From: Desulfurococcales archaeon
GTDB lineage: Archaea; Thermoproteota; Thermoprotei_A; Sulfolobales; NBVN01
Assembly (NCBI GenBank): GCA_027002995.1
Contig: JALWZB010000155.1
Span: forward strand, 155,682 to 208,841
DNA: 53,160 bases
Reading direction: 5' to 3'
Shown here in pieces: positions 1 through 53,160 of this stretch. The position numbers and the translations under genes were made by a program. The notes beneath the pieces are model-generated. The model saw nothing but the letters and a program-made list of their open reading frames with translations. It did no database searches and was not told the origin of the DNA. Within the stretch, counting starts at the first letter, position 1. Every line of letters begins with the position of its first letter.

Positions 1-432
1 GTACAGGGCCTTGCCCTCTAGCCCACCTTTCTCCTTAGGAAGCTGCACGTTCACTGAAAGCTGGTGGCAAATGTTGGTTTTCCCGCTTCCGAACTCTCCG
101 AAGAATTCTGTTATGGTTTTCGTTTCTACGCCGCCTCCGAGCAGTTCGTCAAGGCGCTTAGATCCTGTGGTTATCCTGCCTAAGTTCATCCTTTCCCTTT
201 TCAGCTCGAGGGCCGTCTTGAACCTGAGGCCAAGCGCTTCCCTAGCTTTATTAACTATTCTCTGCGCTGTTGGTGTCGGTATTCCAACAACACTTGCTAA
301 CTCGCTAACATTAGCTACTGCGAGGGCCTCTAACGTCTTATATCCGGCTTCAGATAGCTTCCTAAGTAATGAGGGACTTAAACCTAGGTCCTCTAGGCTC
401 TTGACCCTCTTTTCAGTTTCGGCCTCTTCCAT
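1..432 (-). CDS. radA: DNA repair and recombination protein RadA, N-terminal part (runs off the window)
   Basis: RadA is the archaeal RecA/Rad51 recombinase that forms ATP-dependent filaments on single-stranded DNA for strand exchange. The visible 144 residues show the archaeal layout: a helix-hairpin-helix domain (about residues 10-65, with a [10 protein letters not shown] turn), a linker, then the start of the ATPase core with Walker A GEFGSGKT at 112-119. The ATG at 432 follows a purine-rich GAGGGGGT ribosome-binding site. The gene is cut by the window edge, so Walker B and the DNA-binding loops are not seen. Identity is secure from domain order and Walker motif. Confidence 0.96.
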
Positions 433-609
433 TACCCCCTCTACACCAGTTGAAACCCTTTCTCTAGGCTATTAAGTTTTGTAGGCATGAGGTTGAACCT
501 TACGTGCCGTAGTCGATATTACCTAATGCTGGGGTATGATCATATGCGGTATTACATTAATGTCTTTATTTTTAATGCACTGTACTCAGAAGTTGATAGA
601 GGTTAGAGA

Positions 610-2286
610 ATGAGGGTCCTCTTAATTCATGCTGAGGATTTTTCATATGATGTAAAATCTAAGGCAGTCCGTGAGGCTGAGGAGGACATCAAGGGAAGGG
701 AATGTACCCGCGTGCAGAACGCACTGGTTGCTTTTACGGCTGTCGAGCAGAGTGACTGCAATGCCCCGCAGGAGTTCCTTTCGAATATCGCTCAGGACAT
801 ATGCCATCACGCACATAACGTTAAGGCAGAGAACATCGTGCTCTATCCGTACGCCCACCTCTCAAGCAATCTAGCTAAAGCTAAGTGCGCCCTACGAATC
901 CTTAAGGATCTCGAAACTACCTTAAGAGGAACCTGTACTGACGTAAGCATTATGCGAGCACCCTTCGGTTGGTATAAAGCTTTCAAAATAGCTTGCTATG
1001 GACACCCATTATCGGAACTTTCAAGAGAGTACCACATAAGCAACACATCGGCTCCTTTAAAACCCTCGAGGCTAATCGAGCAACTAAAGTGTGAAATTCT
1101 CTTGAAGGAGGACAATGACTTACAGCTTTTAGAACCCGGCACAGCTAAGTACGCCGATGTAATTAACCTGCTTGAGCAACTCATGGATACCAGAAAGAAC
1201 GCCTTAGATAGGGACTACATGAGTAGGGCGCGCCTACTTGCCAGTAAATTCGGGGTACTTAACCAGAGCTTCCTAGGCAAAGGGGAAATTATCGTCGCTG
1301 AAATACGTAGGCTTAACGAGAAGGTCATTCAACAGATAGGAGGAATAACAACGTTAAGTAAGGTAATGTCACTAGGAGGTTACACGGTGACTAGGAGGAG
1401 ACTAGGAACGGACTTACACGCACTATGCTCCTCCGTATACTTTAACATGAAGGAGTCAGGCATAATCAACGATATAGAGGACAAAGCGCTGTTGACTGAG
1501 GTCTCGTGGATAGGGAGTGCGGCATGTAACGGGGGAGGTGATCTACTATCCTCCGACACCGTCCCAATCTTCGTTCAGGCGTTTCGTGACTCCTCTAAAG
1601 CGCTGAGTTCGGCAGCTAGTATCATCAACATTGTTGCTGAAGTACTTACGAAATGCATGGGCATTGAGTTAATAGCCGTAGTGATTAGCAAGAAAAACAT
1701 TGCAAAGAAAGTTCTTGGTGAGTTAAGGTTGGCGCGGGCTATAGGTGTGGCTTGCGATGCTAATGATAGCGAATTCTTTGAGATAGCCCTAGCCACCACG
1801 CTTGGCAAGACACATATTCCGCTAACTTCTGTAACGCTCTTATCTTCGAGCGACTCATCCTCACCCGTGGTAGTAACATCGACTCTTACGGGCCCCTTCT
1901 TAAGGCTAATCTACACTATCTTTAGTAATGCTCTGCAGATGCTGGACTCCGGTAAAACACCCTATATCCCTACATGCGTGTCCCCTGTCCAGGCCCGCAT
2001 AATCCCCGTGAAGCCTGAGCATCGAGACTACGCTGAGAAGGTGCGTGGCAAGCTAGTTAATGAGGGCGTTCGAGCCGATGTAGATGCAAGGAACACCAGT
2101 TTGGGCAGGAGGATACGTGATGCGGGCAAGGAATGGGTGCCGTACATAGTCGTAGTCGGCGATAGGGAAGTGCTCTCTGGAACGGTTAACGTGCGTATGC
2201 GTGTCGAGGGTGTTCAAAGATCCATGAGTGTAGATGACTTAGTAAGAGTAGTCAAGACGACATGCCCATATATCTATGAGGAGTAG
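610..2286 (+). CDS. Editing-type threonyl-tRNA synthetase paralogue (ThrRS-ed)
   Basis: The N-terminal 145 residues match the archaeal ThrRS editing domain (D-aminoacyl-tRNA deacylase fold), with conserved-looking blocks VKAENIVLYPYAHLSS and APFGWYKAFKI followed by GHPLSELSR. The C-terminal 100 residues (from about 456) are a class II anticodon-binding domain with SLGRRIRDAG. The roughly 300 residues between show no recognisable class II motif 2 or 3, so aminoacylation activity looks lost. Crenarchaeota are known to split the job between a catalytic ThrRS and a separate ThrRS-ed that hydrolyses Ser-tRNA(Thr); this protein fits ThrRS-ed. A catalytic partner is not in the window. At 558 residues it is slightly shorter than a full ThrRS. 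Confidence 0.85.
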   Translation: MRVLLIHAEDFSYDVKSKAVREAEEDIKGRECTRVQNALVAFTAVEQSDCNAPQEFLSNIAQDICHHAHNVKAENIVLYPYAHLSSNLAKAKCALRILKDLETTLRGTCTDVSIMRAPFGWYKAFKIACYGHPLSELSREYHISNTSAPLKPSRLIEQLKCEILLKEDNDLQLLEPGTAKYADVINLLEQLMDTRKNALDRDYMSRARLLASKFGVLNQSFLGKGEIIVAEIRRLNEKVIQQIGGITTLSKVMSLGGYTVTRRRLGTDLHALCSSVYFNMKESGIINDIEDKALLTEVSWIGSAACNGGGDLLSSDTVPIFVQAFRDSSKALSSAASIINIVAEVLTKCMGIELIAVVISKKNIAKKVLGELRLARAIGVACDANDSEFFEIALATTLGKTHIPLTSVTLLSSSDSSSPVVVTSTLTGPFLRLIYTIFSNALQMLDSGKTPYIPTCVSPVQARIIPVKPEHRDYAEKVRGKLVNEGVRADVDARNTSLGRRIRDAGKEWVPYIVVVGDREVLSGTVNVRMRVEGVQRSMSVDDLVRVVKTTCPYIYEE

Positions 2287-2297
2287 TTTTAATGAAT

Positions 2298-2358
2298 GAG
2301 TGAATGATGAGCGTTGCCGGTCTGATTGGATGATGTTAATGCACCTCCCCTGACCAAC
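2298..2358 (+). ncRNA. Candidate box C/D sRNA 1
   Basis: The gap between ThrRS-ed and the zinc-ribbon gene holds the four boxes of an archaeal C/D guide RNA in the right order and spacing: box C ATGATGA (2304-2310), box D' CTGA (2322-2325), box C' ATGATGT (2330-2336) and box D CTGA (2350-2353). The two guide segments are 11 nt (2311-2321) and 13 nt (2337-2349), normal for 2'-O-methylation guides. The terminal stem is weak. Targets were not determined, and the ends are approximate. Confidence 0.68.
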
Positions 2359-2374
2359 TAATTTAATTGAAGCG

Positions 2375-2524
2375 TTAGTCTAATCTCTCAAGGATCTCAT
2401 GAAACGTGTTTTTCTTACATTTCGGGCAGTAGTGATAGATCTTATCCATGTCGCTTATGTTATAGCTGACCTTAAGAACCCAGACAAAACCACACTTCGT
2501 GCACCTAAGTTTCCACGATGTCAT
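2375..2524 (-). CDS. Small zinc-ribbon protein, 49 aa
   Basis: This short reading frame encodes a 49-residue protein with two CxxC knuckles (Cys8/Cys11 and Cys33/Cys36) separated by 21 residues, the pattern of a single zinc ribbon. It is basic overall. The ATG at 2524 is preceded by GGTGG at good spacing. Small zinc-ribbon proteins of this kind are common in archaeal translation and transcription loci, but no specific family was recognised. It ends 17 nt past the D-box end of the neighbouring C/D sRNA candidate on the other strand. Confidence 0.65.
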   Translation of the reverse strand: MTSWKLRCTKCGFVWVLKVSYNISDMDKIYHYCPKCKKNTFHEILERLD

Positions 2525-2640
2525 TGTCTACTCCACCTTTTCATGACAGATAAGGATTAAAAGCTCTCTGAGAACACATTTTCACGAGACTACGTGGATG
2601 ACCTCTGGTGGGCCCGTGGCTCAGCCAGGCAGAGCGGCGG

Positions 2641-2657
2641 ACCCCTTCGGGGCCGGA
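2641..2657 (+). other. tRNA-Trp intron 1 (17 nt, position 30/31)
   Basis: The intron folds as a 3-bp stem CCC/GGG with a 4-nt loop. It is flanked by a 3-nt bulge (GG|A), a 4-bp core helix of C2635-C2638 with G2652-G2655, and a second 3-nt bulge (GA|G). Outside that, GAG 2632-2634 pairs with CTC 2659-2661. This is a textbook bulge-helix-bulge for the archaeal splicing endonuclease at a non-canonical tRNA position. Confidence 0.82.
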
Positions 2658-2664
2658 GCTCCAG

Positions 2665-2723
2665 TCCAACACTACGGGTCTGCGGACCTGGTGAGGGATG
2701 ACATAAAGAATCCCCTGGGAGAG
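2665..2723 (+). other. tRNA-Trp intron 2 (59 nt, canonical position 37/38)
   Basis: The core helix is C2659-C2662 (CTCC) with G2718-G2721 (GGAG), with 3-nt bulges AG|T and AG|A. The intron interior contains a GGGAT/ATCCC hairpin (2695-2699 with 2710-2714). An intron at 37/38 is common in archaeal tRNA-Trp. I see no convincing guide-RNA boxes inside it. Confidence 0.85.
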
Positions 2724-2891
2724 ACCCGTAGGTCGGGGGTTCAAATCCCCCCGGGCCCACCACACCCCAAGCGGGGCGAAAGGGCTCCTAACCTTTTCTA
2801 CCACATCCCTAAGGTTTATCCTACGGGTGCCTAAGCTATAGGATAACTTACGTTAGAGCGATTACACTTAGCTGGCGCGGGAGGAGCTAAT

Positions 2892-2966
2892 GGTATTCAG
2901 CGCTTTGGCCCCACATCATAGCGTGAGGCTCAGCTAGGGGATCCTTCCCTTAACTCATCATTACTT
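2892..2966 (-). ncRNA. Candidate box C/D sRNA 2
   Basis: On the minus strand, downstream of the KH-protein gene, the boxes are C ATGATGA (2955-2961), D' CTGA (2930-2933), C' ATGATGT (2913-2919) and D CTGA (2897-2900). The C'-D guide is 12 nt (2901-2912). The C-D' interval is 21 nt, longer than usual, so only its 3' part would act as guide. GTA/TAC can form a short terminal stem. The C' box is identical to that of candidate 1. Ends are approximate. Confidence 0.58.
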
Positions 2967-3007
2967 TTAATTCCTAAAGTTCCTATATCGAGTTCCTTTC
3001 AATTATG

Positions 3008-3610
3008 TTACTCGAGTGGATTAAAGCTCCAGTACTCCGTCATTCTCCTCCTCTTAACTTCCCTCATGAGCCTGTCAATGTACTTGTAAACGGTGGAGTG
3101 TTTACGTCCTTGAATTAACATTTCGAGCGCCTCTCTGGCGACCTGCGCGCTCTCATAATCTCCTATTATGACTACCTTGTCCCGGCCAATGTTTATTGTG
3201 GTGCCGGTCATTTGCTCTATGTTCCTCCGTGCTTTCCCTTTCTCACCGATTAGCCTTCCCTTAATTCTCTTAAGGTGATTGGGTGATTCTCCGATCGCCT
3301 CCTTTAGGTCTATTATCATTAACACCTGATCCTCCTCGAGAACCCTCCACGCTTTCTCGGGGGACACGCCAGCTGCGACCGCCCTTATGAAGTCTCGGGC
3401 CTTGAGTAACCTGTCAACCCGGGTTGCTGGTGTGGCTGGCTCTATTATCACCGCACCATTTGTGCTGTCCACCGTGATCTTTGTGCCAGTCCTGGCCTCT
3501 AGTTCCCGCAGTACCTTGCCACCTTCACCGATTAACGCACCTATCCTGTCCACCGGGATTCTTAGGTATAGCCTCGTTGCTCCTGGCGTTAAGTCTCCTT
3601 CCTGACTCAC
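3008..3610 (-). CDS. KH-domain RNA-binding protein, archaeal Dim2/Pno1 homologue
   Basis: The 200-residue protein has two KH domains: KH1 (about 12-60) with the IGEGGK loop and KH2 (about 105-165) with IGEKGK. This two-KH form is the archaeal counterpart of eukaryotic Pno1/Dim2, which binds the 3' end region of pre-16S/18S rRNA late in small-subunit assembly. It is the last gene of an operon with aIF1A and RIO1, an association common in archaea; in eukaryotes Dim2 and RIO kinases act on the same late pre-40S particles. The start follows GGGAGCGTG. No defect is seen. Confidence 0.9.
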   Translation of the reverse strand: MSQEGDLTPGATRLYLRIPVDRIGALIGEGGKVLRELEARTGTKITVDSTNGAVIIEPATPATRVDRLLKARDFIRAVAAGVSPEKAWRVLEEDQVLMIIDLKEAIGESPNHLKRIKGRLIGEKGKARRNIEQMTGTTINIGRDKVVIIGDYESAQVAREALEMLIQGRKHSTVYKYIDRLMREVKRRRMTEYWSFNPLE

Positions 3611-3643
3611 GCTCCCACCTCTACACTAAAATGTCTCCACAGG

Positions 3644-4336
3644 TTAAGAAATCAGTGCTAGGTACCCTTTTAGGTCCTCGCCTGTTACGAACCTAAACAT
3701 TTCCCTTATATCTGGGGTATCTATACCTACTTCGTCACTGAAGAAGCGTTTGATATTCCTTAAGTCCCTGACTAGTAGTTCCATGGCGTGAGGATGACTT
3801 ATCTTTACGGCTTGGCTCACATCAATTATGTAGTGCTTACCTCGCCATACCATTACATTATACTCGCTGAGGTCGCCGTGAACCAAGCGCGCGCCCCTGT
3901 ATGCTTTACGTACGTCGTCAAGCACCGCCCAGAAGATCCTTTCATACTCTTTGTCATCTAGGCTTACCTCTTTAAGGAGCGGTGCCCTCACCCCCTTCTC
4001 CCCAATGAACTGAAGCACTAGGATATTGTCATGCTGCGCTATAGGCTCCGGGACAGAAACGCCTGCATTGTATAGTAACTTGTAGTTTTTGAATTCCTTC
4101 CGTGCCCATAATATCATTAGTTTCCTGGTTGACTTAGGTATGTAGGAATCGAACCTCGGGTCGCCAATTATGTATTTTAGCATACCTTTCTTGAACTCCG
4201 CTGTCGCTGTTAAGTATATTTTAACTGCTAAGTCAACGCCCTTAGGTGAAACCCCCCAGTAAACTCGGGCCTCTTTTCCAGCACTCACTACCCCCTTTAA
4301 CTCGTAGAGCACGCCTCTTCGAACTAGGTCCAGCAA
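3644..4336 (-). CDS. rio1: RIO1-type serine/threonine protein kinase
   Basis: RIO kinases are atypical protein kinases/ATPases of small-subunit maturation. Visible are the glycine-poor nucleotide loop STGKEA-like VSAGKEARVY, the ATP-binding lysine in AVKIY (Lys39), the catalytic loop HGDLSEYN (Asp155, Asn160) and the metal-binding IIDVSQ (Asp172). The given start is TTG 4336. The same frame stays open for about 43 more codons upstream, to 4465, and that stretch resembles the usual RIO1 N-terminal helix region, yet it has no ATG, GTG or TTG. An ATA at 4463-4465 sits 5 nt after GGTGAG and could be the real start (273 aa). Overlaps the end of aIF1A in that case. Confidence 0.9.
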   Translation of the reverse strand: MLDLVRRGVLYELKGVVSAGKEARVYWGVSPKGVDLAVKIYLTATAEFKKGMLKYIIGDPRFDSYIPKSTRKLMILWARKEFKNYKLLYNAGVSVPEPIAQHDNILVLQFIGEKGVRAPLLKEVSLDDKEYERIFWAVLDDVRKAYRGARLVHGDLSEYNVMVWRGKHYIIDVSQAVKISHPHAMELLVRDLRNIKRFFSDEVGIDTPDIREMFRFVTGEDLKGYLALIS

Positions 4337-4464
4337 TGATTTTACGGTGGCGGCGTCGAAAACCTCCTCTACGGTTTCAAATAAGTCTTTATCTACCTCT
4401 CGTCTCTCCTTGCCTGTTATCCTGTAGTACTCGTCCAGAAACCTGTCAATGTCTTTCCGCGCTA

Positions 4465-4806
4465 TTAGAACTCACCCTCGTACTCAAGGAGCGCGGGATC
4501 GAGGTATCCCTGCTCTAGAAGTTTTTTCTTTTCGTCGCGGGTGTACCTGTACAGTACGTCGCCACGGTCGTCACGGAATTCCCAGATACCTAGCAATACT
4601 ATGTCCTTCTTATTTATCCACATCCTACGCCGTAACTTGCCGGGTATCCTAGCCATCCTCTCCTTACCGTCCATACAGAATACCTTCACGTAGTTGCCCC
4701 CAATAATGTCCGTAACCACGCATAGCACCTGCCCTTCCTCTGTTGGTAAGAGAAGCTCTTCGCTCTCTTCATGTCGGGCTTTTTTCTTTTTCTTTCCTTT
4801 AGCCAC
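4465..4806 (-). CDS. Translation initiation factor aIF1A
   Basis: aIF1A (homologue of bacterial IF1) binds the A site of the small subunit during initiation. The 113-residue protein has a lysine-rich N-terminal tail followed by an S1/OB-fold (about 20-95) with GNYVKVFCMDGKERMARIPGK and the IVLLGIWEF strand typical of eIF1A. It sits between NMD3 (13 nt upstream) and RIO1 in a same-strand operon. Length is normal for the family. Confidence 0.95.
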   Translation of the reverse strand: MAKGKKKKKARHEESEELLLPTEEGQVLCVVTDIIGGNYVKVFCMDGKERMARIPGKLRRRMWINKKDIVLLGIWEFRDDRGDVLYRYTRDEKKKLLEQGYLDPALLEYEGEF

Positions 4807-4819
4807 TTTCCCTATCCAC

Positions 4820-5854
4820 CTATATGAGTAGGTATGCCTTACCCTTATAAATTAGTATTTTAACACGTGATCCGAGGTTGAGTATTCTCGGGGATTTAAT
4901 GAAGTATATGTTGCCTGAGCCCGTAGCTTGAACGACAGCCTTCCCTCCCTCGTAGTTTAGTATCCTCCCATCTAGGACGGCGTAGTCTTTCTCGTTTAAG
5001 TACCTGAAATCGCCTTTCCATATGTCATCATGCCTGAGTGACAGGATTTTACCGTCGCTTAACCTCTTAATTATCACTCTTCCCTTCTTTAGTCTCATAA
5101 CCTCGGCAGGTTCCCCTTCATACTCTATGATGTCACCAGAAACCAGACCTGGTAGTCTAGCTGAAATGGTTAGCTTGCTCCTGCGTTTCCCACCTAGGTA
5201 CCCCGTGTTCTCCCATGTCATGGTTATCTTTGCGGCGTACTCTCTTTTCAGTATATTCGCTACATAGCGTCCAATCGCTTGATTACTTAACTTAACGTCC
5301 ACACCATCCTTATGCTCCTTAATTTCAACTATACTCTCCCTGAATTCCTTAACCCTAGCTAACCTATTGCCTATGTCGCGCATCACGTCAAACCTCACAG
5401 GCGCTACGGTCCTTATCTGAAGCATTGCTTCGTAACTTCCGCTACGGCTACGTAGGCATAAGGGGCAGGGCTTCTTATGTAGCTCCACGTGAGTTACGGC
5501 GTCCTGGGATAGGCTTACGTCTTTGTAGCGAGCCATTATGCGTAAGTGAATCACTCCGGAATCCATCCTCACGACCTTTACCTTCACATTCTCTAGCCCG
5601 GGGTAGATGTTGTGCCTCTTCACTATAGTTTCGTTTATGAAGTACTCAATAGCATCCTCCACGCTCTCTCCTACGCGAACCCAATCTCCATGGACGTAGA
5701 GCGCCCCACATATGGGACACATCGTAACCCGTATCTTTGTCGGTAACTCTAGTATCCCTCTCTCCCTCATGAAGCATTTCGGGCATAAACCGTCTATTAT
5801 AGGGGTATCGGGTCCTTCCTCTCGACCACAACGCACGCAGAATCTCCTACCCAT
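4820..5854 (-). CDS. nmd3: NMD3 family ribosome-biogenesis protein
   Basis: Archaeal NMD3 is related to the eukaryotic 60S export adaptor and binds the large subunit. Several CxxC pairs in the first 140 residues (CVRC, CPKC, CPIC and CPLC) form the N-terminal zinc-binding region, followed by the eL-like and OB-type domains of NMD3. At 344 residues it lacks the eukaryotic nuclear export tail, as expected. ATG 5854 follows GGTTGGAACC. Neighbours aIF2-beta, DUF424 and aIF1A place it in a translation operon. Confidence 0.93.
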   Translation of the reverse strand: MGRRFCVRCGREEGPDTPIIDGLCPKCFMRERGILELPTKIRVTMCPICGALYVHGDWVRVGESVEDAIEYFINETIVKRHNIYPGLENVKVKVVRMDSGVIHLRIMARYKDVSLSQDAVTHVELHKKPCPLCLRSRSGSYEAMLQIRTVAPVRFDVMRDIGNRLARVKEFRESIVEIKEHKDGVDVKLSNQAIGRYVANILKREYAAKITMTWENTGYLGGKRRSKLTISARLPGLVSGDIIEYEGEPAEVMRLKKGRVIIKRLSDGKILSLRHDDIWKGDFRYLNEKDYAVLDGRILNYEGGKAVVQATGSGNIYFIKSPRILNLGSRVKILIYKGKAYLLI

Positions 5855-5884
5855 GGTTCCAACCTGAGCGAGTACCTCTAATCC

Positions 5885-6220
5885 TCACATCCTTACGAAA
5901 TGTGCGTAAGGTACCCCATTCACTTTCAACACTGATTCTGGGTGTATTAAGCCAGCACGTACGGCGCTCTCCACAATGTTCTTCCCGACAAGCATGCCTG
6001 TGTAGGCCTGTTTGATGTAGTCTAGGGCCTCACTCACGTCCGCAAGGAAGCCTCCGAAGAATTCCTCATTTACCTCTAGCCTAACCTCCCCCTCACTATA
6101 TGTTTTACCTAGCGCGTCCTCATCGCAAATAGCCACAACTACCCTAGGGTACCCTAACTCATCACTCACATCATGAACCTTCACGTACACTTTACCACTG
6201 TTTTCAGTATGCTGCTTCAT
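5885..6220 (-). CDS. DUF424 family protein
   Basis: The 111-residue protein matches the archaeal DUF424 family, recognisable by the ICDEDALGKTYSEG segment, the LVGKNIVESAVRAGLIHPESVL helix-turn block, and its position between aIF2-beta and NMD3, a pairing conserved in many archaea. The molecular function is not established; genomic context points to translation. No transmembrane segment or metal motif is visible. Confidence 0.85.
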   Translation of the reverse strand: MKQHTENSGKVYVKVHDVSDELGYPRVVVAICDEDALGKTYSEGEVRLEVNEEFFGGFLADVSEALDYIKQAYTGMLVGKNIVESAVRAGLIHPESVLKVNGVPYAHFVRM

Positions 6221-6246
6221 AATCGTTCAGTCCTTGGTGTAAGCCC

Positions 6247-6666
6247 TTATATTGGTTTTACGGGTGTTTCAGCACCGCAGGCTAAACACCTGATGATCCA
6301 CACCTTGCCCTTCCTCCTTAGCTCAGTCTGGTATGATCCGCAAGTTTGGCACTTAACGTAAGTGTCTAGGAATCGCTTGAATAATGAGTTGATTGTCTGC
6401 GTTGATACCCTTGAATATATTGTGAATACTCCCGAATCATCTATCGATCCCCTTGCAGCGAGCTCCTTCAGAAGGTACCTAGCACAGATTCTCGGCTCAC
6501 GGAGTAGGACATCACACACTTCCTTGAAGTTCTTTATATGCGTCTGTAGGCCGACATGCACTATGTTTAGTGATGGTATGTCCAGCTTCGGAGGTTCTCT
6601 CCGCTCAGGCAACCTCTCGTATAGGCGATCCAGCAACCGTTGGTAGTCCAGCACGTCATCCTCCAT
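6247..6666 (-). CDS. Translation initiation factor aIF2 subunit beta
   Basis: aIF2-beta is part of the aIF2 heterotrimer that delivers initiator Met-tRNA to the ribosome. The 139-residue protein has the N-terminal helix (about 1-30) that binds aIF2-gamma, the central alpha-beta domain with LNIVHVGLQTHIKNF, and a C-terminal zinc ribbon with CQTCG and CLACG. It is the first gene of the minus-strand operon and diverges from the methylthiotransferase gene. Confidence 0.95.
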   Translation of the reverse strand: MEDDVLDYQRLLDRLYERLPERREPPKLDIPSLNIVHVGLQTHIKNFKEVCDVLLREPRICARYLLKELAARGSIDDSGVFTIYSRVSTQTINSLFKRFLDTYVKCQTCGSYQTELRRKGKVWIIRCLACGAETPVKPI

Positions 6667-6740
6667 TTAACGCACCACTAAGGCTTGTTGCTCTGAAGTT
6701 TTTAAGCTGATTTATCGGGCTATACCGATGGACAAGGCTA

Positions 6741-8072
6741 ATGAGGGTGTATATTGAGACCTACGGATGCGCTCTGAACAAGGCTGACACATCCTTAATG
6801 AAGGCACTCCTGCGGAAATGCGGGTGTGAGGTAGTCAGCAGTATCGATGACGCGGACGTCATAATAGTTAATACATGCACGGTGCGTTTGGATACTGAAC
6901 AACGCATACTTAAGAGGTTGGGGAAACTTAAGGAAATTGCGAAGAAGACAAACGCTAAGCTAGTTATTGCTGGTTGCATGGTCTCCGCTCAACCCTACAC
7001 ACTCCATAAGCTCGCTCCCGAAGCCTCACTCATATCACCTCAAAACATACACAATATATGCGAGGTCGTATGGTCAAGGGAAACCAAGTTCCTTATTAAG
7101 GGAGAGCGCGACACCAGCAAGCTACCGCTCCATATTGAAGGTAGCATCGCCATCATACCTATTGCTGAGGGATGCTTAGGTAATTGCGCGTACTGTATAA
7201 CTAAGATAGCCAGGCGTAGGTTAAGGTCTTACCCTCCTCAGCTAATAGTTGACGCTGTCCGTAAGGCTGTCGAGAGCGGTGCTGTCGAAATCGACCTGAC
7301 GGCCCAGGACACTGCATCCTACGGCCTAGACTTGGAGTTGGAGGGGCCAAGATTACCTGACCTGATTAGTGAAATATTAAGAAGGGTTTCCGGTAACTAC
7401 TTTATTCGTGTAGGTATGGCGAACCCCGATACATTGGAACCCATACTGGATGACTTAATAGAGGTTCTTAAGGAACCTAGAGTCTTCAAGTACGTTCACA
7501 TACCGTTACAGTCCGCAAGTAACCACGTGCTTAAGATAATGCGTAGGAGATACACCTTTGAGGAGTTCAAGTATATTATTCAGCGCTTACGTTCCAGGAT
7601 ACCTGAGGTCACCATAGCCACTGATATAATAGTGGGTCATCCGGGAGAAGATGAGGAAGCTTTCCGAACTACATTGAAAGCTGTTAGGGAGTTAATGTTT
7701 GACAAGGTCCACCTAGCTCAATACACGCCCAGACCCCGGACAGAGGCTGCTGCGATGCCGCAGGTGCCTGACCCAGTCAAGAAGCGCCGCAGCACAATCC
7801 TTGCTAAGCTCGTCGAGGAGGTTGGCCTAACAGTGAATAAGCAATACGTTGGTTCCCATGCGGAAGCTGTGTTAACGCACCTCAGCTTCCGGGGTTCCGT
7901 GATAGGGAGGTTATTCAATTACAAGCCGGTAGTACTTACTGACGCCGATCCGAACTTAATAGGGTCACAGGTACATGTCTTAATTCAGGATGCGACCTTC
8001 TACGACCTGCGGGGTTCGCTGATCCATGTAAGTACCGTTAAAAACATTCGTAAGCATATCAACTCAGTTTAA
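6741..8072 (+). CDS. tRNA N6-threonylcarbamoyladenosine methylthiotransferase (MtaB/CDKAL1 type)
   Basis: This radical-SAM enzyme adds a methylthio group to t6A37 of ANN-decoding tRNAs. The N-terminal UPF0004 domain carries its three cluster cysteines at Cys10, Cys46 and Cys79; the radical-SAM CX3CX2C motif is Cys145-Cys149-Cys152; LTAQDTASYGLD follows, and a TRAM-like RNA-binding tail fills about residues 375-435. The length (443 aa) and GCMVSAQP pattern fit the archaeal/eukaryotic e-MtaB group rather than bacterial MiaB. It is transcribed away from aIF2-beta across a 74-nt gap. Confidence 0.9.
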   Translation: MRVYIETYGCALNKADTSLMKALLRKCGCEVVSSIDDADVIIVNTCTVRLDTEQRILKRLGKLKEIAKKTNAKLVIAGCMVSAQPYTLHKLAPEASLISPQNIHNICEVVWSRETKFLIKGERDTSKLPLHIEGSIAIIPIAEGCLGNCAYCITKIARRRLRSYPPQLIVDAVRKAVESGAVEIDLTAQDTASYGLDLELEGPRLPDLISEILRRVSGNYFIRVGMANPDTLEPILDDLIEVLKEPRVFKYVHIPLQSASNHVLKIMRRRYTFEEFKYIIQRLRSRIPEVTIATDIIVGHPGEDEEAFRTTLKAVRELMFDKVHLAQYTPRPRTEAAAMPQVPDPVKKRRSTILAKLVEEVGLTVNKQYVGSHAEAVLTHLSFRGSVIGRLFNYKPVVLTDADPNLIGSQVHVLIQDATFYDLRGSLIHVSTVKNIRKHINSV

Positions 8073-8126
8073 TGAATAAGTAAGTGTTCTCCTAAAGACC
8101 CACGAAAAAACTTGGGATAAGCTTAT

Positions 8127-8558
8127 ATGGCACCATATTCTAGAGCAATTGATGCGAGAGTGCGTGGGAACATGGCCGAAATCAGCATCGAAAACGACAT
8201 CGTGGTGGGTAAACACCTCTATGCTAACATGTATGGCATAGACAGGAACATACTTACTGATGAAGCTAAACTTCGTGAAACAGTTCTCGAGGCCGTTAAG
8301 GCCGCCGGGGCCACTCTAATAGAGCTGAAGTCGTGGGTGGTAGGCGGGAAGAAAGGAGGAGTATCAGTAATAGCGCTAGTCAATGAATCACACATAGCAA
8401 TCCACACGTGGGTAGAGTACGCCTACGCAACCGTAGACATATACACATGCGGCGCCCACACAGACCCGTGGGCAGCCTTCGACGTGATACTAAGGACATT
8501 AAGACCCAAGAAGTACAAGGTAGGGTATGCCGACAGGTCCTCCACAACCCTAGATTAA
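8127..8558 (+). CDS. speD: S-adenosylmethionine decarboxylase or arginine decarboxylase proenzyme (SpeD family)
   Basis: This is a pyruvoyl-dependent decarboxylase of polyamine synthesis. The self-cleavage site is NESHIAIHTW: cleavage between Glu87 and Ser88 would turn Ser88 into the pyruvoyl group, and the conserved His93 and the Cys in YTCGAH (Cys108) are present. Crenarchaeota carry two SpeD-like paralogues, one acting on AdoMet and one on arginine; sequence alone as read here does not decide which this is. The first ATG (8127) lacks a clear ribosome-binding site; an internal ATG at 8172 (MAEISIEND) gives the more usual family N-terminus and may be the true start. Confidence 0.88.
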   Translation: MAPYSRAIDARVRGNMAEISIENDIVVGKHLYANMYGIDRNILTDEAKLRETVLEAVKAAGATLIELKSWVVGGKKGGVSVIALVNESHIAIHTWVEYAYATVDIYTCGAHTDPWAAFDVILRTLRPKKYKVGYADRSSTTLD

Positions 8559-8610
8559 CCTGCTCCCGCCTAAACAACTTAATAAACCCCTCACAACAAA
8601 TTACCACTGG

Positions 8611-8687
<77 letters not shown>

Positions 8688-8689
8688 AA

Positions 8690-9229
8690 ACCCATGTTCG
8701 CAACACTCTTTTCCCTTAGATCCTGAAGTTAGTATTTATATTCGGTCACTATAGCGCCAATGTTGCACCACAATCATTAAATCAGTTCATTAAATATTTT
8801 TAAAGGTCTTAACGATACGTTTGGTTATTTACTTAAAGTACGGATAATGTAACTTTATTTTTGTTTCCTGCTTCTGTTTTACCCAGATATAACATTCCAT
8901 TGGTAGCGTGTCCTAATACCATGTTTTGTCTTTAATGTTTTGCTCGGCTCTAGTGCTATTCATTGATTAAATGCAAGGGGTGTAGATCGTAAAAACGAGC
9001 GTAATACATGCATATTTGTTTCCTGTATTGAGAATATTTTTCAGGGATATTGCTTGACTAATTATGCAAAATGTTGATTTACTACGGCATATTGTCTATT
9101 TGGCTACTGTAGTATCTGTCAATATAATGTTAGTTAACGCTAAATCTTTGATTAATGGACGAATAAGTTTTTACTTATAGCTTAAAATGTTAGTTTCCCT
9201 TTTCTTTAAGAGTTTAAGGCTGTTTTACG
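8690..9229. other. AT-rich gene-free stretch, possible replication-origin-like region
   Basis: About 540 bp between tRNA-Thr and the AsnRS-like gene hold no credible gene and are visibly richer in A and T than anything else in the window. TTTGTTTCCTG occurs twice in the same orientation (8860-8870, 9015-9025), TTCCATTGG occurs near 8896 and a GGGGTG run near 8978. GTTTCCTG resembles half of the crenarchaeal origin recognition box (mini-ORB). No Cdc6/Orc gene is nearby, so this remains a guess; it could equally be a decayed insertion. Confidence 0.3.
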
Positions 9230-10471
9230 GTGTTAGTAGTGCATGAAATATTAGGGTGGATGACATCAACGCCACGTGCTGGGTTGTTTAGAGTTAGAGT
9301 CGGTGGCGGGGAGGTTAGGGTTAAGGTTAGGGATCCTCAAGTTGTTAAGCTTCTTCGAGAGAGTGTTAGCGACGGTGTTGAAGTACTTGTAAGGCTTAAG
9401 GTCTCGGACCTTAACGGCGGTAGCGTCGTTGCGGAGGATGTTAGGGTTGTGCATAGGGGTATGGTTAACCCTCCTTATGAGGATGTAGATCCATCGGTGC
9501 CCATCGCCTTCGCTAGGAGGAGTTACTTAGCTATAAGGCTTCCTAGGTATCAGAAGATACTGAGGGTGCAACACATCATACTGAAGTCTGCACGCCGGTT
9601 TCTGGAGGAGGAGGGCTTTATTGAGCTACTCCCGCCAGTGATTAGCACCGCGAGCGACCCGGGTCTGAGGGGTGCTCGGAAGCTTAAGACTATGCTTTAT
9701 GGTCGGGAGTATGAGTTGATGTCCAGCATCATAATGTTTAAGCAGGTAACGGCGTCAGCCTTAGGGAAGGTGTACTTTATCGCTAGGAACGTTAGGGAGG
9801 AACCGCCTGAGAACGCTGCAACGTGGCGACACCTAGTGGAGTTTACTCAGCTTGACCTGGAGCAGGCTGGGGCGAGCATGGAGGACATGATGAGGCTAGG
9901 TGAGAGGCTAATTAGCAGGATATGCGTAGACGTGCTGAGTGAGGCAGGGAGCATAGTGAGGGAGTTCAACCCCGGCCTTGAGTGCCCTACGCCACCCTTC
10001 AAGAGAATAACGTTTAGGGAAGCAGTCCGACTAGCGAGGAGCCTCGGCGAACCTACCCCAGACTACGGGGAACTCACACAGAGGGGAGAGGAGACCTTAA
10101 GCAAGCACTTCAGCGAGCCCTTCTGGATAGTTAACTTCCCCTCGGCATCCCGTGGATTCTACTACTTAAGGGACCCGCAAGACCCTAGGTACAATCGGGA
10201 CTTCAACTTAATACTTCCAGGAGGTTTCGGCGAGGTAATTGATGGCGGTGAACGGGAGTACAGGTACGAGGAAATACTCGCCAGACTTAATGAGCTAGGA
10301 GAGGATCTAAGTAAGTACTCATGGTTCCTTGATGCACTAAAGGTCGGGTTAGCGCCTTCCGCTGGTTTCGGATTAGGGATAGAGAGACTAACCAGATACA
10401 TACTGAACTTAAGGTACGTTTGGGAGGCTACGGCATTCCCCAAACCTCCAGGCGTAACTGACGCACCATGA
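9230..10471 (+). CDS. Class IIb synthetase-like protein: AsnRS or AsnRS-derived asparagine synthetase
   Basis: The 413-residue protein has a weak OB-like N-terminal region (about 1-75) and a class IIb catalytic core. Motif 1 is near FIELLPPVIST, motif 2 is in NAATWRHLVEFTQLDLEQ, and motif 3 is GFGLGIERLTRYI. The core resembles AspRS/AsnRS, but the motif 2 loop (NVREEPPENAATW) is longer than in those enzymes and the N-terminal domain is divergent. Archaea are known to have an AsnRS paralogue that makes free asparagine from aspartate. Which activity applies here is unresolved. An Lrp/AsnC-type regulator follows 94 nt downstream. Confidence 0.75.
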   Translation: MLVVHEILGWMTSTPRAGLFRVRVGGGEVRVKVRDPQVVKLLRESVSDGVEVLVRLKVSDLNGGSVVAEDVRVVHRGMVNPPYEDVDPSVPIAFARRSYLAIRLPRYQKILRVQHIILKSARRFLEEEGFIELLPPVISTASDPGLRGARKLKTMLYGREYELMSSIIMFKQVTASALGKVYFIARNVREEPPENAATWRHLVEFTQLDLEQAGASMEDMMRLGERLISRICVDVLSEAGSIVREFNPGLECPTPPFKRITFREAVRLARSLGEPTPDYGELTQRGEETLSKHFSEPFWIVNFPSASRGFYYLRDPQDPRYNRDFNLILPGGFGEVIDGGEREYRYEEILARLNELGEDLSKYSWFLDALKVGLAPSAGFGLGIERLTRYILNLRYVWEATAFPKPPGVTDAP

Positions 10472-10565
10472 CGGTTAAGAGTAACTTTACTAAAAGTACT
10501 TCCACAGCATGCATGAAAACTCATTAGTAAAAAACTCTAATACACCATAGAAGGACTGAGCGAAT

Positions 10566-11075
10566 ATGGATGAACTAGACGTTAAGATAATTAAGGCGTT
10601 ACAAGAGAATGCACGCCTCAAAGCATCAGAGCTAGCAAGGATTCTCAAAAGACCTCGCTCCACAATACTGCAGAGAATGGAGAAACTTGAGGATGAAGGC
10701 GTTATCCTAGGGTATAGCGCCGTAGTGAATCCGTGGAAACTCGGCTACAATTACCTTGCGTACATCATGCTCAGAATAAGGCGAGGTATCTACGCTAGGC
10801 TAGACCAAGTGCAGATAGCTAAGAAAATACTTGAAGACACCTCCACCAGAAACGACTTACCCTACGTTGAGGAGGCAAGCATAGTTACTGGCACGTACGA
10901 CATAATGCTGAAAGTCTGGATCCACGACTGGGCCGAACTCTCCAAATTCCTCCTAAACTACCTATCAAAGATAGAGGAGGTAGCATCCACAGAAACATTC
11001 ATGGTGCTACAGAAACTCCCAGAGAAACCAAAACCCATACCACCTAGGGGAGATATCATTGAACAAGGGAAGTAA
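10566..11075 (+). CDS. Lrp/AsnC family transcriptional regulator
   Basis: The N-terminal winged helix (about 1-55, with IIKALQENARLKASELARIL and a recognition helix RPRSTILQRM) is followed by an RAM/AsnC ligand-binding domain (about 70-145, with VTGTYDIMLKVW). Lrp-family proteins form octamers or dimers and respond to amino acids. Placement just after an AsnRS-like gene suggests, but does not prove, control of amino-acid metabolism. The C-terminal 20 residues are a proline- and lysine-rich tail that overlaps the next gene's start. Confidence 0.92.
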   Translation: MDELDVKIIKALQENARLKASELARILKRPRSTILQRMEKLEDEGVILGYSAVVNPWKLGYNYLAYIMLRIRRGIYARLDQVQIAKKILEDTSTRNDLPYVEEASIVTGTYDIMLKVWIHDWAELSKFLLNYLSKIEEVASTETFMVLQKLPEKPKPIPPRGDIIEQGK

Positions 11076-11520
11076 GCAAGGTAAGTATGTAACGTGTGTA
11101 AAGAACATAGAATTCCACGCTGCACATGCAACACCAGTCAACGGTACGCCACTACTACACGGACATACATTCATAGTTAACGTTTGCGTTGAAGGAGAGT
11201 TAACAGAGAAACACTGGGTGATAGACTTCACAAACCTTTCCGACATTGTGAAAGAGGTCATTGACCAAGAGTATAACTTCAGACTACTCCTCGACAGGAA
11301 AGACGCATCGAGAGTTAAGATAATCGCGCCTTTCGATGTTAGGATAACGTATATTGATGGTCCTCCCACCGCTGAGTCACTGGCTAGAAACATATGTCAG
11401 AGCTTAAGCGAACACTTACTTAGGAGAGGCATGCTAAGCAACATTAGAGCATGCAGGGTAACGGTGTGTGAGGGCAGTAACCTTTGTGCTGAATATGCGA
11501 CTTACTTTACGATAGAGTAA
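11059..11520 (+). CDS. 6-pyruvoyl-tetrahydropterin synthase / QueD-like protein
   Basis: The T-fold enzyme family converts dihydroneopterin triphosphate derivatives, in 7-deazaguanine or pterin pathways. The three zinc-ligand histidines are visible: FHAAH (His23) and LHGH (His34, His36). A late VTVCEGSN matches the pterin-binding Glu strand. The usual catalytic cysteine between the first histidine and the HGH motif is absent. Start is TTG 11059, 17 nt inside the Lrp gene, after a GGGGAGA ribosome-binding site; the two are probably translationally coupled. Substrate is not certain. Confidence 0.82.
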   Translation: MNKGSKQGKYVTCVKNIEFHAAHATPVNGTPLLHGHTFIVNVCVEGELTEKHWVIDFTNLSDIVKEVIDQEYNFRLLLDRKDASRVKIIAPFDVRITYIDGPPTAESLARNICQSLSEHLLRRGMLSNIRACRVTVCEGSNLCAEYATYFTIE

Positions 11521-12398
11521 GCAACCCTGCTCAGTAATATCGTTAAGCCTAACATGCAGGCAACTAAGCACTCAGCAACCCATAGGAGCGGGTCAAACGA
11601 CGTTAACGCGTAACCCAAGCTAAACAACGCCGTTGACAAGCTAAGCACCATACTGAGTTTCGTGAAAGCACCCCAAACATTATAGCTACCAGTAACCTTC
11701 AGTAATGTCTTAAGCACCTTGCTATTCTTTATTCTCCGATACTCCGCAAACCTGCTGAGCTCCTGTAAACCAGCCTCAGTTAACCTATAACAAATATCCA
11801 TCTTACCATCCCCACGTGACTTCAGCACCTTTCTAAGGAAACCTAGTCTCCCATGCTTGCTCGTAGCGATGTCCAAGTAACTTGACAAGGTTGCTGGCGT
11901 AACACCAAGCCTTTTTGCAAGCTCATTCAACGGCATTTCCCTACGCTCTGTTAAACCGAGGATCAGCAACGTATCGTAAATGTACTTATATGTTAAGAGG
12001 TTCTTCGAGACATCAAGATGTGCTTGCCTGCTGTAACCAACACTAATAGCACTATCTGGTGAAACACCAGTACTTTTACGTTGACCTTCACCCAGTAACT
12101 TAAGCACCTTGCGAACAAACCTCTCTCCCTCCTCAGTAAGCACGTAGGTTCCGTCGTGCTGACGTAACACTAAGCCCTTAGAAATTAGCTTCGTAAGTGC
12201 ATCGTACACGGACTTAGTCCTTATGCCTAAGGCTAGTGCTGCCTCCCTAGCACGTATACCTTTGGGTTTACTGCCCATATACAGTATTAGTTCAAGCTGA
12301 ATCGTTGACTTAGCGAAGTCCAGCATTGAATCAAGCTCCCTTAAAAGCTCTATCCCACCCGAAAGTAATACACCACTATTTTGTGTTAACGCGCACAT
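11502..12398 (-). CDS. Membrane-anchored winged-helix regulator, ArnR-like
   Basis: The protein carries two winged-helix segments (about 30-105 and 130-220, with IRAREAALALGIRTKSVYDALTKL and LNELAKRLGVTPATLSSYL). Two closely spaced transmembrane helices follow at about 243-262 and 268-290, and no extracellular domain. This layout matches ArnR/ArnR1 of Sulfolobales, membrane-bound one-component regulators encoded near the archaellum genes that control archaellin expression, except that those have one HTH. It lies beside the archaellum cluster, oriented away. ATG 12398 follows GGGAGGGATT. Assignment to the ArnR family is by architecture and context. Confidence 0.7.
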   Translation of the reverse strand: MCALTQNSGVLLSGGIELLRELDSMLDFAKSTIQLELILYMGSKPKGIRAREAALALGIRTKSVYDALTKLISKGLVLRQHDGTYVLTEEGERFVRKVLKLLGEGQRKSTGVSPDSAISVGYSRQAHLDVSKNLLTYKYIYDTLLILGLTERREMPLNELAKRLGVTPATLSSYLDIATSKHGRLGFLRKVLKSRGDGKMDICYRLTEAGLQELSRFAEYRRIKNSKVLKTLLKVTGSYNVWGAFTKLSMVLSLSTALFSLGYALTSFDPLLWVAECLVACMLGLTILLSRVAYSIVK

Positions 12399-12458
12399 AA
12401 TCCCTCCCTACGTATTACGATGAAAGAGTAGCTAATAGTCGAAATACTCATGGAGTCA

Positions 12459-12833
12459 CTAATTCGTTGGAAGAAAAGTTTTTGAATACCTCCTCTCCAA
12501 TATGGTGCCTATACGGTAAGACATCTCCGTCAAGGTATCCAGTAAGACATGCATGCTACGCCTCTCAGCTAAGTACCCATAAGATGCCTTAAGAAGGAGC
12601 CAGACATTTCTTGCTAAAGGGACCAGAAAATACACCCACCCTGATCGCCTCTTATAGAACATATAAACGTAGCCTGGATGACTCGGCAACCTACCAGCTA
12701 AGGCTGTAATGAAATCAACCTCACTATCATCACCTACGTGACACCCAAGCATATTCCCGTCGCCAAGCAAACAAGCATCAACTATCAACCTACCGTCAAC
12801 AAACATGCTAAGGAACTCCTTAGGTACATTCAC
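12459..12833 (-). CDS. Unrecognised protein, 124 aa
   Basis: No family was recognised. The first 75 residues look alpha/beta with short hydrophobic strands (GRLIVDACLLGD, GWVYFLVPLARNVWLLL), followed by an amphipathic helical C-terminus. There is no signal peptide or clear transmembrane helix. A longin/roadblock-like fold is possible but not demonstrated. It lies between the ArnR-like gene and the divergent archaellin gene, so a role in archaellum control is conceivable. The start ATG 12833 is preceded by GGGAATGAGGTGA. Confidence 0.6.
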   Translation of the reverse strand: MNVPKEFLSMFVDGRLIVDACLLGDGNMLGCHVGDDSEVDFITALAGRLPSHPGYVYMFYKRRSGWVYFLVPLARNVWLLLKASYGYLAERRSMHVLLDTLTEMSYRIGTILERRYSKTFLPTN

Positions 12834-12976
12834 CTCATTCCCCTACCAGTAGGTCGCTGGCATTCGTTAAAAAAGACAAGCCGACATTCTGCGGTCCTCA
12901 GAACTACGCTTTAACCAATTAGGCGTTCCGCGTAGTCCGAAGGCTATCATAGCGTACCGTAGAACCACCGAATTAC

Positions 12977-13000
12977 TGCGTGTCTTATAAGCGACACGCA
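12977..13000 (+). promoter_or_regulatory. Archaellin promoter: TATA box inside a 24-bp inverted repeat
   Basis: A TTATAA box (12985-12990) is flanked by perfect 8-bp arms, TGCGTGTC (12977-12984) and GACACGCA (12993-13000). The box lies 46 nt upstream of the chosen archaellin start, consistent with transcription starting near 13012-13016. A protein bound to the repeat would block or position TBP, so this is a likely operator; the ArnR-like regulator next door is the obvious candidate. Confidence 0.65.
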
Positions 13001-13007
13001 CTCGCCC

Positions 13008-13021
13008 CACCTCATGAGGTG
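13008..13021 (+). promoter_or_regulatory. Perfect 14-bp palindrome covering the archaellin ribosome-binding site
   Basis: The palindrome CACCTCATGAGGTG spans the Shine-Dalgarno GAGGTGA (13016-13022), 9 nt before GTG 13031. In RNA it could form a 5-bp stem with a CATG loop that hides the ribosome-binding site; as DNA it could be a second dimer-binding site. If transcription starts downstream of 13012, only the DNA reading is possible. Confidence 0.5.
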
Positions 13022-13030
13022 ACACCTAAC

Positions 13031-13792
13031 GTGAACTGGAGGAGGAAGTCGAGAAAGGGTATAACCGGTATCGAGGCAGCAATCGTCATGATAGCATTCG
13101 TGGTCGTCGCCGCAGCGCTAGCATTCGTAGTGCTGAACATGGGTATGTTCACAACCCAGAAAGCTAAGGAAGCAATACAGACCGGTCTGGAGGGCGCTAC
13201 CTCAGCCTTACAGGTTGACGGCAGCGTCTCAGCCCTAGTTAACAGTAATAGCGAAGTAGACTTCATAGCAGTTCCCATAAAACTGGCGCCCGGTAAACAT
13301 GCTGTCGACCTAGGCTACAGCAAAACAACAATATCAGTACTAACATCACAAGGAGTAGCTCTAGAAAATGCATATGAAGGCGCCCTCTACATCCTCAGCA
13401 ATGGTACTTTGGTCTCAGATAACCCCAATGTCCTTAACGTCCTAGGCAGCGGATCAGGGAAGATTAACTTAACACTAACCAATTCAAACATTAGTAATCT
13501 GACTGCTCTCAAAGAGGTAATAAGTGCCATTACTACTGAGTTAGTAAAGAATGGTAATGTCTCAAAAGACACACCTGTAGTATTCGTAGTGTTTATAAAG
13601 AATACTGAGATTGACGCCGTTCTACAAAATGGTGAGAAGGCCCTGGTGTTGGGCTTCTTACCAAATGCGACGGCACTAGGGGCCTATGATACTATAAGTG
13701 TTGAGATTCATCCGCCATCAGGCGCACCACTAACTATTAGTCGTACGATGCCAGCAACCCTGCCGGCAGATTCTGCAATCACGCTGGGTTGA
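13031..13792 (+). CDS. arlB: Archaellin (archaeal flagellin, ArlB)
   Basis: This is the filament subunit of the archaellum. Starting at GTG 13031, the protein has a short class III signal RRKSRKG followed by ITGIEAAIVMIAFVVVAAALAF; prepilin peptidase (PibD/ArlK) would cut after Gly10, leaving the hydrophobic helix that packs in the filament core. The remaining 220 residues are the surface beta domain, with about ten NxS/T glycosylation sequons. A longer open frame to GTG 12980 is rejected because that codon is inside the promoter repeat and lacks a ribosome-binding site. It is the first gene of the cluster. Confidence 0.93.
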   Translation: MNWRRKSRKGITGIEAAIVMIAFVVVAAALAFVVLNMGMFTTQKAKEAIQTGLEGATSALQVDGSVSALVNSNSEVDFIAVPIKLAPGKHAVDLGYSKTTISVLTSQGVALENAYEGALYILSNGTLVSDNPNVLNVLGSGSGKINLTLTNSNISNLTALKEVISAITTELVKNGNVSKDTPVVFVVFIKNTEIDAVLQNGEKALVLGFLPNATALGAYDTISVEIHPPSGAPLTISRTMPATLPADSAITLG

Positions 13793-13800
13793 GGTGACAG

Positions 13801-14061
13801 GTGATGATTAGTAAAATTAATGAAAAAATAATAGATGTTTTTTCCCTGAAGCTTAAATTGTCCAACATAGTTTGCATTATACTCATACTGTCAGTAACTA
13901 TGCTAGCTATCCTTGTACTCCTGTTTTATCACTATGCAGTCTACCTAGGGAGACCCATACCGATTTGGGGCGCTATCTTAGTAGCGCCGGCAGTTGCTAT
14001 TCTTACTCACTTTTCTCTGGTTGCGTTAAGAGGGCTTAGTAGGGGGGTGAGAGGCAATTGA
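13801..14061 (+). CDS. Small two-helix membrane protein in the archaellum cluster
   Basis: The 86-residue protein has hydrophobic helices at about 20-46 and 54-78, and short charged ends. No family was recognised. Its ribosome-binding site GAGGTGA overlaps the arlB stop codon, so it is co-expressed. In Sulfolobales the gene after the archaellin encodes ArlX, an N-terminally membrane-anchored motor scaffold. This gene plus the soluble protein that follows could be a split equivalent. GTG 13801 and ATG 13804 are alternative starts. Confidence 0.65.
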   Translation: MMISKINEKIIDVFSLKLKLSNIVCIILILSVTMLAILVLLFYHYAVYLGRPIPIWGAILVAPAVAILTHFSLVALRGLSRGVRGN

Positions 14062-14072
14062 GGACATCATCG

Positions 14073-14192
14073 ATGAGGTATGGCCTTGTAGATGCATCAT
14101 TTGCAGATCCAGTGTGCGGAAGTTGCTTCGCTTTCTTGCGCAGAGGTGGTTGTATGAAGAGAAAAGTAAAGGAGTGGAGGTGGTCCCCATGA
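14073..14192 (+). CDS. Possible 39-aa peptide coupled to the next gene (uncertain)
   Basis: An ATG at 14073 opens a frame of 39 residues with CGSC and a further cysteine (FLRRGGC). Its TGA overlaps the next gene's ATG as ATGA, a common arrangement for coupled translation. A competing reading is that the downstream gene begins earlier in its own frame, which is open from 14051. No ribosome-binding site is obvious for the peptide. Low confidence. Confidence 0.22.
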   Translation: MRYGLVDASFADPVCGSCFAFLRRGGCMKRKVKEWRWSP

Positions 14193-14929
14193 GTGGGTCA
14201 GAAAAAACAGGGGCTGTGAGTAAGGGTGAGGATCTGAACCAGTTAGTTGAGGCTTTAAAGGAGGCGGTGATGGAGCTCAGAGAGACCGTTACTGAGCTTA
14301 CTAATCCCCTGAACAGACTCTCATATAGCGGAAATACTGAGGAAGCTAACACGTACAGGACCAAGGTAGAAGCAATACCACTAAGTAAGCCCACCGAGAA
14401 GAAGGGTGAGGAAGAAACAACCTCCAGTAGTACCGACCGTAAGTTAGCGTCCGAGGCTTTAGCTAGTGAATCCAGTACAACAGTATCTGGAGATCAGGGC
14501 AGTATTAGGAAGTTAATGAGTTACGTTACATCAGAGGCGCCTTATTCAGCGATAAATACCGGAAACAGATTGCGAAGAATTATGAGATTAATGCGCGTCA
14601 TATTTAATCTGAGAGGTAAGATACCGCCTACACTGCTCGAGCAATACATAGAGATCTTTGTGGGTCTTGGATTAATAACGAGGGATGATGCGGACTTAGT
14701 TAAAAATGTACTTAGAGCAATTAATGAGGGTTACGCAAGCGGGTTAGGTCCAGAAGAACAAATACTTCTCATGACGCTACTCGCTAAAGGCTTAGGTATA
14801 AATGACGAGGCCCTCGAGGAGGAAGCACTGCGGGTTATTGCAGAGAACCTTGTTAAGGGGACCCCATCCAGAGGTGGTGATGGACCCCGCTCACACTTGG
14901 GAGGGACCCCCACCGATAAAGCGGGCTGA
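14189..14929 (+). CDS. Soluble archaellum accessory protein, ArlX/ArlCDE-like
   Basis: From ATG 14189 (after GGAGGTGG) the protein is 246 aa. Residues about 10-45 form an amphipathic, probably coiled-coil segment ending in ELTNPLNRL, reminiscent of the NPF-type motif in the motor-scaffold proteins ArlC/D/E and ArlX. A low-complexity Ser/Thr/Glu linker follows, then a helical domain (about 105-225) with SYVTSEAPYSAINTGNRLR and alternating Leu/Ile. There is no transmembrane helix. Position between arlB and arlG is where arlX sits in Sulfolobales. Assignment is by context and motif resemblance; the ring-forming role is inferred. Confidence 0.55.
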   Translation: MSGSEKTGAVSKGEDLNQLVEALKEAVMELRETVTELTNPLNRLSYSGNTEEANTYRTKVEAIPLSKPTEKKGEEETTSSSTDRKLASEALASESSTTVSGDQGSIRKLMSYVTSEAPYSAINTGNRLRRIMRLMRVIFNLRGKIPPTLLEQYIEIFVGLGLITRDDADLVKNVLRAINEGYASGLGPEEQILLMTLLAKGLGINDEALEEEALRVIAENLVKGTPSRGGDGPRSHLGGTPTDKAG

Positions 14930-14939
14930 GGGATCATGA

Positions 14940-15428
14940 ATGGGCGAGTCAACAGCGATAGTTCATGCTATACTGACGATAGTGGGAGTGATACTAGCGT
15001 CGATATTCGCAGCTTACGTTATAGGTAGGATGGGGTATGTTAATAGTGTGCTGTCTAACGTAATAAACAGCAAGTTAGAGGAGCTACAGACCAACATTAA
15101 GATAGTGGCTGGTTTCTACAATCAGACCCAAAATAAGTACGTAATATACGTGAAGAACGTTGGTGACGTCGAAATATCTGAGACAGACCTTTACAATAGG
15201 TCAGAAGTGTACATAGGACCATATAATGGGTACCCCAGAATGTTCCTAATATCGAACGTAACATCATCAACAACCGCAAACATAGTTGACCTAGATGGCG
15301 ATAATATCTGGAGCCCTGGAGAGACCATAGTGATTAAGGTCCCGTATAATACCACAGGCTTAGGTGCTGTTGAAGTTAAGGTAGTCCTCCCATCTGGCGC
15401 GTATGCTGAGGAGGTGTTGCCAGGGTGA
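14940..15428 (+). CDS. arlG: Archaellum stator protein ArlG (FlaG)
   Basis: ArlG caps and works with ArlF to anchor the motor to the S-layer. The 162-residue protein has an N-terminal hydrophobic helix (about 7-28, archaellin-like but without a cleavage site) and a beta-sandwich external domain with YVIYVKNVGDVEIS and a conserved-looking DGDNIWSPGETI turn, as in ArlG/ArlF. It is followed 6 nt later by arlF, the usual partner. Two or three NxT/S sequons sit in the external part. Confidence 0.85.
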   Translation: MGESTAIVHAILTIVGVILASIFAAYVIGRMGYVNSVLSNVINSKLEELQTNIKIVAGFYNQTQNKYVIYVKNVGDVEISETDLYNRSEVYIGPYNGYPRMFLISNVTSSTTANIVDLDGDNIWSPGETIVIKVPYNTTGLGAVEVKVVLPSGAYAEEVLPG

Positions 15429-15434
15429 TGAACC

Positions 15435-15941
15435 GTGCCAAGCGAGATAACAATAACTGGCGCTATAGTTGCATTCGTGCTTATATCGTTGATAGTTGCG
15501 GGTGTATCACTGGTAGTTACCGCAGTGCTCGTACTACATAATCAGGCAACCGCTAGCCTAGAGAAGGAGGCCCTAGCCATCCACCAGATGATACTCATAC
15601 TTAACGGAACGATCATTAACTCAACAACGCTAGAAGTGAACTTCACAGTGAAGGGCATCTCCCTAATCCCACTAACGGCGATGCAAGTAGTAGTCAAGTA
15701 TGTTAACACGCTAAACAAAACAGAAACGTACCTACTAGATTACGGTAGCAACCCCGGTTGGACACTTAACGCGATATACGTCGGCAACACGACTCGAACA
15801 CTTTCCTCAGGGGACTATCTAGCGCCTGGGGAGAAGGCCGAAATCACCATAACATTACCCACACCCTCCTCCGGCACGCAACCGATACTGGTAATCCTTG
15901 TCTCCCCGTCAGGCTCTAAAGGTGAATATGCCCTGGGGTGA
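15435..15941 (+). CDS. arlF: Archaellum stator protein ArlF (FlaF)
   Basis: ArlF binds the S-layer and makes a static stator with ArlG. The 168-residue protein has a long N-terminal hydrophobic helix (about 8-34) and an immunoglobulin-like beta domain with YLAPGEKAEITITLP, typical of the family. Start is GTG 15435 after GGTGATG that overlaps the arlG stop. The stop overlaps the next gene's first codons. Confidence 0.85.
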   Translation: MPSEITITGAIVAFVLISLIVAGVSLVVTAVLVLHNQATASLEKEALAIHQMILILNGTIINSTTLEVNFTVKGISLIPLTAMQVVVKYVNTLNKTETYLLDYGSNPGWTLNAIYVGNTTRTLSSGDYLAPGEKAEITITLPTPSSGTQPILVILVSPSGSKGEYALG

Positions 15942-16657
15942 TAAGGATGAGGCACGTCATAATTTCCACGGGAAATGAGGAGCTCGACATAAGGCTGGGG
16001 GGCGGGTTTCCGCACCCAAACCTAATACTTATTGAGGGGGATCACGGATCCGGTAAGAGTGCCCTAGGGCAGCAGTTCCTCTACGGTGCACTGAAGAGGG
16101 GGCTTAAGGGGTTAGTGGTAGCTACTGAGGTTACGCCGAGGGAGCTGGTTAGGAGTATGAAGGAAATACAATTAGTTGATGCTGATAAATTCTACATGTT
16201 CGGGCAACTACGCATACTTACACTTCATCTTAAGAGGTTTGAGTGGAGACGTCGGCTAGGCCGCTTGGTACTGCCCATACTAGCTGAGTACCTAGAGAAG
16301 AACCAGGAGCGTTTTGACGTAGCCCTCATAGATTCCTTAACGCAGCTACTGACATACGCAGACACAAGTACCGTGCTGAACTTCATGAAGAGGCTAAGGC
16401 TACTCACAAGTGTAGGGAAGTCAGTGATACTGACAATGCATCCCAACGCAACGGAACCAGCATTAGCATCTAAAATTCGTGGAATGTGCGACGGATACAT
16501 CAAGGTTAGGAATGAAGCCATAGGTGGTAGGATACTGAAGGTCATGAGCGTAGTCAAGATGAGGGGCATGCCTCCTGGAGCCGAGACCTCAATTACCTTC
16601 GATGTTGACCCCGCGATGGGTATTAAGATAGTCCCGATCAAGGCGGCTAAGGCGTAA
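15938..16657 (+). CDS. arlH: Archaellum motor ATP-binding protein ArlH (FlaH)
   Basis: ArlH is a RecA/KaiC-like protein that binds ATP and regulates the ArlI motor inside the ArlX/ArlCDE ring. Walker A is GDHGSGKS (34-41), and a Walker B-like strand VALIDSLTQLL lies near residue 130. The length, 239 aa, is normal. Start: GTG 15938 overlaps the arlF stop; ATG 15947 after GGGGTGAT is equally good and gives MRHVIIS. Confidence 0.92.
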   Translation: MIRMRHVIISTGNEELDIRLGGGFPHPNLILIEGDHGSGKSALGQQFLYGALKRGLKGLVVATEVTPRELVRSMKEIQLVDADKFYMFGQLRILTLHLKRFEWRRRLGRLVLPILAEYLEKNQERFDVALIDSLTQLLTYADTSTVLNFMKRLRLLTSVGKSVILTMHPNATEPALASKIRGMCDGYIKVRNEAIGGRILKVMSVVKMRGMPPGAETSITFDVDPAMGIKIVPIKAAKA

Positions 16658-16661
16658 GGGG

Positions 16662-19600
16662 GTGAGGCGTGTGGCACTAAAGGTACCCGTCCCGAAACTA
16701 CGGCTCAGGAAGAAGAAGGTTGAGGAGATTAAGTTTAGCGCGGAGTGTAAACTGCCTTACCATGAGGAGGAAGAGCCGTGGTACTTGAAGGAGTATATAG
16801 CGCAGGTTAGGGAGAAATACGGAGAGCCTGACTTTGTTGATAAGGTGCCCGGTGAATACAAGTTCAAGAAACAGTTTAACGTGATCTACCCGGTCGGCGG
16901 CGGGATATTCATTCACGCGCTCAGCGAGCGAACTGAGGGAGGATACGCTAGATACATAGTTATAGAGCCGCCTAGGCCTCCTGAAGAGATATTGCGTAAG
17001 GCTGAGGAATTAATTGCGGCTAAGATACCTGAGGGCTACATACCGAAGTCGCCACAAGAGAAGGCCTGTATGTTACTCGAGTTAGTTAAGTCGTCCTTCA
17101 CCAGCTTAGGAGGCCCTAACGGAGGTAAGAAGAGGTTAGCGTTCAGGAAGCGCGGGAGCAATAGCGGCAATGGAGGTAAGGAGACGATCAAGTACGCGAA
17201 GCCTGAGGAGTTGCTTAATGCTGTGATATACCACATAGTCAGGGATAAGATAAGTGTAGGATTGCTTGAGCCCTTCATACGTGACCCATACATAGAGGAC
17301 ATATCATGCAGTGGGTTAGGTAACATCTTTATAATACATAAGATCTTCGGGCCTATGGAGAGCAACATAGGGTTCAAGAGTCATGATGAACTTAACGCGT
17401 ACTTAATAGCGCTAGCCGAGAAGATCGGTAAGCCACTATCAAACGCTAGGCCCATAGTAGACGCGACATTACCTGACGGTTCACGTATAAACATAGTGTA
17501 CGGAACTGACGTTAGCTTAAGAGGCTCCAACTTCACGATCCGTAAAGTGTCAAAGACCCCGCTAAGCGTAACTCAGCTCATAAACTGGGGCACCTTCGAC
17601 GCTAGGGTCGCAGCATACATGTGGATCCTGCTGAGGGAAGGCATGAGCGGCTTCATATGTGGCGAGACCGCCAGCGGCAAAACAACCTCACTAACAGCCA
17701 TGCTTGTGTTCATAAGACCAAGCGCCAAGATAGTGTCTATCGAGGACACAGCTGAGGTCATAGTACCGCACCCCAACTGGACAAGGGAACTAACTAGAGA
17801 CACTGGTAAGCCAGAAAGCAGCGTCACAATGTTCGACTTACTCAAGGCCGCCCTCAGACAGCGACCTAACTACATCATAGTCGGTGAGATACGTGGAGCT
17901 GAGGGTAACATAGCGTTCCAAGCAATGCAAAGTGTTTCCTGGGACACGCCAATACTGGTAAGAAATGACGAAACAGGTAGAGTGGAGTTCGTGAATATAG
18001 GAGAGTTCGTAGACAAATACTATGAGGAAGGCGAAGAGAGAACACCTAAGCCTGTTGATAAGTACTCTGTGTTATCAATGGATAAGAACGGCAGGGTAAA
18101 GTGGTCTAAGATAAGGTACGTACTTCGACACAGAGCTTCAGAAATCTATGAGATAACGTATGAGGGTAAAGGAGTCCTAAAGGCTACAGGCTCCCACAGT
18201 GTGTTCGTATTGGATGAAGACACATTAGAAGTGTCTCCTAAACCTGTTAGTCAATTAAAGAAGGGCGACCTACTTGTGTCATTTGTTAAGAGACATACAG
18301 ACGAGGGAAAGCTAGAGATTATTGACGTATATGACTTATTGAGAAAACATAACCATAGGGTAAGGTTAGTGAATAATAATGTTAAGATAGGAAGCAACAA
18401 GCCCTTGAAGAGACAACTAGTTCTGGATAGGGAGATAGCATTCCTTCTGGGCACTTACTTAGCTGACGGTTGCATCGAGTATAAGAATGGGCTGAATCCC
18501 GTAGTAGCTATGTCCATGGATGCTGGTGAGAAAACCTTAATGGAGAGGACTATTAGGATCGTTAAGAAGCTTGGTGCAAATATTTCAATAAGAGATAGGC
18601 AAACCTATAGTGTTGTTAAAGTGCATAATGCCCCACTAGCATATACTATTGCAAGCTTAGTTGGCAGAAAATTGACTGAAAAGCGCATACCAAATGAGCT
18701 TTGGAGTTCGCCGCCTAGCGTAATTAGAGGGTTCTTTGAGGGTTACGTGGCTGATGCCCAAAGGACTAATGTCAGAGGAGGAATAGTGGTGTACACTACG
18801 AAGAATAGGAAACTAGCGGTAGAGCTTGTATGGCTTGCAAGGCTAGCCGGCTTAGAATCAAAAATGTTTGAAATCGAAGATAAAAGATACGGCAGATACT
18901 ATGATATTCACGTAAGACTATTCCCAAGACAAAGTATTAGGAATTGGAGTGATCGGATACCGCTAAAGCCGTTAATCAAGATAATAGAGAGGAATAATTT
19001 AGAGAAGAAACTTCCGCTAGCCTTAACATACGTTATACGTAGATATAGGTACGGAAGACAAAGATTTGTTTTGAGGAAGACTGCTAAGAAGATAGTAGAA
19101 TTCATAGAGAAATACACGAAGAACCTTGACGAGGAATCCAAGAAACTACTAGAAAGAGCAAAGAGGATCTTGGAAAGCGACATAGCACTACTGAAGGTCA
19201 TCGATGTGAAGAAAAAGAGGTATGATGGTTATGTCTATGATATATCCGTACCCGGAACAGAGTTATTCATTGGAGGAGAAATACCAATAGCGCTACATAA
19301 CACTGGTCACCCCGTACTCTCCACGTTCCACGCCGCTGACATCGACAGACTTGTCCAGAGGCTCACTAATCACCCAATAAACGTACCGAAAACCAACATG
19401 GATTCCTTGAACTTTGCTTGGTTCCAAAGCGCCGTGTACACAAAGCAAGGGTTCCTTGCGAGGAGAATGATTAAGCTCTACGAGCTAATAGGTTATGACC
19501 CCTCAACTGACAGCATCCTAGCCGTGCCGGTCTTCGTCTGGGACCCGTCGACCGACAGATTCATATTCAGCGGTAGGGGAGCAAGCTACTTGCTTGAGGA

Positions 19601-19802
19601 GAAGATAGCGGTAATGAAGGGCATACCTAGGAGCAGGATAAAGGAGATATACGATGAGCTCGAGCTGAGGAGAGCGTTCCTAGAGGAGATGGTTAGGCGT
19701 AAGGTATTCAACTACTGGGACGTGTGGAAAGCTGTTGTGAAGGCTGATGAGTTAGGTGTTGAGGAAGCTCTGAGGAGGTTAAGGGCGGGGACCCTGCTAT
19801 GA
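16662..19802 (+). CDS. arlI: Archaellum motor ATPase ArlI (FlaI) precursor with intein
   Basis: ArlI is the hexameric secretion-type ATPase that assembles and rotates the archaellum. The precursor is 1046 aa; removing a 457-residue intein (residues 424-880) leaves 589 aa. The exteins show the N-terminal domain (about 1-220), Walker A GETASGKT near 334, the Walker B region NYIIVGEIRGAEGNIAFQAMQ (about 403-423) and, after the intein, TGHPVLSTFHA, the His box. The intein sits exactly between the last two, so no active ATPase exists before splicing. GTG 16662 follows GGGG; GTG 16671 is an alternative. arlJ overlaps the stop. Confidence 0.95.
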   Translation: MRRVALKVPVPKLRLRKKKVEEIKFSAECKLPYHEEEEPWYLKEYIAQVREKYGEPDFVDKVPGEYKFKKQFNVIYPVGGGIFIHALSERTEGGYARYIVIEPPRPPEEILRKAEELIAAKIPEGYIPKSPQEKACMLLELVKSSFTSLGGPNGGKKRLAFRKRGSNSGNGGKETIKYAKPEELLNAVIYHIVRDKISVGLLEPFIRDPYIEDISCSGLGNIFIIHKIFGPMESNIGFKSHDELNAYLIALAEKIGKPLSNARPIVDATLPDGSRINIVYGTDVSLRGSNFTIRKVSKTPLSVTQLINWGTFDARVAAYMWILLREGMSGFICGETASGKTTSLTAMLVFIRPSAKIVSIEDTAEVIVPHPNWTRELTRDTGKPESSVTMFDLLKAALRQRPNYIIVGEIRGAEGNIAFQAMQSVSWDTPILVRNDETGRVEFVNIGEFVDKYYEEGEERTPKPVDKYSVLSMDKNGRVKWSKIRYVLRHRASEIYEITYEGKGVLKATGSHSVFVLDEDTLEVSPKPVSQLKKGDLLVSFVKRHTDEGKLEIIDVYDLLRKHNHRVRLVNNNVKIGSNKPLKRQLVLDREIAFLLGTYLADGCIEYKNGLNPVVAMSMDAGEKTLMERTIRIVKKLGANISIRDRQTYSVVKVHNAPLAYTIASLVGRKLTEKRIPNELWSSPPSVIRGFFEGYVADAQRTNVRGGIVVYTTKNRKLAVELVWLARLAGLESKMFEIEDKRYGRYYDIHVRLFPRQSIRNWSDRIPLKPLIKIIERNNLEKKLPLALTYVIRRYRYGRQRFVLRKTAKKIVEFIEKYTKNLDEESKKLLERAKRILESDIALLKVIDVKKKRYDGYVYDISVPGTELFIGGEIPIALHNTGHPVLSTFHAADIDRLVQRLTNHPINVPKTNMDSLNFAWFQSAVYTKQGFLARRMIKLYELIGYDPSTDSILAVPVFVWDPSTDRFIFSGRGASYLLEEKIAVMKGIPRSRIKEIYDELELRRAFLEEMVRRKVFNYWDVWKAVVKADELGVEEALRRLRAGTLL
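17931..19301 (+). mobile_element. Intein with LAGLIDADG homing endonuclease in ArlI
   Basis: The 457-residue insertion begins SVSWDTPILV (block A, nucleophile Ser1). It has a block B TGSH (Thr86, His89) in LKATGSHSVFV, and ends VYDISVPG, then GGEIPIALHN with penultimate His and terminal Asn before Thr+1. Between are two endonuclease motifs, LLGTYLADG (172-180) and GFFEGYVAD (267-275), of a LAGLIDADG homing endonuclease. Both aspartates are present, so the endonuclease may be active. All splicing residues needed for a class 1 intein are intact. By eye the base composition is more AT-rich than the exteins, as expected for a transferred element. Confidence 0.95.
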
Positions 19803-21451
19803 AGAACATGAAGTTACCCAAACCTAAGGATATCGTGTTGAGATCTCTGGCAATATCCATTATTGCTTACGCCGTATACTATGTCGTAATGTACGTTAAG
19901 GTACCGTACCCAACGAACTATGTGATCCTAGGCACAGTTTCCTTCGCGTTATTCATTATTTTCTATATGCCTCAACTCATGGGCATAAAGAAGGAGAAGT
20001 ATGAACCAGACATCGACTTCATATTCATGCTGGCGCACATGCTCTCAGTAGCATCGAGCAAGACGTCTAACGTGAATGTCGTCGGCTCAGTATCTAAGGA
20101 GAACATCTATGGCAAGTACGCTAAGTTCTTCAAACGCGTTTACCTTCTAGTTAAGGAATACGGCTACGACTTCCCGCGCGCAATGATGATAGTTAGTAAG
20201 GATGCCGAGAAAGTTAAGTACCTTAAGGACTTCATGGAGCGTTACGCAGCCGCTGTTAAGGTTGGTGAGGATATCGAGAGATTCATGGAGGTCGAATTAA
20301 GAAACTCCATGAACACGTTCGAATACATATACTCCAGAGTTATGGACTCTGTACGTGTGCTTCTAGGGGTGTACACAGCTGTCATGACCTCAGTGATATT
20401 CGTTATCTCCAACCTACTCGTACTATCCATAATCTTCGGCGGAGACCTAACAATTATTTACGTGTCCTTCATAGGTTCCTTCATAGCCTTGGCCGCTGTG
20501 CTCATCACACTTCGCATAGGTCTACCTAAGGACTTCCTTGTGATCGCGGGAAAGGCCCGTAGGAAGGTACTTGAGGTACCATTCATGGCCACACTTGCAG
20601 GTGTCACCGCTAGCCTCTGGATCTTTATAATGTACCTGTTCTATATCATAAACATCGATGCGTACCTCTTGATAGCTGTAGTTGGGTTACTCCTGCTCGC
20701 ACCAGGCTATCTGATTAGGAAGATAGAGAATCACGTACGCCTAGTTGATGAGGACTTTCCCGTCTTTATCCGCATGTATGGCAATAACCTTTCAATAATA
20801 CCGTCCCCTCTGAAAGCCATCGAGCCCCTCACAAGCGTGGTTTTCGGGCGCATAGCGTCAGCCGTGAGAAGACTACACACTCTCCTAGCTAATAACATTA
20901 GCTTCAGCGTAGCCATAAAGGAATTCGCTAAAAGCAGCGCATCTGAGCTCGTCAGAAGGTCCTCAGAAATAATAAGTGACACACTGAAGTTCGGAGGGAA
21001 TACCTATAAAGTAGGTCTAATACTTTCCGACCTCTCCCTAATGATAAACAGGATAAGGAGACGCAGGTTCCAAGTCCACAAAACATTCGAGACTTCAGTT
21101 TACGCACTACACGTAACGAATATACTGCTCATAACTTTCATAACGAGCCTAATGACAATATTTGCTAGGGCACTATCAAGCATTCAAACGCTAATACCGT
21201 TCTACGCCCTTCCCCAGCCAATAATAATGTTACTTAGCTTAAGCACAGCCGTAGCGTTAACAGTGATAAACTCCTGTGCACTAACCATGACAAATGGTGG
21301 ACTCCGTCACACAACAATATACTACATGGGCCTACTGTTACTCTTAGGCGGCATAAGCGCCTATGCGTCAAACATCCTAGTAAACGTAATAATGAAACCA
21401 CTGAGTTCAGTAATGACTCAAGCACTACAGCCAATATACCCCACTACTTAA
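19799..21451 (+). CDS. arlJ: Archaellum membrane platform protein ArlJ (FlaJ)
   Basis: ArlJ is the polytopic membrane protein on which ArlI acts, related to TadC/PilC platforms. The 550-residue protein shows about nine hydrophobic segments: two near 15-60, a cluster at 190-240 and 265-305, and a C-terminal group at 435-540. The large cytoplasmic loop between (about 60-190, basic) contains the type II secretion F-like domain. It overlaps arlI by 4 nt and closes the cluster. Confidence 0.9.
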   Translation: MKNMKLPKPKDIVLRSLAISIIAYAVYYVVMYVKVPYPTNYVILGTVSFALFIIFYMPQLMGIKKEKYEPDIDFIFMLAHMLSVASSKTSNVNVVGSVSKENIYGKYAKFFKRVYLLVKEYGYDFPRAMMIVSKDAEKVKYLKDFMERYAAAVKVGEDIERFMEVELRNSMNTFEYIYSRVMDSVRVLLGVYTAVMTSVIFVISNLLVLSIIFGGDLTIIYVSFIGSFIALAAVLITLRIGLPKDFLVIAGKARRKVLEVPFMATLAGVTASLWIFIMYLFYIINIDAYLLIAVVGLLLLAPGYLIRKIENHVRLVDEDFPVFIRMYGNNLSIIPSPLKAIEPLTSVVFGRIASAVRRLHTLLANNISFSVAIKEFAKSSASELVRRSSEIISDTLKFGGNTYKVGLILSDLSLMINRIRRRRFQVHKTFETSVYALHVTNILLITFITSLMTIFARALSSIQTLIPFYALPQPIIMLLSLSTAVALTVINSCALTMTNGGLRHTTIYYMGLLLLLGGISAYASNILVNVIMKPLSSVMTQALQPIYPTT

Positions 21452-21566
21452 TGACTAAAGACTCGAGGCCATTTAGGATTAGGATATTCTTTGCTAAACT
21501 TGAGTTAATGAGTGTCAGAACAATATTTCATGACACCCGTAGCCTTAAGAACCCGCGTGTCGTGTG

Positions 21567-21644
21567 TGGCGGGCCCGCGGGGATTTGAACCCCGGACCAC
21601 CGGCTTAGAAGGCCGGCGCCCTATCCTGGCTAGGCTACGGGCCC
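21567..21644 (-). tRNA. tRNA-Arg (TCT)
   Basis: Acceptor GGGCCCG/CGGGCCC, D arm GCCT/GGGC, anticodon stem CCGGC/GCCGG with loop CTTCTAA, variable loop TGGTC and T arm with TTCAAAT give a complete intron-less cloverleaf. Discriminator is G73 and CCA is encoded (21567-21569). The D-loop has GGAT, normal for Arg. A TATA-like CTAAATAA at 21673-21680, inside the 3' end of the neighbouring gene, is about 28 nt upstream. Confidence 0.97.
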
Positions 21645-21659
21645 TCGCCAATTGGTGTT

Positions 21660-22352
21660 TTAGTTCTTTGGGTTATTTAGGTTTCGCTTAAGGTATCCTA
21701 GTAGATCTATTATCTGATTTGAGAACTTCCTGAGGACTATGGAGCCCGCCAGATCGTAGATCTCCTTGGCTTTCATAAGTATGACGTAGTCACTGCTAGC
21801 GATAACTCCTCTAGAAGCTATTACCTCAGTATCTGCTTTCGACGCTAGGATAACCTCCCATTGAGGGGATCGCATACGTATCATCTTGGAATGCTCTGCG
21901 CTCATGCTAACGGACTTATCTAGGAATAACGTGACGTTGCTGGGTCTCAGCTCGTCTACCGCGTCCTTGACGAGTTTAATAGCATTCATAATCGATGGTG
22001 TTGAGAAGTTCCTGATCTTCGCGCTTCTTAAATCCCTCACTATGCCGTCATCGCATAGGTAAAGCGTTAATCCCTCAATGGCCGCAGCCACCGTCAATAG
22101 TACGTTGTACCCGTCAATGATCAAGTGACGTCCTCGAACCTCACTAACCGTCTTTTCTCGAATAGAAGTAACGTCGTTATCGCTGTGTATGCATCGGTAA
22201 AGCAGCATCCTCTCTTCCCTAGTCAATAAATACCTTGACGTAACTAGATTTAACGCGCCTCTTGACTTGTATCCTCGGTTGAGCAGGTATTTATAATCGA
22301 TTAGTGCTTCAAGTAACTCTCGACGTAGGTGCTTTTCAGGATCTTTTGTCAT
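21660..22352 (-). CDS. DUF434 domain protein
   Basis: The N-terminal half (about 10-70) carries the DUF434 signature LLNRGYKSRGALNLVTSRYLLTREER broken over two helices; the rest has IIDGYNVLLT, a PIN/nuclease-like strand with aspartate, and FLDKSVSMSA. Domain layout is that of archaeal and clostridial DUF434 proteins; a nuclease role is suspected from the PIN-like half but is not shown. ATG 22352 overlaps the alaS stop by 4 nt, so it is cotranscribed with alaS. Confidence 0.8.
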   Translation of the reverse strand: MTKDPEKHLRRELLEALIDYKYLLNRGYKSRGALNLVTSRYLLTREERMLLYRCIHSDNDVTSIREKTVSEVRGRHLIIDGYNVLLTVAAAIEGLTLYLCDDGIVRDLRSAKIRNFSTPSIMNAIKLVKDAVDELRPSNVTLFLDKSVSMSAEHSKMIRMRSPQWEVILASKADTEVIASRGVIASSDYVILMKAKEIYDLAGSIVLRKFSNQIIDLLGYLKRNLNNPKN

Positions 22353-25114
22353 GTTGTCTTACCTGTCATTGCCGTTAACTGTCTTCGAAGAGCATCACGT
22401 ATGTTCTCTAGTAGTTCCTGAGTTGCTGGCTTAGGTATGAACCCCGAAGCGTGAGTTGGTTTGCCGCCTCCTCTCCCGCCAAGTCCCTTAACGATCGCCC
22501 GTAGCAACGTGTTAACTGGTGCTCTTCTTGCTGCGTGTTCTCCTGCTGCACACTCAATGCGTGTACCGCTTTCTGTGGGTACTAAGATGAAAACTATGAA
22601 GTTCTTTTCTTCTTTGCTTACCCGCAGTAATAGTTCACTGGTGATCTCTTTATCCTCTATTTCTAGCTTAATGATGGAGAACCTTATGCCGTCAATTTCC
22701 TCAGAGCCACGTAATACTTTTTCACGCATGTACTCTAGGTACTCCTTCCTATACTTAGTTAGGAGGCTACGCAACCTGTTTAGGTCCTCAATTACAGCCT
22801 TAGCCTTCTGTAGGGCATCTCCTCCTAGGATTCGTGAGACTTCCGCAATCCTACCTTCCAGTTCCCTAGCGTGAATAGCAACGTTGGTTCCGGCTACGTA
22901 CTCTAACCTGACGACGCCGTCAGCTATTCTATCGACATTAACAATCTTTATCGCGCCTACCTCCCGCGTGTTCGTTACGTGAGTTCCGAAGCACGCTTCA
23001 GCGTCTAAGCCCTCGATCTCGACGACCCTTATGGTTGGTTCAAGAACGACTCCACCCTCGTATAGTCTGAATCCGTACTTAGCTTCGGCCTCGTACTTAT
23101 TCATGTACGCGGTGTTAACCCGTAATCCTTCATTAATGACTTCATTAGCTAGATCCTCTATTTTATGGATCTCCTCCTTAGTTAAGGGCTTGTAGTGAGT
23201 TATGTCCAGCCTAGCCCTATCCAAGCTTTTCTCCGCGCCTGCCTGCCATACGTGCTCTCCGAGTACCCTACGGCATGCGCCAAGAATGATGTGTGTTGCT
23301 GTGTGGTGCCTCATTAACGTGAATCTGCGGTGCCAGTCTATTACGCCATGAACCTTCAGTCCCTCCACGTCTGACGATACGGGTTTCTCAAGAATGTGAA
23401 CAACTACGCCACCTACCTTCTGAACATTTACCACGCGGAACTTACCAATGCTCCCTATTTCTAGGTAGCCCGTATCTGGGGCCTGACCACCGCCCTCAGG
23501 GTAGAAGGCCGTCCTGTCCAGTACTACGTACTTGTCCTTAGCGAATAGTACTTGCCCGCGAAACTCCCTTAGGTAAGGATCTTTATGGAACAATAGCTCC
23601 GTAGGCTTCAATGGCTTAACCCTCTCAACGATTTCTGGCGGTAACTTGCTGACCCTGCTCTTCTTTATGGGTGCTTTCCCGTGCTTTGCTGCAACTATGG
23701 CGTAGAAGTTGGACGGTACCTTAACATTCACGCCTAGGCGGGACGCTATCTCCACCACAAGGTCAGGTGGGATGCCGTGACTATCGTATAGCTTCACTAG
23801 CTCATCAGTGCTTAAACCGGGACCACCTTTCTTCAAGTACCTGCGGACGAGATTCGGTGCTTTCTTTACGGTGTCCATGAATTTCCTTAATTCGTACTTA
23901 GTTACGTCATGGATGTAGTCCATTCTCTCAGAAATCTGCGGGAATGTTCGTTTCCAGTATGTTGATTGTAGCTGGAAGAGTTCGCTGATGGTGTCGTCGT
24001 TCAGCATGTCAAGCAGTGTTAATATCCTGAATATTCTCCTGAGTACTAGCCTTGCTAGGTAGCCTTCACCCGTGTTTGATGGGACTATCCCGTCTGAGAG
24101 CATTAATGCGGATGTCCTGACGTGATCGAGTAACGCCAGAACCATTATTTCCTTGTCAAGGTATTTCCCTATCTCCTCCTCACTCAAACCTAATTCCTTA
24201 GCGACATTGCGCTTTAAGATAGCGTACTTCTCCGGGTCCTTAGGATTGAGCTTACCTACGTATTTTATTGCACTATAAAGTACCTCTTCCGGGGGTTCCT
24301 GCACGTTTAGCACCTTATGGTACTTATGCACGAGGTCGCCGTAGATAGCATGGAAGGCTGTGGGGACGCGTTGCGTGAACCACGCTATCCTTTCTATACC
24401 ATACCCAGTATCTACGACCTTTATCGGCATCTCGCGGTATGATCCATTATGTTCCTCGTACATCATGAACACTAAGGTTGCTAATTCCAGCCCACCCACC
24501 GCCACTTCGAATGAGGGACCAGCGTTTCCTCCGCCTTCCCACCATGATTCCTTGAATATTAACTCGCTTTCCGGGATACCTATCTCTTTTGTGAAGAACT
24601 CACGGGCAAGCTCCACAGTTTCGTCCGAGAAGTATACCTTCTTGTTCTCGTAGTTGAAGGCGTGATGACCTCCCATTATGAAGCTCGTTAAGTGCCTACC
24701 AAAGGTGAAGCCCACACTATCTAAGTCCTCTAGCCTTATGCATGGCTGCGCTATTACTAAGGGGTTGGCTGGCGGAGGAACTATGCCAGACGTCACGTGC
24801 GGCTGGAACACGACTATGGAGGCGATCGTGAGGTACAGGTCATCCCTCCACCTGGCAACGACTGGGTATGGCTCTATTATCTCGTGACCGTTTCTCTCAA
24901 AGAACTTTAGGAATTTCTGTCTGACTTCCTCGACATTCAAGGGTGGAGATCCTATCTTGAGGTTGAAGAAATAATAGTCACTGCAGGGTGCATCCCCACA
25001 GTTAGGTCTTTCGTTGAGAGACCAGAAAAATTCCCCGCAGATCGGGCATTTCTGTCTGATGTACCCTCGTTCACGGAATATCTTAACCCTGTAAATAGAT
25101 GGGTCTACCTTCAC
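22349..25114 (-). CDS. alaS: Alanyl-tRNA synthetase
   Basis: AlaRS charges tRNA-Ala and edits Ser/Gly errors. The 921-residue archaeal-type enzyme begins with a zinc-binding insertion (Cys23, Cys26, Cys39, Cys44), followed by the class II core (ARWRDDLYLTIAS, motif 2 near FGRHLTSFIMGGHHAF). The editing domain has HHTATH (HxxxH) and CFGTH (CxxxH), and the C-terminal C-Ala domain includes GLGGRGGGKPTHASGF. GTG 25114 follows GAGGGGAGGATC. No uL/P-stalk gene separates it from uL10. Confidence 0.97.
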   Translation of the reverse strand: MKVDPSIYRVKIFRERGYIRQKCPICGEFFWSLNERPNCGDAPCSDYYFFNLKIGSPPLNVEEVRQKFLKFFERNGHEIIEPYPVVARWRDDLYLTIASIVVFQPHVTSGIVPPPANPLVIAQPCIRLEDLDSVGFTFGRHLTSFIMGGHHAFNYENKKVYFSDETVELAREFFTKEIGIPESELIFKESWWEGGGNAGPSFEVAVGGLELATLVFMMYEEHNGSYREMPIKVVDTGYGIERIAWFTQRVPTAFHAIYGDLVHKYHKVLNVQEPPEEVLYSAIKYVGKLNPKDPEKYAILKRNVAKELGLSEEEIGKYLDKEIMVLALLDHVRTSALMLSDGIVPSNTGEGYLARLVLRRIFRILTLLDMLNDDTISELFQLQSTYWKRTFPQISERMDYIHDVTKYELRKFMDTVKKAPNLVRRYLKKGGPGLSTDELVKLYDSHGIPPDLVVEIASRLGVNVKVPSNFYAIVAAKHGKAPIKKSRVSKLPPEIVERVKPLKPTELLFHKDPYLREFRGQVLFAKDKYVVLDRTAFYPEGGGQAPDTGYLEIGSIGKFRVVNVQKVGGVVVHILEKPVSSDVEGLKVHGVIDWHRRFTLMRHHTATHIILGACRRVLGEHVWQAGAEKSLDRARLDITHYKPLTKEEIHKIEDLANEVINEGLRVNTAYMNKYEAEAKYGFRLYEGGVVLEPTIRVVEIEGLDAEACFGTHVTNTREVGAIKIVNVDRIADGVVRLEYVAGTNVAIHARELEGRIAEVSRILGGDALQKAKAVIEDLNRLRSLLTKYRKEYLEYMREKVLRGSEEIDGIRFSIIKLEIEDKEITSELLLRVSKEEKNFIVFILVPTESGTRIECAAGEHAARRAPVNTLLRAIVKGLGGRGGGKPTHASGFIPKPATQELLENIRDALRRQLTAMTGKTT

Positions 25115-25268
25115 GATCCTCCCCTCGCTCTGGAAATACCTTAGCTAAGACTTAATAATGGTTAGGTGCCGCAATACAGAATGTGAATTTTGTAACCCTA
25201 GGATCGTTTTGAGAAAAAGCAAAGCACATGAGGGTAAATTGAGGTTGAATAGGTCTTTGTTTCCTTGT

Positions 25269-26354
25269 TTAGCCGAATAGTGATGATATGCCTTCAGCGA
25301 TTTCCTCTTCGCTAACCTCCTTCTCTTCTTCCTCCTCCTCTTCCTCTTCCTTCTTCTCCTCGGCAGGCGCGCCAGCAGCCACCGGTGCGGCAGGAGCTAC
25401 TTGTACACTAACCTCAATGCCGAGATCTGGTGCCTTTTGCTGTAACTGCAATGCGAGGGCTAGAGCCTTAGCCACTGCTCTCCTGAATACCTCAGCTGCA
25501 GTTTCAGGCGTTATGAAGCCAGCCTCTCCAGCTAAGACAGCGGCGCGGCGGTAAGCCCTAGCTATGATCTCCGGCAGTATATCAGGTAATGGTAGCGCAG
25601 CCTCTATTGCAACTTCCTTCACTATGCTTACAGCGCGCAGTAAGTCGTCTCTGAAGGCGTCCACATCCACCTTGAGCTGCTCTGCAGGTATTACGTTCCC
25701 ATCCTCCCACACTACCCTAGGCTTTAGCTTGACGACTACTGGCTTGATATCGAGTTTCCTAAGCAATGACGCAAGCTCAGGTGATATTTCGTCCCCTGCT
25801 GATGCTACCTTAGTTTCCTTAGCTATCCAGATAACGCCCTCCCTTACCTGCGTCCTTATTCGGAGTTTACCGAACACTGAAAGCATTGGTCCAGGCGGTA
25901 TTCCGGTGGGTCCCTCAGGTACGTATATGTCATCGGTCGCTATGTCTCCCGGCTTAGCGTACTTGGGCGCTACTAGCTTGTCCAGTAGTAGTGCGAGCTC
26001 ATACGGGTTCATGTTCGTGAACATGAATGCGTTAGTACCGATAAGGTACTTCTCAAGTTCATCGACGTTCGGTATGCCCTCCTCACGTGCGGCTCTGAGG
26101 AATATGCTGTTCTTGTATACCTTAATAAAGCCGTATTTGGAGAGTTCCTGTTTTATCTTCTTGTACTGAGGTGTTGGGACGCCGTCTAGGCTTATTATCG
26201 CTACGCACCTATACTTGCGAAGTAAATCACGTATTTCCTGAACTATCTGCTGCTTCCTCAGGATTGCTGGTCTTACCTTCTCCTTAGTAACCCTCTTAGA
26301 CTCCTCTAGTTTCCGTAGCACCTTAAGCAGTTGAGCCTTAGTCTTCCCCCTCAT
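25269..26354 (-). CDS. Large-subunit stalk protein uL10 (P0)
   Basis: uL10 is the base of the ribosomal stalk; its N-terminal domain (about 1-110) binds 23S rRNA with uL11, then an insert domain, helical spine for stalk dimers (about 240-310), and an acidic tail of mostly Glu ending in SSLFG, the conserved factor-binding peptide. At 361 residues it is a long archaeal P0. The gene overlaps uL1 by 4 nt. The usual downstream stalk gene (L12/P1) is absent here. Confidence 0.96.
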   Translation of the reverse strand: MRGKTKAQLLKVLRKLEESKRVTKEKVRPAILRKQQIVQEIRDLLRKYRCVAIISLDGVPTPQYKKIKQELSKYGFIKVYKNSIFLRAAREEGIPNVDELEKYLIGTNAFMFTNMNPYELALLLDKLVAPKYAKPGDIATDDIYVPEGPTGIPPGPMLSVFGKLRIRTQVREGVIWIAKETKVASAGDEISPELASLLRKLDIKPVVVKLKPRVVWEDGNVIPAEQLKVDVDAFRDDLLRAVSIVKEVAIEAALPLPDILPEIIARAYRRAAVLAGEAGFITPETAAEVFRRAVAKALALALQLQQKAPDLGIEVSVQVAPAAPVAAGAPAEEKKEEEEEEEEEKEVSEEEIAEGISSLFG

Positions 26355-27004
26355 TGCATTAACACCTCTACTGGCGGTCCCATAGTTGTTTTGACGTAAA
26401 CACGGGTTGAAGTCTCGAAGGGTCTCTTAAACTTAGTTTTTATATGTTCTATCACTGCCATCGCGTTTTCAGCCAGGTCTTCGGGGGACATATCCTCAGT
26501 ACCTATTTTACAACCCACCCATGCCTGCTCCTTGTTCCTCAGCCTTACGCTATTGGTGTACCTCTTAATGAATGTATTTATGTCTGCATTTATCGGCACT
26601 GGAATCGGGGCTTTTCCTCGGGGGCCTAGCACTGGACCTATTATTCTACCCATTTGAGCCATTAGGTCAGCACGTACTAACACCCAATCATATTTTCGTC
26701 CTAACTTCTTCAGTTCCCTCTTACTCATGGACTTAACTTCGTCACCGCTTAGCGCGTCTACGCCGGCCTCCTTAGCCTTAAGTAGCATGTCTCCAGCGGC
26801 GATGACTAAGATCTTCGGTGTCTTGCCTGTACCCTTTGGTAAGACTACGTTGTCTCTGAACTTTACCTCTGGGTCTCTGGGGTTGACTCCCTTAAACACC
26901 ACTTGGAGTTCAACTGACTGCTTGAAGTTCCTACCTTTACCTAGCTCTATTGCCTTCCTTATGGCGTCAGCCAACACTTCCTTTGTAAGTGGCATCCTTC
27001 TCAC
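26351..27004 (-). CDS. Ribosomal protein uL1
   Basis: uL1 forms the L1 stalk at the E site and in archaea represses translation of its own mRNA. The 217-residue protein shows the family blocks [11 protein letters not shown] and [15 protein letters not shown]. It overlaps uL10 downstream and uL11 upstream by 4 nt each, indicating tight coupling. A leader that mimics the rRNA site was not identified. Confidence 0.96.
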
Positions 27005-27510
27005 CTACCCTTTCTCCATTCTTCCTCATATTTAAGCAATAGGTCGTCATACTTACCCTCTTCTACCTCCTTCACTACCTCCTTTGGTTCCTTACCTTCC
27101 ACGGTTAGCCCTATGGTTGCGGCGGTCGATAACACTGTCTTAACCGCTTTCTTTAGCGTTTTGGCTGTGAGGTCATTCTTCTTCATTAACGTAACCTTTA
27201 CGACATCCTCTAGGCTTATGTCCCCGATCTTGTTATGAGCGGGGTCTCCTGAGGGTTTATCCGCGCCCGCTACCTTTAAGAGGAGCGCTGATGTTGGCGG
27301 GGATTTCACCTCTATCCTGTATTCCTTGGTGTCGGTATTCACGTAAACATTAACGGTTACCTCCATACCCTTGAAGTCCTTAGTCAATTCGTTTATCTTG
27401 TTTATGACTTCATCTACGTTGAGTCCATATTGCGTCAGGGAGGGTCCGAGCGGGGGTGCGGGCGTTGCTTCTCCTCCTTTTATTCTTGCCCTAACCGTTT
27501 TCCACGGCAT
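27001..27510 (-). CDS. Ribosomal protein uL11
   Basis: uL11 is at the GTPase-associated centre. The N-terminal domain has [16 protein letters not shown] and the C-terminal rRNA-binding domain has [16 protein letters not shown]. At 169 residues it carries the archaeal C-terminal extension rich in Glu and Lys. It lies 6 nt after spt5, as in many archaea. Confidence 0.96.
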
Positions 27511-27516
27511 ATTACA

Positions 27517-27999
27517 TCACTTCCTTACTGGTTTTACAAAATCTCCTGGGACGGTCATCTCAGCCTTAAACGAGGTCTCAAGCATGTCGAGCTTAACAAT
27601 GTTCTTCTGAACATCAACGGATATTACCTTGCCACGCTGTCCCTTGAGCGGGCCTGAGATTATCTCGACTATATCTCCGGGCTTTATCTCCTCGATGGGT
27701 GACCTGACCTTAATCAACTTCTCAACTTCCTCACGAGTTAGCGAACCCATTGCGCGTCCCTTGACATGCTTGATGTCCCTCGCTAGTTGATGCACTACAT
27801 GGAGCCCTACGGTCTCGATTACTATGTAACCGTGTATTTCGGGCGGGACTATTATCGAGTAGAGTCCTTTGGCGTTACTACCCTTAGCTATTGACTCAAG
27901 CATCATAGCTACGTTCATCTCCTGCCTAGCCGTAGTTCTCAGCACCACGTACTTAGGTGGCCTTGCCGCAACCCCTTTCGTCCCTGGCGATTCACCCAT
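27517..27999 (-). CDS. spt5: Transcription elongation factor Spt5 (NusG)
   Basis: Archaeal Spt5 clamps RNA polymerase with Spt4. The 160-residue protein has a short leader, an NGN domain (about 15-95, with VVLRTTARQEMNVAMML and PEIHGYIVIE) and a KOW domain (about 103-150, with GDIVEIISGPLKGQRGKV). It overlaps secE by 8 nt. The SecE-Spt5-uL11-uL1-uL10 order is the archaeal and bacterial norm. Confidence 0.96.
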   Translation of the reverse strand: MGESPGTKGVAARPPKYVVLRTTARQEMNVAMMLESIAKGSNAKGLYSIIVPPEIHGYIVIETVGLHVVHQLARDIKHVKGRAMGSLTREEVEKLIKVRSPIEEIKPGDIVEIISGPLKGQRGKVISVDVQKNIVKLDMLETSFKAEMTVPGDFVKPVRK

Positions 28000-28180
28000 G
28001 CCCTATCCCCTGAACCACCGTGAGTATCGTGTACACTACGAAGCCTATGCCCCCAACTAGAAATAAGCCGCCGAATGTTATCTTTAGGAGTAGCTTATAC
28101 TCACTCGGCTCGGGCTTCTCCGAGATCGCCAGTATCTTCCTCCACGTAGCGAAGAGCTCCTCTAGCCGCATTACCCCCAC
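27992..28180 (-). CDS. secE: Preprotein translocase subunit SecE (Sec61-gamma)
   Basis: SecE is the tail-anchored clamp of the SecYE translocon. The 62-residue protein has an amphipathic helix (about 5-30, with WRKILAISEKPEPSEY) and one transmembrane helix (about 33-57), as in archaeal Sec61-gamma. It sits 11 nt from ftsY and overlaps spt5. Confidence 0.92.
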   Translation of the reverse strand: MGVMRLEELFATWRKILAISEKPEPSEYKLLLKITFGGLFLVGGIGFVVYTILTVVQGIGHG

Positions 28181-28191
28181 CAGCCTAAAAC

Positions 28192-29106
28192 CTACTGACT
28201 GAGTAGCTTATTAAGTATTTCATCAGGATCATACGGAGATAAATCATCATATCCCTGCCCCACACCAACGTACATTATGGGTTTATTTATGGATAGAATT
28301 ATGCTTAAGGCGGAACCACCTCTAGCATCAGCATCAAGCTTCGTCAGGATCACTGCGTCCACACCTATTGCGTTATCAAACCACCTTGCCTGTTGCACAG
28401 CATCATTGCCTGTCAATGCGTCAAGAATAAGTACCTTCAGGTGAGGCTTGACGACGCGGACTATTTTGCGTAGCTCCTCCATAAGGTTCCTGTCCGTATG
28501 CATTCTCCCAGCAGTATCTATGAGGACGGCATCAAGCTTAGAGCTCGTTGCATGCAGCACACCATCTTTAGCCACGGCTGCTGGGTCCGCTCCGTACTTA
28601 CCCCTTATGAATGGTAGGCCCAGCCTTTCTGCGTGTAGTCTCAACTGCTCTTGAGCCCCTGCCCTGAAGGTGTCGGCAGCTACGATGACTGGTATTAATC
28701 CGTGTTTCTTTAATCTGTAAGCTATTTTAGCTATCGTAGTAGTTTTTCCAACGCCGTTTACCCCGACAAACACGATTACATATGGCTTAGGCCCGTCCTT
28801 AACGACTTCAACAATGTCCTTACCGAAGATTCCTTGGCTGAGATACTTCCTTATCGCTTCCTTAATCTTCTCTTGCACTAAGCGCTCGGCACCGCCAAAC
28901 CTACTGACTCGCAGACCAACGAGTTCGTGCTTAAGGATTTCCTTAAGCTTCTCTACAGCCTCTACCGCTACGTCACCCTCAAGTAACGTGAGCTCAAAGT
29001 CAGAGAATATTTCCTCGAACTCCTCCTCAGTTAATTCCTTCTTCGCTACTACTTCGCTTAGCTTTTTCGTGAAACCCTCGAAGGCCTTCCTTAGGTTTTT
29101 GAACAT
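28192..29106 (-). CDS. ftsY: Signal recognition particle receptor FtsY
   Basis: FtsY docks SRP-ribosome complexes at the membrane. The N-terminal helical part (about 1-95) is acidic and short. The G domain shows G1 GVNGVGKT (115-122), DTFRAGAQEQL, DTAGRMHTD and TKLDADARGGSAL. It is 304 aa, normal for archaea. It is encoded with secE and prefoldin alpha. Confidence 0.96.
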   Translation of the reverse strand: MFKNLRKAFEGFTKKLSEVVAKKELTEEEFEEIFSDFELTLLEGDVAVEAVEKLKEILKHELVGLRVSRFGGAERLVQEKIKEAIRKYLSQGIFGKDIVEVVKDGPKPYVIVFVGVNGVGKTTTIAKIAYRLKKHGLIPVIVAADTFRAGAQEQLRLHAERLGLPFIRGKYGADPAAVAKDGVLHATSSKLDAVLIDTAGRMHTDRNLMEELRKIVRVVKPHLKVLILDALTGNDAVQQARWFDNAIGVDAVILTKLDADARGGSALSIILSINKPIMYVGVGQGYDDLSPYDPDEILNKLLSQ

Positions 29107-29226
29107 CCCGCTAACCCCTTAGTGTGGGCTTCTCACGTAATTAAATATGCTTCGTGTGTTGAAAATACGCACTATATATGAATATTATTACCGTTCCTCA
29201 CACAGTGTTAAAAGCCTGGGTTAAGG

Positions 29227-29679
29227 TCATCCAGCCTTCTGAGCTCGTGCCTGGGCCTGCGCTATGGCTGCGTTGACAGCGCTTTGTAATTGCTTGTACA
29301 TGGTTACCACGCGGTTAAGCTCTTCCTGTAGCCTCTTAATCACGTCCTTAAGCTCCTTCTCCTTAAGTGACAGTACCTCCATCGCCCTCTCCAGGTCTAG
29401 CTCCGCAAAGTACTCCATTCCTAAGTGAGTTAGTACCCTCTCCTTAGTTACTGGGGTAACCTTAATCATTATGTGCCCCCTGCTATCTGCAGGCATGAAT
29501 AACTCACTCACGCGCTCCTTACGTAGTTCGGATAACGCGTTAGTACTTGCCCTTATCTCCTCTATTTCGGCCGTGACCTGGTCTATCTGTGTCTGTATAG
29601 CCTCTATGTATCGCCTTAGCTCAGCTAGCCTAGCAATAGCTTCATTAATGCTTACGGCTTGCGCTGGCGCGTTACTCAA
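29227..29679 (-). CDS. pfdA: Prefoldin subunit alpha
   Basis: Prefoldin passes unfolded proteins to the thermosome. The 150-residue protein is two long coiled-coil helices (about 10-60 and 95-140) around a short beta hairpin segment (LFMPADSRGHIMIKVTPV), the alpha-type layout. The Ala/Gln-rich tail ends the protein. It overlaps eL20 upstream by 8 nt. The 120 nt gap to ftsY holds nothing recognised. Confidence 0.9.
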   Translation of the reverse strand: MSNAPAQAVSINEAIARLAELRRYIEAIQTQIDQVTAEIEEIRASTNALSELRKERVSELFMPADSRGHIMIKVTPVTKERVLTHLGMEYFAELDLERAMEVLSLKEKELKDVIKRLQEELNRVVTMYKQLQSAVNAAIAQAQARAQKAG

Positions 29680-29935
29680 TCTCCCATCCCCTTAGCGTGG
29701 CTAGGTCACGAATGTACTTGTACTTTGACTTCTCAGGCGGTATTTCATATACTTCTAGGATCTTAATGTGGGCTCTCTTTAATTTATGCTTGCTTCCGAG
29801 GTCTGAATACACTTTTTCTATAGCGTCCTCCTTCTTGACTGCCCTAACGTCTATTGTAAAGGGCTGCCACTCGCGTAGCCTGTCTGGGCTGAAGAGCGCC
29901 ACACCCTTTACCCTGAAGACCTTTACCTCCGCCAT
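29672..29935 (-). CDS. Ribosomal protein eL20 (L18Ae/LX)
   Basis: The 87-residue single-domain eL20, known as LX in archaea, is recognised by the KVFRVKGVALFSPDR start, KKEDAIEKVYSDLGSKHKLKR and the RDLATLRGWEI end. It sits on the large subunit near 5S rRNA. It lies between prefoldin alpha and aIF6, a conserved archaeal neighbourhood. Confidence 0.93.
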   Translation of the reverse strand: MAEVKVFRVKGVALFSPDRLREWQPFTIDVRAVKKEDAIEKVYSDLGSKHKLKRAHIKILEVYEIPPEKSKYKYIRDLATLRGWEIE

Positions 29936-29941
29936 CCGTTT

Positions 29942-30616
29942 TCACCTCATATTTAGGGCTTTCATGATTCTCATTATTTCAGGACCTGTTGTCCTCTCCC
30001 CTACTAGGGCCCCGTAGTTATTCGCTACGAGGCCAGTCTTAATAAAGGCTACACCGAAATTAACGGTTCCCACGTCTAGGGGAACCCCGAAAAATTCCGA
30101 GAGATTCTCTAACTCATCGTCACTTACATCTGGATGAATCACTCCTCCCCTATCCGTTATGACGGCCGCGGACCCAACGGTAGGTATGCCGGCTATTGAG
30201 CCCTTCCTAAACTTACTGACATCAAGTATCCGCACTATTCGCTCTAATTCGTGATCCTCGATCTCCTTGTGGAACATCACGGCTTTGTCATTAGCGAGTA
30301 TGATGTTACCTAAGGCTGTGAAGACTGTGTGTACTACGTGCACGTTCAACCCTACATCCCTTAACTCCCTAACCTCTTCCTCCTTAGCTAGGCGAGGTAA
30401 CAGTATGGCTCTGTCATTACCAGCAACAAATATTCCTAGTAAGGGTGAATCATCTACACTAGCTTCAATGACTTCAACATTAAGTGTGTCACTAATTTTC
30501 CGCTTAACTTCACTTTCGGTTCCCTTTGGAACTAGGGCTACCTTATTGTTCGCAAAGATATACACGCCAATGTTAGGATTACCGCGGATTCTCAGGGTGT
30601 CAAGCGGCATCAACAC
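29942..30616 (-). CDS. Translation factor aIF6
   Basis: aIF6 binds uL14 on the large subunit and prevents premature joining. The 224-residue protein has the five-fold pseudosymmetric repeats of eIF6 (for example NPNIGVYIFANNKVALVP, SPLLGIFVAGNDRAILLP, GVAFIKTGLVANNYGALVG). Start ATG 30616 touches the stop of eL31 as overlapping codons. eL31-eL39-aIF6 clustering is typical of archaea. Confidence 0.96.
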   Translation of the reverse strand: MLMPLDTLRIRGNPNIGVYIFANNKVALVPKGTESEVKRKISDTLNVEVIEASVDDSPLLGIFVAGNDRAILLPRLAKEEEVRELRDVGLNVHVVHTVFTALGNIILANDKAVMFHKEIEDHELERIVRILDVSKFRKGSIAGIPTVGSAAVITDRGGVIHPDVSDDELENLSEFFGVPLDVGTVNFGVAFIKTGLVANNYGALVGERTTGPEIMRIMKALNMR

Positions 30617-30921
30617 TACCCCTGACTCTCAGCCTCACTGGCGCGAGCCTCGCTAGCCGTAATGGGTATTGCTAGGACTGCCTTGAGTATCTTACCTTCT
30701 TTGTCGACCGGAAGAACCCTTACTACCACTCTTCTTGGAGGCCTATCGTAAGCTCTTGAAAAGATGTACTCGTTAATGGATTCATCTATTATAATCTTCT
30801 CCGCTTTAGTATGCCTTTCCAGAAATTCCCTTATCCTCTTAAGCGCTCTCGGAGCTCTACGGGCTCGACCCGTCCAGTACAGCCGTGAAAGGTTTATTAC
30901 GTATATCCTCTCGTCCGGCAT
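30616..30921 (-). CDS. Ribosomal protein eL31
   Basis: eL31 lines the exit tunnel rim. The 101-residue protein shows YVINLSRLYWTGRARRAPRA and the ARAYDRPPRRVVVRV-like core, typical of the family. It lies 29 nt downstream of eL39 and overlaps aIF6. The C-terminal 15 residues are Ala/Glu-rich. Confidence 0.95.
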   Translation of the reverse strand: MPDERIYVINLSRLYWTGRARRAPRALKRIREFLERHTKAEKIIIDESINEYIFSRAYDRPPRRVVVRVLPVDKEGKILKAVLAIPITASEARASEAESQG

Positions 30922-30950
30922 TCCAGATCACCACTCCCTCCAGACCATCA

Positions 30951-31109
30951 TTAAATGTTGCCTAACTTGGATCTCCTCCAATTACGTCTGCGTGGCCTAT
31001 ACGGTACCTTCCTCAGAGTTTTTATCACTACCCACACCGGTATTGATGAGTTACTCTTGAGTGCCCTAGCAAGGCGCAGTTTCCGTGCGACATGCTTATT
31101 ACGAGCCAT
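30951..31109 (-). CDS. Ribosomal protein eL39
   Basis: This 52-residue, strongly basic protein reads [19 protein letters not shown] at its start and ends [15 protein letters not shown], the eL39 hallmark. eL39 lies in the peptide exit tunnel. ATG 31109 follows GGTGAGTGAG. It sits between PDCD5 and eL31, the expected order. Confidence 0.94.
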
Positions 31110-31114
31110 CTCAC

Positions 31115-31465
31115 TCACCTTTTCTCCCTAATCCTTATGCGGAACTCACGCCTACTTCTGGAGTCAACTACGTATAAAATCTGCTTTAAGGTTTCCTCAT
31201 CGATGATCTTTGTTAATTGCCCTGAAAGTGCCAAGCTGACGATGTATTCCTCAACAGCGTTGGCGAGTTCAGGTCTCACTAACTTCACATTAGTTAAACG
31301 CGCCCTAGCTTCCGGGGTCATTACCCTCCTTAATATTTCCTGCTTCTGCGCCTCTCGCGCTAACTCCTCCTGCCTTCTTTTCTCCTCAGCTTGCTTCCTT
31401 AGTAAGGCTTCTAGCTTCCTCCTTTTAAGCTCCTCCAACTCTGCATCATAGTACTCATCACTCAC
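31115..31465 (-). CDS. PDCD5-family DNA-binding protein
   Basis: The 116-residue protein is a PDCD5/TFAR19 homologue: a long charged N-terminal helix ([22 protein letters not shown]) and a three-helix bundle (about 45-105, with [23 protein letters not shown]). Its role in archaea is not established; DNA binding has been reported for family members. It overlaps eS19 by 4 nt. Confidence 0.92.
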
Positions 31466-31935
31466 TTCCTGAAACCTCCGTACTTGCTTAACTCAGGTAT
31501 TTCCTTAACCACCTCTTGGAATACTTCACCAGCTATTTTATCCATTATTGACCTGCCCTTAGGTGTGAGGACCCTGCCCTTATTACCCTTCTTCGCAACA
31601 AGTCCTGCACGCTCAAGTTGCTGAAGTATTTTCCTAATGTGTGAACCACCAGCCTTCCTGAAGTGAGGAGGAGCCGATCCCCTATCCTTTAACCCTCCAT
31701 AAATGGTTCTAAACCTCTCTATCCCTAAAGGCCTTCCGGCTATGTATAGCTTCCGCATGATGCTTGCTGCCCTAATATACCACCAGTCAGGATCTTCTGG
31801 AACCTTCTCCTTATGCGGACCTGTCTTGGCAAATAACGCCCACTCAGGGGGCTCTACCGCACGCACATTCTCCTTTAGGTACTGGGCCAGCGCCCTGATG
31901 AACCTATCAGCCGGCACTTCCTTCACGTTCACCAT
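31462..31935 (-). CDS. Ribosomal protein eS19
   Basis: eS19 is a head protein of the small subunit with a winged-helix fold. The 157 residues include DWWYIRAASIMRKLY, GIERFRTIYGGLKDRGSAPPHFRKAGGSHIRKIL in two blocks, and GRVLTPKGRSIMDKIA. It is the first gene of this minus-strand operon. Confidence 0.95.
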   Translation of the reverse strand: MVNVKEVPADRFIRALAQYLKENVRAVEPPEWALFAKTGPHKEKVPEDPDWWYIRAASIMRKLYIAGRPLGIERFRTIYGGLKDRGSAPPHFRKAGGSHIRKILQQLERAGLVAKKGNKGRVLTPKGRSIMDKIAGEVFQEVVKEIPELSKYGGFRK

Positions 31936-32023
31936 TGCACTCTCCCCGCTCCTCAGAAACTACCCCTGAAGTTTTATTAAGCTTTACACTTACCGACGTA
32001 CAGTTACCCCCAGAGCAGACCTA

Positions 32024-32124
32024 CTGACTTCCTCCCCACCCTAAAGGGTGAGGGTTCCCTTTAGGGAGTTCATTGGTTCCCCGCATCTATTCGGGGCTAC
32101 ATCTTTCATCTGCGGGGCAGTCAG
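32024..32124. other. Structured, GC-rich element, possibly the end of an IS200/IS605-type element
   Basis: About 100 bp bounded by CTGAC (32024-32028) and GTCAG (32120-32124) hold several nested inverted repeats: CACCCT/AGGGTG, CCCTTTAGGG, CCCCG/CGGGG and a longer-range CCCCGCA with TGCGGGG. The opening (ACTTCCTCCCCACCC then AAAGGGTGAGGG) resembles right ends of IS200/IS605 elements that carry tnpB in archaea. No transposase is present. A structured small RNA or 5' leader of the next gene is an alternative. Confidence 0.4.
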
Positions 32125-32175
32125 CGGGGGTAATAAATAGCCTTATTTTACTTCCCAGAATTATCGTCTGGCTGA

Positions 32176-32691
32176 ATGATGTTGAGCGACGACAATTACG
32201 TAAAGACTGAGAAAGTAGGGGTAAGGAAGTCAAGTGCCTCTACGGATCTTGCAGCCAGTCTTTTCTACTTTTCCATGGTGTTACTCTTTTCTGTACTGGT
32301 GTCTTATGCGATCCTATCGCTTACTCGAGGACCTTACATAGGCTATAGAGTACCCTACTACCTCATAGTATTGGCTTTAGCGACATTCCTCTCAACGCTA
32401 GTATTCATTGTTGCAGCTGTAATCAAGTACACCAGGAGGATTATTTACGCACTCATGTTTTCCCTGCTTTCAGTAACCGTGAGTTTCTACCTTTACGAAT
32501 ACTACATCGTTCTGTCCAGGCATCTCAGTGTCATGCTGTTGCCTTGCATGCTCTTATTAAGTAATGGAACACACACCACATATGTTGTGGATCTAGGGCA
32601 AATAGCACTGATCATAGCGGTTCTGCTGGCTTATGCGCTTCGCAAGCATGGCAGGGGGATAGGCAACGCTAGCCAAGATCGTTGTGAATGA
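32176..32691 (+). CDS. Unrecognised membrane protein, 171 aa
   Basis: The protein has a charged N-terminal 25 residues and about five hydrophobic helices (near 25-48, 58-82, 88-105, 115-128 and 138-156), with a basic C-terminus. No family or active-site motif was recognised. It stands alone, with the structured element upstream and tRNA-Glu downstream. ATG 32176 and 32179 are both possible; a ribosome-binding site is weak. Confidence 0.6.
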   Translation: MMLSDDNYVKTEKVGVRKSSASTDLAASLFYFSMVLLFSVLVSYAILSLTRGPYIGYRVPYYLIVLALATFLSTLVFIVAAVIKYTRRIIYALMFSLLSVTVSFYLYEYYIVLSRHLSVMLLPCMLLLSNGTHTTYVVDLGQIALIIAVLLAYALRKHGRGIGNASQDRCE

Positions 32692-32753
32692 ACTACTAAT
32701 TTGTGAGAAAGAACGTGATATTTTTAAGTCCCTAGAGATTGAAAGCTATTGGT

Positions 32754-32861
32754 GCCGCGGTAGTATAGCCCGGCCAAGTATGCGGGCCTCTCGAGTAAGG
32801 GCTTGAGCCGGCCCTGCGTGGACAGCCCGTGACCCGGGTTCAAATCCCGGCCGCGGCACCA
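32754..32861 (+). tRNA. tRNA-Glu (CTC), with a 30-nt intron; CCA encoded
   Basis: Acceptor GCCGCGG/CCGCGGC, D arm GTAT-type as usual for Glu, anticodon stem CGGGC/GCCCG, loop CTCTCGA, short variable loop and T arm CCGGG/CCCGG form the mature tRNA after removal of 32794-32823 at position 37/38. Discriminator A73, CCA at 32859-32861. A TATA-like TTTTTAAG lies at 32721-32728, 26 nt upstream. Confidence 0.93.
32794..32823 (+). other. tRNA-Glu intron (30 nt, position 37/38)
   Basis: The intron contains an AGGGC/GCCCT hairpin. Shifting both boundaries by one base gives the same mature tRNA. The bulge-helix-bulge around the sites is imperfect: the 4-bp core can be drawn only with a mismatch, unlike the tRNA-Trp introns, so the exact cut is approximate. 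Confidence 0.7.
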
Positions 32862-32894
32862 CACGTTAACTCAGCGACATTTTCTCAAATATCC

Positions 32895-33590
32895 CTACCT
32901 GGGTAGTATACCTAGTAGCTCCTCACACGCATGCGTAATGCGGGATGCCACAATCCAAGTCTCAAGGGGCTTAGGATATATTGCATAGACGCTTCTTGCT
33001 AACGCCTTCGTTTCCTCCTCGAAGTCACCATGAGGAAACGCACCTATGACTATAGGGGCGTTGTGCTTGAGTGACTCGGAGCAAATCACTGTTGGGTTTC
33101 GAAGCTCTCCCCACTCACTCAATAAAATTACGTCATCAAAACCCAGCATCTTCAGAAGCGAGCTCAGTGTTGCTGGTTTCACCGTTATTAAGGGCTTACC
33201 GGCCTGAGGCGGTACTTGCCCCTCGATAAACAATTGCTCCATTAAACCGACGAACCTGTTGTAATTTCTAGGTATTCTAGTTGCTGGATCTATAAACAAC
33301 ACGTAGTCATTTAAGGTATGCACGTAAACCCTCAGCTTCCCCTCTAAGTTAAGTGGTGATGAAAGAAGCTCCAGCAACGTAACGTGGACTATGTCTGGTC
33401 TGCCCCTCTTTTCCCTCTTGCTAAGGCGCTTCATAGCATGGTAATGCAGCGAAACATCAAGTAAAGTCTCTGTGGGTTTTCGCCCCCGCCTCCGCGCATT
33501 CCTAATCACCGCGGGGTGCCCAGCTATTTGCTGAGGCACAAGCTCAAGACTTGCCTCAGCGAGTATCACTGTAACATACTCGCTACTCAT
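32895..33590 (-). CDS. nep1: Ribosomal RNA pseudouridine N1-methyltransferase Nep1 (Emg1)
   Basis: Nep1 is a SPOUT methyltransferase that acts on a pseudouridine in helix 35 of 16S rRNA. The family blocks are ILAEASLELVP at the start, RRGRKPTETLLDVSLHYHAM, GRPDIVHVTLLELLSSPLN, YVHTLNDYVLFIDP and IGAFPHGDFEEE. Start ATG 33590 (after GGGGTAAGC) gives 231 aa; an upstream in-frame TTG at 33632 is less likely. It diverges from rnp4/YhbY. Confidence 0.93.
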   Translation of the reverse strand: MSSEYVTVILAEASLELVPQQIAGHPAVIRNARRRGRKPTETLLDVSLHYHAMKRLSKREKRGRPDIVHVTLLELLSSPLNLEGKLRVYVHTLNDYVLFIDPATRIPRNYNRFVGLMEQLFIEGQVPPQAGKPLITVKPATLSSLLKMLGFDDVILLSEWGELRNPTVICSESLKHNAPIVIGAFPHGDFEEETKALARSVYAIYPKPLETWIVASRITHACEELLGILPR

Positions 33591-33657
33591 GCTTACCCCG
33601 ATTAGATGAAAGCTAAGTCCTCTATAAAGCAAAGCACCTTAATTTACAGGCTCCAAT

Positions 33658-34032
33658 GTGATTATGTGGGAGGAACCAGTGCGGAGAAAGTTAAGGAACG
33701 CGAGACGGGATCTAGCATATCAGCGGGCGTTAATACTATACAGCGAGGCCGTTAAGGTCCTTAAGCAAGGAATGACGAACCTCTCACGCAGGTACATAGC
33801 GTTAGGTCTAAGGCTACTGAGCAAAGCCGACGTTAGGAAACCAGGTAAGTATAGGAGGTGGGTCTGTAAGAACTGCTTAGTACCCTTAGTGCCGGGGGTT
33901 TCATGCCGCGTTAGGATACGGAGAAATAGGAAACAAATTATAGTGACGAAGACCTGCTTACACTGTGGGTACGTGGTGAGGACACCATGCCTAAGGGAAA
34001 AATCAAGAAATCAGAGAAAGTCAAGCGCGTAA
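33658..34032 (+). CDS. rnp4: RNase P protein component 4 (Rpp21/Rpr2)
   Basis: This protein subunit of archaeal RNase P pairs with Rpp29 to help cut tRNA 5' leaders. The 124-residue protein has two N-terminal helices and a zinc ribbon with Cys70-Cys73 and Cys100-Cys103, the family pattern. Its 3' end overlaps the YhbY gene by 46 nt. Its partner Rpp29 is encoded at 50245-50529. Confidence 0.92.
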   Translation: MIMWEEPVRRKLRNARRDLAYQRALILYSEAVKVLKQGMTNLSRRYIALGLRLLSKADVRKPGKYRRWVCKNCLVPLVPGVSCRVRIRRNRKQIIVTKTCLHCGYVVRTPCLREKSRNQRKSSA

Positions 34033-34325
34033 TCGCCGGGGAGCCACACGTGCGGATAGGCAAGAACGGGGTGACGCCTGGCGTAATCGAGGAGATACGC
34101 ACCTGGTTGAAACGTGAGGGCGTAATAAAAGTGAGGGTAATGAAGTCCCTAAAGCGAGCAGGGGCAGACATCAAAGAAATTGCTCACGAGGTTGCCTCTA
34201 AAGTTAATGCTGATGTAATCGATGTCAGAGGTAATGTTTTCGTCATAGTCAGAAAGCAAACCAAACCAAACACTAAGCATAGGTACGTGTCGCATCAAAT
34301 GAGTTTCTACCGCGGGGCCTCATAG
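33987..34325 (+). CDS. YhbY/CRM-domain RNA-binding protein
   Basis: The 112-residue protein carries one CRS1-YhbY (CRM) domain, a KH-like fold, with HVRIGKNGVTPGVIEEIRTWLKREGVIKVRV and a GNVFVIVRK strand. CRM proteins bind pre-rRNA or ribosome intermediates in bacteria; archaeal role is not defined. ATG 33987 after GAGGACACC lies inside rnp4 in another frame, so translation is likely coupled. Confidence 0.88.
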   Translation: MPKGKIKKSEKVKRVIAGEPHVRIGKNGVTPGVIEEIRTWLKREGVIKVRVMKSLKRAGADIKEIAHEVASKVNADVIDVRGNVFVIVRKQTKPNTKHRYVSHQMSFYRGAS

Positions 34326-34423
34326 ACAGGGATAACTGTTAGCCAAGCGCGGAAACCACGCGTATTCTAACGCCTGACTTTTATATACCGTGGATAACTT
34401 TGATGGAGAAATTAATCAGGGTT

Positions 34424-34500
34424 TGGTGCCGCCGCGGGGATTTGAACCCCGGACACCCCGGTCTTCAGCCGGGTGCTCTCCCGGGCTGAGCTACGGCGGC
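34424..34500 (-). tRNA. tRNA-Phe (GAA)
   Basis: Acceptor GCCGCCG/CGGCGGC, D arm GCTC/GAGC, anticodon loop CTGAAGA, variable loop and T arm with TTCAAAT make a full intron-less cloverleaf. A73, encoded CCA at 34424-34426. TATA-like CTTAAATA at 34526-34533 is 26 nt upstream on the minus strand. Confidence 0.97.
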
Positions 34501-34580
34501 TCCGAGGATTGATTGTTTGAGTGGCTATTTAAGTTTTACAACGAGGGTTGCGCGGTATTCATGCTTAACCTAGGCGTGCG

Positions 34581-35015
34581 TCACAGGTCGAACACTACTC
34601 TAAGTACCCAGCAACCGTCAACGTTCTTCACCTCCATTAGTGAGTACGTCACCGCCTTTACCTCCGTACGTACCTCGTGCCTAGATGGGTCGAAGACCTC
34701 ACCCCACGCGCTTGCCTTATATGTGTATTCATCGCCGATCTTCTTAACTTCGTAGACTTTGAATTCGGAGAAGACTAAGCCTTCAGCATCATGCAGTATT
34801 AGTAGATCCTCCAACCACCTGTACAGCACGCCTTCCAGGTCAACTCCGGTGCCGCTTAAATCCTTCTTAATAAGCGGGCGGACCTTGCTTGTATCTGTCA
34901 TTATCTCGAACATTCCTTTTGCCATCCACTCGAACGCTTCCTCAAGAGTTCTCCCAGTCGCCTCAACATAAGCATCTGCTGTGTGTTCAAGGAATCTGAA
35001 GTAACCACACCTCAT
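34581..35015 (-). CDS. Archease
   Basis: Archease activates RtcB RNA ligase by promoting guanylylation. The 144-residue protein matches the family: FLEHTADAYVEATGRTLEEAFEWMAKGMFEIM at the start (with the conserved metal-binding Asp of HTAD), LYRWLEDLLILHDAEGLVFSEF in the middle and KAVTYSLMEVK near the end. RtcB is encoded at 51997. Start ATG 35015. Confidence 0.93.
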   Translation of the reverse strand: MRCGYFRFLEHTADAYVEATGRTLEEAFEWMAKGMFEIMTDTSKVRPLIKKDLSGTGVDLEGVLYRWLEDLLILHDAEGLVFSEFKVYEVKKIGDEYTYKASAWGEVFDPSRHEVRTEVKAVTYSLMEVKNVDGCWVLRVVFDL

Positions 35016-35085
35016 GATACCGCCCAGCCTTCTTGGTAGTCTGAGGCGCTAAAAGCTTAAACCCCCTACGTCCTTAAATTGTATG

Positions 35086-35164
35086 GCGGCGGTCGTCTAG
35101 CCTGGTCTAGGACGCCGGCCTTCCAAGCCGGAGGTCCCGGGTTCAAATCCCGGCCGCCGCACCA
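35086..35164 (+). tRNA. tRNA-Gly (TCC)
   Basis: Acceptor GCGGCGG/CCGCCGC, D arm GTCT/GGAC, anticodon stem CCGGC/GCCGG with loop CTTCCAA, variable loop AGGTC and T arm with TTCAAAT. A73 at 35161 and encoded CCA. TATA-like CTTAAA at 35056-35061, 25 nt upstream. Confidence 0.97.
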
Positions 35165-35227
35165 GATCACTTTTCGACAGCGAACTAACCATAAATTAAT
35201 GATGGTTTCTCACGGTGATAGATAAAT

Positions 35228-35296
35228 GCGGTCTTCAGCATTTCCGGCTCAAATCATCCATTACGTCACGAGACCCTCTTCTCATCATACGACCGC
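35228..35296 (-). ncRNA. Candidate box C/D sRNA 3
   Basis: On the minus strand, box C ATGATGA (35282-35288), a degenerate D' GTGA (35266-35269), C' GGATGAT (35253-35259) and D CTGA (35235-35238) are spaced as in C/D guides. The C'-D guide is about 14 nt (35239-35252). The ends GCGGTC (35291-35296) and GACCGC (35228-35233) pair perfectly as a 6-bp terminal stem, which strengthens the call. The rest of the 240-nt gap between tRNA-Gly and the DUF505 gene shows nothing else. Confidence 0.65.
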
Positions 35297-35405
35297 TTCG
35301 ATTAATACCTAGAATCAGGGGCTTTAATCGTATTCACATCCATCTAGGTATCATAACTCATGATCACGGGTTTACCGTCATTTAAGATAAAAATTAACGT
35401 GCGAT

Positions 35406-37154
35406 CTATGCGTAGGCTTTTAAGAGAAGTTCTCCAGCCTCAGTTATGCCTGTACGACCTAGCAGTCCATACGCCCGTAGCTGTTGCAATGTTTTCTTGA
35501 TTTCATCAAGCGATATGCTGGTAACTCTCTTTATGTTGTTGTAGATTATCTTGACTTCCTCATTTATTAGAGTCTTCACGTCCTTTTGCGCATACAGTTT
35601 CTTAAGAGTCCCTATGTTCTCCTTAATGATTAGTAGTACGTTGTAATGCGTGGGCGTTATCGATATCCTTGACTTCAGTAACTCATTAGTTGATGCCATC
35701 GATATTACGTCCTTTACTACTCTTCCAAGATGTGTGAGCACCACCACGTCGTTTGGCAGGACGTCAACTAAGCCCTTTGATTCTGCTTCAGATATCGCCC
35801 TAACAACACCGCCCTCATCGACGTTTAACGTATTAGCAATGTTCTTCACCAGCTCATCTATTTTCATACCTTTCGCTGGGACCTTATGCATGATGTTTGC
35901 ATCGTATATCGTTAGGAAGGGCTTCTTGCGAATTCTCTTTGCGATATTTATGAGGAACCAGCCTCGCTCGGTTATGTCGTTAAATATTATGCCTAATTCC
36001 CTACCTTCCTTAACCCATTCTGCCTTCGGAGGACGACCGGTTACTGTGTAGGTAGCTGATTTGACCGCGGATGATGTGATGTTTCTGTCAAGATCTCTGA
36101 ACTTGGAAAGAACTTCTAAGCCAATATCTGTTAGTTCGTAAGTGTCTTTCGAGCGCTTCTCAACTCTTTTTACAAGTTCCTTGGCTTCGAGAAGGTGGAG
36201 GATCTCGCCTAAGTTAACTCCGGGAACCTTATCCCTTAAGTCACTGTATGTGGGTACGGGCTCCTCAGGTGGGTACTTCTTAGTGAACTCCTCAATAGCT
36301 TTCATGACTGCAAGTTCCTCGACGGACATGGAGAACGGCATTATTACGTCCTCTGCCTTAGTTTGCTCCTTATAGCTTTCGATGAGCTCCTTACCCATGC
36401 TCGTTGTTTTTGTTCCTATTTTGAGGTGCATGCGCTCTAGTTCGCTTATCTCTGCTTCACTTAGGTCTTCCCTCCGCATTAGATCCACGATTCTCTCGTC
36501 TATCAGGATTACTGAGTCGTAGATTGGGGTCCTCAGTAGGGCTCGACGAACCTTCCTACCTACTGGTGTTAAGATGTACGTGCTTCCCTCCGGTGTTGGT
36601 GGTGATATTCTAAGGAGCCTGGTTGCCTCTAACGCGTTGACCACGTTGTGCCCATAACCGCCGGAGTCTCTGAAGGCGATGAGTTCATCGAGCGGGGCTG
36701 GACCAGGTGGTAGACCTATGAGGAACTCCGCTATCTCGGGAGTAATGTATATCAACGGGCGCGCGTTTCTGTAAGCCTCTAATATCTCGGTGGCTGCTTT
36801 AGTTGTCCCATTACTCCATAATCCTCTAGCTTCGAGCATGTCCCTCCACAGCTTAGGCACATACCCGGTTAGCTCAGCAAGCTCAAGAGCGTAGATTACT
36901 GCTGAGTTTATCCAAGGATCTGGTATTTTATCCTCTGACACGTTGATTGCCTTGAATGCCTCTACTATGCGTTCCCCGGCATGCGTTATCATGATGTTAC
37001 CTCCGCTTATCTTGACCAAACCCATTATGTGTAGCTCCATTACTGTTCTAGAGAATTCCCTCCTAGCAACAATGTTTGACGCTGACAGCCTATCTGCGCT
37101 CCTCTCCTCCCTTAATTTCCTTAGTACCTTCACATGATTTACTCTCACGAACAT
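35406..37154 (-). CDS. DUF505 family protein with repeated winged-helix segments
   Basis: The 582-residue protein is predicted to contain several winged-helix modules (for example near residues 15-70, 175-215, 265-350 and 490-580) and no transmembrane helix. It matches the crenarchaeal DUF505 family, of unknown function and almost restricted to Crenarchaeota. ATG 37154 follows GGAGGTGATTAGG. The 199-bp gap to the divergent glycosyltransferase gene should hold both promoters; a TTAAGTTATTATC about 40 nt before the latter is a possible TATA site. Confidence 0.75.
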   Translation of the reverse strand: MFVRVNHVKVLRKLREERSADRLSASNIVARREFSRTVMELHIMGLVKISGGNIMITHAGERIVEAFKAINVSEDKIPDPWINSAVIYALELAELTGYVPKLWRDMLEARGLWSNGTTKAATEILEAYRNARPLIYITPEIAEFLIGLPPGPAPLDELIAFRDSGGYGHNVVNALEATRLLRISPPTPEGSTYILTPVGRKVRRALLRTPIYDSVILIDERIVDLMRREDLSEAEISELERMHLKIGTKTTSMGKELIESYKEQTKAEDVIMPFSMSVEELAVMKAIEEFTKKYPPEEPVPTYSDLRDKVPGVNLGEILHLLEAKELVKRVEKRSKDTYELTDIGLEVLSKFRDLDRNITSSAVKSATYTVTGRPPKAEWVKEGRELGIIFNDITERGWFLINIAKRIRKKPFLTIYDANIMHKVPAKGMKIDELVKNIANTLNVDEGGVVRAISEAESKGLVDVLPNDVVVLTHLGRVVKDVISMASTNELLKSRISITPTHYNVLLIIKENIGTLKKLYAQKDVKTLINEEVKIIYNNIKRVTSISLDEIKKTLQQLRAYGLLGRTGITEAGELLLKAYA

Positions 37155-37353
37155 TTTGCCTAATCACCTCCTCTGCCTCTTACCTACTCCTCACCTTCAG
37201 TCAAAAAGTTACCTCAGAAGTCCTTAAGAACCCCTGAAATTCCCTTTTAGGAGCTTTATACACGTAACTTAGGCGGTATGTGATGAATGTAATGCTTAGG
37301 AGCGGGACATTAAGTTATTATCTTGATACGTTAGTCTACGTCGGGCTTGAGTA

Positions 37354-38313
37354 ATGGTTAGGGTGCTAATAACTGCTAGTGGAGGCGGGCACACTGGTTA
37401 CGCTGTGGCTGTTGCCCAGAGACTCTACAATCGTGCCGAGTTAACGTTCATAATTCCTAAGGGGGATCAATGGACAGAAAGTAAAGTATCTAAGTATGGG
37501 AGAGTTATTGAGGTATCCAAGCCCCGTGGACCTAGGGATTCCACAGCAAAACTACTGGCACGTATGCCCAGAGCCTTCATTGAAAGCCTTAGGAAAATTA
37601 AGGGTTCGTATGATGTGCTTGTCAGTACCGGCAGTAATCATAGCGTACCTCCAGCAATAATAGCTTGGATGAAGGGGCTCAAGGTCTACAACATTGAAAG
37701 CTCTGTTAGATTCACGAGGCCTAGCCTAAGCGCTAGATGGTTAAGGCCTTTCAGCCACGTAACCGTACTTCAGTGGGAGGAACAGCTTAGGATCCACCCT
37801 AAGGGAAAGGTTTACGGGCCGCTCTACGAACTCCCAGAGTATGAACCCGAAGATAAGGGTTACATACTGGTCACCGGTGGGACGTATGGCCACAAAATAC
37901 TGTTTGATGCCTTCTCCAAGCTAGACCTCAAGAACGTGGTTCTACAAACAGGACGTGTTGACCCTGAACCCTACAGGAGGACACACCCAGACTGGGAGGT
38001 ATTTCAATTTGATCCGGACTTCGGTCGCTGGATAGCGGGGGCAAGGGTCGTCGTAAGCCATTTAGGGAAGACTGTCATAGACGCAGCGCTAACGTATGGT
38101 AAGCCGGTTATAATAGTCCCCAACCCCGAGTGGACGCTTACTGCCGGGTGGGAGGACGCCAGAATTCTCGCAAAGAAACTTAATGCTGTAGTTATCGAGG
38201 ATATAACCCCTGAAAACCTCTTGAAAGCCCTCGAGAAGTCCGAATCGCGTAAACCCCCATCATACCCTGACGGGGCGGAACGCCTAGCACAAGAGATACT
38301 TGCAATGACGTAA
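37354..38313 (+). CDS. agl24: Agl24-like N-acetylglucosaminyltransferase (Alg13/Alg14-type fusion)
   Basis: The 319-residue protein joins an Alg14-like half (about 1-160, SGGGHTGYA with His13, and NIESSVR with Glu115) to an Alg13/GT28-like half (about 165-310, LVTGGTYGHKILFDAF and HLGKTVIDAALTYGKPVIIVP). Crenarchaeal Agl24 of this shape adds the second GlcNAc in dolichol-linked chitobiose for N-glycosylation; its key His and Glu fall at comparable positions. The likely site is the cytoplasmic face of the membrane. Archaellins and the S-layer are the expected glycoprotein clients. Function is by family, not shown here. Confidence 0.8.
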   Translation: MVRVLITASGGGHTGYAVAVAQRLYNRAELTFIIPKGDQWTESKVSKYGRVIEVSKPRGPRDSTAKLLARMPRAFIESLRKIKGSYDVLVSTGSNHSVPPAIIAWMKGLKVYNIESSVRFTRPSLSARWLRPFSHVTVLQWEEQLRIHPKGKVYGPLYELPEYEPEDKGYILVTGGTYGHKILFDAFSKLDLKNVVLQTGRVDPEPYRRTHPDWEVFQFDPDFGRWIAGARVVVSHLGKTVIDAALTYGKPVIIVPNPEWTLTAGWEDARILAKKLNAVVIEDITPENLLKALEKSESRKPPSYPDGAERLAQEILAMT

Positions 38314-38340
38314 ATGCCTCCTAAGTCAATTGTTAGGTTG

Positions 38341-38427
38341 TGGCGCCGGGGGCGGGATTTGAACCCGCGCGGACGTTCGTCCACCGGCTCTCAAGGCCGG
38401 CCCCTTGGGCCGCTCGGGCACCCCGGC
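38341..38427 (-). tRNA. tRNA-Ser (TGA)
   Basis: Class II tRNA with acceptor GCCGGGG/CCCCGGC, D arm GCCC/GGGGC-type, anticodon stem CCGGC/GCCGG with loop CTTGAGA, and a long variable arm (GGACGAACGTCC). G73 and encoded CCA at 38341-38343. TATA-like sequence at 38452-38462 lies about 25 nt upstream and overlaps the end of cbf5. Confidence 0.97.
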
Positions 38428-38462
38428 TCCGTTTTTAGGAGTTATTGAGGGATAAATTAAGC

Positions 38463-39545
38463 TTACTGACTCTTTCGGCGTCCCCATAACCTCGGGTACG
38501 TGTCCTTATTCATTATAACGCGTTTCGTTTTAACGGCTATTCCCTTCGTTGACTGAATTATTTGCTCGGTACTCATCCTAGCTATACCCGTAGCTACTAG
38601 CTCGCCTTTTAGTGTGAATATCCCTACGGAATCACCTGGTCTGATCCCTTCGTGAAGCATCGCTATTCCTGGGACAGCTAGGTCCGCACCGTGAGTTATT
38701 GCAGACACTGCACCATCCATTATTATCACTTTAGGTAGGTGGGAGACACCGAATTCCACGGGAAGGATTATATCGCTTAGAGGCTTGTCGTCATTCATCT
38801 GCTTCCACATGTAGGTGGCCTCGGATAACTCATGCATAGTGACTAAAGTTTCGTCCTCCTTGAAAGGACCCGTACGTGTTCTCCTGAGTTCCCTCATGTG
38901 CGCTCCAACTCCTAGGACATCCCCTATATCGTGAATTAGCTTCCTCACATACGTTCCGTGTTCGCATTCAATGCGCATAAGTACGAACGGGTACTGTATT
39001 TCCAGGATCTCTATATTGTAGATCTCCTTTATCCTAAGGGTTCTCTTCACTGATGACCTAACGGGTGGTTTCTGATATATGCGCCCAACAAAGCTCTTGA
39101 TAACTTCCTTCAACCGCTCCTCACTCACATGTCCGTGTAGTTGCATCACCGCTACGTACTCCTTAGTTGAGAGCATCAAGTAACCTATGATTTTCGATGC
39201 AGACTCTAACGCCACGGGCAGGACGCCGGACACTTTGGGATGTCCCTTCCCCGGCGTTCACCGGGGAACTAGGGTCCCGCCGTGCCCGGCTTTCGTTAGG
39301 CCCAGCATTTTCTTGATCCACGCCACTACCTCATGGCTTGTTGGTCCGGGGGGTTTATCGAGGTTTATAATGCCTAGCCTAAGTTTCTCGTTTAACGTTC
39401 TCTCGCTTGGTACCTTTCCGTAAGCTGGGTTCGTCGTGACCTCATGCTTCACTAACACAAGCCTGCGTTTTAGCCCCGCATATTCATCTAACTTCCTTAT
39501 GAAGTCCAAACCCCTCTCTACTAACTCCTCACTTACTGACGACAT
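38463..39545 (-). CDS. cbf5: Pseudouridine synthase Cbf5 (dyskerin/TruB), gene split by an intron
   Basis: Cbf5 is the catalytic subunit of H/ACA RNPs and also modifies tRNA. The gene has two exons, 39545-39269 and 39241-38463; joined they encode 351 aa. The TruB domain includes AGHGGTLDPKVSGVLPVAL across the junction, where the Asp is the catalytic residue (Asp93), and the C-terminal PUA domain covers about 260-335. Without splicing, translation stops at an in-frame TGA after 95 codons. cbf5 introns are known in several Crenarchaeota. It is the last gene of the ribosomal operon, 75 nt after eL14. Confidence 0.96.
39242..39268 (-). other. BHB intron in cbf5 pre-mRNA (27 nt)
   Basis: The intron folds as a 7-bp stem TCCCCGG/CCGGGGA. 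The motif around it is a consensus bulge-helix-bulge: exon helix GGGA/TCCC, 4-bp core CCCT/AGGG, and 3-nt bulges AG|T and AC|A, the same cut geometry as tRNA introns. It separates the first base from the last two of a GAT codon. Its length is a multiple of three, yet it carries TGA in frame. Confidence 0.93.
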
Positions 39546-39620
39546 GCGGCCATACCCTTACTTCGATGCGCGTGTTAGTTTAAAAAGGAATTACTAATGC
39601 CTGCTGAGCGAGGAAAAGAC

Positions 39621-39947
39621 TTATGCACTCACCGACGGCTTAAGCGCCTTCGTCTCTAAGAACACCTTGCGCGATATCTTAACCTTCTGCTTCATGAAGT
39701 CCTCGAGGCCAGCTTCCTTGATCGCGTTAAGCACGGCTTCATCGTCAGCGCCCTTCTCTATATTCACTTTCTTATCGAGCGGCTCTATGTGGTTAATGTT
39801 CACCCTCCTTCTCTTGACGCCTGTGAGGGACTTAGGTCCTGTTATGAGTACGAAATTCTCATCTATGATATCGACTATAACACACTTGCGTCCTGCTTCA
39901 CGACCTAGTACCTTAACGCAGATCCTTCCTACCTCGATCGCCGGCAT
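39621..39947 (-). CDS. Ribosomal protein eL14
   Basis: The 108-residue archaeal eL14 has the KOW-type start [25 protein letters not shown] and [23 protein letters not shown]. It lies between CMP kinase and cbf5, a common archaeal order. No oddities. Confidence 0.94.
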
Positions 39948-39975
39948 TCCTTAACACCTACCCTTGTTTATGGGC

Positions 39976-40557
39976 TTAGTCTTTAAGCTTTTTTCTCGTA
40001 GCCTCCCTTACGGCCTCAAGAGCTATGCGTAACGTCTCCTCTACGCCATACGTTGCTGTGTTTATGCAGACATCAAAAACCGTTAAGTCGCTAACGTCGA
40101 TCCCGTATATCTCTTTAAATCGCTTGGACTCTGATCTCTCACGCTCTATCACTTCCCTCAACGCATCCTCAAACGACTTACCGTCCCGTGCGGCTATCCT
40201 GGACGCCCTAACCTCCCTGGGGGCGTAAAGGTACACCTTAACATGGGCTAGATCCCTCAGGATCCATCCGGCTATGTGACCGTCCACTACCACACAGCCC
40301 TTCATAGCTTCTTTTCTCGCTTCGTTATCGATCATCCTATCTATACTGTAATCTTTCTCGGCAAGTTTCGTGAACTCAAGTAAGGACATACCTCTTTCCT
40401 TAGCTAACCTCCTGAAGAGGGCACCTGATGAAACATACCTTAATTGCAATTCCTTGGCCAGAAGCTTAGCCAAAGTTGATTTCCCAGAGCCCGGCGGTCC
40501 ACTGACGGCAATAACTATCCTTTCCTCACAGTACCTTGAGGTATTACTACCCGTCAA
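39976..40557 (-). CDS. cmk: Cytidylate kinase
   Basis: The archaeal CMP kinase phosphorylates CMP/dCMP. P-loop GPPGSGKS (20-27), VVDGHIAGW and REVRASRIAARDGKS are visible, with an LID-type arginine-rich segment. It is 193 aa. A 27-nt gap separates it from eL14 and 18 nt from eL34. The N-terminal ten residues before EERIVIAVSG may be an extension from an early start. Confidence 0.92.
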   Translation of the reverse strand: MTGSNTSRYCEERIVIAVSGPPGSGKSTLAKLLAKELQLRYVSSGALFRRLAKERGMSLLEFTKLAEKDYSIDRMIDNEARKEAMKGCVVVDGHIAGWILRDLAHVKVYLYAPREVRASRIAARDGKSFEDALREVIERERSESKRFKEIYGIDVSDLTVFDVCINTATYGVEETLRIALEAVREATRKKLKD

Positions 40558-40575
40558 AAATTACCGCCTCGTTGT

Positions 40576-40854
40576 CTAACCGCTCCTTACGGCTATCCTA
40601 TAGGCGCGGGCTAGGCAGTCAGGGCATATTACGCCGCCGTAAGGTCTTTCCGGCCTCTTCAGGGTTTTCGCTCCTCTCCTAATGACGTCAGGATCGACTG
40701 GTATTCCGCCTAGTAACCTTCCACATATGGCGCATCGCGCCTTGTAATGCTTCCTCCTAATGTAAAACACCTTGGTCTCGCCACCAGGCAACCTCCTCGC
40801 CACCCTCTTCCTGGCGTGAGACCTTAGCCCCGGCCGGACCATCGTCGACCCCAT
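40576..40854 (-). CDS. Ribosomal protein eL34
   Basis: The 92-residue protein has a basic N-terminus and a zinc ribbon with CAICGRLLGGIP and CPDC, and the MVRPGLRSHARKRVARRLPGG start typical of eL34. It sits before CMP kinase, the usual archaeal order. Confidence 0.94.
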   Translation of the reverse strand: MGSTMVRPGLRSHARKRVARRLPGGETKVFYIRRKHYKARCAICGRLLGGIPVDPDVIRRGAKTLKRPERPYGGVICPDCLARAYRIAVRSG

Positions 40855-40901
40855 TGAGGGGTGATATGAGTGAGCTAAAAACCTTTATCACAACATATGC
40901 G

Positions 40902-41363
40902 TTACTGCTTAAGCCTACTTAGTTTACTTACACCAGTTAATTCATTATGTACGTATTGGTACCCTAGTACCACTGCTAAGTACAGTATCAGATCATTTAG
41001 TTGCCCGTTTATCGATATTCCCGGTAGGTTTAGAGGGGATGGTGGTAAGGGAGAACCATATTCTACTGACGCGTAGTAGAGCACGGATCTAGCAGCGATT
41101 AGGGATGTGAATATTCCTGCCCATAATCCCATTAGATTGAGGAGGAAGAACCTGCTTATGCGTCCACGTAGTGCTTTATACCTTGTCTGAAGTAGTCTTA
41201 GCTTTTTCTCCTTACGTGGCGGTGTTTTAGATAGCTTATCAGCAACTTCCTTAAGCTCCCTAATCACATCATCAATGTTTACTTTCCGTGCATACGTCCT
41301 TACCATTAATGTCCAGGGTAGAAAAGCCGCTACTGCTGTGGCGACGTAGAGTAGCACTAACAT
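40902..41363 (-). CDS. DUF106 membrane protein, YidC/Oxa1/EMC3-related
   Basis: The 153-residue protein has an N-terminal transmembrane helix (about 3-20), a basic helical cytoplasmic hairpin (about 30-70, with lysine-rich KTPPRKEKKLRLL) and two more hydrophobic helices (about 72-95 and 125-140). That is the DUF106/Ylp1 layout, distant archaeal relatives of YidC that help insert membrane proteins. Placement beside SecY fits. Its start touches the adk stop. Confidence 0.85.
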   Translation of the reverse strand: MLVLLYVATAVAAFLPWTLMVRTYARKVNIDDVIRELKEVADKLSKTPPRKEKKLRLLQTRYKALRGRISRFFLLNLMGLWAGIFTSLIAARSVLYYASVEYGSPLPPSPLNLPGISINGQLNDLILYLAVVLGYQYVHNELTGVSKLSRLKQ

Positions 41364-41364
41364 C

Positions 41365-41988
41365 TCATAGGTTCCTCACAATACTAACTACGTGATCCGC
41401 GGCTACGTCAGGTTTTCCTTCCTCGTTAATTATGAAGTTCACTGAAGCACCTACTAGGGTAGCTGCTGATATCGCGTACACCCTCATTAAGTCCATTAGC
41501 TCCTTAACTAGCTTCACGTCAGCATAATCTTTCCTGAACCTTGTCTTATCCCTTAACTGCCTAGCCACGATCTGCTCGGGCGGCGCCTCAACGAGCAGTA
41601 TGCTTGCCGGCTTTAACTCGCTTATCACGTGAAGCGGTAGTCCAGGCCACAGGCCAGTGGGTGTTTTTATCAGGACGTGCGTGTCAACGAAGCCCACGAA
41701 TTCTTTCTCGCACTTACTTGCTCTTTCGTTGAAATATTCCCTAATCATTCTTCCTGCAGCTGCCTGTGCCCCCTGCTGGACGCGTAGAGGTAGCTTCCTT
41801 ATTTCATCTCTATCCTTGGCTAAACCCTTATCCATGAGGTACTTAAGCATGTAGTCGCCAAAGTTTACTACCTCAACTTCAATTCCTTCATTCTCTAGCT
41901 TCTTACGCGCTATACTTAAGACCGTTGACTTACCTACCCCAGGTAAGCCAGCTATTACGATTATTTTTGCTTCCTTCCCTTCACTCAT
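41365..41988 (-). CDS. adkA: Adenylate kinase, archaeal type
   Basis: P-loop GLPGVGKST occurs about 14 residues after the chosen ATG 41988, which follows GGTGAGGG. A GTG at 42003 would add five residues and overlap secY. The archaeal AdkA layout is present (DKGLAKDRDEIRKLP, FVGFVDTHVLIKTPTGLWPGLP), with NMP-binding and LID regions but no zinc motif. About 207 aa. secY-adk coupling is standard in archaea. Confidence 0.92.
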   Translation of the reverse strand: MSEGKEAKIIVIAGLPGVGKSTVLSIARKKLENEGIEVEVVNFGDYMLKYLMDKGLAKDRDEIRKLPLRVQQGAQAAAGRMIREYFNERASKCEKEFVGFVDTHVLIKTPTGLWPGLPLHVISELKPASILLVEAPPEQIVARQLRDKTRFRKDYADVKLVKELMDLMRVYAISAATLVGASVNFIINEEGKPDVAADHVVSIVRNL

Positions 41989-41992
41989 TGTT

Positions 41993-43387
41993 TTATCCCT
42001 CACCTATTAGTCTCTTCAGTAACGGATATGTTTCTAGCGCCCTCTCGTACGCTATTTGCGTGTACAGCTGGTACACTATACCGACAGCCAGTAATATCCC
42101 CATTCCTGAGCCGTAGACGTTGAATATGTAACCTACAAGCGCTATCACAGCAACTATCAGTGAGCTCAGGATTGTCAGTGGGTAGATGTACTTAGCTAAT
42201 ACGTTCTGCAGTAGCTTAGGACTCTTCCTGTGCCCAGGCATCTGCAGACCCGACTTAACCAGGTTCTCTGCCTGAGCCTCCGGACCTAGGCCCGCCACCT
42301 CAATCCACATTAGACCGAATAGTAATGATAACCCTATCAGCAGAGCCGAGTAAACAGCTATCCTTACGGGTGCATAGATTAATTCTAACATAGTTCGCGG
42401 TGGCGCCATGTAGTAAACCATGGTCCTCAGCGCATTTGCTAGCCATGGCGCCTTATCAATGAGGTAAGCTGAGGCGAGGTTGTTGAACAGTATTAAGTCC
42501 GAGAACACGATACCGACTAACAGAATAGGGATGTTAGTTACGTAGAGGAACTGTAGGGGAACCCTGCTCTTTATCCCAGGTAATCTCTGCATCGTAACAG
42601 GTATGTTCACCTTCATTTGCTGCAGGTAGACAAGGATCGAGACGAGCATTATGAACGCTATTAACCCTGTTAGCGAGGGCAGCGTTCCGGCGCCAGGTAG
42701 GTACTTTCCGTAGAGGATCCTTTCTACGTCCAGCGCCCCGTTCTGAATTGCTTGAATTATGTATGGGAAGAACCCGAAGTACTCGTTAGTTCCCTGCACC
42801 TTAAGCGGACTGAACATGTCAACGATTATTCGCCTAGCAACCCCACCTAGGATGAATAAGCTTACACCGGAGCCTATGCCGTACCCTTTCTGTATGGCTT
42901 CGTCAAGTATTATCAGTATGAATGCTCCGACCATGAACTGCAGGAAGAGGGCTAGGGTGATGAATATGTTGAGCCTGTAGTACATGGCGAAGCCGAATCC
43001 CTCAACTGCCGCTATGATTACCGCCATGCCTTTTTCGGCTTGAGTGAATAGTTTCCTGTCATTGGGGTCCGTTAGGTCTAATTCAATGATCTTAGCGCCA
43101 GCGAGTATCTGAATTATCAAGCCTGAAGTCACTAGGGGACCTATACCTAGCTGCGCTATGGATCCCCTAGTTGAAGCGAATATTATGTTGACTATTTGCG
43201 GTAGGTTCAGACCTGGAACGTTTGGGAACTTAGCTAGCGGGAAAGCTAGGGTTGATGCAAGCATGTAATAAACGACTAACGCAAGGGCTGTGTATATTAA
43301 TCGTTTTTTAAGGTCGGGTTTCCTCGCCGGTTTTGGCGGCGAAGGGAAGTAATCGCCCAGCTTTGCGAATGCTTCAAGCCAACCCAT
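41993..43387 (-). CDS. secY: Preprotein translocase subunit SecY (Sec61-alpha)
   Basis: SecY is the channel of the translocon. The 464-residue protein has the plug-helix region after TM1, LIGPLVTSGLIIQILAGAKI and GIGSGVSLFILGG, and the cytoplasmic loops with KSRVPLQFLYVTNIPI, and about ten transmembrane helices. Its partner SecE is at 27992-28180. It ends the spc block and is followed by adk. Confidence 0.96.
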   Translation of the reverse strand: MGWLEAFAKLGDYFPSPPKPARKPDLKKRLIYTALALVVYYMLASTLAFPLAKFPNVPGLNLPQIVNIIFASTRGSIAQLGIGPLVTSGLIIQILAGAKIIELDLTDPNDRKLFTQAEKGMAVIIAAVEGFGFAMYYRLNIFITLALFLQFMVGAFILIILDEAIQKGYGIGSGVSLFILGGVARRIIVDMFSPLKVQGTNEYFGFFPYIIQAIQNGALDVERILYGKYLPGAGTLPSLTGLIAFIMLVSILVYLQQMKVNIPVTMQRLPGIKSRVPLQFLYVTNIPILLVGIVFSDLILFNNLASAYLIDKAPWLANALRTMVYYMAPPRTMLELIYAPVRIAVYSALLIGLSLLFGLMWIEVAGLGPEAQAENLVKSGLQMPGHRKSPKLLQNVLAKYIYPLTILSSLIVAVIALVGYIFNVYGSGMGILLAVGIVYQLYTQIAYERALETYPLLKRLIGEG

Positions 43388-43448
43388 CGTCCAGTCCCGT
43401 ATCGGTTAAGAGGAGGTAATTAAAAGCTTATTTTCTGGGGGTTGCGCC

Positions 43449-43901
43449 TTACTCCTTACTACTGAGTAGAATTACTTCCCCGCCAGCCTCCCTTATCTTA
43501 TTTATCGCTGATTCACTAGCATATGCCACCTTAACCCTTATCCTCTTATCCACTTTGCCTCCGCCGAGTAGTTTGTTTATTCCTAATGCTGAGAGATCGA
43601 CCTCGTAGACGCCGTCAACAGGCTCTATTTCCCCACGTAATATCATCTCATTGATTAGCTCGTTAAGTCGCCCTACGTTAATGGCTTTGATCTCCGTCCT
43701 TATAACAGGAGGTCTCGTGAATCCGTGCTTCCCGTACCAGTCGGGGAAGTACTTCACTACCCATGTCCATTTATGCTTACAGTAGCCGACAGCACCCACA
43801 CCGCCTCTACTGCCGGATTTCCTATGCTGACCGATCGAACCCCATCCGTGGGTTCGGGACCCGCGTTGCTTGCGGCTTTTCTTCCTTCTCCTAACTACCA
43901 T
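43449..43901 (-). CDS. Ribosomal protein uL15
   Basis: The 150-residue protein has the glycine- and arginine-rich N-terminal tail (RKKSRKQRGSRTHGWGSIGQHRKSGSRGG) that threads 23S rRNA, and the C-terminal globular part. It is archaeal/eukaryotic L27a-type. It precedes secY by 61 nt. Confidence 0.95.
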   Translation of the reverse strand: MVVRRRKKSRKQRGSRTHGWGSIGQHRKSGSRGGVGAVGYCKHKWTWVVKYFPDWYGKHGFTRPPVIRTEIKAINVGRLNELINEMILRGEIEPVDGVYEVDLSALGINKLLGGGKVDKRIRVKVAYASESAINKIREAGGEVILLSSKE

Positions 43902-43918
43902 TGTCTCTCACCACCTCT

Positions 43919-44401
43919 CTAAATCATCCTGCGAATCAAGTCGTTTATATCCGTGCCGCGGTACCCTAACTCACCGCCAGCTTTCACGGGTTTCTTTATG
44001 CTCCTCTTGAAACCCCCTCGCGGCGGGTGTAGCCTAAACACTGGCTTCACTTTGCTGTCTAATTTATGCCACTTTACCTTCCCGTCAAGTAAGGCATCAA
44101 CAAGTTCGTCTACGCCCATCCCAATTGCTTCCTTCAGTGATTCCTCTGTTATTGGTTTATTTCCTACGAGTCTCCCTCGCCTTAGTATTAGTTCCTTGAG
44201 TGTTTCCCTGTCTATCTCTCCCCAAGTGACCCAGTCCTTAACCACCCTTAGCATGCCGTCTATTGTGGGGTCTTTCGGGTAGATTACTGCTGTGAATTTC
44301 CTCGTTAATCTGAGCATCCTTAAAGTTGCTTTAACGTCTGGCGGTACGTCCACCGTTCCCCGTATCCTGATGATGGCGTATAGTGTCACCGTACTGCTCA
44401 C
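43919..44401 (-). CDS. Ribosomal protein uL30
   Basis: The 160-residue archaeal uL30 (L7-like) shows [25 protein letters not shown] and [20 protein letters not shown], with the C-terminal extension absent from bacterial L30. It overlaps uS5 by 4 nt and leads into uL15. Confidence 0.95.
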
Positions 44402-45033
44402 CTCCTGGTCCAGTCGTATACCGTGACGAACTTATAGGTGTTCTTGAGGGCGTCGTAAACAGCGCCGACGAAGTTTATGGTTGTTCTCGTCTCACCACGG
44501 CTCCATGTCCAAACATCCTTTATTCCTGCATACCTTAGCACAACCTTAGCTGCGTCTCCAGCGACCAAACCCGTGCCTTTGGGTGCCGGTATTAACTTAA
44601 TCCTAACACTTCCGCACTTACCCATCACTGTAAAGGGTACACTGTGTGGCTCCGTACATGAGCATGCCCAGCTACCGCATCCTCGCCTTACGGGTATTAT
44701 GTTTAGTTTCGCGTTCCTTATTGCCTTGCTTATTGCTTGCCTTACCTGCCTTGCTTTACCAAGCCCTATACCTACGTATCCGTCAAAGTTACCCACTACC
44801 ACAAGTACGCGGAAGCGCGTCATCTCGCCTGCGTCGGTCTGTTTCTGGACAATGTTAACGTCTACGACCTCATGTTGTAGGTCGGGCAGTAAGTAATCAA
44901 CTATCTCGGGCTCCTGTATGACTAGGTTCATGTCGAAGATTTCCTTGATGCTGCTAATCTTGCCTTCCTTAACCATCCAGCCTAAACGAGTTCTGGGAAC
45001 CCATTCCTCAAGCGAGGTAATCGCGCGCGACAT
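44398..45033 (-). CDS. Ribosomal protein uS5
   Basis: uS5 lines the mRNA entry channel. The 211-residue archaeal form has the dsRBD-like N-terminal domain ([23 protein letters not shown]), then [20 protein letters not shown]. It is 4 nt from uL18. Length is as in other archaea. Confidence 0.95.
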
Positions 45034-45035
45034 TC

Positions 45036-45638
45036 TTAATCACCTGCCTGGAAGTAACCTATTATGATATCACGTATCTTGAGGAAGTGGTCAGGTAATT
45101 CGCGTGGGTCTAAGCTCCTGGAGAGTAGTTGAGAGAACCTTCTCTGGAACTCCTCCGGGTTCTCCTCAGCTAATTTCTTTGCATACTCCGCTATGTGCCT
45201 ACCTTGTATCCTGTCCTCGCTTGGGAGTACCTCCTCGGAAGCAGGCACCTCAACACCAGCGTCCCTTAGACCTTTGATTGCGGCATATATCCGTGAGCCG
45301 CGGACTGAAGGGTGAAGACCTATGTCGGGTATAGCGTACTCTATGCCTGCTTTCTTGGCCTTCAATCCTGCAATTAAGCCCGTTAAGTATGCAGCCGGTG
45401 TACTCTTCAAGCTACCCTTCCAGCCGAACCGCCTGAGCTTCTTGCTAGTGACCCCGACTAGGGTTTTGTCGCCGTTAGGCGCGAACTCTATTATCTGTAC
45501 TATTATCTGGGTGCTAGTCTTACGGATAACTGCCCTTATTTTCTGTCCTGACTTTATCATTCTATACCTTTTGTAGTAGTTGGTTTTGCCCTCCCTCCGT
45601 CTACGTCTCGGCACCTTATACCTAGGTCCTCTCGCCAT
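45036..45638 (-). CDS. Ribosomal protein uL18
   Basis: uL18 binds 5S rRNA. The 200-residue protein has a basic N-terminus ([19 protein letters not shown]) and [38 protein letters not shown] broken across two blocks. Family length for archaea. It lies 3 nt from eL19. Confidence 0.95.
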
Positions 45639-45639
45639 G

Positions 45640-46110
45640 TCACCTCACCTGAATACCCATATCCATTAAGTGGCGTTTTAAGTCTGATAAGCTCCTGAAG
45701 GTCCCGCCCTTCGCCAGCAGGTATAGCTTCCTGTATGTCTTTCTGTCGATGACGCCATTATCGCGAAGCCACTTGAGATACCTCCTAATTTTCCTGATTG
45801 TGTACATCCACAGGCGCTTCTCGTCCACTCTAGCACCGCGCGCTCCTTTCCTCTTGCCTGGTCCCCTCCTATGTCCCTTCTTCCTCTTGCGGTGCCTCTC
45901 CTTCCATCTACCGCGCGAATTGCGGCGAGCTGGGAGCACGTAAATAGCTCCGTCCTTTATTAGGCGCCGTATGTCCTCTCTGCGCAACGCTGATTCGACA
46001 TCCTCTATCCTCTCGGGGTCGATCCTTATTCTTGACACACCCACTCCGAGCACCTCAGCCGCAAGCCTCTTCTGCATGCTTAAGTCCGTCATCTTCCCAT
46101 CACCCCGCAT
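45640..46110 (-). CDS. Ribosomal protein eL19
   Basis: The 156-residue protein shows the eL19 core (QKRLAAEVLGVGVSRIRIDP), the arginine/lysine-rich stretch KERHRKRKKGHRRGPGKRKG, and the helical tail. GTG/ATG ambiguity at the start is minor (MRGDGKMTDL or MTDL). It overlaps eL32 by 11 nt. Confidence 0.95.
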   Translation of the reverse strand: MRGDGKMTDLSMQKRLAAEVLGVGVSRIRIDPERIEDVESALRREDIRRLIKDGAIYVLPARRNSRGRWKERHRKRKKGHRRGPGKRKGARGARVDEKRLWMYTIRKIRRYLKWLRDNGVIDRKTYRKLYLLAKGGTFRSLSDLKRHLMDMGIQVR

Positions 46111-46489
46111 TAGCTATGAGGAAACCTCTTTCCTTAGCCTTATTAATTAACTCTACCCTCTTCCGTGCGCCGACAGTGGCACCTATGTACACAATAACGC
46201 TTGATGGATCTAAGCCCTCAAGCTCCCTTACCGAATGCACCACCACAGGCTTCAGTCCCTGAGGATGAAGTCCACGTATCACTCGCGGGGTTCTGTACCC
46301 TACACTAACTACTGGCGGGTGGCCCTTCAACCTTAACCTCATTGGGTTGTCCTTACCCCTAGGTCTGCGCCACTTGGGGTCGTTCTTGAACTTCTCGAAC
46401 TTCCACCACTTATTGCGCAGGAACACTATCTTCTTCTTTTTCTGGATCATGCGCTTTATCTTCTCCCTATCTAGTGCGGCCATCATCAC
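46100..46489 (-). CDS. Ribosomal protein eL32
   Basis: The 129-residue protein has WRRPRGKDNPMRLRLKGHPPVVSVGYRTPR, split here as two blocks, and an ending KAKERGFLIAN-like helix. It lies between uL6 and eL19, the archaeal spc order. Confidence 0.95.
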   Translation of the reverse strand: MMMAALDREKIKRMIQKKKKIVFLRNKWWKFEKFKNDPKWRRPRGKDNPMRLRLKGHPPVVSVGYRTPRVIRGLHPQGLKPVVVHSVRELEGLDPSSVIVYIGATVGARKRVELINKAKERGFLIANAG

Positions 46490-46497
46490 TCACCTCC

Positions 46498-47046
46498 TTA
46501 CTCCATCAACTCCTTCTTGTATATGTAGATTCCATCAACGAATACCCTCCTGTCGAAGCCACGAATCTTTGTTGCTTGCTCTATGTTTGCTGCTGTCTGG
46601 CCGACCTCCTCTATGTTAACGCCCTCAACTATTACATCGTTCTTCTGCACCCTCACCTTAACATTACCGACTATCTTGGCTACCCTAGGAGCACGTTCAC
46701 CAAGGAAGTTCTCTATCAGAACCTTATCTCCCTGCACCTTCACCGATATTGGGAAGTGTGAGTAAATGATCTTCAACCAGTACCTGTATCCCTTGGTTAC
46801 GCCCGTTATCATGTTCCTTATGTGCGCACCTATTGAGTAAACAACAGCTTTTTCCTTCCTCCGTGCAAAGAAGGTCTCCACGACCACTTTATTATCCTCT
46901 AGGTAGATACGTACTTTCCTCGCGTGGCTGAAATCCCTGACGATCTCTCCCTTGGGTCCTTTCACCCGCACGGTCTTCCCTTCAATACTTACCTCGACAC
47001 CTTCGGGAACCTCAATCTCGTCCCGCACCCTTACCTCCTTCACCAT
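46498..47046 (-). CDS. Ribosomal protein uL6
   Basis: The 182-residue protein carries two tandem L6 folds, with KTVRVKGPKGEIVRDFSHARKV in the first and KVLIENFLGERAPRVAKIVGNVKV in the second. It is 23 nt from uS8. Confidence 0.95.
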   Translation of the reverse strand: MVKEVRVRDEIEVPEGVEVSIEGKTVRVKGPKGEIVRDFSHARKVRIYLEDNKVVVETFFARRKEKAVVYSIGAHIRNMITGVTKGYRYWLKIIYSHFPISVKVQGDKVLIENFLGERAPRVAKIVGNVKVRVQKNDVIVEGVNIEEVGQTAANIEQATKIRGFDRRVFVDGIYIYKKELME

Positions 47047-47069
47047 CAGCTACCACCCTTGGAATGACT

Positions 47070-47471
47070 TCAGTATACGTATGCTAGGAGCACGCCCCCG
47101 ATTCGCCTTTCGAGGGCTTCCCTATGTGATATCACTCCCTCAGGTGTTGACAGAATTAATATTCCTATGTCCCTGGAGGGTAAGTACTTCCTTAGCCAGT
47201 GCGGCATCTCTCGTAATTCCTTGTACTTCACAGGCACTCTGGGCTTTATGACGCCAGTCTTGTTTATCCTGCCAAGTAACTGCACCTTTATTTTACCCCA
47301 TCTGCCGTCATCGATGTGCTCGAACTCACCTATGTAGCCGTATTTCTGCATGACCCTAAGTACCATAGCTATGAGCTTCGATGCTGGCGTTATCACGGCC
47401 TCCTTATGACCGCGCATTTCGTTATTCATTATTGTGGAGAGAGCGTTTGCTAGTGGGTCCATCGTCACCAT
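47070..47471 (-). CDS. Ribosomal protein uS8
   Basis: The 133-residue protein shows [45 protein letters not shown] and [20 protein letters not shown]-type C-terminal blocks of uS8. The GTG/ATG start at 47471 sits just after uS14. Confidence 0.95.
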
Positions 47472-47483
47472 GGCTTACACCTC

Positions 47484-47648
47484 CTAGCTATATTTCTTGA
47501 AGCCTAACTCGCCTGCGAGTTCCCTGAAGCACTGCCTGCATAGGTATAGCCCGTATTTTTGTATGACAGCATCCCTACTACCACATCTTCTGCAGACCTG
47601 CACGCCTCTTCCATATTTCCTCTTTATAGGCTTCCTGAACTTACCCAT
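47484..47648 (-). CDS. Ribosomal protein uS14, zinc-binding form
   Basis: This 54-residue protein reads [19 protein letters not shown] at its start and carries zinc ligands Cys19, Cys22, Cys37 and Cys40. It ends [12 protein letters not shown]. It lies between uL5 and uS8, exactly where uS14 belongs in the spc order. ATG 47648 overlaps the end of uL5 region closely. Confidence 0.95.
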
Positions 47649-47649
47649 G

Positions 47650-48222
47650 CTACATCACCCTGACTCCCAGCTCCTTTATGAAGAAAGCTATCGCTTCTAT
47701 CTTAGAAACCCTATGTCTGCGCGGTATCTTAGACCTCTTAACTCTCCGCCTCATTACCCTGTACCCTGGGCGCTCGAGCTTCACCGATATGTCCATTCCG
47801 AAGACACCTACATTGGGATCATACTTTACGCCAGGAAGTATTATGTGCTCGCTTATCCCGAACGAGAAGTTCCCGAAGTCGTCGAAACTTGATGCCTTAA
47901 CCCTGCGTCCCACAGCCTCTAAAGCTCTGTTAAGGAATGATAATGCCTTCTCACCACGTAGGGTAACAACTACGGCTATTGGCTCCCTCTTACGGATGCC
48001 GAATTCCTTGATGGTTCTTTTAGCCCTCCTTATGGATGGTTCCTGCCCAGTTAGCTCCTTTAATACTTGCTTAGCCTTCTGGAGGCGCTCTCCGGACTCA
48101 CCTACACCGATGTTGATGACTACCTTAGCTATCCTAGGCTTCAACATCGGGTTCTTATTCCACTTCTCAACCACTGCCTCGATCTCATCCTCTGTGAACG
48201 TTACTGTTCTCTTCGGGCTCAT
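47650..48222 (-). CDS. Ribosomal protein uL5
   Basis: uL5 binds 5S rRNA and P-site tRNA. The 190-residue protein has [21 protein letters not shown] and [30 protein letters not shown]-like blocks (the [11 protein letters not shown] signature). It overlaps eS4 by 4 nt. Confidence 0.95.
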
Positions 48223-48983
48223 ACCGCTCCCTCCGGCAGCGTTATTTCAGGCTTTTCACGCCCTATAACCATAATCTTGTCTAGGGTCGTGTAGAATTTA
48301 TTGCCCTTGAAGTCCTCTAGAGCAACCTGCTTTCTATAGTGTCTCATTCCTTCGGAAACGCTTAGGAATTTAGCTACTCTGCCGACGTTCCTACCGCCGA
48401 TCACTATTACTGTTACTCCCTCCTCTAGCGGGTAGTACTCGAGTAACTCATTGCCTGGTAAGCTTATCTTGACTGAACTCATGGTTCTGTACGTGTCTTC
48501 CTCAGGATTCGTGGGGTCGCTGACCCTGATCAACACGTTCCTACCGTCGTGTAGGTTGAGTTGGATGTGGCCTCCCTTAACCGTGGTCTTGTTCTCTATC
48601 CTGCAGATTTTAAATGAAGCCTCCTCCTTGGGTATCGGTATTAGAGTCATTACCTTCACGGGGACCGGGATCATCCTGAAGTACTCTTGAGTGTCGACGA
48701 TTTCCACAACGTCCATTATACCTACAGGGTATTTGTAGTTCTTTCTCACCCTACCGTCGACCTTAATGTGTCCTTCGGCAATGATTCTCCTCGCCTCTCT
48801 AGCTGTGTCAGCTAAGCCTAGGATGTCACGCACAATAATAAGCAACGGTAATGAGCGACTTATTGGGTGAGGACCTGCTGATGGCTTAACAGTCCAGGTA
48901 CGCTCTTTCCTAAGAATAGGCCAGAACTCAGGCGCAGCAAGCCTCTTCAAGTGCCTTCTTGAACCCATTCGCGCCACTCTCAC
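48219..48983 (-). CDS. Ribosomal protein eS4
   Basis: The 254-residue protein has an S4-type RNA-binding domain, [25 protein letters not shown], and a C-terminal KOW-type region with [16 protein letters not shown]. It overlaps uL24 by 4 nt. Confidence 0.95.
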
Positions 48984-49471
48984 TCACCTCCTTGAGGTGT
49001 GCTTTCTTCCTTTTTAACCTCAAGTCCCTCCTTAGCCTCCTCTTCAGGTTTCTCCTCAGTCGCCTCTTCCTCAATTATTGCTTCTGGCCTTCCTTTGCGC
49101 CTCTCGATGATTTTCTTCCTGAACTTATCACTGAGGTCGAGCTTAACTATCATTACGTTCGAAGGGTGTATTGGGTAATAAACAGGCGTGCCGTCGGCCT
49201 TCTTTATCGTTACTCCATCAATATGTAAGGCTATTTTCTTGTAGTCAACTGCCACTACCTTGCCTTCATGCCCTGTCCACTCTCCCCTTACCACACGTAC
49301 GACGTCACCTTTACGAACTGGTAGCCTCTTAATACCCAGTTTCTCCCTGAGCTCCCGCACTAGCTTCGCGGTCATGAATTTCCTTCTAATGTGGTAAGGA
49401 GCATTAATCTGGGCAAGACGCTGTTTTCCTGGTTTTTTCGATTTCGGCGCCATCGCTATCCCCCACCTCAA
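48980..49471 (-). CDS. Ribosomal protein uL24
   Basis: The 163-residue protein has the KOW motif [20 protein letters not shown] and an acidic, Glu/Lys-rich C-terminal tail (about 125-163), longer than in many archaea. Start ATG 49456 ([12 protein letters not shown]) or the earlier 49471; the latter overlaps uL14. Confidence 0.94.
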
Positions 49472-49887
49472 ACAACCATTGACGCTATCGTTGATAGCCT
49501 AGCCCAACGTTCAGCGGCTTCCTTAGCTATCGGTCCTCTTATCTCAGTGCCCTTAGGTGCTCCTTCCGGCGACACTATGACGCACGCATTATCCTCGAAA
49601 GCAACCCACACGCCGTTAGGCCTTCTGAAGGGTTTCTTCTGCCTCACTATTATGGCGTTCATTACCTGGCCGACTAAATCGGCGTTCCCCTTCTTTATAG
49701 TCACTACGACCATGTCACCTACCGTGGCGAAGGGTAACCTCCTTAACCTAGTCTTAAGGCCTGGAACACCTATTACCATGGCTTCCTTAGCGCCGCTATT
49801 GTCGGTTACTTTGAGTCTCGTACCAACAACTATTCCGGGAACCCTACGAACCCTACTATACGCAGCACCGCCCTTCTTCTCCGGCAC
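49468..49887 (-). CDS. Ribosomal protein uL14
   Basis: uL14 is the docking site of aIF6 and of the small subunit. The 139-residue protein shows [20 protein letters not shown] and the [16 protein letters not shown] ending. It is 1 nt from uS17. aIF6 is encoded at 29942-30616. Confidence 0.95.
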
Positions 49888-49888
49888 C

Positions 49889-50248
49889 TTAGCTCACCCC
49901 CTTCTTAAGCACACCTAGCACTACCCAAGATACTGACTTTGCCAGCGGGCGTGTCTCACCGATTAATACAACGTCTCCGGGTTTAGCGTCAATGCATGGC
50001 GGAAGGTGAGCGTGAATACGTGACCTCCTTCGTTCATACCTCATGTACTTCTTTATGTAAACGAGGTACTCCCTCTCAATAACGACGGTTCGCCTCATCC
50101 TAGCCTTAAGTACCTTACCGACGAGTAACCCACCACGCACCTTTAGGTGTCCGTGCCAGGGGCATAGAGGATCGTCACACTCCTTCTCAGGTGGATTTAA
50201 TCCTTCATACTTTATTCCTACGTTCCTAACCCTGCTTGGCATACTCAC
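49889..50248 (-). CDS. Ribosomal protein uS17
   Basis: The 119-residue OB-fold protein shows LKARMRRTVVIEREYLVYIKKYMRYERR and AKPGDVVLIGETRPLAKSVSWVV. An N-terminal cysteine pair region (KECDDPLCPWHGH) is typical of the archaeal form. It overlaps rnp1 by 4 nt. Confidence 0.95.
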   Translation of the reverse strand: MSMPSRVRNVGIKYEGLNPPEKECDDPLCPWHGHLKVRGGLLVGKVLKARMRRTVVIEREYLVYIKKYMRYERRRSRIHAHLPPCIDAKPGDVVLIGETRPLAKSVSWVVLGVLKKGVS

Positions 50249-50529
50249 ATCACACCTCCATACCTTTTCAACCTGTCTTCAGGCCTACCCATTATCCGGT
50301 CACCCTTGACCTCTACAGTGTGGTGGTCACCGAGTTTAAAAAGGAATACCCCGCCCAGTTTAGGCACAACCTTCCTGTTACCTTTACTGTCCATGATGAC
50401 TAACGTGTTCATTGTCTCATCGATAACCTTCCCCTTTATGCCGACGAAGGATTTGCTCGTATGGTCCTTCACCATTACTTCCAACCCTATCAATTCATGG
50501 TACACGATGTTCTTCTTACTTCTCCTCAA
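50245..50529 (-). CDS. rnp1: RNase P protein component 1 (Rpp29/Pop4)
   Basis: The 94-residue protein has the Sm-like barrel of Rpp29 with HELIGLEVMVKDHTSKSFVGIKGKVIDET and a RKVVPKLGGVFLF strand. It forms a pair with Rpp21, encoded at 33658-34032. Location between uL29 and uS17 is the archaeal norm. It overlaps both neighbours. Confidence 0.94.
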   Translation of the reverse strand: MRRSKKNIVYHELIGLEVMVKDHTSKSFVGIKGKVIDETMNTLVIMDSKGNRKVVPKLGGVFLFKLGDHHTVEVKGDRIMGRPEDRLKRYGGVM

Positions 50530-50753
50530 GACTTACTACCCTTCTTGCCCTGAGTTGATTTTAGTTCCTCTTCCCGCATTATCGTGAGTATCCTTGCAAT
50601 GTCCTTACGGACCTGCTTTATTCTCCCGACATTTGTTAGTGTCCCGAGGTATGCTTGGGTCCTTAACTTTATCAGCTCCGCCCTAAGCTCCCTTAACTTA
50701 CGCATCCTTTCCTCCGGGCTCATCTTCCTTATCTCATCGGGTTTCAAAGTCAT
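50526..50753 (-). CDS. Ribosomal protein uL29
   Basis: The 75-residue, two-helix protein contains ELRAELIKLRTQAYLG and VRKDIARILTIMREEE, the uL29 signature, plus a lysine-rich tail. It overlaps uS3 by 4 nt and rnp1 by 4 nt. Confidence 0.94.
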   Translation of the reverse strand: MTLKPDEIRKMSPEERMRKLRELRAELIKLRTQAYLGTLTNVGRIKQVRKDIARILTIMREEELKSTQGKKGSKS

Positions 50754-51376
50754 GCCGCTTCACCACCTACGCTTTCCTCACCTGGTTCCTTAATCCTAAC
50801 TATGTCGTCCGGTTCACCTGGTTTTACTATTAAGACCTCTATACCGTAGATACCTGGTTTCCGCAGTAAGTGTATGACTGCCCTATCAGTGAGGTGCTCG
50901 ATGTGGTGCCCGGTCTTGTAGACCTTACCGGCACGTATTTTCTCGTACCTAGCCCTCTCTGAGGTTAACTTACCACTGATTACAATTTCTACACCAACGG
51001 CGCCCGCACCAAGAACCCTCCTAAGGGCAACGAATGCCGCCCTCCTGAAGTGATAACCCCTCTCTATGGCCAATGCAAGGCGGGTTGCCACGATCCTTGC
51101 GTCAAGGTCTGGGTTCTCAACCTGAGTCACCGTTATTTGCGGGTTCTCTAACTTGAAGTACTTTTCTAGGATTTCCGTTAATCTTCTTATGGTTTGACCT
51201 CTCCTACCTATTATTAGAGCAGGTCTGTCAGCGTATATAATTACCCTAGTTCCGAGAGGTGTCTTAATCAGCTCCACCCTGGAGTACCCTGCCCTCATGA
51301 AGTTCTTTGCTAGGTACTCGTCAATCTTTATTCGGAGAATATTTAAGCCTATGAAGTGTGACTTTATGTCGACCAT
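50750..51376 (-). CDS. Ribosomal protein uS3
   Basis: The 208-residue protein has the KH domain (TRVIIYADRPALIIGRRGQTIRRL) and the C-terminal AGAVGVEIVISGKLTSERARYEK block. It binds 16S rRNA at the mRNA entry. It is 5 nt from uL22. Confidence 0.95.
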   Translation of the reverse strand: MVDIKSHFIGLNILRIKIDEYLAKNFMRAGYSRVELIKTPLGTRVIIYADRPALIIGRRGQTIRRLTEILEKYFKLENPQITVTQVENPDLDARIVATRLALAIERGYHFRRAAFVALRRVLGAGAVGVEIVISGKLTSERARYEKIRAGKVYKTGHHIEHLTDRAVIHLLRKPGIYGIEVLIVKPGEPDDIVRIKEPGEESVGGEAA

Positions 51377-51381
51377 TCACT

Positions 51382-51867
51382 TCACACCTCCTTAACTATT
51401 ACCTCCATGTTAACCATGGTCCCGACCTTCGGGGTTGCACGGCCGAAGGCGCGAGGTATCCATCTCTTAAGGTACCTACCCTTATGGACAGCTGCGTGAA
51501 TTATGACTAGCCTATCGATATCTAATTGCTTTTGCTCTGCATTGTTCTCAACGTTTTTCAGTAATTTGAGAACAGCCCTAGCGGCTTTAACAGGGTACCT
51601 ACCTATCGGTGTTTTCCATCGTGGGAATCTCTGGGGTAGTCCCCGCTTATGGGCGACCTGCAGTTTATATCTGACATAAGGAATAGGGGTTCTAAGCGCT
51701 ATGACGTCCTCAAGTAATTTCTCGGCTTCCTTCAGTTTCATGCCCCGGATTATTTTAAATATCTCATAGGTCTCCTTAAGTGAGACCGGTGCATCCCAAA
51801 CCATAGCCTTAGCTACGCGATCTTCATCCTCCTTCTTCACCTTCACGGAGTAGTGCCATACTGGCAT
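51382..51867 (-). CDS. Ribosomal protein uL22
   Basis: The 161-residue archaeal uL22 has MKLKEAEKLLEDVIALRTPIPY and a C-terminal hook WIPRAFGRATP. It is the first gene of the long minus-strand operon. In most archaea uL3-uL4-uL23-uL2-uS19 precede it; here it is led by its own promoter and rtcB faces away. Confidence 0.95.
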   Translation of the reverse strand: MPVWHYSVKVKKEDEDRVAKAMVWDAPVSLKETYEIFKIIRGMKLKEAEKLLEDVIALRTPIPYVRYKLQVAHKRGLPQRFPRWKTPIGRYPVKAARAVLKLLKNVENNAEQKQLDIDRLVIIHAAVHKGRYLKRWIPRAFGRATPKVGTMVNMEVIVKEV

Positions 51868-51909
51868 CGTCCCACCTTCCCCACTGCCTAAGACCTTTTT
51901 AGGTGGGGC

Positions 51910-51915
51910 TTATAA
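51910..51915 (-). promoter_or_regulatory. TATA box for the uL22-to-cbf5 ribosomal operon
   Basis: TTATAA (51910-51915) in a CTTATAAG context lies 43 nt upstream of the uL22 ATG. Transcription from about 25 nt downstream would leave a leader near 18 nt. The ribosome-binding site GGAAGGTGGGA is just before the ATG. Confidence 0.55.
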
Positions 51916-51955
51916 GTTCATAAGTTTTACCCACGCGTGTAGAGACCATGGAACT

Positions 51956-51962
51956 CTTAAAA
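51956..51962 (+). promoter_or_regulatory. Possible TATA box for rtcB
   Basis: CTTAAAA lies 38 nt before the rtcB ATG, with GGTGTG as a weak ribosome-binding site (51983-51988). It is 41 nt from the divergent uL22 TATA box. Confidence 0.4.
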
Positions 51963-51996
51963 CCGCTTAATGGTAGTTAAGCGTAGGTGTGTAGTT

Positions 51997-53160
51997 ATGA
52001 GTCATAACATCCCACTGCGAAGGGTAGATAAGTACACGTGGGAAATACCGAAGGGAACCAAGCCGTGTATGAAGGTATCAGCGATAATATTCGCTGATGA
52101 GTATCTCCTAAGCAAAATGAAGACCGACCTAACGCTAGTTCAAGCAGCTAACATAGCATGTCTCGACGGCGTCGTCTTAGCAACTTACGTGATGCCTGAC
52201 GGTCACCAGGGCTACGGCTTCCCAATAGGCGGCGTCGCCGCAATGACGGCTGACGGAGGCGTGATTTCACCGGGTGGCGTTGGTTACGACATAAACTGTG
52301 GTGTTAGGCTGCTTTCAACTGAGTTAAGGGTCGATGATATAAGGCCGAAGCTGAAGGAACTCGTTGACACAATCTTCAGGAACGTACCATCCGGTGTTGG
52401 GAGCACGGGGAAACTTAGGTTAAGCTTCAGCGAGCTCGATAAGGTCCTTAATGAGGGAGCCCAGTGGGCTGTGAGAAACGGTTTTGGCTGGGCCGACGAC
52501 ACCGAGCATATAGAGGCCCAGGGTCGAATACCTTGGGCTGACGCAAGCAAGGTGAGTAACACCGCCAAGAGGAGAGGCGCTCCTCAGCTAGGCACGTTAG
52601 GTGCTGGGAACCACTTCCTGGAAATCCAGGTAGTGGATAAGATATACAATCCCGCCGTAGCTAAGGTGCTAGGGATTTACGAGGAAGGACAAGTCACTGT
52701 AATGGTTCACACAGGGTCAAGGGGTCTTGGACACCAGGTAGCTAGCGACTACTTAATAATTATGGAGAGGGCGATGCGCAAGTATGGGATAAGGCCCCCA
52801 GACAGGGAGCTTGCCTCAGTCCCCTTCAACAGCAAGGAGGGGCAAGACTACTTTAAGGCCATGGGCGCAGCAGCAAACTTCGCCTTTGCTAACAGGCAAA
52901 TAATAACGCATTGGGTCCGCGAGTCCTTCGGTAAGGTATTCCACACCGACCCAGACAAACTAGGGTTGAAGATAATATATGACCTGGCACACAACATCGC
53001 TAAGCTCGAAGAACATGAAGTGAACGGAAAGAAAATGAAACTCGTGGTTCATAGGAAAGGGGCAACAAGGGCGTTCCCGCCAGGTCACCCAGAGATACCG
53101 AAGGACCATAAGTCAATAGGGCAGGTAGTACTGATACCGGGCTCCATGGGGACGGCTAGC
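51997..53160 (+). CDS. rtcB: RNA-splicing ligase RtcB, N-terminal 388 residues (runs off the window)
   Basis: RtcB joins exon halves with 2',3'-cyclic phosphate and 5'-OH ends, using GTP and Mn2+. Visible blocks are MPDGHQGYGFPIGGVAAM, GYDINCGVRLL (Cys metal ligand), GTLGAGNHFLEIQ and VMVHTGSRGLGHQV, and later HRKGATRAFPPGHP, the nucleotidylated His neighbourhood. No intein is found in the part seen. The full family length is about 480 residues, so the C-terminus lies beyond the window. It would ligate the tRNA and cbf5 exons described above, with archease as activator. Confidence 0.97.
   Translation, partial: MSHNIPLRRVDKYTWEIPKGTKPCMKVSAIIFADEYLLSKMKTDLTLVQAANIACLDGVVLATYVMPDGHQGYGFPIGGVAAMTADGGVISPGGVGYDINCGVRLLSTELRVDDIRPKLKELVDTIFRNVPSGVGSTGKLRLSFSELDKVLNEGAQWAVRNGFGWADDTEHIEAQGRIPWADASKVSNTAKRRGAPQLGTLGAGNHFLEIQVVDKIYNPAVAKVLGIYEEGQVTVMVHTGSRGLGHQVASDYLIIMERAMRKYGIRPPDRELASVPFNSKEGQDYFKAMGAAANFAFANRQIITHWVRESFGKVFHTDPDKLGLKIIYDLAHNIAKLEEHEVNGKKMKLVVHRKGATRAFPPGHPEIPKDHKSIGQVVLIPGSMGTAS

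Follow-up and report, generated by a model that had tools for sequence, protein, structure and literature searches.

How a pre-tRNA might shed two introns whose splicing motifs call on the same nucleotides is the question raised by the tRNA-Trp gene described here, which lies in a 53,160-nucleotide stretch of DNA from a Desulfurococcales archaeon (hereafter the window). The original prediction had placed the gene at its present coordinates and given it a 17-nt and a 59-nt intron, all of which proved correct when checked against the sequence, Infernal and homologs (Table 1). Infernal matched the gene with 46.5 bits and treated both introns as insertions. A boundary for intron 2 one base further upstream (2664-2722) was considered and dropped, as it puts a G-A mismatch into the central helix of the splicing motif.

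Table 1. Features of the tRNA-Trp gene, its splicing motifs and the predicted guide, with positions in the window
Feature	Position	Strand	Evidence
tRNA-Trp(CCA) gene	2610-2762	+	Two introns; CCA end encoded
5' exon, tRNA positions 1-30	2610-2640	+	cmscan RF00005; sequence
GAG (positions 22-24 of the D stem), forming the BHB1 outer helix with 2659-2661	2632-2634	+	3/3 pairs in all intron-bearing homologs
CGGC, 5' side of BHB1 central helix (with GCCG 2652-2655)	2635-2638	+	54/55 introns; compensated change in two relatives
Intron 1, 17 nt, at 30/31	2641-2657	+	BHB1 central helix complete in 54/55 homologous introns
Middle exon, positions 31-37 (anticodon CCA 2661-2663)	2658-2664	+	Sequence; invariant in homologs
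CTC (32-34), common to BHB1 outer and BHB2 central helix	2659-2661	+	Sequence
Intron 2, 59 nt, at 37/38, with predicted box D'/C' guide	2665-2723	+	Homolog comparison
Predicted guide CTACGGGTC, able to pair with 2723-2731 (tRNA 38-45 plus the final base of the intron)	2672-2680	+	Homologs; shuffles; compensated changes at 43
Candidate box D', CGGA (consensus NNGA)	2683-2686	+	NNGA at same spacing in 72/80 homologs
Candidate K-turn stem, CC 2687-2688 / GG 2695-2696, 6-nt loop between	2687-2696	+	CC/GG in 71/72
Candidate box C' core, GATGA	2697-2701	+	GATGA in 70/72
GGAG, 3' side of BHB2 central helix (with CTCC 2659-2662)	2718-2721	+	At least 3/4 pairs in 80/80
3' exon, positions 38-73 (2724-2759), and encoded CCA (2760-2762)	2724-2762	+	Sequence; Infernal

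In both motifs, BHB1 at 30/31 and BHB2 at 37/38, the central helix has all four pairs and sits between two 3-nt bulges (2639-2641 and 2656-2658 in BHB1, 2663-2665 and 2722-2724 in BHB2). BHB1 has flanking helices on both sides, the inner one pairing CCC 2642-2644 with GGG 2649-2651 and the outer one, GAG/CTC, being invariant exon sequence. BHB2, whose outer helix is the anticodon stem, has no continuous inner helix and offers at most one pair there (C2666-G2717), so that of two motifs claimed to be perfect only BHB1 deserves the description and BHB2 is relaxed. Of 55 distinct 30/31 introns, 54 have an intact BHB1 central helix as against 2.3% of shuffled introns, with a compensated change to CAGC/GCTG in two relatives, while that of BHB2 keeps at least three of its four pairs in 80 of 80 introns at 37/38 and in 19% of shuffles.

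The sequence bears out the earlier observation that CTC 2659-2661 serves both the outer helix of BHB1 and the core helix of BHB2, and that BHB1 also occupies D-stem bases; intron 1, for its part, interrupts the anticodon stem that is the outer helix of BHB2. Because both motifs need 2659-2661, BHB1 and BHB2 cannot, as read from the sequence, coexist on one molecule, and refolding between the cuts is therefore required if each cut needs a BHB. From the definition of the motif, a BHB at 30/31 takes positions 25-28 for its central helix and 22-24 with 32-34 for its outer helix, and one at 37/38 takes 32-35 for its central helix; by this geometry, introns at 30/31 and 37/38 must share 32-34 in any tRNA. 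Since the insertion sites alone impose the conflict, it is general rather than special to this gene, and we dropped the view that the shared CTC is a peculiarity of the locus.

Comparison with relatives, suggested earlier as a check, was run on 145 parsed tRNA-Trp loci representing 107 distinct sequences, and the two-intron arrangement proved widespread: 36 of these genes have both introns, 19 only that at 30/31, 47 only that at 37/38, and 5 neither. The genome of the window and Zestosphaera tikiterensis fall in one family (the tRNA-Trp gene of one relative, G005, is that of NBVN01000002.1), in which nine genera carry the two introns together and a single genus has only that at 37/38. Both introns also occur in four further families (f2, f8, f9 and f10), and the sampled genomes of another, f5, two of them named Acidilobaceae, have only the 30/31 intron; the search pattern gave no tRNA-Trp gene for relatives in family f11, which lies outside the counts. 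Because each intron occurs alone in relatives, neither depends on the other as judged from these sequences, and each must therefore be spliced without the other somewhere.

Intron 2 contains a further element that the original prediction missed, namely what appears to be a conserved box D'/C' guide with C39 as its predicted target. The putative guide can form nine pairs with the intron end and adjoining exon, a number reached in 49 of 5000 shuffles, and G2678, the fifth base upstream of the candidate box D', pairs with C39 (2725) in keeping with the N+5 rule. The pattern GGGTC-NN-NNGA-CC-loop-GG-(G/A)ATGA recurs in 72 of the 80 introns, always with the fifth base 5' of NNGA paired to C39, although a full RUGAUGA C' box is not conserved among the homologs. 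Across these 72 introns the pair at position 43 is T-A in 61, C-G in two and G-C in one, with eight unpaired. A fibrillarin gene is present in the genome, and an Rfam search of intron 2 gave nothing above the curated threshold other than the tRNA family. Formation of the guide-exon helix excludes the anticodon stem, and the precursor thus faces a second conflict.

In archaeal tRNA-Trp introns a box C/D guide is known to direct methylation of C34 and of U39 or C39 (PMC4090602, PMC7994747, PMC6313347), and the predicted guide in the window fits this type. It resembles the guide of Haloferax volcanii (H. volcanii) and Pyrococcus, described in the same papers, in lying in a 37/38 intron with a D' guide aimed at 39, but it differs in that the target is C39 rather than U39, in that the C34 guide and the external boxes C and D are unrecognisable, and in the presence of the extra intron at 30/31. 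In the window no C34 guide could be recognised, the pairings that include C34 reaching at most five pairs, and intron 2 has neither RUGAUGA before the guide nor NNGA at the expected place. In the window's genus the C34 guide is likewise degenerate, with a best match of five pairs, and so are the external boxes C and D.

Elsewhere a second segment with at least seven pairs including C34, often followed by NNGA, is found in 54 of the 80 introns. This segment almost always matches the unspliced 5' junction, that is, exon together with the first intron bases (as in L096 and L031), and the sequences suggest that in these 54 relatives methylation of C34 precedes the removal of intron 2. A stand-alone C/D RNA that might have replaced the C34 guide was sought by pattern in 31 genomes of the family and rejected: none was found in the window's genus, and matches elsewhere among the 31 were at control level. 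In the 99-100 nt intron 2 sequences of L042 and L043 the 3' exon sequence is repeated, as GGGAGACCCGTAG, upstream of the guide complementary to it; this copy may be either a decoy target or a duplication.

Such losses raise the question of whether the guide-exon helix is a mere leftover, intron 2 having ceased to guide methylation in this lineage. The degeneracy seen in the window's genus would fit this, as would the dispensability of the intron in H. volcanii (PMC4090602) and the 37/38 introns of a sister genus (L028, L029, L030, L032, L041 and L044), which have been cut down to 36-37 nt. These short introns nevertheless keep the D'/C' unit, and nothing else of the guide, as unusually short box C/D-type units, and even at 36 nt the guide, NNGA and GATGA persist with exact N+5 spacing to position 39. 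We therefore hold a leftover helix to be a doubtful explanation, albeit one to be kept in mind, and take an active Cm39 guide as our working reading in what follows.

With regard to the order of removal, we took all 36 genes with two introns and calculated the free energies of their precursors when forced into one motif or the other, the folding being used for relative costs only. With intron 1 present, BHB2 together with its anticodon-stem outer helix cost 20.7 kcal/mol (median ensemble value, 37 °C, n = 36), which fell to 8.4 kcal/mol after intron 1 was removed, the cost being lower in 36 of 36 genes. When intron 1 was instead relocated to the variable loop as a control, BHB2 cost just 9.1 kcal/mol, and the penalty is for this reason positional rather than a matter of added length. 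BHB1 in the presence of intron 2 cost 8.2 kcal/mol (median ensemble, 36 genes); by the minimum-energy measure its cost was 8.5 in that state and 6.3 when intron 2 was absent, and the ensemble ranking was unchanged at 75 °C. BHB1, which the presence of intron 2 hardly disturbs, is moreover confined to 2632-2661, so that it can fold ahead of the transcription of intron 2.

The energies thus favour removal of intron 1 first in all 36 two-intron relatives. Of the original proposal of ordered splicing or refolding, the mutual exclusion of the motifs stands as claimed, whereas the order itself is drawn from folding energies: we infer that 30/31 would be cut first, with refolding and then 37/38 to follow, because BHB2 becomes cheaper once intron 1 is lost and BHB1 is cheap, local and early to form. 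For the full precursor of the window, nearest-neighbour folding favoured neither complete BHB; the outer helix of BHB1 had a probability of 0.99, the guide-exon helix 1.0 and the anticodon stem 0.0, and the guide-exon helix remained dominant (0.99) without intron 1. The remodelling is presumably done by proteins.

The opposing view would be that there is no fixed order and that the endonuclease takes whichever motif forms transiently. Each intron does occur alone in relatives, and in the window the BHB2 core, at 11.8 kcal/mol with intron 1 present, lies just about 3 kcal/mol above BHB1 at 8.6. The genome encodes two splicing-endonuclease-type genes (PF01974, 93 and 40 bits), and since the heteromeric splicing endonucleases of Crenarchaea tolerate relaxed motifs (PMC4090602), cleavage of BHB2 while intron 1 remains is possible. 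However, with its outer helix BHB2 is some 12 kcal/mol dearer before intron 1 is removed, this cost falls in every one of the 36 genes, and BHB1 can form ahead of the transcription of BHB2, all of which makes removal in either order unlikely in our judgement.

That the gene has one real intron only, the other split being a misreading, can be set aside as wholly improbable: ARAGORN, run on the window, did not call the gene, but joining 2610-2640, 2658-2664 and 2724-2759 yields a complete, standard cloverleaf with anticodon CCA, and relatives lacking either intron have precisely the joined exons, as do intronless ones, so that removal of the introns restores the canonical tRNA.

The reading we prefer, and consider probable, is that two BHB introns are removed in turn, intron 1 first and intron 2 after refolding, with intron 2 guiding Cm39. 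The local BHB1 hairpin would form during transcription, a heteromeric splicing endonuclease would excise intron 1, and a ligase, assumed to be RtcB, would join 30 to 31. Once these are joined the D stem and anticodon stem would be free to form, and the relaxed BHB2 would be cut next; intron 2, before or after its excision, would direct 2'-O-methylation of C39 in the manner of a box C/D guide. A bolder version, which we put forward tentatively and think rather improbable, is that BHB1, BHB2 and the guide-exon helix, each limiting the others, make up a three-state RNA switch that enforces the order of intron 1 removal, C39 methylation and intron 2 removal, and that the guide has shrunk in this lineage to a lone D'/C' unit that functions with neither box C nor box D in introns of as little as 36 nt.

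Neither multiple BHB introns nor a box C/D RNA in a tRNA-Trp intron is new. Pre-tRNAs of archaea that contain several BHB introns (Sugahara et al. 2007, 2008; Tocchini-Valentini et al. 2009), as presented where they are cited (PMC3978253, PMC11408192), share with this gene a canonical 37/38 intron, a non-canonical one and a thermophilic crenarchaeal host, and to the extent of that description the gene is not different in kind; a literature search that relied on reviews found no paper on the 30/31 and 37/38 pair in tRNA-Trp. The eukaryotic alga Cyanidioschyzon merolae splices its multi-intron pre-tRNAs step by step and leaves the 37/38 intron until the end (Soma et al. 2013, in PMC3978253), much like the order we infer here, but on that account each algal motif could fold independently, whereas those in the window are mutually exclusive. 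The gene is an unexceptional tRNA-Trp gene of a crenarchaeon that bears two BHB introns. Their ordered removal is plausible, with comparative and energetic support, as something that these two intron sites would entail in any tRNA.

With 36 two-intron genes, 19 that have just the first intron and 47 that have just the second, the collection is a clean comparative set on the ordering of overlapping splice motifs. If removal is ordered, only one of the two possible intermediates should turn up for two-intron genes, and the single-intron genes provide natural controls. Second introns of ever smaller size likewise offer a way to test what minimum of a box C/D RNA suffices for guiding methylation.

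Introns are also found in tRNA-Lys genes of the same genome. That of tRNA-Lys(CUU) (L189, G000:C123:6666-6759) has an intron, ACCCAGCGAGGGTGGCCGA, likewise at 30/31, whose ends resemble those of Trp intron 1, and the 5' half of the tRNA is nearly identical; introns may possibly have been exchanged between tRNA genes. The tRNA-Lys(UUU) gene (L179, G000:C52:58881-58991) is interrupted by an intron close to 45/46, within the variable region.
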